From: Akkermansiaceae bacterium
GTDB taxonomy: Bacteria > Verrucomicrobiota > Verrucomicrobiia > Verrucomicrobiales > Akkermansiaceae
Reading direction: 5' to 3'
Assembly: GCA_029253285.1 (NCBI GenBank)
Contig: JAQWZU010000131.1
Location: 1-41,043, forward strand
Length of the DNA stretch: 41,043 nt
Below, piece after piece: positions 1 to 41,043 of the stretch. Below the pieces are notes generated by a model. The model did no database searches. It was not told where the DNA came from and worked only from the letters and a program-made list of their open reading frames with translations. A program made the translations under genes and the position numbers. Position 1 is the stretch's first letter. The number at the start of each line of letters is the position of its first letter.

Positions 1-377
1 GTGTGTATATATAAACTCTAAAAGAAGTAAGAAAACAGCCCCCGCAGCCCCCGCACTTGCAGGTCAGCAGTCTTTCCCAACTCCGACTACTACCGACCAC
101 CTCCACCAGAGCCTGCAACTGCAGCAGGCAGAGGCCGCGATCAATTTTTTTCTCAGACACACATTTATATACTGCACACACATGCGAAAAAACCGCACCC
201 CACCGGTGGCGTCTTCCCCTTCACCGCTGATTCCCGAACCGTGATTCCTTTATCGCACTCTCTGGTAGACGTCCCCCTTCCAGCCCCACAACGTCAGGGA
301 TTCAGCGATAAAGGGTGCGGGAATCGGGGATCACTTAAATTGTGTTCACACTAAGTGTTCACACCAAGCTACTTCCC
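1..377. other. non-coding left edge, no gene recognised
   Basis: No convincing coding frame is seen on either strand. The stretch has alternating purine-pyrimidine tracts near both ends of its first half (GTGTGTATATATA at 1-13 and ACACACATTTATATA near 165-180), a tandem CAGCCCCCG-type repeat near 37-54, a small GCCTGC/GCAGGC hairpin near 112-132, and a long imperfect inverted repeat at 228-333. Next to the tRNA there is a tandem GTGTTCACAC-like repeat (343-364). I found no consensus DnaA boxes, so I do not call it an origin. Confidence 0.4.
228..333. repeat. long imperfect inverted repeat
   Basis: Two 29-nt arms at 228-256 and 305-333 are imperfect reverse complements. The outer part (TGATYCCCGA) and inner part (CCTTTATCGC) match and the middle is mismatched. 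The arms are separated by 48 nt. Transcribed either way this would give a long interrupted stem. No T-run follows, so it is not an obvious intrinsic terminator. Its function is unknown. Confidence 0.55.
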
Positions 378-420
378 AAAAAGGCGAAAGCCCCTAACTC
401 GCTATGAGTTAAGGGCTTTC
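378..420 (-). terminator. rho-independent terminator of the tRNA-fMet gene
   Basis: Arms 386-400 and 406-420 form a 15-bp stem (GAAAGCCC...TAACTC) with one G-T wobble and a 5-nt loop. On the minus strand the stem is followed, after a CGCC spacer, by a T-run (A378-A382 on plus). It begins 3 nt past the CCA end of the tRNA. Confidence 0.85.
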
Positions 421-422
421 AT

Positions 423-499
<77 letters not shown>

Positions 500-776
500 T
501 TTTATTCCAATCCCCATCTCGGGGACAGCGAAATTCTGAGCGGATTCCCTGATAACGCAAGGTTTATTTTACAGAGTTTCAGGGGATTTAACCTCTTTGC
601 CTGGCGGATATAGAAGCGCCTCCACCCTCCGTAAATCTCCACCGAGATTCATGGCGAATCACTCAAAATAGTCCCAAAGACCGGAATGAAATTTTCTGGT
701 GGATTAGGCAGGCCATAGGGCTGGAAATGGATTCGGTGCTCTTGCCATCTCCGGATCTATTTCCGATAAGGCCGGA
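500..776. other. intergenic region upstream of the tRNA (-) and first CDS (+)
   Basis: This must hold the minus-strand promoter of the tRNA and the plus-strand promoter of the next gene. A minus-strand TAAAAT near 565-575 could be a -10 box, but no convincing -35 is spaced correctly. I see no further structure. Confidence 0.3.
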
Positions 777-1667
777 GTGACAACTCTCATACCTTCCGAT
801 CTTGAAACCCCTCCCGTGTTAGAGACTTCCGAGTGGAAACACTTGGCGTCGTTCCATCGAGTAGAAGTCGAAAAAATCACCATCCCGATGCGGAAGCGGA
901 GATCCCGACGGGAAAAGCATCCCGTATACGATTTCCTCAATACCTATTACTCCTTCTCACTCGGACGCCTGGAAGGCTGGCATCCGGGAGTCGGAGTGGT
1001 GCTGGAAGATGATCCCAAGCACGAGTTCTCCCCAAAATACTATCGCCGTGAGAATGGCGTGGTGAGCATCGACACCTCCCGGCTCACCGACAAGGGACGC
1101 GAACGTCTGCAGTGGATTTTGCAACTTCTCAAACTCACCCAATCCCGCCCGCCCAATCTCGCCTGCCACGGACTGCACGAGTGGGCCATGGTTTATCAAG
1201 GAGGCGATATCCGCCATCGGGAAAGCGCCCCGCTGCGTCTTTCCCAGAGAGAAATTGACGCCTTAGTCGCCTCGCGCCCGATCTGTTGCTCCCACTTCGA
1301 CGCCTTCCGCTTCTTCACGCCCACTGCCATTCCGCTCAACAAGCTCTCCCCTTCTCTGCATTCCCGCGAAGAGCACGAGCAACCCGGCTGTATCCACACC
1401 AACATGGACCTCTACAAGTGGGCCTACAAAAGCTCGCCCTGGATTTCCTCAGATCTCCTTCGTGAAACTCTCTTCTTCGCCATCGAGGCCCGCGAGGTCG
1501 ACATGCGCGCCTCGCCCTACGACCTCACCGATTATGGCTACCCGGCCATCCCTATCGAAACCCAGGAAGGACGGCGTCAATATGAGGCCGAACAGCTCGC
1601 TCTTTATCAAAAAGGCCTCCCGCTTCGCGAAAAACTCATCGCAACGCTGAGCTCCGTGCTGATTTGA
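777..1667 (+). CDS. conserved protein of unknown function (often labelled 3-methyladenine DNA glycosylase)
   Basis: A 296-residue soluble protein with a GTG start. The next in-frame Met is residue 38, inside a conserved-looking basic segment (MRKRRSRREKHP), so the GTG is preferred. Recognisable blocks are EKHPVYDFLNTYYSFSLGRL (46-65), a GWHPGVGVVL segment, and HTNMDLYKWAYK near residue 208. These match, as I remember them, a family widespread in Actinobacteria and Verrucomicrobia whose members are commonly annotated 3-methyladenine DNA glycosylase. I see no helix-hairpin-helix, AlkA or AAG hallmark that supports that name, so the function should be treated as unknown. No signal peptide or membrane segment is present. 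It is followed 47 nt later by purB on the same strand. Confidence 0.75.
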   Translation: MTTLIPSDLETPPVLETSEWKHLASFHRVEVEKITIPMRKRRSRREKHPVYDFLNTYYSFSLGRLEGWHPGVGVVLEDDPKHEFSPKYYRRENGVVSIDTSRLTDKGRERLQWILQLLKLTQSRPPNLACHGLHEWAMVYQGGDIRHRESAPLRLSQREIDALVASRPICCSHFDAFRFFTPTAIPLNKLSPSLHSREEHEQPGCIHTNMDLYKWAYKSSPWISSDLLRETLFFAIEAREVDMRASPYDLTDYGYPAIPIETQEGRRQYEAEQLALYQKGLPLREKLIATLSSVLI

Positions 1668-1714
1668 AGCGGTTTTGGGTTTCAATTTGCAGCATTTAGG
1701 ATTTTGCTCGCAGC

Positions 1715-3133
1715 GTGATCCCAAACGTCCTCGCCGAACGCTACGCCGCCGCCCAAATCCGTGACATCTGGTCTCCCGAAGGCCGCATCATCCTTGAACG
1801 CGATTTCTGGATCGCGGTCATGAAAGCCCAGCAGAACCTCGGTCTCGATATCCCGGCCGAAGCCATCGCCGCTTACGAATCAGTCAAGGATCAGGTCAAC
1901 CTCGCCGCCATTGACGAGCGCGAGCGGATCACCCGCCACGACGTGAAGGCCCGTATTGAGGAATTTAACGACCTCGCCGGTCACGAGCATATTCACAAAG
2001 GCATGACCTCGCGTGACCTCACCGAGAACGTGGAGCAACTTCAGGTTTACCGTTCCCTTGAAGTCATCCGCAGTAAAACCGTCGCCGTCCTCGCCCGCAT
2101 GTCCGAGCGCGCCGACCAATGGTCCGATCTCATGATTACCGCGCGCACCCACAATGTCGCGGCCCAACCCACCACCTTCGGAAAACGTCTCTCGATGTTT
2201 GGAGAGGAATTACTGAGCGCCTTCCACCACATCGAGTCAATTCTCAATGCCTACCCCGTCCGCGGACTCAAGGGAGCAGTCGGCACCCAGATGGATCAGG
2301 TTTCTCTCTTTAATGGCGACACCGAAAAAGTCGCCGCGCTCGACGAACAAGTCCGCGAACACCTCGGCCTTCCTCAGGCCTGGACTAACGTGGGACAAGT
2401 TTACCCGCGTTCACTCGACTTCCGCATTGTGAGTTCGCTTGTCGATCTTGCCTCCGGTCCTTCTTCCCTCGCCAAGACCCTTCGCCTCATGGCTGGCCAC
2501 GAAACAGCCAGCGAAGGATTCGCCAAAGGCCAGACCGGCTCTTCCGCGATGCCGCACAAGATGAACTCCCGTTCCTGTGAACGCGTCAACGGATTCCATG
2601 CCATCCTCAAAGGGCACCTCGCCATGGCATCCAACCTCGCCGGCGACCAATGGAATGAAGGCGATGTTTCCTGCTCGGTCGTGCGCCGCGTGATGCTACC
2701 CGATGCCTTCTACGCCATCGACGGACTCTACGAAACCTTCCTGACCATTCTTGGACAGATGGATGCCTATCCCGCCGTCATCGAAAAGGAAAACGCACAC
2801 TATCTCCCCTTCCTTCTCACTACGACCATCATGATGGAAGCGGTCAAAGCTGGCGTGGGACGCGAAACCGCGCACGAAGCAATCAAAGAGCACGCCGTTG
2901 CCACCGTGCACGACTTGCGCAATGGCAAGGCCTCCACCAACAACCTCCTCGAGCGCCTCGAAGCCGACGAGCGACTCCCTCTCGACCAAGCGCAACTTGC
3001 CGCTATCCTTGAGCAAGGCCGCAGTAACGTTGGCCAGGCCAAAGTGCAAATCAAGCACTTCGGCAAAGCCATCACCGATCTCTCTTCCGCTCACCCCGGA
3101 GCAGCTGATTACTCACCAGGTTCGATTCTCTAA
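1715..3133 (+). CDS. purB: adenylosuccinate lyase
   Basis: Cleaves adenylosuccinate to AMP and fumarate, and SAICAR to AICAR and fumarate, in purine synthesis. Cytoplasmic, homotetrameric in the family. The 472-residue length is typical. Visible motifs are TSRDLTEN (about 98-105), the TARTHNVAAQPTTFGKR block with the family His, and the fumarase/aspartase-superfamily signature GSSAMPHKMN near 277-286, which carries the mobile catalytic serine loop. It starts at GTG 1715; no in-frame ATG precedes the conserved N-terminal RYAAAQIRDIWS. The rhodanese gene follows after 9 nt, suggesting cotranscription. Confidence 0.95.
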   Translation: MIPNVLAERYAAAQIRDIWSPEGRIILERDFWIAVMKAQQNLGLDIPAEAIAAYESVKDQVNLAAIDERERITRHDVKARIEEFNDLAGHEHIHKGMTSRDLTENVEQLQVYRSLEVIRSKTVAVLARMSERADQWSDLMITARTHNVAAQPTTFGKRLSMFGEELLSAFHHIESILNAYPVRGLKGAVGTQMDQVSLFNGDTEKVAALDEQVREHLGLPQAWTNVGQVYPRSLDFRIVSSLVDLASGPSSLAKTLRLMAGHETASEGFAKGQTGSSAMPHKMNSRSCERVNGFHAILKGHLAMASNLAGDQWNEGDVSCSVVRRVMLPDAFYAIDGLYETFLTILGQMDAYPAVIEKENAHYLPFLLTTTIMMEAVKAGVGRETAHEAIKEHAVATVHDLRNGKASTNNLLERLEADERLPLDQAQLAAILEQGRSNVGQAKVQIKHFGKAITDLSSAHPGAADYSPGSIL

Positions 3134-3142
3134 ATCGATCTT

Positions 3143-3523
3143 ATGAAAACATTATTCCTTACCTTCCTTCTTCTTCCACTTTCCCTTCTTGCCGAGGACA
3201 TTACCCCTGAAAAAGCGCAGACTCTTCTCGCCATGAAGAACCCTCCGCAGGTGATCGATATTCGCACGCCCGGGGAATTTGCCAAAGGTCACATCAAGGG
3301 AGCCCAGCTGATCAATTTCTTCGGGAAGGACTTTGAGAAAAAACTCGCCGAACTGGACCCCAAAAAAGCCTACGTGACACACTGCAAGTCAGGCGGACGT
3401 AGCGGGAAATCACTTTCAATCTGGAAGAAACTCGGCTTCACCAAGGTCTATCACCTTCAGTCCGGATTCGACGGTTGGAAGGCGGCCAAACTTCCCATTA
3501 TTAAACCAAAATCTCAGGGCTAA
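3143..3523 (+). CDS. secreted single-domain rhodanese
   Basis: A 126-residue protein with a cleavable signal peptide (about 1-17, MKTLFLTFLLLPLSLLA) and one rhodanese domain. The VIDIRTPGEF segment (37-46) and the active-site loop CKSGGRS (81-87), with Cys81 as the predicted sulfur-carrying nucleophile, are intact. The family transfers sulfane sulfur or binds thiols. The export signal places this one in the periplasm, where its acceptor is unknown. It sits 9 nt after purB and 11-71 nt before the SDR gene, probably in the same transcript. Confidence 0.9.
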   Translation: MKTLFLTFLLLPLSLLAEDITPEKAQTLLAMKNPPQVIDIRTPGEFAKGHIKGAQLINFFGKDFEKKLAELDPKKAYVTHCKSGGRSGKSLSIWKKLGFTKVYHLQSGFDGWKAAKLPIIKPKSQG

Positions 3524-3594
3524 TTTCTTTGCGCATGTCGCTCAACCTGACATCCCAACCGCTACCAAAAATCAAATCCACCCCCTCATTCGTA

Positions 3595-4353
3595 ATGTCT
3601 CAATACTCACTCAAGGGCCACGTCGCCCTCGTCACCGGAAGCAGCAAGGGCCTCGGATCCGAAGTCGCGATAGGCCTCGCCGATGCCGGAGCCAGCGTCG
3701 TCGTCAATGCCTTTAATAACATCGCCCGCGGAGAAGAAGTTGCGGAGAAAATCATCGCCAAAGGCGGCAAGGCCATCGCAATCAAAGCAGATGTTTCAAA
3801 GGAAGCCGAAGTCAAACGCCTCATCGAACAAGCGGGTAACGAACTGGGCGCTGTCGATATTATCGTTCCCAACGCCACGCCGGACCAGCCGCAGAAACCG
3901 ATCGAGGACTACGACGAGGAATTCTACCGCTCGATGCTTGATTTCTTCGTCATGAGCCCCCTCCTTCTCGCCCAGGCTGCACTCCCAAGCATGAAGGAAA
4001 AAGGATGGGGCCGCTTTATCAACATCACCTCCGAGGTCTATGCCCATTCGGTCCCCAACTTCTCGGCCTACGTCGCAGCGAAAGGCGGACAGATCGGGTG
4101 GTCACGCAGCATGGCCAAGGAACTCGCCCCCTTTGGTATCACCGTCAACATGGTCGCGCCTGGATGGATTCCCGTCGAACGACACGAAAACGATCCACAG
4201 GAAATGAAAGACGGTTACCTTGCTCAAGTCCCTGCGGGACGCTGGGGCACACCGACCGACGTCGCCAATGCGGTGAGATTTTTCGCACTGGAGGAATCAT
4301 CCTTCATCACCGGACAAACCCTGCACGTTAACGGCGGGGGGACGCCTTGGTAG
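3595..4353 (+). CDS. short-chain dehydrogenase/reductase (SDR)
   Basis: A 252-residue NAD(P)-dependent oxidoreductase of the classical SDR type. The cofactor motif TGSSKGLG (14-21), the DV after beta-4 (66-67), and the catalytic Ser146, Tyr159 and Lys163 (YVAAK) are present. The C-terminal HVNGGGTPW is typical. The usual NNAG motif is replaced by VPNA. The start at ATG 3595 puts the Rossmann strand 10 residues in; an in-frame ATG at 3535 would add 20 residues with no family counterpart. It resembles the FabG/glucose dehydrogenase group, but the substrate cannot be told. Its last 26 nt overlap the 3' end of the convergent beta-propeller gene. Confidence 0.88.
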   Translation: MSQYSLKGHVALVTGSSKGLGSEVAIGLADAGASVVVNAFNNIARGEEVAEKIIAKGGKAIAIKADVSKEAEVKRLIEQAGNELGAVDIIVPNATPDQPQKPIEDYDEEFYRSMLDFFVMSPLLLAQAALPSMKEKGWGRFINITSEVYAHSVPNFSAYVAAKGGQIGWSRSMAKELAPFGITVNMVAPGWIPVERHENDPQEMKDGYLAQVPAGRWGTPTDVANAVRFFALEESSFITGQTLHVNGGGTPW

Positions 4354-5254
4354 GCTTTCCGTTTGTCGTCAGAACGTGAATTTCATGGACTCCCTTGAAC
4401 TTGGGAGCCTTGAACTCCCAGACCACCCTGTGATCCTTCGTCACCTCGAAGACCTTGGGTTTATCGTCTGCTTTTTGTCCGTAACTACAGATCACAAAAT
4501 TCCCATTTGCCAAGGCCTGCCCACCGCAAGGGTCGGCAAAACGACCAGCAACCTCTTTGTTGGTAGCCTTCCAAACCACCTTGCCGCCCTGATCAAACAC
4601 CACGGTCTTATTTCCGTTGGTAAGATTGGCCATGATCTTCCCATCATCGAGCATGATCGCAGTGAACGGCCAGTTGCGTTCCACTCTTCCGCCCAGTTCT
4701 TCCAAGTCGGTCTTAATTACCCTAACCACTTTCCCGTCCGGCGTATATTCCTTGATTGCAAAGGCCAAAAGATGAGGGGCGAGATAATTTCCATTGGGCA
4801 ATTTACGAGCCATTCGGGTCTGCATGTGGGCATTGTCCGTGTCCGGCTTTAGGGGACAATCCACTACGAGTTTCCCGTCGGAAGAAACCTCCAGCAATCG
4901 AGGCTTCCCACCCAATTCCGTGATCAGAGTGTTGCCATTGGCCAACCTCTTGGCAGTGCCGACTTCGCTATTCTCCTTGCTCAGCTTGTAGTGGAATACC
5001 ACCTTCTTATCCCGCGTGAATTCCCTCACCTCTTTTGCAAAAGCAACGAGAACATTGCCATTTGGCAGGACTTCACCATCGCGTGATCGCTGTGGAACCT
5101 CCCAAATGATTTCCGAGTCCTCGCTGACAATAGCGGTCTTGGTTCCGGTAATCAGAAAGGAGTGCCGAATCCCGGACTCGCTAATTTGTTTTCCAAAAGG
5201 AGCCGAAAAAACTGCGCCGACACCGAGAAGAGAAAGGAAGAGTTGCTTCATCAT
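4328..5254 (-). CDS. secreted beta-propeller protein with LPNGN repeats
   Basis: About 308 residues with a signal peptide (MMKQLFLSLLGVGAVFSA). An ATG at 5251 would serve equally; upstream extension to 5299 would spoil the signal peptide. The body repeats a blade motif of the form x-L-x-NGN-x-L: VLPNGNVLVAF, RLANGNTLITE, KLPNGNYLAPH, MLDDGKIMANL and ALANGNFVICS. This indicates a PQQ-like or arylsulfotransferase-like propeller. The final blade ends with a HEIHVLTTNG segment. No catalytic residues of arylsulfotransferases were identified, so it is likely a binding or scaffold protein. It converges on and overlaps the SDR gene. Confidence 0.8.
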   Translation of the reverse strand: MMKQLFLSLLGVGAVFSAPFGKQISESGIRHSFLITGTKTAIVSEDSEIIWEVPQRSRDGEVLPNGNVLVAFAKEVREFTRDKKVVFHYKLSKENSEVGTAKRLANGNTLITELGGKPRLLEVSSDGKLVVDCPLKPDTDNAHMQTRMARKLPNGNYLAPHLLAFAIKEYTPDGKVVRVIKTDLEELGGRVERNWPFTAIMLDDGKIMANLTNGNKTVVFDQGGKVVWKATNKEVAGRFADPCGGQALANGNFVICSYGQKADDKPKVFEVTKDHRVVWEFKAPKFKGVHEIHVLTTNGKPTKASPRR

Positions 5255-5397
5255 CAGAGGCGAGACTAGGCACACAACAGAGGCAGCACCATCTCTCATT
5301 TCACCAGATCCCAGTAAATTCTAACTGGAACAATCGCGCAACCCTGAAGGTTCTCATTGCTGATTTCCAAAAAATCAATATTCATCTCGTCAAAGAC

Positions 5398-5859
5398 ATG
5401 CACCACACCAGACGTCCGGAAATGGCCCGCGCCATCAGAATATCCAGCCTCTTCCTAATCCTCAACCGCTTCGCCGTCCTGGCTTTGTTGGGTGGGATCG
5501 GATACGCCTGGTATGAGCGCTCGGAGCAATCTTACTGGGTCCCCCTCACGACAGGCCTCGTCTGTATCTTCACGTGGATCGTCTGTGCATTCTGGTCCGC
5601 CCGCTGCCGCTGCCAGCTGTGCATGGCCCCGCTACTTTCCCGCGCCAAGTGCAACGAGCATTACAATGCTAAGAAATTATTCTGGAGTTACCGAACCCGC
5701 CTTGCCGCAACCGCTCTGATCATCGGCCGATTTCGTTGTTATTTTTGCGGAGAGGAATTCAGCTTGGAACAACCGCCCAAAAAAACTGACCAAGGACCAG
5801 CAAAAGACCGTCATGTCACGACAATCCGGCGAAGCGGATCCCTTCCCAAAAAACATTAG
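5398..5859 (+). CDS. small membrane protein with Cys pairs, unknown function
   Basis: 153 residues with two predicted membrane helices (about 15-38 and 50-68). A cytoplasmic-looking segment contains CRCQLCMAPLL (near 75) and a second CYFCGEEF motif (near 119). Together these four or more Cys residues resemble a split zinc ribbon. A short variant starting at ATG 5422 is also possible. The C-terminus is basic and low in complexity. I recognise this as similar to uncharacterised verrucomicrobial proteins but cannot assign a function. It is divergent from the beta-propeller gene and convergent with smc, ending 17 nt from the smc stop. Confidence 0.65.
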   Translation: MHHTRRPEMARAIRISSLFLILNRFAVLALLGGIGYAWYERSEQSYWVPLTTGLVCIFTWIVCAFWSARCRCQLCMAPLLSRAKCNEHYNAKKLFWSYRTRLAATALIIGRFRCYFCGEEFSLEQPPKKTDQGPAKDRHVTTIRRSGSLPKKH

Positions 5860-5876
5860 GAAGGGTCTCCTTCAAC

Positions 5877-8800
5877 TCAGGCATCCAGCCTCATCGCCGC
5901 TTTCTGGGCGGCTGATTTGCCCCCCCCTTTCGGACTGTCCTTCTCAGAGGTGAGGCGCATTCCGACCGGCTTCGAGACCCCGAACTCTTCCATCGTCACA
6001 CCATACATGACATCGGCACGCTCCATGGTGCGCTTGGAGTGCGTCACGATGATGAACTGACTTTGGTCGATGAAGGCATCGAGCACTTTCAGGAAGCGTC
6101 CAATGTTCGATTCATCGAGCGGCGCATCCAACTCATCGAGAACACAGAACGGACTCGGTTTGACCATATAAATCGAAAAGAGCAGTGCAACTGCCGTCAT
6201 CGAACGCTCACCACCAGACATCAAGGTGATTGACTGCAACTTCTTACCAGGAGGTTTCGCAATCACCTCGATACCGCACTCAAGCGGGTCATCCTCGTCC
6301 TGAAGAATGAGATCTGCCGTGGCCTTATCACCGAAGAGACGCTTGAACATTCCTTTGAAGTTCTTGGCAACGGCCTTGAAAGTTTCAGCGAAGAGGCGCT
6401 CGGACTCAATGTTAATTCGTTCAATGATCTCCAAAAGCTTGGCTTTGGAATTCACCAGATCGTCGTGCTGATTCTTGGTAAAGGTGTGGCGCTCCTCAAG
6501 CTCGTCAAATTCTTCAATGGCATCGAGATTCACGGGACCCATTGAGTCGAGACGGCGTTTCAGGTCAGCCACGACGGCTTCCACAAAGCCCCAATCGGGA
6601 CCTTCTTCGGGAAGCGCCGCTTTAATCACTTCTTCAACGGGCTCTGCGATCACTTCTTCCTGAACTTCTTCATTTTCCTCGCCCTGGGATTCCTCGCCAG
6701 ACTCAGTATTTTCCACAACCGACTTGCGGCGCCTTCCTTTTTTCTCAGCTTCCTTGCGCTCGTTGATACAAGCAATCAAGGCGTGGCTGTCAGGACGGAA
6801 GATCGTAAGATCGACCTGATGTCGCTCCATCGTTGACTCGAGAAGATTCTCCATCCGAAGATCCAGCTTGGTCGCCGAAACTTCTTCTTTGCTGATCTGA
6901 TTGACTGCCTTGGACTGACGATTGCGGATCTCAGAGAAGGCGGCTTCCGCAGCCTCAATACCACGAGCCAACTCCTTCCGTTGCTCGTCTGACTGACCAA
7001 GTTCACCAGTCAATTTCTCAACCTCGACCTTGTAGCCTTCCACCTCCTGGCGGAGCCCGATATTTTCATCATCTCCTTTACCGATCCGCTCCTTGGCCGC
7101 TGCGATTTCGTGCTTCCGGCGCGAGTTCAACTCAGCCAGTTCACGAATCCGGCGACTCATGGGATCCTGCTCCTTGGCGGCGGAATCACGGGCCTGACGT
7201 TCCACGGCCAAAGCGGTCCGCGCCTCGTTCAATTGTTCGGAAGCCTCCTTCTCACTCTTGATCGATGCTTCAAGTCGGGACTGCAGATTCCGGCTGTCAT
7301 CCTCAAGAGCCGTGAGACGCTCCCGCGCCCGAGCTAATTCATTTTCCAAGGCCGAACGGCTATCCGTGGCGGTCTTTTCGCGGCCTTCGAGTTCTTCACG
7401 CTCCCACTGGTTGTTTCCAACTTTCGAGTCAATGCTGTCCGCTTCGCGCTTCGCCAGTTTGAGCTGCCCGTTGAGGGTGGACTCTTCAACGCGATGACGC
7501 TGCAGACGATCTTTCGCCTGCTCCAACTCTTCGCGCAGTTCCTTGGTTCGTTCCTCGGCGGTGAGAATTTCCCGCTGGGCCGTTTCCTCTGCCTTGGCGA
7601 GTTCCCCCACCTCGGCGGAGAGAGCATTGATCTCGTTGTTTCGCTTGAGAACAGAATTGTCCTTCCCACCGCTGCTGCCTCCTCGAAGCACTCCCTCGGG
7701 CGTCAAAATTTCACCGCTTTTGGTCACAAAGGTCAGCTCGGGGTATCCGGAGCGAAGCTTCAATGCGGCCGCGCGGTCCGGCACAATGAGCACTTCACTG
7801 AGAAGTTTTTCCATTAAACCAACAAACTTGGCGTCCACTTTGACCACATCCAGAGCCCATGCTGACGCTCCTTCGGGAAGAGCTTCGATCTGTGTGCCTT
7901 TGGAGGCTGGCAGGAAGCTCTCGGGAATGATCGAGGCCATTCCTTTTTTTCCTTCGAGCAAACGCTCGACGATCACATCAGCGAGCTCCTCATCGCGCAC
8001 GATGATAGCCTGTAAATAACGATCGAGCGCGGATTCCACAGCAACCGCGTATTCGTCAGGAGCCTTGAGTTGCGCACCCAGCAGGCCTTTCAAACCAGGC
8101 TTAATCAAATCTGGATCATTCAGTCCCTTGAGAACAGCCTGGGTTCCTTTTTGAAGCCCCTCACCACTGGCAACCAACTGCTTCAACACCTCCAGGCGGG
8201 AGGATTTTTGGGCCAAAGTCCGGTGGGCTTCCGCTGCCGTTTTTCGAGCGACATCTAGTGAAGCTCGTACTTCTTCAAATTCTCTCTTCGTCTTCTCAAG
8301 TGCTTCCTCAAGACCAGGCAGGGCCTTCTGGTGTTCCTCGAGAAGTTTCACGAACTGATCACGCTCGGCAACTGCCTTGGTCTGTTCGCCACGAAGACGC
8401 TCGGACTCTTCAACGAGCTGCTTCATGCGGTCCTTGTTGCCTTCCATTTGGCTCAAGGCGCTTTCGATCTTAGCCTGGGCTGAAGCGATAATATTCTGGG
8501 TGGCGTTGGCTTCCGCCCGGGCACGACGAAGTTGATTTTCGACCTCATGTCGTTCTTTGGCGAGTGACCCGGAAGCCTGGCGCCGTTCTTCAGCCTGCGC
8601 TTCTTTTTCCGCAATGCGCTTTTCCAACTCCTCGAGAGCAGCCTGACTTTGCTGCAAAGTCTCCTGCTGCTCGATGAGATTGGAATCGGTCTCGTTGATT
8701 TCATTTTCATTCTGCTCAAGACGCTCGCCAAGTTCCCCTTTTCGCTCCTCATTGAAAGCAATACGGTTTTTCGCCACGGCGATGGCATTCTTCTTATCAG

Positions 8801-9671
8801 AAAGGCGCTGTCGCAATCCGGAAAGTTCGGCATCGAGAGCTTGCGCCTTGTCGCGAGCGTTGACCACCGCGGCTTCGTGTTGCGGCATCTCGACCTCAAT
8901 GACATCGCGCTGCTTTTCCAGGGAATTCAGTGAAACGGTCAATTCCTCACGCTCTCCGGTGAGTTTTTCATAAAGTCGATGACTCAGGTGGGTATCAAGA
9001 ACCCTGACATCTTTCGCAAGAGCCTGGTAACGGCGAGCCTTGGAAACCTGACGCTTCAGGGAATTGATCCGGCGATTCTGTTCGGCAAGAACATCAGAAA
9101 CCCGAAGCAAATTACCTTCGGTGTATTCCAATTTCCGCAAGGCCTCCTTTTTCTCCTTCTTCGACTTGGTAATTCCAGCCGCTTCCTCGAAAACCTGACG
9201 ACGATCCTCCGGGCGCGCCGAAAGCAACATATCGATCTTCCCCTGCTCCATGATGGAATACGACGAACGACCAATACCAGTATCCATAAACAACTCCCCG
9301 ATGTCGCGAAGGCGGCAGCGGGTTCCGTTAATCAAATACTCGGATTTGCCATCTCGGTAGACCCGGCGGGTCACGGAGACTTCATTAAATTCTGTTTTCA
9401 GTGCCTGCTCGCAATCGGCCAGAGTCAGTGTGACCTCCGCCATCCCGTGCGCTTTCCGCTTATCCGCTCCATTAAAAATAACGTCTGCCATCTCACCTCC
9501 ACGGAGCGCTTTGGCCGAGGTCTCACCCAGGACCCAACGAACCGCATCAACGACGTTGGACTTACCACAACCATTTGGACCCACAATCCCGGTCACTCCC
9601 TGGGAGAATTCAAAGATCGTCTTATCGGCAAATGACTTAAAGCCGTGGAGGGAGAGAGATTTTAAATACAT
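5877..9671 (-). CDS. smc: chromosome segregation protein SMC
   Basis: A 1264-residue condensin ATPase that extrudes and organises chromosomal DNA with ScpA and ScpB. The N-terminal head has Walker A GPNGCGKSN (31-39) and the R-loop/Q-loop region SSYSIMEQGKID. A long coiled coil follows, then a hinge (about 515-665, with the GLKGLLGAQL segment) and a second coiled coil. The C-terminal head has the signature LMSGGERSMTA and Walker B PFCVLDELDAPLDESN. It is longer than typical bacterial SMCs (about 1190). Part of the excess is an acidic, Glu-rich linker near residues 980-1030, starting with a basic RRRK stretch just before the C-terminal head. The start at 9671 gives the expected MYLKSLSLHGFKSF. 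Confidence 0.96.
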   Translation of the reverse strand: MYLKSLSLHGFKSFADKTIFEFSQGVTGIVGPNGCGKSNVVDAVRWVLGETSAKALRGGEMADVIFNGADKRKAHGMAEVTLTLADCEQALKTEFNEVSVTRRVYRDGKSEYLINGTRCRLRDIGELFMDTGIGRSSYSIMEQGKIDMLLSARPEDRRQVFEEAAGITKSKKEKKEALRKLEYTEGNLLRVSDVLAEQNRRINSLKRQVSKARRYQALAKDVRVLDTHLSHRLYEKLTGEREELTVSLNSLEKQRDVIEVEMPQHEAAVVNARDKAQALDAELSGLRQRLSDKKNAIAVAKNRIAFNEERKGELGERLEQNENEINETDSNLIEQQETLQQSQAALEELEKRIAEKEAQAEERRQASGSLAKERHEVENQLRRARAEANATQNIIASAQAKIESALSQMEGNKDRMKQLVEESERLRGEQTKAVAERDQFVKLLEEHQKALPGLEEALEKTKREFEEVRASLDVARKTAAEAHRTLAQKSSRLEVLKQLVASGEGLQKGTQAVLKGLNDPDLIKPGLKGLLGAQLKAPDEYAVAVESALDRYLQAIIVRDEELADVIVERLLEGKKGMASIIPESFLPASKGTQIEALPEGASAWALDVVKVDAKFVGLMEKLLSEVLIVPDRAAALKLRSGYPELTFVTKSGEILTPEGVLRGGSSGGKDNSVLKRNNEINALSAEVGELAKAEETAQREILTAEERTKELREELEQAKDRLQRHRVEESTLNGQLKLAKREADSIDSKVGNNQWEREELEGREKTATDSRSALENELARARERLTALEDDSRNLQSRLEASIKSEKEASEQLNEARTALAVERQARDSAAKEQDPMSRRIRELAELNSRRKHEIAAAKERIGKGDDENIGLRQEVEGYKVEVEKLTGELGQSDEQRKELARGIEAAEAAFSEIRNRQSKAVNQISKEEVSATKLDLRMENLLESTMERHQVDLTIFRPDSHALIACINERKEAEKKGRRRKSVVENTESGEESQGEENEEVQEEVIAEPVEEVIKAALPEEGPDWGFVEAVVADLKRRLDSMGPVNLDAIEEFDELEERHTFTKNQHDDLVNSKAKLLEIIERINIESERLFAETFKAVAKNFKGMFKRLFGDKATADLILQDEDDPLECGIEVIAKPPGKKLQSITLMSGGERSMTAVALLFSIYMVKPSPFCVLDELDAPLDESNIGRFLKVLDAFIDQSQFIIVTHSKRTMERADVMYGVTMEEFGVSKPVGMRLTSEKDSPKGGGKSAAQKAAMRLDA

Positions 9672-9855
9672 GATCGTAGTCGCTGAAAAATTGCCCGGAG
9701 ATGACTACTCCAAGGAACCCGAACACGTTACGACGATGATGGAGACCCGACAAGGGATCACGCTTAAAAATACAACATATTGCGCTATTTTTGAAAAACA
9801 GCACAACATAGTGTGCTTCCCGTTATTTAGGAAAAGTGAAATGAATCGCAAATCC
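9672..9855. other. intergenic region between the SMP-30 gene and smc
   Basis: 184 nt with an AT-rich central part (about 9765-9850). It presumably holds the smc promoter on the minus strand. No clear -35/-10 pair or terminator was identified. Confidence 0.3.
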
Positions 9856-10704
9856 TCAGCCCTTGAAAGCATGAGCTGGAAGCCCTTTAACGCCCAATCC
9901 CTTGATCACAAACAAGCGCCCGGCATGCTCCTCTACCTCGCTCTTGTGCTTGCCGGTCGTGACGTAGAGATCTGACAAATCCTCACCTCCAAATGCCACT
10001 GCTGTCGTCTCAAGACACGGTAAATCAACCCGTTGCACTTCAGATCCGGTGGACGGATCATAGCAAATCACACAGGCTCCATGACAAAAAGCCACCCAGA
10101 GATGGCCGTTTTCATCGATCGCCATGCCATCCGGCGAGGAGTCCAAACCCGCTGTTGAAACCACCTCCCGGGGATTAGCAAGGACACCCCCGTCGTAATC
10201 AAAGGCCAAAATCGCCTTGGTCGGGGTGTCGATATAGTAACAAATATCGCCCTGAGCCGACCAAACAATCCCGTTCGAATTCGTCACCGGCCCATAGGCT
10301 TCCGACACTTCCAGCTCCGGACTCAAGCGATAAAGCCGCGCATCTCCCTCATTTTTCACCAAGCTGATCGTCCCTGCAAAAAAATGCCCATCCGGGGCAC
10401 ATTTTCCGTCATTGATACGATTGCTTTTCTTATCAGGCTCAGGATCAGTGATTTGAGTGATTTTCCCATTTGTCTCATCAAGAAACAAAAATCCCGTATC
10501 TCCTCCAATCACCAAGCCTCCGCCTTCCCGGGGAACCACCGTGCCCACGCGCTGACCGATATCCCAAGTCTCCTCTGCTCCAATCTCCGGATTGAAACGA
10601 ATGACCCGATGCCCTTCAATATCAACGTATATTAGCTTTCCCTGCCACCAAATAGGCCCTTCACCCCAAATTGCCCGATAGTCTCCGATTGGTTCAATTG
10701 TCAT
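9856..10704 (-). CDS. SMP-30/gluconolactonase family protein
   Basis: A 282-residue six-bladed propeller lactonase starting at the ATG at 10704 (MTIEPIGDYR). The frame stays open upstream to 10899, but that extension lacks family similarity. The expected divalent-metal ligands are visible: Glu15 in GEGPIW, Asn144 in TNSNGI and Asp192 in SPDGMAID. Asn98 of the NDG segment is a substrate-side residue in the family. Family members open sugar lactones such as gluconolactone; the actual substrate is unknown. No signal peptide is seen, so it is probably cytoplasmic. It is divergent from the glycosyltransferase gene. Confidence 0.85.
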   Translation of the reverse strand: MTIEPIGDYRAIWGEGPIWWQGKLIYVDIEGHRVIRFNPEIGAEETWDIGQRVGTVVPREGGGLVIGGDTGFLFLDETNGKITQITDPEPDKKSNRINDGKCAPDGHFFAGTISLVKNEGDARLYRLSPELEVSEAYGPVTNSNGIVWSAQGDICYYIDTPTKAILAFDYDGGVLANPREVVSTAGLDSSPDGMAIDENGHLWVAFCHGACVICYDPSTGSEVQRVDLPCLETTAVAFGGEDLSDLYVTTGKHKSEVEEHAGRLFVIKGLGVKGLPAHAFKG

Positions 10705-10923
10705 CTCAAGGCGAAGAAAACCGAGGAATCCCCCTTTTGTCCAGCGCTTCCCCGTAATAACTCCTCTCCCAAAAGTAAGGTTTTTCCCGTAATAAACGAG
10801 ATGATTTAACGGTTCCAATCCTTGACATTCCCTAACAAACAGCCCATTACGGGTCAACGCGTGGAGGTTTCCATCTAGGATTCCGCTTCCCTTTCGCATC
10901 GCTAGAAACTTTCCCCAATTATT

Positions 10924-12432
10924 ATGTCATACGACCTCTCATCCTGGGCCTGGTATTTCTCCTACATCGTCGTCCTCCTTGGCCTTGCTGGCTATGGTTG
11001 CTATCGCTGGTCGACTCTCTACCTCTACTTCAAGCACGGCAAAAAGCGCCCACAGCCTGATCGCGAATTCACTACCGACGAAATGCCCCTCGTCACCGTT
11101 CAACTTCCCGTCTTCAACGAGATGCATGTGGTCGATCGCCTCCTCGATGCCGTCGCCGCCTTGGATTACCCTCAGGACAAACTTGAGATTCAGATCCTCG
11201 ATGACTCTACCGACGAGACCACCGACATTTCCATGGCCGGAGCCGCCCGACTTCGTGGGAGAGGATTCGACGCCGAGTGCATTCACCGCACCGACCGCAC
11301 TGGTTTTAAGGCCGGGGCTCTCGAGAACGGCATGAAAATCGCCAAAGGAGAATACATTCTCATCCTCGACGCCGACTTCGTTCCCAATCCCGACTTGCTT
11401 CAGGAAACGATCCACCATTTCACCAACGACAAGATTGCTCTCGTGCAAACCCGCTGGGGTCACTTGAATCGTAATTACAACGCCCTCACCCGCGTGCAGG
11501 CATTGTTTCTCGACGGACACCTCGAGCTCGAGCAGACCGCCCGCAACCGCTCCGGTCGCTTTTTCACTTTCAATGGAACCGGCGGGATCTGGCGTAAATC
11601 AGCCATCGAAGACGCAGGTGGCTGGGAACATGACACTCTCACCGAGGACATGGACCTCAGCTATCGTGCCCAGCTCAAAGGTTGGAAATTCATTTTCCTC
11701 AAGGAGGTCGAAACTCCCGCCGAACTCCCCGTCGACATGGCCGGATTCAAAAACCAGCAACACCGCTGGACCAAGGGCTCCATTCAGTGCTGCAAGAAGT
11801 GCCTCCCTTCCATCTGGAGAAGTAAATATCCGCTGGCTGTGAAGTTGGAAGCAACAGCACACCTGACTTCCAATTTCGCATATCTTCTCCTGATCGCTCT
11901 TTGCTTCCTAATCTACCCAAAAAACCAGTGGGCTCCGGATCTTGGCACAATGGGACGCGTTCTCGTAGACTTCCCTATCTTCTTCTTCGCCTCAATCTCC
12001 GTCGTGGCCTTCTACACCGTCGCTCAAATCGCAATCAATCCGAAGACCTGGCTCAAGGAAATCTGCTACCTCCCACTCTTACTTGCGCTTGGGATAGGAA
12101 TGGCCGTCAATAACGCCAAGGCCGTGATCGAAGCTATCGTGGGGCACGAAACCGGATTTGTCCGCACCCCCAAATATGGCATCGAAGGACAGAAGAAAAT
12201 GGAGATCCGGAAGAGCCGCTACAAGGCCATCAAGAGCCTCACTCCGATCTTCGAACTCGTCTTCGGCTTCTTCTTCCTCTTTGTCGTGCTCGACGCCGCC
12301 ATTGCCGGCAATTGGCCTTCGGCAATCTTGCTTCTTCCGTTCCCCGTTGGATTTTTCTACACTTCCCTCAGTTCTTTGAAACAGATGGTGAGCCTGGAGC
12401 AATTCATGCCCGCATTTTTGAAAAAGGACTAA
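10924..12432 (+). CDS. membrane family 2 glycosyltransferase, cellulose synthase-like
   Basis: A 502-residue processive beta-glycan synthase type. It has an N-terminal membrane helix (about 10-32), a cytoplasmic GT-A domain (about 54-290) and several C-terminal membrane helices (about 315-335, 350-375, 380-400, 430-475). The catalytic set is complete: D93/D94 in ILDDSTDET, the DxD at 149-151 (DAD), TED at 240-242, and QQHRW at 278-282. This pattern fits cellulose, mannan or glucomannan synthases, making an exported polysaccharide from a nucleotide sugar. No PilZ domain or BcsB/BcsC partner is nearby, so the product is undetermined. The next gene, an L,D-transpeptidase, begins 20 nt later. Confidence 0.9.
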   Translation: MSYDLSSWAWYFSYIVVLLGLAGYGCYRWSTLYLYFKHGKKRPQPDREFTTDEMPLVTVQLPVFNEMHVVDRLLDAVAALDYPQDKLEIQILDDSTDETTDISMAGAARLRGRGFDAECIHRTDRTGFKAGALENGMKIAKGEYILILDADFVPNPDLLQETIHHFTNDKIALVQTRWGHLNRNYNALTRVQALFLDGHLELEQTARNRSGRFFTFNGTGGIWRKSAIEDAGGWEHDTLTEDMDLSYRAQLKGWKFIFLKEVETPAELPVDMAGFKNQQHRWTKGSIQCCKKCLPSIWRSKYPLAVKLEATAHLTSNFAYLLLIALCFLIYPKNQWAPDLGTMGRVLVDFPIFFFASISVVAFYTVAQIAINPKTWLKEICYLPLLLALGIGMAVNNAKAVIEAIVGHETGFVRTPKYGIEGQKKMEIRKSRYKAIKSLTPIFELVFGFFFLFVVLDAAIAGNWPSAILLLPFPVGFFYTSLSSLKQMVSLEQFMPAFLKKD

Positions 12433-12452
12433 CACACCTGCCTTTCCCAACC

Positions 12453-13070
12453 ATGCGTCACTTTCGTCTAATCACGTTCGCAGCCCTTGCCCTTCTCCCC
12501 CTTTTCACTACCAGTTGTGGGCCATCCGTTGATGAACGGAACAAAATGGTCGTGAGTGTACGTGACCAGAAAATGCTTCTGGTTAAAGACGGAAAACCCG
12601 TCAAATCCTACCCGGTATCAACCTCTAGATTTGGCTTGGGAAGTGGCCGTGGAACGAACCGGACACCTCTGGGGCGTCACGTTGTTGCTAAAAAGATTGG
12701 TGGTGGCGCCCGATCCGGAACCGTATTTAGGAGCCGCCGTCCCACTGGCGACGTCGTTCGTCCAAACTCCCCGGGACGCGACCCCATCGTAAGTAGAATC
12801 CTCTGGCTCAGCGGTCGTGAAAGCCACAACCGAAATACTTTTAGTCGATGCGTTTACATCCACGGTACTGCCGCCGAAAGATATATCGGGCGTCCCGCCT
12901 CCTATGGATGTATTCGCATGAAATCCCGCCATATCATCGATCTCTACAAACGCGTTGAAGTCGGTGCCGAGGTTCGTATCATCCGGGGTTCACTCGACAC
13001 TCTCCCCGCCGGCCGGACTTACTACGCCCGCTGGGGTGGACGGGACAAGGCTACCGCCACGCGTTGGTAA
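12453..13070 (+). CDS. L,D-transpeptidase (YkuD family), exported
   Basis: 205 residues, starting at ATG 12453. An upstream in-frame start inside the preceding gene would add 47 unrelated residues. The N-terminus is a signal sequence ending in FTTSC, with Cys22 as a possible lipoprotein cysteine; the -3 position is Thr rather than Leu, so lipidation is uncertain. The catalytic domain has HGT with His137 and the SYGCIRM motif with Cys153, the acyl-accepting nucleophile. The family forms 3-3 peptidoglycan cross-links or attaches proteins to peptidoglycan. It lies between the glycan synthase and glnD with gaps of about 20 nt, so is likely cotranscribed. Confidence 0.9.
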   Translation: MRHFRLITFAALALLPLFTTSCGPSVDERNKMVVSVRDQKMLLVKDGKPVKSYPVSTSRFGLGSGRGTNRTPLGRHVVAKKIGGGARSGTVFRSRRPTGDVVRPNSPGRDPIVSRILWLSGRESHNRNTFSRCVYIHGTAAERYIGRPASYGCIRMKSRHIIDLYKRVEVGAEVRIIRGSLDTLPAGRTYYARWGGRDKATATRW

Positions 13071-13091
13071 ATTTCACCCTCCATTTTGACA

Positions 13092-15803
13092 ATGTCACTG
13101 GATCTCGACTCCGTAGCATTGCGCGCGCTCTCTGAGCCCGAGCGACTCTCCTTCCTCAAAGAAAAAATCACCCGGGAGAACGAAGACCTTCATCGGCGCC
13201 ATCTTGCCGGCGAAGCTGGACTGGCCCATTCCGAAGCCCGTTCCATGGTTGCCGACGAGCTAATCATCGCCCTTTTCAACACCTATCTCCCGGACCCCAA
13301 AAATCCACCCGCACTCGCTCTCGTAGCCAATGGCGGATACGGGCGAGGCCTAATGAATCCCGGTTCGGACATCGACCTCCTCTTCTTGATCGATCGACCC
13401 GCAACCAAGATTTCAGACGATACCAAGGAAATTGTTAAGGGGATTCAAATGATTATTTGGGACCTTGGATTCAAGTTCCTCCCGTCGACGCGCTCGGTCC
13501 CTGAATGTATCACCGAGGCCAAGGGGGAACCGCAGTCCCGCACCGCCCTTCTTGATTCACGCCTCGTCGCCGGAGACCAAAAACTCTTTCGCAAACTCCG
13601 CGACCGCTTTCGCAAGGACTGTATTGAAAAAGACAAGACTCGTTTTTTTGAAGAACGCAGCCTCGATATCAACACCCGCCACGCCAAGTGGTCTCACACC
13701 GTCTTTCTTCAGGAACCCAACATCAAGGAGAGTCCGGGAACCCTCCGCGATTACCACAACCTCGACTGGATCATCGATGCCGAGGCCGGGACCCGCTCGA
13801 TGACCGAGCTTGTCCGGAAGCGCATTCTCACCCGTCACGCCCGCCGGGAGCTCAAGGACGCCAACAACTTCCTTCACCGCGTCCGCAACGCCCTTCACTA
13901 CCACGACAAAGGAAACGACATCCTCACCCTTCGTTTCCAGGGAATCATCGCCAACGAATTTGGCTACCCTCAAAAAACAATCCTCCGTCGGATCGAAGTA
14001 TTCATGCGGGAGTATTACACTCACGCCCGCAGCGTGCACAACCACACCCGCTCGATCTTCGAAATCTTCGAACTCCAGCACAAAGAAGAAGGTCACACCA
14101 GCATTCGCTCCCGCCTTACTTTTGGCCTCATCAAAAAGAAGCCCAAAACCCTCGACGATTACACCATTCAAAACGAACGGCTTTCGGCACGCCGAAAGGA
14201 CATTTTCGAAGAAAACCCCAATCGCCTCATCCGCATCTTCGTCTACTGTCAAAAATATCAGGTCACGCCTTCCCCCTCCCTTCGCAAACTCATCAAAAAA
14301 AGCTGGGACCTCATTGATCGTTCCTTCCGGGTCCGACGCGAAAACCGCGAAGCGTTCCGGGAGATTCTCGAACGCAAAGGACAAGTTGCAAGCACCCTGC
14401 GCTTGATGCATCGATGCGGGGTCCTTGGGCGCTACCTCCCCGAATTCGGCGCCCTCGACTGCCTGGTCCAGCACGAATTTTTTCACCGCTACACTGCCGA
14501 CGAACACACTCTTCGTTGCATTGACCAACTCGACGCCCTTGTCGAAAACGACGATCCAAAAGTCTCCATCTACCGGGACATCATCGTCAAACATCCCGAT
14601 CCCTACGCCCTCTACATCGCCCTGATTCTTCACGACACCGGACGCGCCGAAAACGTAAGGGAACACATCGACGGTTCGGCGATACTGGCAGCCCGTCTTT
14701 GCAAACGTCTCCAGATCACCGGAGGCCGCCGTGCCCTTATCATGTTTCTGGTGGACCACCACCTGACACTCTGGCGTTTCGCCACCAAAAAAAACATCGA
14801 CGACCCCGAAGTCATCGAGGAATTCGCCGAACTCATGCGGGACAAACACCGCCTTGACGCCCTTCTTCTCTTCACCTTTACCGACTCCAACGGAACCAAC
14901 GAAGAAGCCTGGTCGCCATGGAAGGAAAGCCTCATTCTCCAACTCTACAAAAACACCCGGAGCTTTTTAGTCGAAACAGAAACCAGCCGAATCAAAATTC
15001 ACGCCGCTGAATTTGAAGAAGTCTGCGCCGAGGTGAAAGCCTCCCTCAAGGAAAAGTATCATGCCACTTTCGATGAGCATTGCTCGCTCATGCCCAAGCG
15101 CTACTTTCGCTTCCGCAGCAAACGCAGCATCAATAAACACATTGTCGCCCTCTGGCAATATATCGACCGCCGCTCACGACGGCCAGACACCCAGTTTGAA
15201 TGCGCCGTTCAATGGATCGAGCGTAAAAAGTTTGGCTACAGCGAACTCATCATCGCCACTCACGACAGCAAACGCCTCCTCGAAAAAATTTGCTGCACCC
15301 TCGCCTCCCATCAAATCAGCATTCTCTCCGCCGATGTCTATACTCGCCCCGACGGCATCGTCCTGGATCTCTTCAGAGTCTGCAACGAGGACCTCAAGGC
15401 AATCGAAGACCGAAACAAACAGAAGGCCATCGTGAAAACACTCTACGACATCAGTGAGAACGAGGATTTTGATGCTGAAAAATACCTTCAAAAGAAGGTC
15501 AATTTCCTGAAGCCGGAAACCGAACAAGTTGTCAAATTCCCCGTCCGAGCGTGGGTCAGCAACCAACTCGACCCCCATTTTACGGTCATTGAAATTCAAG
15601 CACTCGACCGAATTGGACTTCTTCACGACGTTCTAAAAACTGTCAATGACCACGGATTGCAAACCGTCCACTCGCGGATCTGCACCGAAAAGGGTGCAGC
15701 CCTCGATTCCATCTTCGTCCAAACACTCGAAGGTCACAAACTTGTCGATCCAGAAGCCATTAAGAACCTGGAGGAATCGATCAGAGAGCTCTTGAGCGGT
15801 TAG
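13092..15803 (+). CDS. glnD: [protein-PII] uridylyltransferase/uridylyl-removing enzyme
   Basis: A 903-residue nitrogen sensor that uridylylates PII proteins at low glutamine and removes the group at high glutamine. The nucleotidyltransferase motif GGYGRG...GSDIDLLFL lies at 81-99 (Asp93 and Asp95). A linking helical region follows, then an HD domain with the YTADEHTLRC and ALILHDTGR segments (about 470-590). Two C-terminal ACT domains that bind glutamine are recognisable (about 705-785 and 820-900; the last contains DRIGLLHDVL). It starts at ATG 13092 rather than the TTG 6 nt before. It ends 2 nt from the convergent TPR gene. No glnB or amtB is nearby. Confidence 0.93.
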   Translation: MSLDLDSVALRALSEPERLSFLKEKITRENEDLHRRHLAGEAGLAHSEARSMVADELIIALFNTYLPDPKNPPALALVANGGYGRGLMNPGSDIDLLFLIDRPATKISDDTKEIVKGIQMIIWDLGFKFLPSTRSVPECITEAKGEPQSRTALLDSRLVAGDQKLFRKLRDRFRKDCIEKDKTRFFEERSLDINTRHAKWSHTVFLQEPNIKESPGTLRDYHNLDWIIDAEAGTRSMTELVRKRILTRHARRELKDANNFLHRVRNALHYHDKGNDILTLRFQGIIANEFGYPQKTILRRIEVFMREYYTHARSVHNHTRSIFEIFELQHKEEGHTSIRSRLTFGLIKKKPKTLDDYTIQNERLSARRKDIFEENPNRLIRIFVYCQKYQVTPSPSLRKLIKKSWDLIDRSFRVRRENREAFREILERKGQVASTLRLMHRCGVLGRYLPEFGALDCLVQHEFFHRYTADEHTLRCIDQLDALVENDDPKVSIYRDIIVKHPDPYALYIALILHDTGRAENVREHIDGSAILAARLCKRLQITGGRRALIMFLVDHHLTLWRFATKKNIDDPEVIEEFAELMRDKHRLDALLLFTFTDSNGTNEEAWSPWKESLILQLYKNTRSFLVETETSRIKIHAAEFEEVCAEVKASLKEKYHATFDEHCSLMPKRYFRFRSKRSINKHIVALWQYIDRRSRRPDTQFECAVQWIERKKFGYSELIIATHDSKRLLEKICCTLASHQISILSADVYTRPDGIVLDLFRVCNEDLKAIEDRNKQKAIVKTLYDISENEDFDAEKYLQKKVNFLKPETEQVVKFPVRAWVSNQLDPHFTVIEIQALDRIGLLHDVLKTVNDHGLQTVHSRICTEKGAALDSIFVQTLEGHKLVDPEAIKNLEESIRELLSG

Positions 15804-15805
15804 CC

Positions 15806-16480
15806 CTACTCTTCCATCGCCTTCAGAATATTGGCCTTGGCCTCCGCTGCAGCCGCATCTTCCGGGTGGTCTTTGAGAACTTTTTCGAAACAATCCAAAG
15901 CCTCCTGCAGTTGACCGGTTTCAGCCAAAACCATTCCGCATTCATAGCTCGCCAGAATCAAACCAGGCTCCAATGCCAACGCCTTATCGTAGGCTTCCAA
16001 AGCTTCTTCTTTTTTATTCGAGAGTCGGAGAATTCGTCCCCGGGCATACCAGGCCGAAGCATCTTGCGGGGACAATTCCACAGCCTTGGCCGAAGCCTCG
16101 ACCGCGTCCTTGGCATACCCGCCCTGCATCAACACCAAGGCGTAACTAACATATACCTCGGCTCGTTCCGGCTCTAATTCCAAGGCATCTTCGTAATGTG
16201 TAATCGCCAAATCCGTCTTTCCCTGGCCAATCGCATCGGCTGCCTTCATCACCAACTCATCCGCTTCGCTCAGCCCGAGTTCCTTAACCTTAGCCATGGC
16301 GTTTCCCGCCTTCTCGGTCTCACCCAGAGCATTAAGAATCACCGCATATAATTGCCAGCTCTGCACATCGTTGGGACCCTCGATCAAGGACGCTTCGATT
16401 GCTTTGAGAGCCTCTGGAAGTTGCCCGGACTGAACCGCATCAATCGCGGCGTTGTAGAATTCAATTTTAGGCTCTGCCAT
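15806..16480 (-). CDS. TPR-repeat protein
   Basis: 224 residues made of about six tetratricopeptide repeats, for example DLAITHYEDALELEPERAEV and EALEAYDKALALEPGLILAS with the usual Ala/Gly, Tyr and Pro positions. It begins at ATG 16480 (MAEPKIEFYN). The frame is open further upstream, but that would run into the polX start and has no repeats. There is no signal peptide, so it is probably a cytoplasmic protein-interaction scaffold. It is divergent from polX across an 84-nt gap. Partner and function are unknown. Confidence 0.85.
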   Translation of the reverse strand: MAEPKIEFYNAAIDAVQSGQLPEALKAIEASLIEGPNDVQSWQLYAVILNALGETEKAGNAMAKVKELGLSEADELVMKAADAIGQGKTDLAITHYEDALELEPERAEVYVSYALVLMQGGYAKDAVEASAKAVELSPQDASAWYARGRILRLSNKKEEALEAYDKALALEPGLILASYECGMVLAETGQLQEALDCFEKVLKDHPEDAAAAEAKANILKAMEE

Positions 16481-16564
16481 AACTGGCGAGAGAGCTATCA
16501 AATCAATCCCGCCAAGCCGAGGCCTTAGTCTTGCAAATATGCCCGCCGGGAGCATCCTGCTGTC

Positions 16565-18307
16565 ATGGCAACAGTGACCCGTGAAACCTTGGTGGCGACT
16601 CTGGAAGAAATCGCCCTCCTGCTGGAACTCAAAGGAGCCAACCCTTTCAAAACCCGGGCCTATCGACAAGGTGCGGAAATCGTTCAGAATTTCGATGGCG
16701 ACATCGTCGAGTTGGCTGCTAATGACGAGCTCAAAGGCATCAAGGGATTCGGCGCGGCCCTCCAGCAAAAACTCCATGAACTGGCATCCACCGGTCAATT
16801 GGAATACTACAACGATCTCAAAGCGGAGTTCCCGGAAACGCTCTTCGAACTCTTCGAACTTCAGGGACTCGGCCCAAAAAAAATCAAAGCACTCTACGAC
16901 AAGCTCAATGTCGATTCCATTGATGCCCTCAAGAAAGCCTGCGAATCAGGCAGCATCGCCGAACTCTCCGGCTTCGGAGCCAAGTCGGTGGAGAAAATCC
17001 TCTCCTCTATTGCCAATCGGGAAAAATTCGCCGACCGCTTTCGTCTTGGTGACGTCGCTCCACTCGCGGAAACCCTCTTGGATCGACTACGTGACCACCC
17101 CAAAGTCTCCCGCTCGGCCATCGCGGGCTCCTACCGGCGTTCCAAGGAAACTCTTCACGACCTCGACTTCCTCGTTGCCACTTCGGAACCGGCAGAACTC
17201 ACCGACTTTTTCGCCAACTTTCCCGAAGTCCATGAAGTAATAGCCAATGGCGACACCAAGGCTTCGATTCGTCTCGAGAACGGCTTACAATGCGACCTCC
17301 GCGCCGTGAGCAACGATCATTTCCCCTTCGCCCTGCAATACTTCAGCGGCAGCAAGGAACACAATGTCGCTCTCCGCGCCCTTGCCCTCAAACAAGGACT
17401 CTCACTCAACGAATACGACTTTACCCCAAGCGGCGAAACGGCCGTTCCTGAAGTTTCCGAAGAAAAAGACATCTACGCCGCGCTCGGCTTACAATGGGTC
17501 CCACCCGAACTCCGGGAAAACCGGGGAGAGATCGAAGCCGCTGACAAAGGGGAACTTCCGGAACTTATCGAACTCGAAAACCTCCGCGGCACTTTCCACA
17601 ATCACACCATCGCTTCAGACGGGAAAAACACCCTCTCCGAAATGGCGGATGCCGCCCGCGAACATGGTTTGCAATACCTCGGAATCGCAGACCACTCGAA
17701 AGCCTCCTTTCAAGCCAACGGACTCGACGAAGAACGCCTCCTGAATCAAGCCAAGGAAATCAAATCCTTTAACGCAGACTCTGATGACTTCACTCTCCTA
17801 GCCGGCACCGAGGTCGATATTCTCAAAGATGGCTCGCTCGACTTCAGCGATGAAATCCTCGGCCAACTCGACTATTGTGTCGCTTCCGTTCACAACGCCT
17901 TCACCCTCGATGAAGAAACCATGACCAAGCGCCTTATTCGCGCCATGGAAAATGAACACGTCACCATGCTTGGCCACCTCACCGGAAGGCTCCTTCTCAA
18001 GCGCGACCCCTATCAGGTGAACATCGAAAAAATCATCGATTGTGCCGCTGAAACCCGCACTGTCATCGAACTCAACTGCAACCCATGGAGACTCGATATG
18101 GATTGGCGCTGGTGGCACAAGGCGAGGGACAAGGGTGTGCTTTGCTCGATCAACCCTGATGCCCACGCCACTGAACAACTTCAATTTCTAGCCTACGGAG
18201 TCCGCTTGGCCCGAAAAGGATGGTTGCAACGTCAGGACGTCGTGAACTGCCGCCCCATCAACGAAATCCTGAAGTGGCTCTCAGTCCCCAAGGACAAACG
18301 CTCATGA
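16565..18307 (+). CDS. polX: DNA polymerase X family protein with PHP domain
   Basis: A 580-residue bacterial PolX with repair-type gap-filling polymerase and PHP nuclease/phosphatase modules. An N-terminal helical domain with two HhH-like motifs (KGIKGFG at 57-63, LQGLGPKK at 99-106) leads to the palm: GSYRR (188-192), HDLDFL with Asp199 and Asp201, and CDLRAV with Asp244. The C-terminal PHP domain has HNH (345-347), ADHSK, GTEVDI, ASVH, GHLTGR and NPDAH, so the metal-binding set looks complete. It ends in ATGA, shared with the lipB start, indicating translational coupling. Confidence 0.92.
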
Positions 18308-18942
18308 CACTCGCTCTACGTGATCTCGGAGAGGCTCAGGATTTTGAGGAAACCTGGCACCTTCAGGAATCTCTGGTTCAGCAGCGGCGCGAAGGAAGAA
18401 TCTCCGATACCCTTCTGCTCTTGGAACACTTTCCCGTTTACACCATTGGACGCACCAGAGATCAAAGCAGTCTCCGCGACACTTCACACCTCCCGCATCC
18501 GATCGTTGAAATCAATCGTGGAGGACAAGGCACCTATCACGGACCGGGACAGCTGGTTGGATACGCCATTCTCGATCTCAATGAATCCAAACGCGACCTC
18601 CACCTCCACTTGCGAAATCTCGAGGAAGCTCTCATTCAAACCTTGGCAGACTACCACATTCAAGCGCATCGACGTGATGGCCTGACTGGAGTCTGGGTGG
18701 AAGATCGCAAAATCGCCTCACTCGGGGTAGGAGTGCGCCAATGGATCACCCTTCATGGATTTGCCCTCAATGTCCAAAGCTCATCGCTCCCACCATTCCA
18801 ACACATCACCCCCTGCGGATTGGACGGAGTCTTGATGACTTGCGTGGAGAAGGAAGCGGATCGACCCATTTCCATGGCTGAAATCAAAGCCCTGGTCTTC
18901 ACCCACCTCCAAGATATTCTCTCGAAAGAGCGGGAGGACTAA
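18304..18942 (+). CDS. lipB: octanoyl-[acyl carrier protein] transferase LipB
   Basis: A 212-residue enzyme that moves octanoate from ACP to lipoyl domains as the first step of lipoic acid synthesis. The family motif RGGQGTYHGPGQLVGY (72-87) with His79, Lys136 (RKIASLGV) and catalytic Cys171 (ITPCGL) are all present. The start ATG overlaps the polX stop by 4 nt. lipA is not in the window. The gene ends 17 nt before the stop of the convergent AsmA-like gene. Confidence 0.95.
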   Translation: MTLALRDLGEAQDFEETWHLQESLVQQRREGRISDTLLLLEHFPVYTIGRTRDQSSLRDTSHLPHPIVEINRGGQGTYHGPGQLVGYAILDLNESKRDLHLHLRNLEEALIQTLADYHIQAHRRDGLTGVWVEDRKIASLGVGVRQWITLHGFALNVQSSSLPPFQHITPCGLDGVLMTCVEKEADRPISMAEIKALVFTHLQDILSKERED

Positions 18943-18959
18943 ATCAACTCCTCGCCTCT

Positions 18960-20555
18960 TTATTCATCTTTTTCAGATTCGAGCATCTTCTTCCACGTAT
19001 CATCCAGAGAGGGAAGCTTCCCCTCCTCGCTTGTCTCGAGGGAACCCACAAGTCCGATAACTCTTCTAAAGGTATCATCAGGCTCCTCCAAAGTCCCCTT
19101 GAGTTCAAAAACGACAGTGTGATATGCTTTTACATCCTCGCCAGCAAAAGCCGGCAGACCTTTCACTTTGGGATAGGAGCTGATCAACCCGTTATTAATC
19201 GAAAGCCTCATCTGCCCCCCAATTCTTCCTGATTTTGAGATGAGGATGTTTCCTTTAAGGGTTAAAATATCTTTCTGGGACAACTTCAGATTTTCGATGG
19301 ATACTCCGCGGGAATTCGCACGAAAAGTTCCTTCAATCTTATTATCAAAAACCACCTCTGTATATAGCTCCCGAGAAAACATCTTATCCAGATTGATCAA
19401 AAACGGAAATTTATGCAGTTGCAGCTGAAAGGCTTTAAAGCCGATAGCTACCTCATCGTAACTTGCCTCTCCAAAAGTGTAATCAACAGTTCCTGATGCC
19501 TCCCCGACCGGCCCGGACATCAACGTTCCCATGTGCTTGCCAAACAGATGTTCCATGGGGAATCCCGAGGTTGATAAATCCATTTGCATCTTTTCCCCCA
19601 CCGTCAGCGGAACCATTCCACTCAGCTTAATCGCAGACGAAATCCCACCCCGACCAGCTCCCGGCTCGTTGAGAATCAGGGTCTCCATATTCACCTGGTC
19701 TTTCGAAAATTTAAAAACGCCATTGTCGATCGGGAGATCATCCCAACCATCCAATGTGAGCATACCTTGATCCACACTCAGACGAAAACCGGTTCCGTTA
19801 AGATAGCGAAAACTGCTGTCTGTTCCCTTGACCGAAAACAGACTCTCTTTCCCGAAAGAAATATCCAAGGCGTCGCAATAGTAGCCATGGAAGTCAAAGG
19901 GGAAATCAGGCTCCTCCAAATCCTGCCCTACAATCCCATTTTCCGTAGGCAATTGAAAATTCAACACTCCGACTTTTCCACCCAGTTCACGCCCCCCCAG
20001 ACGGGCCCAGAGAAAACTCGTCAAGTTGGCATGCCCCGAAAGATTCCGAATTGTCAAATCCTGAAGAAAGGACTGCTCCGGCCACTGAAACGACGCATCG
20101 CTCATGGCAATACTACCCGGCATCAATTTGAGTCCCTTCAATTCAACCTCCGCCCCAGTCCATGATGAGGCCCGTTCTTCGACTTTCCCCCGGTAGGCTT
20201 TGCTGTTATACCCAACAATCGTGAAAAGGGCTCCGAGAACGACGAAGAGAAACAAGGAAACACAAATCACCAACTTCAAAAGAAAACGCTTTTTCTTCTT
20301 CTCGGGAATGGTTCTTTCGGACTTGGTCTTTTCCGGTTGACCCGACCGTCTTTTGCGGCGCTTCACCCGATGAACAACGCTCCCATCCGACCGCGTGACC
20401 ACCTCGCTGGTCGGTTCTCGTTCCCGCTCTCCATCGCGGAGGGCTTTCATCATCTCATCAAGGGTATAACTGTCCTTCTCAGCGTCTGATGACACCGGAG
20501 AATTAGCAGATTCGGCCTTGGGTTGATTCGACCTTGGCGGCAGGGCTGAGCTCAT
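18960..20555 (-). CDS. inner-membrane-anchored AsmA-like protein
   Basis: 531 residues. A polar, charged N-terminal region (1-88) with a basic stop-transfer stretch (RRKRR, then EKKKKR) precedes one membrane helix (about 90-115, LLKLVICVSLFLFVVLGALF). A large periplasmic beta-rich region follows with AsmA/DUF3971-like features: GAEVELKGLKLMPGSIAMSD early and the IENLKLSQKDILTLKGNILI repeat late. Such proteins are thought to span the envelope or move lipids. The ATG overlaps the secretin stop (TAATG), so it is translationally coupled and probably works with that envelope complex. The exact role is inferred from context only. Confidence 0.7.
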   Translation of the reverse strand: MSSALPPRSNQPKAESANSPVSSDAEKDSYTLDEMMKALRDGEREREPTSEVVTRSDGSVVHRVKRRKRRSGQPEKTKSERTIPEKKKKRFLLKLVICVSLFLFVVLGALFTIVGYNSKAYRGKVEERASSWTGAEVELKGLKLMPGSIAMSDASFQWPEQSFLQDLTIRNLSGHANLTSFLWARLGGRELGGKVGVLNFQLPTENGIVGQDLEEPDFPFDFHGYYCDALDISFGKESLFSVKGTDSSFRYLNGTGFRLSVDQGMLTLDGWDDLPIDNGVFKFSKDQVNMETLILNEPGAGRGGISSAIKLSGMVPLTVGEKMQMDLSTSGFPMEHLFGKHMGTLMSGPVGEASGTVDYTFGEASYDEVAIGFKAFQLQLHKFPFLINLDKMFSRELYTEVVFDNKIEGTFRANSRGVSIENLKLSQKDILTLKGNILISKSGRIGGQMRLSINNGLISSYPKVKGLPAFAGEDVKAYHTVVFELKGTLEEPDDTFRRVIGLVGSLETSEEGKLPSLDDTWKKMLESEKDE

Positions 20556-22984
20556 TAACGATTTCGATAAGGTTCACCGGCAGCATCAACCAACTCGACA
20601 TTCAACATGATGATCACGTGACGCGATTCGGACTCCAGAGCATTGGTTTGGAAAAAGCGACCAAACCATGGAATATCACCGAGAATGGGCAATTTGTCTT
20701 CCACCTTCTTACGCGACTCGGTCAGCAAGCCGCCAATCACGATTGTGTGACCGTTTTGAACGACCACATTTGTGTTCGTAGTGACTTCTTTGAAAACAGG
20801 AACAAGAATGTCGTTGGTCGTCAACACGCCCACATTCCCACTTTGCGACAAGAGGCCTCCCGCAATATCAAAGCTGGTCGATGTGGAACTCCCTACGATA
20901 GGTGTTCCGTAGTTCACAAATCCTTCAAACTCGCGAATAGTGGGCTTGACCGCCACTTCGATAAACTGACGGTCGGCACTCACCTCCGGAAGAACCTCCA
21001 GCATCACGCCTAGGTTTTTCACCTCAAAAGAAGTCGGAGTCGCAGGGGTCACAACACTTTGCCCGGATCCCACGGAATTGGGAATTTCAGGTGGTTCGAA
21101 TTCGGTCGGATACGTGAACTCCTGAATCGAAGCGATCTCGGCGTTCTGCCCCGAACGGGTAATCACCTCCGGACGCACCATGACGTCGGCCCCCTTTTTC
21201 TGATCAAATCCGCGCATGAGTAACTCATGCACGTTTTCATCGATCAGCGCCCTGAAGCTCAGCACACCGGAAGACCGAGTCGTCCCCCCTCCTCCGCCTG
21301 TTGGGGCAGTAACAGACGATGAACCTGCCCCCCCACTGCTGGAAAAAGCACCAGATGCTGTCGGCGGAGCAGTACGGTTAATGATCGCATCCAAGCTGTC
21401 AGTTCCGCCGGTAAGCTCTCCAATTCTCAGGCCCGAACTCGTCGGGTTACCCCCAATCATATCAGTAATGGCAGTCCCCGATCCAGTCGTTCCTCCGGAA
21501 AGCTTATAGTTGTTTCCGACATTCACTTCGTTGATTATAGAGTCAAATCCCAACTCCTCAAAATCAGTCTGGGAAATATCAATCACGGTGGTCTTGATTA
21601 CCACTCCAATAGGCTCCTGGGAGGCTACGGTATTTACGATCTCGGCAACATACTCGAGATTCTCTGCGGTATTGCGCACCGAGAGAACGCCTCCATTAAA
21701 ACTCGCGGTAGCTCCTTCGGGAAAGGGCAATCCGAGGGACTTGAGTTTCTCAGTCGCGTTCAGGCGCTTAGCAATCAGGCTGCCGGAACCAGCTTCCGGA
21801 GTTGCGAACGGATCATCGCTTCCACCGCCGGTGCCGTTTAAGGCGCTACTGGAGAGGAAATTCGCAGGCACCCTGAAATCACGACGAATCAGAGTGGGGT
21901 CCGCTGCTCCGGTGGGATAAATCACAACCGCAAACTCATCGATCCGATACTGGGTCCCTGTCGCTTCGGTGATCACCTTGAGAGCCTGCTGCAAAGGAAC
22001 ATTTCTCAGATACACGTTGATCCGGGCTTGGTTTACCGCCTGGACTTTCGGGTTGTCAGGACTTCCCAGTTGGAGAATGAAATCGAGACCTTTGGCGTTC
22101 TGATTGGCGCTTCCCGTGTCATTTGCGCGCGAGGCAATACGAAGAAAGTCCAAGGCTTCGTCCAAGTTCGCGTCCTGAAGATCGACACTGGGCACCATAA
22201 TGGTGTTCAACTTACCGACCAAAGTCTCGTTTTGGAGACCTTCGACTCCCTCTGTTTGCTCATTGATGAGCGGGACTTCAAGATTGAGGTGGGCGCGATC
22301 TCCCCAAGCCGCATCCACATCTCGAAGCCCTTCGGAACGGGCCTGATCACGAGCAGCAGCCCCATACTCAGAAATGGCGTGACTCACCCTCTCCATCCCC
22401 CGGCGCGCGGCCTTGTTAAATTTGTCGATCCGAAGAACATCCTCGTAGGTCATCTCGGCACGATCATACAACCCTAAATCATAATAACCCTGAGCTTCGT
22501 TTAGCAAGCGTCGTACTTTATCGACATTTCCGGTATGCTCCGCAGTCAAAGAGGGATTAGTGCGGATCGGATCATCCATTTTCTTACGAAACTGACTCAC
22601 CCCAAAATTATCCGGATCCACCTTATCCACCTCGTCTAACAAAACCTGAATCTCGTCGTACTTTCCTGACCGCTGAAGCTCCTGGGCCCGGACCAGAGAA
22701 GCCTGCGAAAATCGCTGCACCGCCGAAACCCGCAAGCCCCTTGTTGCGACAGCATTCATGGGCAGATTACTGACCGCTTCGGCATACTTTTGAACAGCCG
22801 TGGCATAATCAGCCGAGCGGTAGGCATCGTCTCCACTCTTCAAAGATGCGTAGGCACCCTGCGCATTTTCCGAGCGTTTAACAATTTCGCTGGCTGCAAG
22901 AGAACTTTGCGCGGCTACCGTTGGTGCGTATGTAAACATACACGCCAACAAGCCACGTTGGATAAAGGTATTCAAATCACCCAT
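20555..22984 (-). CDS. secretin (type II/IV pilus-like, Amuc_1098-like)
   Basis: An 809-residue outer-membrane secretin. A signal peptide (about 1-25, ending VAAQ) is followed by TPR-like helices (about 45-220), including YDLGLYDRAEMTYEDVLRID. Next comes an STN-like domain (about 315-365, PLQQALKVITEATGTQYRI), then an N1-like domain with IGVVIKTTVIDISQ. A long Gly/Ser/Thr-rich linker (about 500-590) precedes the secretin barrel. The C-terminal signature VVQNGHTIVIGGLLTESRKK...LPILGDIPWFGRFF is intact. The layout matches, as I recall it, Akkermansia Amuc_1098, the secretin of its type IV pilus-like system. The other members of that cluster (Amuc_1099 to 1102 types) are not adjacent here; instead the gene is coupled to an AsmA-like gene. 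Confidence 0.88.
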   Translation of the reverse strand: MGDLNTFIQRGLLACMFTYAPTVAAQSSLAASEIVKRSENAQGAYASLKSGDDAYRSADYATAVQKYAEAVSNLPMNAVATRGLRVSAVQRFSQASLVRAQELQRSGKYDEIQVLLDEVDKVDPDNFGVSQFRKKMDDPIRTNPSLTAEHTGNVDKVRRLLNEAQGYYDLGLYDRAEMTYEDVLRIDKFNKAARRGMERVSHAISEYGAAARDQARSEGLRDVDAAWGDRAHLNLEVPLINEQTEGVEGLQNETLVGKLNTIMVPSVDLQDANLDEALDFLRIASRANDTGSANQNAKGLDFILQLGSPDNPKVQAVNQARINVYLRNVPLQQALKVITEATGTQYRIDEFAVVIYPTGAADPTLIRRDFRVPANFLSSSALNGTGGGSDDPFATPEAGSGSLIAKRLNATEKLKSLGLPFPEGATASFNGGVLSVRNTAENLEYVAEIVNTVASQEPIGVVIKTTVIDISQTDFEELGFDSIINEVNVGNNYKLSGGTTGSGTAITDMIGGNPTSSGLRIGELTGGTDSLDAIINRTAPPTASGAFSSSGGAGSSSVTAPTGGGGGTTRSSGVLSFRALIDENVHELLMRGFDQKKGADVMVRPEVITRSGQNAEIASIQEFTYPTEFEPPEIPNSVGSGQSVVTPATPTSFEVKNLGVMLEVLPEVSADRQFIEVAVKPTIREFEGFVNYGTPIVGSSTSTSFDIAGGLLSQSGNVGVLTTNDILVPVFKEVTTNTNVVVQNGHTIVIGGLLTESRKKVEDKLPILGDIPWFGRFFQTNALESESRHVIIMLNVELVDAAGEPYRNR

Positions 22985-23255
22985 GTCGTAGGAGCCCTTG
23001 GTATAGCGAGGAATTCACGGCACAGTAAGCTGAAAATCGCAAAATCTCACATTTCTGAAAGACCTCCAATCCTACCGAAATGGCAGCTCCAACTGGGTCG
23101 AACTGGACCGTGCTCGACAAAAGCGGATTTTCCGCCTCAAAGACCAAACTCGGCTACGGACGAGGCGCATTTTCCAACGGGCCCACCCCAGTCTCACCCT
23201 CCAATTTAATCTGTTCATAAGAACAGCATATCTGGAGATCTCCGGACGACAAGCC
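22985..23255. other. intergenic region between parC and the secretin gene
   Basis: 271 nt. It contains two small palindromes just past the parC stop: CTGTTC-N4-GAACAG at 23211-23226 and GGAGATCTCC at 23234-23243. Neither has a T-run. The secretin promoter should lie on the minus strand near 22990-23100, but no good -10/-35 pair was identified. Confidence 0.3.
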
Positions 23256-25235
23256 CTAAGATTCGCCTAAATCCGTCGTCGAGGCCCGCACCACCCGGTC
23301 AATGGCGTGCTTGGTAATGATATTCCCCTTGGAACCACGGCCTTTCACCGTGATTTCCCCGAAAGAAAAGAGTCTGGAGAGATTTCTGAGGCGAAGAGCC
23401 GGCTTGATGTGGACCAGCACGGCATTTTCCGCGGACTCGGCCTCGGTATCATGCTCCGCAAAATAAAATACCCGGGAGCCCTTGGTCCCCCGCCCCATCA
23501 GGTAAACCTTGTCGCGAGTCACGCCACCGACCTTAAATCGCTTGGCAAAAATCGGCCCGTCGCGCCCTTCCCGATAGATCATGGAGTAGAATTTAGGCTC
23601 GTCTTTCCGGAAAATCGCCACGTGGACCGGGCGTTTTCCAACGAAGACTTTCTCGGCCACCTTGAGCACCCGCATTTCAGCATCCTGCGAGAAGGAGATC
23701 ATGTCATCCAGCGTGGAACATTTCTCGATCGCTTTCTCCTTTTTCAAGCCATATCCCGCAAAGCCATTTTTCTCGTCCAGGTAGAGCATTTCACTCGCCA
23801 CCACGACCGCAGACCGCTTCACCGTGCCAAATTCCGCGATCTGGGATTTCCGCTCGCGACCCTTGCCGTATTTCTTTTTGAGCGTCTCGAAATACTTCAC
23901 CGAGTAGCGCGTGATATTGCGGATATTCTTCTCGGTTTCCGCAATGCGATCCTCCAGTCCCCTGATCTCCTCGTCGGCCCGGAAACTATCGTATTTGGAA
24001 ATCCGCTTAATGCGAATTTCCGTCAGACGAATAATATCATCCCGGGTCACTTCCCGCTTCAGCAGTTTCTTGAAAGGATCCAAGCCCTTGTCAATCGCCT
24101 CGATCACCGCTTCCCAAGTCTCACATTCCTCGATGTCCCGATAGATTCTGTTCTCGATAAAGATTTTCTCAAGCGAACTGAAATGCCACTTGTCATTGAG
24201 CTCTCCCAACAGGATCTCGAGCTCCAGCAAGAGCAACTCTTTAGTCATGCGAGCGCAATTTTTAAGAATCTCACTGACCGGCATGAAGATCGGTCGCCCG
24301 TCGTGGATGACGCAAGAGTTGGGCGAAATACTCACCTCGCAATCACTGAAAGCATACAACGCTTCACGTGTCGTCTCGGCATCGCAGCCTGCGGGCAAAT
24401 GCACCAAAATCTCAACATTCTCAGCGGTATTATCCTCGATCCTCGAGATCTTGATCTTCCCCTTGTCGTTGGCACTGACGATGGAATCCATCACCCCGCC
24501 GGTCGTTGTCCCAAAAGGAATCGAGCTAATCCGAAGCAACTTGGCTTTCACGATCTCAATCTCAGAACGCACCCGGATTTTTCCTCCCCGAAGTCCGTCA
24601 CGATAGTCGTTAACATCAACCAATCCACCGGTCGGAAAATCGGGCACAAGATCAAAGGGTTTCTTTCGCAAGACCGCGATGCAGGCGTCGATCAACTCGA
24701 TGAAATTATGCGGCAAAATCTTACACGCCAATCCCACCGCAATTCCCTCCACACCCTGCGCAAGGAGCAGCGGAAACTTCATCGGTAAAGTCACCGGCTC
24801 CTTGTTCCGGCCATCGTAACTCCGCGTCCAATTCGTCGTCTTGGGATTGAACGCCACTTCCAAAGCAAAGGGCGTGAGACGAGCTTCGATATATCGCGGA
24901 GCCGCTGCCCGGTCACCGGTGAGAACGTTTCCCCAGTTTCCCTGGGTATCGATGAGGAGATCCTTCTGCCCGATCGCCACCATGGCATCGCCGATGGAAG
25001 CGTCACCGTGGGGATGATACTTCATCGTGTTTCCCACGATATTCGCAACCTTGTTATAGCGACCATCCTCGAGCTCCCGCATCGAGTGCAAAATACGCCG
25101 CTGAACCGGCTTTAATCCGTCACCCAGATGCGGAACAGCCCGCTCCATGATAACATAACTGGCATAATCCAGAAAGTATTCGGAGTACATCCCCTTAAGG
25201 GTGATGTCTTCGCGGGCCTCAGTCGTTTCATCCAT
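23256..25235 (-). CDS. parC: DNA topoisomerase IV subunit A (short, Bacteroidetes-like)
   Basis: The DNA-cleaving subunit of a type IIA topoisomerase, 659 residues from ATG 25235. The breakage-reunion domain has GLKPVQRRIL, YHPHGDASIGDAM and the catalytic Tyr115 in AAAPRYIEARL. The C-terminal wrapping domain is short: only degenerate GRGTKG and KGRGSKGN blades are seen and there is no QRRGGKG GyrA box, which argues for topoisomerase IV rather than gyrase. The position equal to E. coli GyrA Ser83 is Ala. parE lies upstream on the same strand but is separated by a 1.8-kb secreted-protein gene. Confidence 0.9.
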   Translation of the reverse strand: MDETTEAREDITLKGMYSEYFLDYASYVIMERAVPHLGDGLKPVQRRILHSMRELEDGRYNKVANIVGNTMKYHPHGDASIGDAMVAIGQKDLLIDTQGNWGNVLTGDRAAAPRYIEARLTPFALEVAFNPKTTNWTRSYDGRNKEPVTLPMKFPLLLAQGVEGIAVGLACKILPHNFIELIDACIAVLRKKPFDLVPDFPTGGLVDVNDYRDGLRGGKIRVRSEIEIVKAKLLRISSIPFGTTTGGVMDSIVSANDKGKIKISRIEDNTAENVEILVHLPAGCDAETTREALYAFSDCEVSISPNSCVIHDGRPIFMPVSEILKNCARMTKELLLLELEILLGELNDKWHFSSLEKIFIENRIYRDIEECETWEAVIEAIDKGLDPFKKLLKREVTRDDIIRLTEIRIKRISKYDSFRADEEIRGLEDRIAETEKNIRNITRYSVKYFETLKKKYGKGRERKSQIAEFGTVKRSAVVVASEMLYLDEKNGFAGYGLKKEKAIEKCSTLDDMISFSQDAEMRVLKVAEKVFVGKRPVHVAIFRKDEPKFYSMIYREGRDGPIFAKRFKVGGVTRDKVYLMGRGTKGSRVFYFAEHDTEAESAENAVLVHIKPALRLRNLSRLFSFGEITVKGRGSKGNIITKHAIDRVVRASTTDLGES

Positions 25236-25298
25236 AGTCAATTCCGTTGCGCAGCAGGTTGTTAAGAAAAGCTAACAATCGAAGTTGTCCCGCCCAAC

Positions 25299-25325
25299 AA
25301 AAAAAGGGCGGAAATCCCGCCCTTT
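25299..25325 (-). terminator. rho-independent terminator of the lamin-tail-like gene
   Basis: Stem AAAGGGCGG (25303-25311) pairs with CCGCCCTTT (25317-25325) across a 5-nt loop. On the minus strand it is followed by seven T residues. It lies 24 nt past the stop of the upstream gene and separates it from parC. Confidence 0.85.
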
Positions 25326-25348
25326 GCGAATTATTTAGACTCAGCTTT

Positions 25349-27127
25349 CTACAACTGCTCAATTAAACGATAAAAACGCTTAATGGTAGTTCCAAAGGAG
25401 TCGGAGAAAGTAAGGTTGGTTGATCCATCGGGATTATCACTTTCAGCGAACCCTCCTACAACGTTTACCCATGAGTCGACTTGATTTAAGTCACCCGATG
25501 ATTGCAACACCCAGATTTTCGCCCCCAGTCCGTTGACCGTCAGAACTCCGGTCCCGGCGTTCGCATCTACCGCAAAGCTCACCACTTCTAGATCATCGCT
25601 TACCGGTGGATCTCCTCCGGAATTATCGGCTCCCGGGGTATCTGCGACATCGATTCCATCGGCGAAAAACGTCCCAATCAGCCAAATGGCCGGATTTTCT
25701 CCAGATCGGTAAATATGAGCTGGAATAAACGTGGAATCCGGTCCGACCACCGGCTCGGCAGGATCGAGAGTTCCCGCATAGACCAGTTCATCCGTTCCGG
25801 TTGGAGCTTCGCTGCTGACCAAGGATACCGCATCCAGCAATGATCCCCACGGCTCAAGATCGAGCGTGCCGTCGTCATCAGCATCGAGATCATCCCCCAG
25901 GACCGCCGCAAAATCAGAAACCAAAAGGAAGGTCACATTGTCATCCTCAAAATTTAATGCCACGGAGAGATCCTGCGTTAACACAAAATTTTGCTCGGGA
26001 TCAGATGCCACGAAAAAGTTTCCGTTCATCGTCTGGCCGGTGAGATCAATAATCTCCTCAACGACTCCCGAGCCCTGTGCAGCAGTTCCGTCCCCAATCG
26101 CAACCAAAAACACACGGTCAAGTGATGCATTGGGTTGGGAGGATCTGAGTTCAAAATACTCACCGTCTCCCGTAAAAGTGCTATTCGTGTTGATCCGAAT
26201 CTCGTTGAGAATGACATTGGGAGGATTGAACGCTTCATCGTCTGTAACTACAAAAGTTTGAGACCGATCAGCATACAAACCACCTGGATCCGAAACCGTG
26301 AGATTGACAACTTGGGGTCCATCACTGTCGGCGTCATTTTGACCCGTTATTTGAAAAGTCGTCGAGAGGGCACCTCCCGAAATCGTTGCCGTTGTGGGAA
26401 CACTCGCTTCCGAAAGATCATCCACTGCGAGATCCAAAACTAAATCACCCGCAGGTGGCGCCGAGAGAGTCACCGTCACCGTTGAGGCTCCACCATTCTC
26501 GCTGATTGATGGAGGATCCAGAGCCAGGCTAATCTCAGGTGTGGGAACACCATCATTTACCTGCACTGAGCTGATTTCGAAACCATCACCCGCCCCATTC
26601 ACATTGAAGGTAAACCCAACGACGAGAGTTGACGCTCCCGACGCATCAATCTCGACCGAATAATCAAGACTGCCATCGTTGGTAATCGTAGCTGCATCCG
26701 TACGAACCCCATCGAGAAGATAGTACCACGTAAACCCCTCGGCCGCGCTGTTGAAAGTCGCTGTTCCCCGGGTAGCCCCAAGCGCTTCGATCTTAATCGT
26801 CGTTTCACCGGTAACACTAATATCGTCGGTCTCGAAAGATGCTTCACCACCCCAATCCTCGGAAACCAATAACCCGTCCTCGGTAATAAAACGGTTCGTC
26901 GATCCGTCGGTTGCCGGAGCATCAATCCAAGACATGGACCAATTCCCACCATTGATTGGACTCGTCTCCAGAATGTCGGCGCCACTGTCATGAGTCGCAC
27001 CGATCCCTGCTACTGAGAAATCTGCGTTGTAGAGATCTGCGGCGTGGGCCACCCCGCAAAGAAACATTAAGAACAAGGGACTACGAGCATTGCTCGTCAT
27101 GAGGGATAATTTGAATGTCTTCTTCAT
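25349..27127 (-). CDS. secreted multidomain protein (Calx-beta-like and lamin-tail-like)
   Basis: 592 residues with a signal peptide (about 1-29, ending GVAHA; an ATG at residue 10 is an alternative start). The N-terminal third is a jelly-roll-like region. Residues about 197-300 resemble a Calx-beta domain (PSISENGGASTVTVTLSAPP...FVVTDDE). Residues about 305-480 resemble a lamin-tail domain (NVILNEIRINTNS...EYFELRSS). The C-terminus ends in VLQSSGDLNQVDSWVNVV...KRFYRLIEQL, a tail type common on verrucomicrobial surface proteins. No PEP-CTERM motif is present. It is oddly placed between parE and parC and has its own terminator, so is probably an independent unit. Confidence 0.75.
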   Translation of the reverse strand: MKKTFKLSLMTSNARSPLFLMFLCGVAHAADLYNADFSVAGIGATHDSGADILETSPINGGNWSMSWIDAPATDGSTNRFITEDGLLVSEDWGGEASFETDDISVTGETTIKIEALGATRGTATFNSAAEGFTWYYLLDGVRTDAATITNDGSLDYSVEIDASGASTLVVGFTFNVNGAGDGFEISSVQVNDGVPTPEISLALDPPSISENGGASTVTVTLSAPPAGDLVLDLAVDDLSEASVPTTATISGGALSTTFQITGQNDADSDGPQVVNLTVSDPGGLYADRSQTFVVTDDEAFNPPNVILNEIRINTNSTFTGDGEYFELRSSQPNASLDRVFLVAIGDGTAAQGSGVVEEIIDLTGQTMNGNFFVASDPEQNFVLTQDLSVALNFEDDNVTFLLVSDFAAVLGDDLDADDDGTLDLEPWGSLLDAVSLVSSEAPTGTDELVYAGTLDPAEPVVGPDSTFIPAHIYRSGENPAIWLIGTFFADGIDVADTPGADNSGGDPPVSDDLEVVSFAVDANAGTGVLTVNGLGAKIWVLQSSGDLNQVDSWVNVVGGFAESDNPDGSTNLTFSDSFGTTIKRFYRLIEQL

Positions 27128-27173
27128 GAAAAGGGAATATTTGACTGACCGACCGTAACCACGATCTGTGCCA

Positions 27174-27201
27174 CCTATAGCCGCTCTTTTCCAAGACGCA
27201 A
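27174..27201 (-). promoter_or_regulatory. possible sigma70-type promoter for the lamin-tail-like gene
   Basis: Minus-strand TTGCGT (plus 27196-27201), 16 nt, then TATAGG (plus 27174-27179), 47 nt ahead of the gene start. Both boxes are only partial matches to the E. coli consensus. Confidence 0.25.
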
Positions 27202-27234
27202 AACTCTTCTTTCCGACCTGGCCGCTGCAGGAGC

Positions 27235-29088
27235 TTAAACCTCTGCGGAATCCACGTCTTCTCGGAGATTCTCGATGATGTAGCCCTGCCTATCCGGGGT
27301 GTTTTTTCCCATGTAAAATGTCAGCATTTCCTTGAGACCTTTCCCCTCTTCCATCTGGACCTGGTCGAGCCGCATGTCTTTCCCGATCATGAACTTGAAT
27401 TCGTCCGGCGAAATTTCACCCAATCCCTTGAATCGGGTAATTTCGGGATTTCGTCCCAATTCCCTCATCGCAGCCTCCCGCTCGTCGTCGTCGTAGCAAT
27501 ATATTGTCTTTTTCTTGTTCCGCACCCGAAACAGCGGGGTTTGCAAGATATAGAGATGCCCTTCCCGGATCAGCTCGGGGAAGAATTGCAAAAAGAAAGT
27601 CAGCAACAGCAAACGAATGTGCATTCCGTCGACATCAGCATCGGTCGCGATCACCACTCGATTGAAGCGGAGCGACTCAATATCGTCCTCAATCCCCAGC
27701 GCTGCCTGCAGAAGCGCAAACTCCTCGTTCTCATAAACAACCTTCTTCGTTAGGCTGAAAGTATTCAAAGGCTTTCCTCTCAGCGAAAAGACCGCCTGCG
27801 ATTCCACATCGCGGCATTTCGTAATCGATCCACTCGCGGAGTCACCCTCGGTCAGGAAGACCGTAGTGTCCTCGCGGCGCTTGTGCTTGGTATTAAAATG
27901 CGCCCGACAATCCCGGAGCTTCTTATTGTGCACCTTCACCTGCCGCGCCCGCTCGCGCGCCAGCTTTTTCACCCCGCTCAATTCCTTGCGCTCGCGCTCC
28001 GCCGCGACAATCCGCTTTTGCATCGCCTCGGCGACGTCTGAGTTCTTATGAAGGAAGTTATCCAGCTGCTCCTTCAGGAAATTGCTGATGAATGTCCGCA
28101 CCGTTTCCCCCTCCGGTGCCACTGTCGCCGATCCCAACTTCGTTTTGGTCTGACTCTCGAAAACCGGTTCCTCGATCCGCACCGAGATCGCGCCAACCAG
28201 CCCCGCTCGAATATCCGAGGGATCGTAGCTCTTCTTATAGAAATCTCGCAGCACCTTGACAATCGCCTCACGAAAAGCAGCCAAATGCGTCCCCCCTTGT
28301 GTAGTATGCTGACCATTCACGAACGAGTAGTAGTCCTCAGACCCGGTCACACCGTGCGTAAAGGCCACCTCAATGTCGTGGCCCGTCAGATGAATCGGCG
28401 CATAAAGCGGCTCTTCATCCATCTCCTCCTTCAAGAGATCCAGCAGACCATTCTTCGACTTAAACTTCTTCCCGTTGAACACGAGCGCCAGCCCCGGGTT
28501 CAGGTAAGAATAATAGCGGCACATCTTCTCCACGAAGGGAGCCTTGAAATTGGTTCGCTGCGGAAACAACGAGCGATCCACCTCAAAGGCCAGGCGCGTC
28601 CCTCCCCCGGACTTGTCTGCCCGTGGCCTCTTCATCTCCTCAACGACCTCGCCTTTGCTGAACTCGATCGCCTTCGTTTTCCCCTCGCGCCAGGCCTGAA
28701 TCTCAAAAAAGTCACTCAAGGCATTTACCGCCTTGATTCCCACGCCGTTTAATCCCACCGACTTCTTAAAGGCTTCACTGTCGTACTTCGCCCCGGTATT
28801 AATTTTGGCGGCGCAATCCATCAGCTTTCCGAGAGGAATCCCCCGCCCAAAATCACGCACCTCCACACGGCCGGTTTCATCGATATCGATGGTAATTTCC
28901 TTACCATGTCCCATCACAAATTCGTCCACTGAGTTGTCCAAAGCCTCCTTCAGAAGGATGTATATCCCATCATCAGACGACGATCCGTCACCCAGCTTTC
29001 CAATATACATTCCCGGGCGCAGACGAATGTGCTCACGCCAATCCAGGCTCTTAATATCGTCTTCAGTGTAACTCGCGGCAGCGGCCAT
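27235..29088 (-). CDS. parE: DNA topoisomerase IV subunit B
   Basis: The 617-residue ATPase subunit of topoisomerase IV, starting at ATG 29088 ([11 protein letters not shown]). The frame is open upstream to 29169, but those residues are not family-like. The GHKL ATPase domain has [15 protein letters not shown] (catalytic Glu and Asn) and GRGIP; the second ATP site is near [16 protein letters not shown]. The TOPRIM domain has TEGDSASG and the metal-binding [12 protein letters not shown]. The length lacks the gyrase-specific insert. It works with the parC gene about 2 kb downstream. Confidence 0.93.
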
Positions 29089-29420
29089 GGACGGGAGTAT
29101 CCTTAAGCATTCCAAAATATCAAGGAAAGGCTGAGAAAGTCCCTTATCAGCGCCCAAGCCCCTCAACACCTCTTTTTCTTGAAGGAAGAAAAAATCTCTC
29201 AGCCCTTGGATTGTTTGCTCCGTATGGGTTCTCCCGGTCGTTATTTTGGAGGAATCCCATGATCAGAGGGCTATTCCGCATGCAGAGGCATTCCGCTCCA
29301 AAAAAACCTTGTCAAGGTGCCTCAAATGTTCATCCTAACGGTTGTAACCGTTTGGTGTCCACCCCCTCAGAGACAATATTGGGATTTTAAAACTCCATCG
29401 CACGGCCACAAAACAACATT
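29089..29420. other. intergenic region between parE (-) and PEP-CTERM gene (+)
   Basis: 332 nt with divergent control regions. No coding potential is seen. It holds an ACCTTG-T-CAAGGT inverted repeat (29306-29318) and a 16-bp palindrome (29337-29352), both on the PEP-CTERM side. TTGTCA at 29309-29314 could be a -35 box, but no convincing -10 follows. Confidence 0.4.
29337..29352. promoter_or_regulatory. palindromic operator-like site
   Basis: A perfect 7-bp inverted repeat, AACGGTT-GT-AACCGTT, 68 nt upstream of the PEP-CTERM start codon. It has the size and symmetry of a dimeric regulator site. The cognate regulator is unknown. Confidence 0.4.
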
Positions 29421-30119
29421 ATGAAAAATAAGAAACTTAGAATCCTCTCCGCCCTCTGCGTCGCGATCTTCGCACCAGGCCTGGCAAGCGGAGCTGCGAT
29501 CGCTGTAACTAACGCCAGCTTTGAAGACAACGTTCTGAGTGGCAACGCTTGGGCTGATGCCATTCCCAACGGCTGGTTTTCCCAAGGTAACGTTGCTGGA
29601 ACACCAGGTGCGCCAACTACGGATCCCAACTTCAACAACACCTTCCTTGAGTTGTCTTCAGCGATCGGAGCCAACGGTGGTGATGGGCCGAACAACCTCG
29701 GCATACGAACCGGCGGATTTATCTATCAGGACCTCGGGGTTCTTTTCCAGCCCAATACCACTTATACAGTCGACGTCATGGTCAATCGTCGCGGGGCTTC
29801 CGACAACGTTGGTTACTTTGGACTCGCTGACATCAACGGGGCTACTATGGGAACGGCTGGTGCTACTAACAGTTCCCAAATTGGAACATCTAACCAGTTC
29901 TTGGCAGTCTCGTCACTCGACCCCGCTGCTGGAAATGTTGCCACCTTCACTACCGGAGCAAACGTTCCTGCCGGAAATGTTATCCTCGCAGTCGGTGCCA
30001 CAACCGGCAACGTAGTCTATGACCTCATTTCGGTTGACGCTACTTCAGTGATTCCGGAGCCCTCCTCCATGGCCATGATCCTCTTGGCCGGATTGGGAAT
30101 CTTCCGCCGTCGGCGCTAG
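29421..30119 (+). CDS. PEP-CTERM surface protein
   Basis: 232 residues with a signal peptide (about 1-25, ending LASG). A beta-rich body follows, beginning AIAVTNASFEDNVLSGNAWADAIPNGW, similar to carbohydrate-binding-like modules. A C-terminal PEP-CTERM sorting signal at 211-232 has PEPSS, a short hydrophobic helix and RRRR. The family is processed by an exosortase and placed on the cell surface or in extracellular matrix. No exosortase gene is in the window. A palindrome lies upstream and an intrinsic terminator directly downstream, so it is monocistronic. Confidence 0.88.
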   Translation: MKNKKLRILSALCVAIFAPGLASGAAIAVTNASFEDNVLSGNAWADAIPNGWFSQGNVAGTPGAPTTDPNFNNTFLELSSAIGANGGDGPNNLGIRTGGFIYQDLGVLFQPNTTYTVDVMVNRRGASDNVGYFGLADINGATMGTAGATNSSQIGTSNQFLAVSSLDPAAGNVATFTTGANVPAGNVILAVGATTGNVVYDLISVDATSVIPEPSSMAMILLAGLGIFRRRR

Positions 30120-30142
30120 GCTACCCGCAAAAAAGTTGTTTT

Positions 30143-30176
30143 AAAAAGGTCACCAGGCAACTGGTGGCCTTTTTTC
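30143..30176 (+). terminator. rho-independent terminator of the PEP-CTERM gene
   Basis: Stem AAGGTCACCAG (30146-30156) pairs with CTGGTGGCCTT (30161-30171), with one wobble, around a GCAA tetraloop, followed by a T-run to 30175. A-rich flanks before the stem suggest some bidirectional activity. Confidence 0.9.
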
Positions 30177-30226
30177 TCCCCCTGTGGTATCCCATGCCAA
30201 CTTAAACATCGCTCAATCTCACAGGC

Positions 30227-33200
30227 ATGAGTCTAACAAAAACGACAATCTTTTGGGTCCTCCGGACGCTCACCTACGCGCCCATCGCCATCCTCTCTTC
30301 CTGCGGCCCCGATGACCCTGAGCCCGTCGGCACCCAAACTCCCCCATCCACTCTGTTGGAAGGACAATCCTCCGACCTCAATATTGTTGCGGCCACCGAA
30401 AGCGACCCCCACCTGATGGATCTCGATCCTCTCAAAGACGGATGGGATAGCGAGCACCTCAGCTCTCTGGCTGGAGAACAACTCAACAAACTCGCCGAAG
30501 TCTTCGAATCCTCGGGCTTCTCCGACCAAAGCAAACTTCCAAAGATCTTCACCGACGAGGTCAACTGCAACTCTCTGCGCCCTTTAGATCTCAAGAACGT
30601 CCTTCCAGATAAGGACACCACCGTTCTCCGTCCTTCCTCTTTCCCAATCACGGCAGCCAAGGTTTCCTTGGCCGATTGCTTCTCTGCTCTCACCTCATCC
30701 GCACCAACTGACGGCGAACGCTATGCCAAATTTAAAATTATCGGTATCACCCCCATTGAACAAGGCTTCCAATCAACTCAGCTCGTTTCATTGAACATTC
30801 GCAACGGCACCTCCGCCTGGGAACAGAATGCCACCTGGAATATCGCCTGGAAAAACAATGGCTCCGAGTCACCTCTGATCAATTCTCTCAAGTTAGAGGA
30901 ATTTGAAGAGATTCACAGCGCGACCAAGGGGGTGTGGTTTTCCGACCAAACCGCCTCGGTGTTTTCCAAAGAAACTGAAATTTCCATCGCCACCGATCAG
31001 TTCGGAATCGGAGTTGGGGAGTGGACAGAACGACTCAACGATTACCTCCTCGTCAGGCAGTATGGTCACAACGGCCTTGCCCTCGGCGATGTCAATGGAG
31101 ACGGCTTTGAAGATCTTTACCGATGCCAGACCGGCGGACTGCCCAACCGTCTTTTTCTCGGCACGCCCGATGGAACCCTCCGCGACTACTCCAAAGAAGC
31201 GGGACTCGATTTTCTAGACAACTGCCTGGGTGCCCTCTTCATCGATCTGGACAACGACGAAGATCAAGACCTCGTCCTCGCCATGCCTCTTCAGGTTGTT
31301 TTCTTCAAAAATGATGGCTCGGGGAAATTCGAAATCGCCACCCAAATTGATCAACAAAATGTCTATTCATTGGCCGCTGCTGATTTCGATCATGATGGCG
31401 ACCTCGACGTCTACACCTGTGTCTACTACGCCGACGAGGAAATCCGGGCCGAGCTTCCCATTCCGATGCCCATATACGATGCCAAAAACGGAGGGCAGAA
31501 CGCGCTGCTCGAAAATGATGGTAACTGGAAATTCACCAACATCACCAAAGCTGCGGGTCTTGCCGTAGACAACAGCCGCTTTTCCTTCGCGGCCATTTGG
31601 GAAGACTACAACAACGATGGAGATCTCGATCTTTATGTCGTCAATGACTTCGGTCACAACAACCTCTACCAAAACAAGGGCGGCCACTTCCAACACATCA
31701 CCGAACAATCGGGAACAAGAAACGGCACCTTTGGCATGTCCGCCTCATCGGCTGACTTCAATCACGACGGATGGATGGACCTCTACAAAGCCAGCATGTT
31801 TTCCTCGGCTGGAAATCGCGTGGTCACTCAAGAGCAATTCCTTCCCACGGCCGCTCCCGCCATTAAGAATGCCATGTTCCAGATGGCGCAGGGTAACACC
31901 CTCTTCACCAACACCGGGCAAGGCTCATTCCGCGACGATGGCATCGCAGCCGGAGTCTCCATGGGACGATGGAGCTGGGGATCCATCTTCATGGACTTCA
32001 ACAACGATAGCTGGGAAGACCTCTTCGTCACCAACGGATTCGTCACCGGTCGAAACCCGAATGATTTGTGAACGATCTACTGGCGACAGGTCTTGTCCCA
32101 AATCCCCACCGAGGAAACCAAAATCCCTGACATGGCGAGCCCCGAATCATCCTACCGGAAACACTTAAATCGCCTCAATGAATTAGTCTCCAACGGAGAA
32201 TCGCTCAGTGGCCATGAACGAAACTGTGCTTTCCTCAATATTCAAGGTGGCCGCTTTGCCACGGTTTCCTCGGTAAGCGGACTTGATTTTGATGACGACG
32301 CTCGCTCGCCCGTGAGCATCGACTGGGATCGGGATGGCGATCTCGACCTTTGGGTCGCCAACCGAACGGCGCCGCAACTTCGCTTCCTCCGCAATAACAC
32401 TCCAAAGAAAAATGACTTTGTTTCCCTGAGACTCCGCGGAACGAAGTCGAACATCGACGGCATCGGAGCCCGCGTTGAAATTTCTCTTAAAAAAAATCAA
32501 GCAGGACCACCCTTAATAAAAACGCTCAAAGCAGGTGAAGGCTTTCTCGGACAATCATCCAAGTGGCTCCACTTCGGACTGGGCCACGAATCAACCCTTG
32601 ATCAAGTCATTGTGAAGTGGCCGGGCGGCGCTTCGGAAAAGTTCTCCTCCATCTCTCCAAACGGACATTTTCTTCTCAAGGAGGGAACAGGAAGCGCCCA
32701 AACCATCAAACGCGAGGTCATCTCCCTTCCCTACACCTCGAAACCCGCCCCCGTCTCACTCAATTCTAATTCGAGCCGCATTCTCACCCCCACCCGGACC
32801 GCCCTCCCTCCCCTTCGCTATACCGACCTTCAGGGAAAATCAAAAAAGATTAATCTTTCCCAGGGACACCCTATCTTGATCAACCTTTGGGCAAGTTGGT
32901 GCCCAGCCTGCCTTGAAGAACTCAACGATTGGAAAGCCCACCAAAATGACCTCAGCTCCACTGGTATCGAGGTCATTACCATTTCGACTGACCTCATTGA
33001 CGGAAGAGAGGACACCTCAGCTGACACCACCCGCTCCGCTCTCGACAAGCTCTCCCTCCCCTTCGCCGCCGGGATCGCCGACGAAGAGCTCTACAACCGC
33101 CTTCGACAAGCACACAACTGGCCATTCCTACGCCGCATTCCCATGCCGGTGCCAACCAGTTTTCTGGTCGATGGGCAAGGACGCCTCACCGCCATCTACC

Positions 33201-33841
33201 GGGGCACCATTTCCGCCAATCAAATCATCGCCGACACGAAATTATTTTCGCTCAATCACAATGATCTGCTAGCCGCCTCGCTACCATTCCCCGGCAGATG
33301 GATGTTCCCTCCCAGTCCTCCCGCCCCCATGCCTCATGGAATTGAACTCATGGAAAAAGGCGATGTCGTTGACGCCGCTGAGTTTGCCATTAGAAACCTC
33401 GAACTCCTCAAGCCGCACCGTGAATTTCCTCTCCTCGCCATCTGGATCAGTGAAAAACTTATGGCCGCCGGCGACACTGATCGGGGACTTCTTTTTCTCC
33501 GGTGGGCTGCGGAAAATGACAGTTCGAACATCGCTGTCGTCAATAACCTCGCGTGGCAACTCGCCACCAATCCGAGCGAACGCGTTCGCAATCCCCAACT
33601 CGCCCTTCAATGGGCTGAGAAGGCCAACACCATGACCGGAGGAAAACACCCCACAGTCCTCGATACCGTCGCCACGGCCAACGCCGCCGCCGGAAATTTT
33701 AATAAGTCAATTCAACTGATTGAACTTGGCATCCGGATCGCCACTACTCAAGGCGATGAAGCAACATCTGCTCCCATGAGAAAACGACTGGAACTTTTTA
33801 AGGCAGGAAAACCCTTCCTGGAAACTCCTCCCTCAAAATAA
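30227..33841 (+). CDS. predicted selenoprotein: CRTAC1-type FG-GAP/ASPIC lipoprotein fused to TlpA-like thioredoxin and TPR
   Basis: Read as one 1204-residue protein with Sec at 615, encoded by the in-frame TGA at 32069-32071. The signal ends in the lipobox LSSC (Cys about 26). Residues about 280-612 carry FG-GAP calcium-loop repeats (DVNGDGFEDLY, DFDHDGDLDVY, DYNNDGDLDLYV, DFNNDSWEDLFV). After NPNDL-U-TIYWRQV comes another repeat (DWDRDGDLDLWV), then an ASPIC/UnbV domain (GIGARVEI...LHFGLG). A TlpA-like domain has WCPAC (Cys892, Cys895), and the end is TPR-like. Neither half is sensible alone: the downstream half has only a TTG start and begins mid-repeat. A SECIS-like hairpin follows the TGA. 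The alternatives are a nonsense mutation or a sequencing error. Role inferred: exported redox or binding protein. Confidence 0.75.
32069..32071 (+). other. in-frame TGA, predicted selenocysteine codon
   Basis: The codon sits between ...GFVTGRNPNDL and TIYWRQVLSQIP in the same frame. Both sides are typical of one continuous CRTAC1-type protein. TGA is also used as a normal stop elsewhere in the window (for example after polX), so general reassignment of TGA is unlikely. Confidence 0.7.
32081..32100 (+). promoter_or_regulatory. candidate bacterial SECIS element
   Basis: A 20-nt stem-loop: TGG, bulged C84, GACA, loop GGTCT (32089-32093), TGTC, CCA, giving seven base pairs with one bulge. The loop begins 17 nt after the TGA. 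The bulged pyrimidine and the AGGTCT context copy the mini-helix that SelB binds in E. coli fdhF, where the bulge is U and the loop is AGGUCU at 18 nt to the GG. The apical loop starts with GG, as the bacterial SECIS model asks. Confidence 0.7.
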
Positions 33842-34132
33842 CCGCCAAGGTAAGTCCCTGTTTCAAACCGGCGCCAACCATCCAGCAGCCGAAACGGACC
33901 TGAGTATGATCGCGAGGGATTGATCGCTTGTTGGAATGCAAGGAACCAAAATCAAACCCATGATGATGGACATCACAATCCCCCTCAAAGGCCAAGACAA
34001 CTTCGTGAAGCCCTCACAAACGCGCCGTGAACTTTCCATGAATCTAGAAGTCACCAATAAGGCATAATCGGCCCTTGAAATATTCCTGCCAACCCCTCGG
34101 TATCGCTTCTACCAACTCTGCCACACACCTTC
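33842..34132. other. intergenic region before the DUF6288-type pseudogene
   Basis: 291 nt without a recognisable gene. A 43-codon frame (33937-34068, MQGTKIKPMMMDI...) exists but has no supporting features. No terminator was found for the selenoprotein gene. Confidence 0.3.
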
Positions 34133-34485
34133 ATGTCTCTATCCAAAACTTTTCTCCTCACTATCGCCCTCACTTCCCAGGCCCTCGCCGCGCCCAAGGG
34201 CAAGATGGCCCTCCCCGACTTCACCTAAGGAGATCCCATTCCTTAGGGCCCAACCACGACTGGAATCTCGGCGCAACCGGAGCTCGCAGCTGGATCTTCA
34301 GCGACAAGATGGTGACCTCCGACGCCCGCCAAATCAAAGTCGCAGAAGATTCTCCCGCCATTCGCATTCTCAGGGTCGGTGACGTTATCCTCGGCGTGAA
34401 TGTAAAACTCTTCTCCTATGACTCCCGCACCGAATTCGGAAAAAAACTCACTATCGCCGGAGAAAAAGCAGTCTCCGTTCCCTAG
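34133..34485 (+). pseudogene. truncated, broken copy of the DUF6288-type gene
   Basis: It begins with an intact start and signal peptide (MSLSKTFLLTIALTSQALAA) and PKGKMALPDFT. It then meets TAA where the intact copy at 39395 has AAA (Lys). Further damage compared with that copy includes a small deletion and a TAG in the segment reading ATTCCTTAGG, and a 9-nt deletion before GTCGCAGAAG. After about 34443 the similarity ends, so only the N-terminal PDZ-like part remains (NHDWNLGATGAR, DSPAIRILRVGDVILGVN). Nucleotide identity to 39449-39721 is very high, so the duplication is recent. It lies between two convergent CRTAC1-type genes. Confidence 0.85.
34182..34443 (+). repeat. segmental duplicate of 39449-39721
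   Basis: This stretch matches 39449-39721 on the same strand almost base for base, apart from scattered substitutions and a few small deletions. The two copies are about 5.3 kb apart, as direct repeats that could recombine and delete the CRTAC1 and PEP-CTERM genes between them. Confidence 0.85.
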
Positions 34486-34585
34486 TTCAGTGGAGAGGAG
34501 GAGCGACTGAAGAAGTTGCAGCAAACACCCCCTCCTTCACGTTTTCACAAGACTCATCAAATTTCAGAATTCTCACTAGAGAAGA

Positions 34586-37500
34586 TCACTTTTTCTGATT
34601 CGAAAAAAGAAGTAGCGGCCTGCTATTGGGTGCCGCAAGAACATCCATCAACCCGTCGCCATTTGCATCAATTGTCAGTAGGCTTTTCGTATCATGATGC
34701 ATCAAAATCCCACTCGCTGGGTGTGGAATTACCTGAAAACCCTTGCCGTCCCACTCAAGATGGCAACCTGGATTTCCACGCCAGATTCCGGTCTCGATCC
34801 AGTTCGTTTCATGATTTTGAGCGAGGACCAGCTCCACTCTCCCATCTCCGTCAAAATCCCCTGACACCACCGCATTAACGGGAGATAACTGCGCATCCCA
34901 CGGTAGTCTTTGCCAAAGGAAATTCAACGACTCTCCCTTTCCTCCTTGATTGAGCCACACTCCCGACTCCAGGTGATTCGCCGTCACCTTGTAAGCTTTT
35001 GATAATCGTCCTCCATAGATCTCCGTGAGGCTCGCGGAAGCAAAGTCGTGATAGGTTCTAAACTGCTCGCTCACGGCGGGCATCGCTTGACACGTTCAGA
35101 AACGCCCCCTCACCGGCAGCGGTCGATCACTCTCCTTCTCCAGCTTGGCCTCGACAATATGTGATTCGCCACTCCCGTCTAGATCCCCATAATAAAGGAT
35201 GGCGGGATAAGCTTGAGTGGGACTCCCGTATTTCGTGTTCACCCCAGTATTCCCGGCTACCAGATCGAGGTCACCATCTTGATCCACATCAACAACCTTC
35301 ACTGACCGCCACCAGCCACGGCGTTCTCCAGTCCCGACACTTTTCGAGGACTCCACCAGTTCCCCGCTCTGATTCACATAAATCTGAATTACACCCCAAT
35401 CCGTTCCCACCACCAAATCCAGATCCCCATCTCGATCAAGATCCGCCCAACTTGCATCTGTAACCATTCCTTCAACCTTCAGGTCCTTTCCTGAAACGTC
35501 GGTAAACATCACCTTATCCTTCGTTGAGTCATTGCGAATCAGACGGCTCACCGGATTTAAAGGATACTGACCGGGAATTGACCGAGATCCGATAAACAGA
35601 TCCAAATCCCCATCCCCATCATAATCTGCGGAGGCCACACAACTCCCACTATCACGCAAATCAGGAAAACTGCCTTCCCCGGCTTCCGTCAACTTCACCT
35701 CCCCTTCCACAAGCTCATTTAGATAAAGTCGATCACGATAAAAAGCATGTCCCGCGCTCCGCTCCGTGCTCCCAGAAATCACAAGCAAATCGAGATCACC
35801 ATCTCCATCGGCATCGAAAATCTCTGCAGCTGCATCCTCCGAATATTTATGCCGTCCTCCAAAAGCCTTTTGCGGACTCCGCACAAAGGTCCCGTCTTGG
35901 TTGAGAAATAACGAACCCTCTCTGCCCTTCGCGCCACCGACAAAGAAATCCTCGTCCCCATCTCCATCAAGATCACCCTTTGCCAAACAAGGACCCAACT
36001 GCGACAGCTTTTGAGGCAACAGTGGCTGAGCCTTGAAGTCATCATACTCGTCCTCTTCAAAGCGATAGCTTGGAACCTTCACTGACTCGAATCGCGGCAA
36101 CACACCCTCCCCGCTCGGAGCCGTCCCTCCGGCTTCCTCGGTCACCTTAATTAAGCCACGATTCCTTCCCTCCAGAGAAACTGCCTGATAGTTTCCCGAG
36201 GGCCAAAATATCTCTAATTTTGACGCGGTGGCCTGACCCAGCCCAAAGTGAAGTGCAGCATCATTTTGTGATTGAAACCCCGTCCAAGGATTCATCCAAC
36301 GAGTGTGCCGAATCCCGCTGCTGTCCGTCAGAATCACCTTGGCTCCAATCCCCATAATATTACTTGTTCTGCCTCTCAGCTGAACGCTTACCCCACTTCC
36401 CTTCCCTCCTTGATTTCTATAAATCTTCGTTCTTTTCCCCAGATCTGAAACCACCAAGTCGAGATTTCCGTCCCGGTCCAAATCACCCATTGCGGCTGAA
36501 TAACTCATCCCAAGCAGCCCCAACCCCCAGTCCAGTCGCTTCTGAAACTTCTTCCCGTCGAGATTCTGAAAAACCAAATTTTCCTCAGGATTCTCGGGAG
36601 CGTCTTTTTCAATCTCCCACATCGTTCGCCCTATCCGGGCGTTGCCGAGATCTCCCCCCCCTTTATTCCGATCTGCGTTCATGAAATCCCGCGAGATTCC
36701 ATTTGAAAGAAAAACATCTTGATAGCCATCGTTGTCAAGATCGCCAAATTTCACGACCCAACTCCACTCGCTGCTCCCCACTCCGGCGGCCTGTGCCACC
36801 TCCTGAAAATAACCGCTCCCTGTATTCACCTGGAGATGATTTCTCATATACTGCCGGGGAATCGACTGCATCAAAATGTGCCGACGGGAGGGAGTCAAGG
36901 CTCCCATTTTGACTTTCGATTTGTAGTGAGAATTCGAAGCCATTTCCACGGACATGAGATCAGGCAAGCCGTCCCGATTGTAGTCCGCAACATCGCTTCC
37001 CATCGAAGACCAGCTCGTATGCGGAAACACCTCGGCAATGACATTCTCGAAACGTGGCACACCGCTTTTTGTGACCCCGTCGTTCCGAAACAAGCGATCG
37101 GGTGTGTCAAAATCATTCGCGACATACAGATCCAAGTCGCCATCACTATCGTAGTCCCACCACACCGCTGAAAGCCCCCAACCCTCCATTTGCAGGCCGG
37201 ATCCCTCACTCACATCCTTAAAATTCAACACTCCATCTTTGCTCTCGTTTAAGAAAAAGTAATCTTTCCGCCCATACTCAACGAGCTTGTTCCGTCCCTC
37301 AAAATCCATCTGAAGTTTGTAATGCTTGCGATAGTTCGCTTTCACCTCCGGACCGAGACCACGATCAATCACCGGCATTTCAGCGGGCCGACCTTTTGGA
37401 GCGATCAATTCATTGCAAAGTAGGAATAAATCCAAATCACCATCGCAATCAACATCAGCAAAGAATGGCTGAAGTGAGGCATCCTGAACACCAAGTCCCG

Positions 37501-37957
37501 CGGCCCCTTTCAACTCCACAAAGCTCCCCTTGCCATCGTTTAGAAACAGTTGGTTCGGCGCATCGTAGTGACACTGGTAAAGATCAAGATCTCCATCCGC
37601 ATCAAGATCGACCAAGGCCGCACCGGTTCCCCATTGATCATTTCCCTGAAGAGAAACAGGCAAGGTCGTCCGCGAAAATTTCATCTGCCCTTGGTTCAAC
37701 CACAGCGCATTTTCCCCGACCGCACCGGCCTGATAGATATCTAACAAATCGTCCCCATTGACATCGGCAAGACAGATGCCTCCCACTGCCATCCCCGAAT
37801 AATACAAATAAGCTTTTTCGTGATCCTCGATCAACTCATGGGTGAAATCCACTCCGGCATCCCGGGCGCATTCCAGAAACAGCTTCTCTGATTCTTTCTG
37901 CCCAAAAACAGAACTCGTCCCAAGGGCCCAGAGGAGATACTTCACACCACGTTTCAC
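34586..37957 (-). CDS. predicted selenoprotein: large CRTAC1-type FG-GAP/ASPIC-UnbV protein
   Basis: Read as one 1123-residue protein with Sec954 at the in-frame TGA (35096-35098). It starts at GTG 37957 (a GTG four codons on is possible) with a signal peptide ending SVFGQ. FG-GAP/VCBS repeats fill the body (DVNGDDLLDIYQ, DLDADGDLDLYQ, DYDSDGDLDLYV, DGDGDEDFFVG, DYDGDGDLDLFIG). An ASPIC/UnbV domain lies at about 510-600 (GIGAKVIL...LHFGLG). After PVRGRF-U-TCQAMP the frame continues with FRTYHDFASASLTEIYGG and another repeat (DFDGDGRVELVLAQN). In homologues that I recall, this junction reads RGR-x-C-SSQ-x-MP without a break, so Sec replaces a conserved Cys. A SECIS-like hairpin follows. The function is unknown; members are exported and often accompany polymer uptake. 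Confidence 0.8.
35064..35082 (-). promoter_or_regulatory. candidate bacterial SECIS element
   Basis: Minus-strand stem-loop TGC-C-CGC, loop CGTGA, GCG-A-GCA: two 3-bp helices flanking one C x A mismatch. The loop begins 20 nt after the TGA and has G as its second base, within the distance and loop rules I know for bacterial SECIS elements. It is a weaker match to fdhF than the other one. Confidence 0.5.
35096..35098 (-). other. in-frame TGA, predicted selenocysteine codon
   Basis: The context is PVRGRF-TGA-TCQAMP, with the same frame open for 953 codons before and 169 after. The position aligns with the Cys of the RGR-x-C-SSQ motif remembered from related FG-GAP proteins. A Cys two residues later makes a U-x-C pair. 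Confidence 0.75.
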
Positions 37958-37974
37958 TAATTCAGAGTGAACAC

Positions 37975-38010
37975 AAAAAACCGCAGAGGAAAGACCTCTG
38001 CGGTTTTTTT
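37975..38010 (-). terminator. rho-independent terminator downstream of the PEP-CTERM gene
   Basis: Stem CCGCAGAGG (37981-37989) pairs with CCTCTGCGG (37995-38003) around a 5-nt loop, with six A on one side and seven T on the other. It can act in both directions but fits the end of the minus-strand PEP-CTERM gene 22 nt before. It also insulates the start of the following selenoprotein gene. Confidence 0.9.
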
Positions 38011-38032
38011 AATTCGTATGTTGGCAAATAGT

Positions 38033-38749
38033 CTACCGGCGGCGACGCATCAGAAGCGCCAAACCACTGAGTCCAACCAACAAAGTCGATGAAGGCTCGG
38101 GAATTGCACTTGCCTCCAGAATTTGGAAACCTGCAATCGTCGCTCGGCCATTACCGTTCGCATTTCTCAAATCCATCGTGGCAGTTAAATCACCTGTAAG
38201 ACCAGTGATCGTAGCGGTGTTCGTGCTATCCCATACGGCTCCAGACTTTTCACTGTATCGAGCTCCCGTAGTGATGTCAGGGCGTCCAAAAGTTCCATTT
38301 GCAGTGATCCCTTGCAGGTGTTGGGTTCCGGGGGTATCAGTCGCGTAATAAACGAGCAGATCATAATTTGTATAAGGAACACCAGTAACAGTGAATGTCT
38401 GTCCGCCGCCATTGTTGTCATCCCAGTAGCCCCGGTTTAGTTGAGCGTCACCCACACCGGCGTTAGCATCTGCATTAGCATCACCGTCACCCCAGACACC
38501 GCCGGAGGTCCATGTGATGGATGCCGTAGTGGCCACTCCTGCCGAGTCGGCGAGAGTATTAATGGTGCCGGTAGCTCCACCCGTGTTATTCCAATTGGAT
38601 TGTGGCACTGAGCCAGCGACTGTCCCACTCGCGATTTGTTGGTTGGCATGGCCAGCAATCGATTCGGTGAAGTTGACGCCAATGGTGGCAGCTGAACTGA
38701 CCCCTGTCGCAGCCGCTACTGCGGCCAAGATTGTTATATTGATTTTCAT
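38033..38749 (-). CDS. PEP-CTERM surface protein
   Basis: 238 residues with a signal peptide (about 1-20, ending VSSA) and a beta-rich body rich in Gly, Ala, Thr and Asn (GVNFTESIAGHANQQIASG...). A C-terminal sorting signal IPEPSSTLLVGLSGLALLMRRRR occupies the last 23 residues. It is unrelated in its body to the PEP-CTERM gene at 29421. It is likely exported and processed by an exosortase encoded elsewhere. It has its own promoter-like site and terminator, so is monocistronic. Confidence 0.87.
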   Translation of the reverse strand: MKINITILAAVAAATGVSSAATIGVNFTESIAGHANQQIASGTVAGSVPQSNWNNTGGATGTINTLADSAGVATTASITWTSGGVWGDGDANADANAGVGDAQLNRGYWDDNNGGGQTFTVTGVPYTNYDLLVYYATDTPGTQHLQGITANGTFGRPDITTGARYSEKSGAVWDSTNTATITGLTGDLTATMDLRNANGNGRATIAGFQILEASAIPEPSSTLLVGLSGLALLMRRRR

Positions 38750-38802
38750 TTTTGATGTGTTCTGAACTGGTTCTGAAAGCGTTCGTGCCTATCCCAAGGG
38801 TG

Positions 38803-38830
38803 CTTTTAGGGAAATCCCGCTCTCGGTCAA
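38803..38830 (-). promoter_or_regulatory. sigma70-type promoter of the PEP-CTERM gene
   Basis: Minus-strand TTGACC (plus 38825-38830), a 16-nt spacer, then TAAAAG (plus 38803-38808), 54 nt upstream of the start codon. The -35 box matches five of six consensus bases and the -10 box four of six. Confidence 0.45.
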
Positions 38831-38914
38831 GATTTATTTTATCCCCCCTTAGCGTGAAATTTGACCGCTCAATCAGTTGCACCGAGCCGCCAGCAGGGTC
38901 AAAAATCCAGTTGA

Positions 38915-39209
38915 TTCAACCTATCCGGTAACGATACGCCGAATTCTTTTCTCAGCACCCTACCTCCCGCCGTCCTGCCCCAAGCGCTCAACACCTGGCT
39001 CCATGACCCTGCCAATCTCCTGCCCAAAAGGTTGGCCCTTGATGGTAAAGACGCCGGTAACCGAGCTGAAGATAAACTCAGTGCCCTCGGCTCGCTCGGT
39101 CATCAACACTATCGTGGGTCCTTTGCTCAGCGAGCCCACAGCGGCAAAAGAGTGATTATGAACTGCAAGTCAGCCATACTCCGGTTAAAGGGGGCTCCTC
39201 AGACTTGAG
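38915..39209 (+). pseudogene. possible transposase remnant (ISAs1-like)
   Basis: A 97-codon open frame with no proper start. It contains LPQALNTWLHDPANLLPKRL, then ALDGKDAGNRAEDKLSALGSLGHQH. The LPK-x-LALDGK segment recalls the first catalytic-Asp block of ISAs1-family (DDE) transposases, as I remember them. Later residues drift away and the frame ends at TGA, so only a fragment is left. No terminal inverted repeats were found. It lies beside the intact copy of a gene duplicated 5 kb away. Confidence 0.45.
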
Positions 39210-39394
39210 CCATTGCACCGCAGACGTCAGCTATCTGTCAAAAGCGATTGCCCCGCTCTAAACATCTGCTCCTCCCACGGATCCACCAATCAATTTTCCC
39301 GGGCAAAACCAAAAATTGCACCCCTGAAACATTTTTGGCGACTCATAAGTATCTGAGCAGCTTTCGAAAAAGCAAATCCCAGCCAGCCACTTGA

Positions 39395-41043
39395 ATGCAT
39401 CATCTTAAAAAGGTTCTTCTAATTCTACACATTTCGCTCTCCACCCTTACCCTCGCCGCGCCCAAGGTCAAGATGGCTCTCCCCGACTTCACCAAAGGAG
39501 ATCCCATTCCTAACGGGGCCAACCACGACTGGAATCTCGGCGCAACCGGAGCTCGCGGCTGGATGTTCAGCGACAAGATGGTGACCTCCGACGCCCGCCA
39601 AATCAAAATCACTAAAGTCGCAGAAGATTCTCCCGCCATTCGCATTCTCAAGGTCGGTGACGTCATCCTCGGCGTGAATGAAAAACTCTTCTCCTACGAT
39701 CCCCGCACCGAATTCGGAAAAGCCCTTAGCGCCGCCGAAGCTAAAAGCGGCCTTCTTTCCCTCCTCCGCTGGCGGGACGGAAAAACCGAGAAGGTTGTCA
39801 TAAAGCTCCCCATCCTCGGCAGCTACAGCGCCACTGCTCCCTACAACTGTCCCAAGTCAAAACGCATCTTTGAGGAAGGCTGCCGCTCGCTCGCAGACAG
39901 AATCTCAGACCTAAATTACAAACCCCGTGCCATCACACGTTCCCTCAACGCCCTTGCCCTCCTCGCCAGCGGGAACCCCGATTACATTCCGCTCGTTCGC
40001 AAGGAAGCCCATTGGGCCAAGGACTATACCACCAACGGATACAAGACCTGGCACTATGGCTACGTCATCATGCTCCTCTCGGAATACATCATGGCCACCG
40101 GTGACCAGTCCGTCATGCCCGGCCTCAAACGACTCGCCATGGAATCCGCCCGAGGACAAAGCGTCGTCGGTTCCTGGGGTCATAAGTTCGCCCTCGAAGA
40201 CGGACGCCTCGGCGGATACGGCATGATGAATGCCCCCGCGCTTCCTCTCACCACCTCCCTCGTCATGGCCCGCGCCGCCGGAGTGAAAGACCTCGATCGC
40301 GCCATCGAACGCAGCGCCATGCTTCTGCGCTTTTATGAAGGCAAGGGCGCCATTCCCTACGGCGACCACCACCCCTGGAGTCAGACTCACGAAGACAATG
40401 GCAAATGCGGCATGGCAGCCGTTCTCTTCAATCTCATGGGCGAAAAGAAACCCGCCGAGTTTTTCTCCCGCATGGCCCTCGCCTCCCACGGCGCGGAGCG
40501 CGACGGAGGACACACCGGGAACTTCTTCAACATCCTCTGGTCCCTCCCCGCGGTTGCCCAATCCGGCCCGCACGCCACCGGCGCCTGGATGCAGGAATTC
40601 GGCGGCTGGTATTTCGACCTCGCCCGACGCTCGGATCATTCCTTCCTTCACCAGGGCCCGGCCCAAATGAAAAATGACAGTTACAACAACTGGGACTGCA
40701 CCGGCGGCTTCCTCCTCGCCTACGCCATGCCTCTCAAGAATATCTGGCTCACCGGAAAACGTCCTTCCGTCGCCCCTCAACTCGACGCCGCCTCCGCCCA
40801 GAAAACCATCCTCGCCGGTCGCGGCTGGACAAACAAGGACCGCAATAGCGCCTACGACAAACTCAACGCCGACTCTCTCCTGGAAAGCCTCGGCAATTGG
40901 TCTCCCATCGTTCGCGAACGCGCTGCGATGGCTCTCGCCCGACGCAAAAACGTCCCGATCGAACCCATCATCATCATGATCGACAGCCCCTCCCTCCACG
41001 CCCGCTACGGAGCATGCCAGGCTCTGGCACACGTCAAAACCTC
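39395..41043 (+). CDS. DUF6288-type exported protein with PDZ-like domain (partial, runs off window)
   Basis: 549 codons are open from ATG 39395 to the window edge, so the C-terminus is missing. A signal peptide (about 1-22, MHHLKKVLLILHISLSTLTLAA) is followed by KMALPDFTKGDPIPNGANHDWNLGATGARGWM. A PDZ-like domain (about 48-150) has DSPAIRILKVGDVILGVN. A helical repeat region of alpha/alpha-toroid type follows, with HYGYVIMLLSEYI-like, NDSYNNWDCTGGFLLAYAMP and PYGDHHPWSQTHEDNGKCGM segments. Such proteins are common and multicopy in Verrucomicrobia and Planctomycetes; their function is unknown. Bases 39449-39721 are duplicated in the pseudogene at 34133. Confidence 0.85.
   Translation, partial: MHHLKKVLLILHISLSTLTLAAPKVKMALPDFTKGDPIPNGANHDWNLGATGARGWMFSDKMVTSDARQIKITKVAEDSPAIRILKVGDVILGVNEKLFSYDPRTEFGKALSAAEAKSGLLSLLRWRDGKTEKVVIKLPILGSYSATAPYNCPKSKRIFEEGCRSLADRISDLNYKPRAITRSLNALALLASGNPDYIPLVRKEAHWAKDYTTNGYKTWHYGYVIMLLSEYIMATGDQSVMPGLKRLAMESARGQSVVGSWGHKFALEDGRLGGYGMMNAPALPLTTSLVMARAAGVKDLDRAIERSAMLLRFYEGKGAIPYGDHHPWSQTHEDNGKCGMAAVLFNLMGEKKPAEFFSRMALASHGAERDGGHTGNFFNILWSLPAVAQSGPHATGAWMQEFGGWYFDLARRSDHSFLHQGPAQMKNDSYNNWDCTGGFLLAYAMPLKNIWLTGKRPSVAPQLDAASAQKTILAGRGWTNKDRNSAYDKLNADSLLESLGNWSPIVRERAAMALARRKNVPIEPIIIMIDSPSLHARYGACQALAHVKT

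Follow-up and report, generated by a model that had tools for sequence, protein, structure and literature searches.

The window, by which we mean the whole stretch of 41,043 nucleotides that was analyzed, carries a long fusion gene, here termed Sec-CRTAC1, and, on the opposite strand, a second CRTAC1-like gene (Table 1). The first-pass annotation had described one TGA that splits an otherwise continuous frame, with FG-GAP sequence before it and FG-GAP/ASPIC sequence after it, and this description held: the TGA at codon 615 is the sole internal stop of the Sec-CRTAC1 frame, FG-GAP repeats precede it, and a UnbV_ASPIC domain (residues 745–812) follows it. Both Pfam matches score above cut-off (FG-GAP_3, 129.2 bits; UnbV_ASPIC, 54.5 bits). 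Further downstream, Pfam AhpC-TSA/Redoxin matches residues 860–995, within a thioredoxin-like domain spanning approximately residues 858–1003. A thioredoxin fold with a CxxC motif is thus present in the protein; that it has thiol activity is inferred, without an assay. Every NCBIfam model matched by this domain falls below its curated cut-off, and a match to NF041054 (residues 850–928) is weak. For the helical tail, Pfam returned no TPR match at E 0.01 in the window protein. Judging from the sequence alone, by its lipobox, the protein is likely to be exported as a lipoprotein.

Table 1. Features of the Sec-CRTAC1 gene and of the neighboring CRTAC1-like gene (positions in the window)
Feature	Position	Strand	Details and basis
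Sec-CRTAC1 gene	30227..33841	+	1204 aa with U615 (very likely); propeller/TlpA-like thioredoxin/TPR-like fusion
N-terminal signal with lipobox LSSC (Cys26)	30227..30304	+	By eye and by pattern, no predictor
Lys170	30734..30736	+	Alignment of Sec rows against Sec-replaced rows
Beta-propeller and ASPIC domain, CRTAC1 fold	30914..32689	+	Structural alignment, Foldseek
In-frame TGA, very likely Sec615	32069..32071	+	Start of a predicted helix (model residues 590–600)
SECIS hairpin	32081..32100	+	Stem 32081–32088/32094–32100; bulged C 32084; loop GGTCT 32089–32093
TlpA/ResA-like thioredoxin domain	32798..33235	+	CPAC: Cys892 (32900–32902), Cys895 (32909–32911)
TPR-like helical tail	33329..33802	+	Helices in the AlphaFold model; TPR proteins match the same part of the A3 profile
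Second CRTAC1-like FG-GAP/ASPIC gene	34586..37957	-	In-frame TGA 35096–35098, codon 954; 169 codons after it

An AlphaFold2 model of residues 26–1204, computed from an alignment of 40 sequences (pLDDT 88.3, pTM 0.87), predicts that Sec begins a helix. Murine CRTAC1 was ranked first by Foldseek, followed by a group of ResA/TlpA structures matching the C-terminal domain, and VIA-align superimposed model residues 205–796 on murine CRTAC1 (9etn) with a Z of 40.0 over 454 residues at 2.2 Å. Six CRTAC1 stretches were matched by profile; the Sec segment lies outside all of them.

The TGA is followed by the hairpin with a bulged C and loop GGTCT that the first-pass annotation had reported. The hairpin itself was confirmed and its distance corrected: the 17 nt given as the spacing from the TGA is the distance to the apical loop, while the stem starts 9 nt past the TGA. 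For the window's copy of this hairpin, stability does not exceed that of shuffles (z of 0.12, 0.03 and 0.90 for three cuts); the window alone therefore proves little, and it is conservation across the family that carries the case.

To score the family, we used published SECIS criteria (PMC13188914), namely a loop of 3–9 nt, a stem of at least 4 bp, a G at loop position 1 or 2, a location 16–37 nt from the UGA and an MFE of -7.5 or lower, with geometry scored by script and single-base bulges allowed. The geometry was met by 71 of 82 TGA rows, as against 21.1 expected after synonymous shuffling, and missed in the minimum-energy fold by the other 11; mean energy was -11.9 kcal/mol, compared with -9.7 kcal/mol for the shuffled rows, and the MFE was -7.5 or lower in 78 of the 82. 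These rows are mutually related, near-copies included. The window gene meets both geometry and energy, at -7.9; when the 45 nt folded include the TGA, the value is -6.9.

Comparing the same-codon rate with its expectation in 65 non-redundant genes of the main family, we determined that synonymous constraint clusters at codons -1, +1 and +5 to +9 relative to the TGA, the rate being near expected at most upstream positions. Adjacent to the TGA, Leu-1 is TTG in 56 of 65 genes and Ser+1 is AGT in 54 of 62; within the hairpin, Gln+6 is CAG (54/57), Val+7 GTC (56/64), Val+8 GTG (55/55) and Ser+9 TCG (52/55). Skew is moderate at Arg+5 and hardly detectable at Phe+2 and Phe+3, and the invariant Asp-2 divides its codons between GAC (35) and GAT (30). 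Some skew also occurs outside the hairpin, as at Ala-13 (0.54, 0.29 expected). Across 60 distinct sequences, six pairs of the stem are complementary in 98% of cells, against 16–50% for slid partners. Furthermore, two stem pairs show compensatory changes, one from A-U to G-C in 6 of the 60 sequences, with amino acids differing on both sides, and another from C-G to A-U in 2 of the 60.

The TGA column was then read in relatives. Within the genome that contains the window, 8 of 91 candidates were scored and all eight matches carry TGA at the Sec column. A scan of named genomes yielded 345 confirmed loci, of which the best 80, mostly from Verrucomicrobiota, Planctomycetota and Acidobacteriota, were taken; 70 of these could be read at the column, yielding 73 rows, of which 71 are TGA; the other two are an Ala codon and a Ser codon, the latter in a weak second region. 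No codon was obtained from the remaining 10, among them L090, which is cut by a contig end. The titles of the TGA loci name Verrucomicrobiales, Akkermansiaceae, Roseibacillus, Planctomycetaceae, Pirellulales, Isosphaeraceae, Terriglobia, Chloracidobacterium and one Dehalococcoidia. Drawing on Planctomycetota, with no more than eight candidates scored per genome, we found the family in 108 of 392 genomes at E 1e-15 or better; of 150 of these matches, counted by hand, 127 hold TGA and 23 do not. The phylum of Chloracidobacterium has the family in 97 of 396 genomes, and TGA in 55 of the 81 best matches (E 4.9e-41 or better, also a hand count). For the phylum of the window, a narrower profile was used at a threshold of 1e-20; it matched 4 of 387 genomes, and the TGA is present in two of these four. 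Where loci had been returned or chosen with a TGA, the column was read as TGA in 31 of 31 and in 15 of 15. A set of 167 rows, 165 of them different, comprises 122 Sec, 9 Cys and 36 other residues.

Cys at the Sec column is confined to one clade (8 rows in one set, 9 in the set of 167), and Sec and Cys forms share the motif D-x-[UC]-x-x-x-W. By comparison, the open frame across the TGA, the TGA codon and the downstream hairpin are all conserved in genomes of at least three phyla, as judged by record titles. The first-pass annotation had proposed looking for TGA or Cys at this column, and both are found there; it had also stated that resequencing to a sense codon would refute the reading, and a sequencing error is untenable, as the TGA recurs in 122 of 167 rows from many assemblies.

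Two further observations concern members of other shapes. A planctomycete member, L178 (G432:C78), has three TGA codons in the matched stretch, one of them at the Sec column. Shorter Sec subfamilies (L014, L015, L124 and the named loci L091–L097) are mostly without the thioredoxin, have a shifted hairpin and show motifs such as PDGUSCLW and DLUSCFW, several with a Cys two residues after the Sec.

The alternative that the TGA terminates translation would leave a 614-residue protein, the remainder being either a separate gene with a start of its own downstream or a decaying remnant. In its favor, the standard code reads TGA as a stop, and within 330 nt of it there are in-frame starts at TTG 32093 (within the hairpin), ATG 32132 and GTG 32312. 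No credible start had been recognized there in the first-pass annotation; by eye, none of the three is preceded by an obvious Shine-Dalgarno sequence, but none is obvious upstream of the gene's own ATG either. Against termination, the thioredoxin-like domain is in frame after the TGA in 108 of 122 Sec rows (the other 14 being short members or rows in which the domain was not aligned at the locus); the frame runs on without interruption in relatives whose column holds Cys or some other residue; the codons of the hairpin are nearly fixed; and in a near-identical genome pair the ratio of synonymous to other substitutions is 66:25 after the TGA and 53:33 before it. We regard termination as very unlikely.

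The source genome (4.31 Mb in 224 contigs, 96.7% complete) encodes all four components of the selenocysteine machinery that the first-pass annotation had suggested searching for: selA (490.6 bits), selB (274.6 bits), selD (373.5 bits) and selC, a tRNA-Sec with a TCA anticodon that scores 54 bits and is also called by ARAGORN. The selD gene of this genome (contig C135:17623-18552) has an in-frame TGA and probably encodes a selenoprotein itself. Among 24 genomes with TGA genes, 20 have a clear tRNA-Sec (at least 54 bits) and one more scores 49.4; in 4 of the 24, tRNA-Sec is not clear. It was also found in two of five genomes in which no TGA member was seen. SelB is present in 15 of 16 Planctomycetota genomes with TGA genes, compared with 10 of 18 without the family, and since SelB is this frequent where the family is missing, co-occurrence alone is modest evidence. 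Possibly, the missing tRNA-Sec (4 of 24) and SelB (1 of 16) reflect incomplete bins. G289, a genome with the Cys form, yielded neither a SelB above the cut-off nor a clear tRNA-Sec. Three planctomycete genomes with Cys genes were compared for SelB, which is absent from two and present in the third. SelB is present in G649, G738 and G749, in all three of which Asp or Glu members were read.

A reassigned or leaky code, in which UGA would be read as Trp or by a near-cognate tRNA without any selenium, must also be considered; UGA does specify Trp or Gly in some bacteria. However, many genes of the family themselves end at TGA, the rows read show Cys but no Trp at the column, and tRNA-Sec and SelB are present. 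This alternative is all but excluded. We conclude that UGA 615 is very likely decoded as selenocysteine in an exported protein, as the first-pass annotation had inferred; the machinery, the TGA/Cys column and the family-wide conservation of the hairpin support this, each refuting condition of that annotation that was open to computation was decided in favor of Sec, and there are no peptide, 75Se or activity data.

In the mechanism that we propose, SelB-GTP carrying Sec-tRNA would bind the apical loop 17 nt downstream and insert Sec615, following established SelB biology, and the protein would be exported as a lipoprotein, as inferred from its lipobox. Sec615, at the start of a helix outside the stretches matched to CRTAC1, would be the reactive residue, redox activity being inferred; a substrate would oxidize it, and the CxxC of the fused TlpA/ResA-like domain would reduce it again, such that a single chain would carry both a selenol site and its own reductase. 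Reduction of a periplasmic hydroperoxide or another oxidant is the leading candidate for the reaction class, but a guess only, as neither reaction nor substrate has been shown.

The support for a link between Sec and the thioredoxin comes from relatives in which Sec is replaced by Asp, Glu, Gln, Ala, Gly, Ser, Asn or Arg. The Trp at +4 is retained in these relatives, and the thioredoxin-like domain in most of them. Among rows that have the domain, a complete CxxC is found in 104 of 108 Sec rows versus 2 of 31 replaced rows (100 of 103 versus 2 of 31 with near-copies removed). The four exceptional Sec rows, representing three genes, comprise two with one Cys and two with none; the 29 replaced rows without a complete motif comprise 8 with one Cys and 21 with none. 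Similarly, Lys occupies position 170 in 108 of the 111 Sec rows aligned there versus 1 of 30 replaced rows, one of which is a gap (103 of 106 versus 1 of 30 with near-copies removed). On the tree, only five Sec changes are needed among the rows compared, and a sign test of Sec against CxxC found three independent pairs on supported branches (median p 0.5), with which significance is unreachable, and two pairs (p 1) in another comparison.

What is new here is that loss of the CxxC in the fused thioredoxin usually accompanies replacement of Sec, an association that rests on few independent events. It suggests that the thioredoxin serves Sec, an interpretation toward which the evidence tilts without settling it. 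The first-pass annotation had pointed out that the Sec protein also carries a CPAC thioredoxin site, and the link between the two gains support from the absence of the CxxC in most relatives without Sec. Cys300 was considered as a partner of Sec and rejected: nearly invariant in a first alignment, it showed no clear coupling, being present in 72 of 94 aligned Sec rows and in 5 of 17 replaced rows, and most further replaced rows keep it.

In the remaining alternative, the protein is a selenoprotein, but its Sec uses a thiol or a periplasmic thioredoxin outside the chain, or else binds a metal; the fused thioredoxin would then have an unconnected role. Four Sec rows without a full CxxC favor this, as do the short Sec members without a thioredoxin, three of which are in the source genome. 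Among the shorter Sec members, the domain is missing from 11 of 12 rows, a count that includes two duplicates; the fusion is therefore not essential, and those members need another reductant. Against it stands the contrast between Sec rows and replaced rows in the completeness of the CxxC, itself drawn from few independent branches. On balance, we consider the external partner the weaker of the two explanations, and give a moderate preference to the intramolecular relay between Sec and CxxC, which is partly supported and for which the reach from Sec to the CxxC is unmeasured.

The second CRTAC1-like gene also has an in-frame TGA (Table 1). In 29 other relatives the corresponding column holds Cys in 27, Tyr in one and Thr in one; the TGA recurs in the near-identical locus L029, and no other TGA was seen among a subset of the matches in 39 searched genomes. 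Between the near-identical pair there are 7 synonymous and 4 other substitutions after the TGA, and 13 and 2 before it. The hairpin downstream of this TGA is weak and differs between the pair, such that there is no clear SECIS, and no NCBIfam model was found for the gene. It may represent a recent change from Cys to Sec, and hence a second selenoprotein, or a broken gene; both remain possibilities only.

Directly upstream of Sec-CRTAC1 lies an HpiC1-like gene (29421–30119, forward strand). Comparison of the flanks of up to 75 sources by single linkage gave neighbor groups of 18, 8, 5 and 4 loci: the group of 18 contains the neighboring FG-GAP gene, and the group of 8, which includes the window and L029, the HpiC1-like gene.

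We found this family, which is widespread, in no published selenoprotein list within the literature searched. A 2026 catalogue of 119 selenoprotein families and subfamilies (PMC13188914) has no CRTAC1, ASPIC or FG-GAP row in its Table 1, although those of its rows that lack an NCBIfam or Pfam identifier were not each compared by sequence. NCBIfam selenoprotein models gave no match to the Sec region, nor did the NCBIfam models listed for GOS_B and GOS_C (PMC2398784) match the window protein. No such family is named in passages of the GOS, deep-Sep and Sargasso papers or in a 2022 review (PMC9312934). Selenoprotein candidates are given in the S9 table of the Porphyra planctomycete paper (PMC4807772), and a paper describing CRTAC1 genes beside hydrazine-synthase-like genes (PMC12758564) does not contain the word selenocysteine. 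Our search of the open-access literature, preprints being outside its scope, turned up no paper on a selenoprotein or selenocysteine with ASPIC, FG-GAP, VCBS or bacterial CRTAC1, which agrees with the first-pass annotation, to which no selenoprotein of this architecture was known.

Annotation that takes the TGA as a stop would truncate these genes, dropping the thioredoxin and the TPR-like parts. If our reading is correct, selenium is often required by a family that occurs in approximately one in four sampled genomes of each of two phyla (108/392 and 97/396, non-Sec forms included), and the known selenoproteins are joined by one whose Sec lies in a propeller and not in any thioredoxin fold. 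The literature searched gave no enzymatic role for the CRTAC1/ASPIC family, which would then acquire a chemistry open to testing, namely a redox site that comes with its own reductase. A bolder reading is that these proteins form a large, undescribed class of exported selenoenzymes, combining a selenol site on a CRTAC1-type propeller with a reductase in the same chain, with eight or more TGA-containing copies in a single genome and with members in Verrucomicrobiota, Planctomycetota and Acidobacteriota, where it is perhaps a main use of selenium; taken as a whole, this reading seems to us as likely to fail as to stand.

Among known systems, mouse CRTAC1 (PDB 9etn) shares the propeller fold and the UnbV_ASPIC domain with the bacterial protein, which has, in addition, the Sec, the thioredoxin and the TPR-like tail. 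With E. coli FdhF it has in common the UGA, a hairpin close downstream and a small loop starting with G, in FdhF a SelB-dependent SECIS; selA, selB, selC and selD are present, as for SelB-dependent selenoproteins such as FdhF. The loop GGUCU is the same as that of fdhF. However, the window protein is not a molybdopterin enzyme, and its Sec is in a beta-propeller protein rather than in a thioredoxin fold. The TlpA/ResA/DsbE proteins share the thioredoxin-like domain with CPAC, which in the window protein is C-terminal and fused to the propeller. A domain of the TlpA/ResA type is also shared by the UGC-containing TlpA family (PMC13188914, Table 1) and by NCBIfam WAxxUGC; in these, judged by their names, Sec lies within the thioredoxin motif, whereas in the window protein that motif is CPAC and Sec precedes it by 277 residues.
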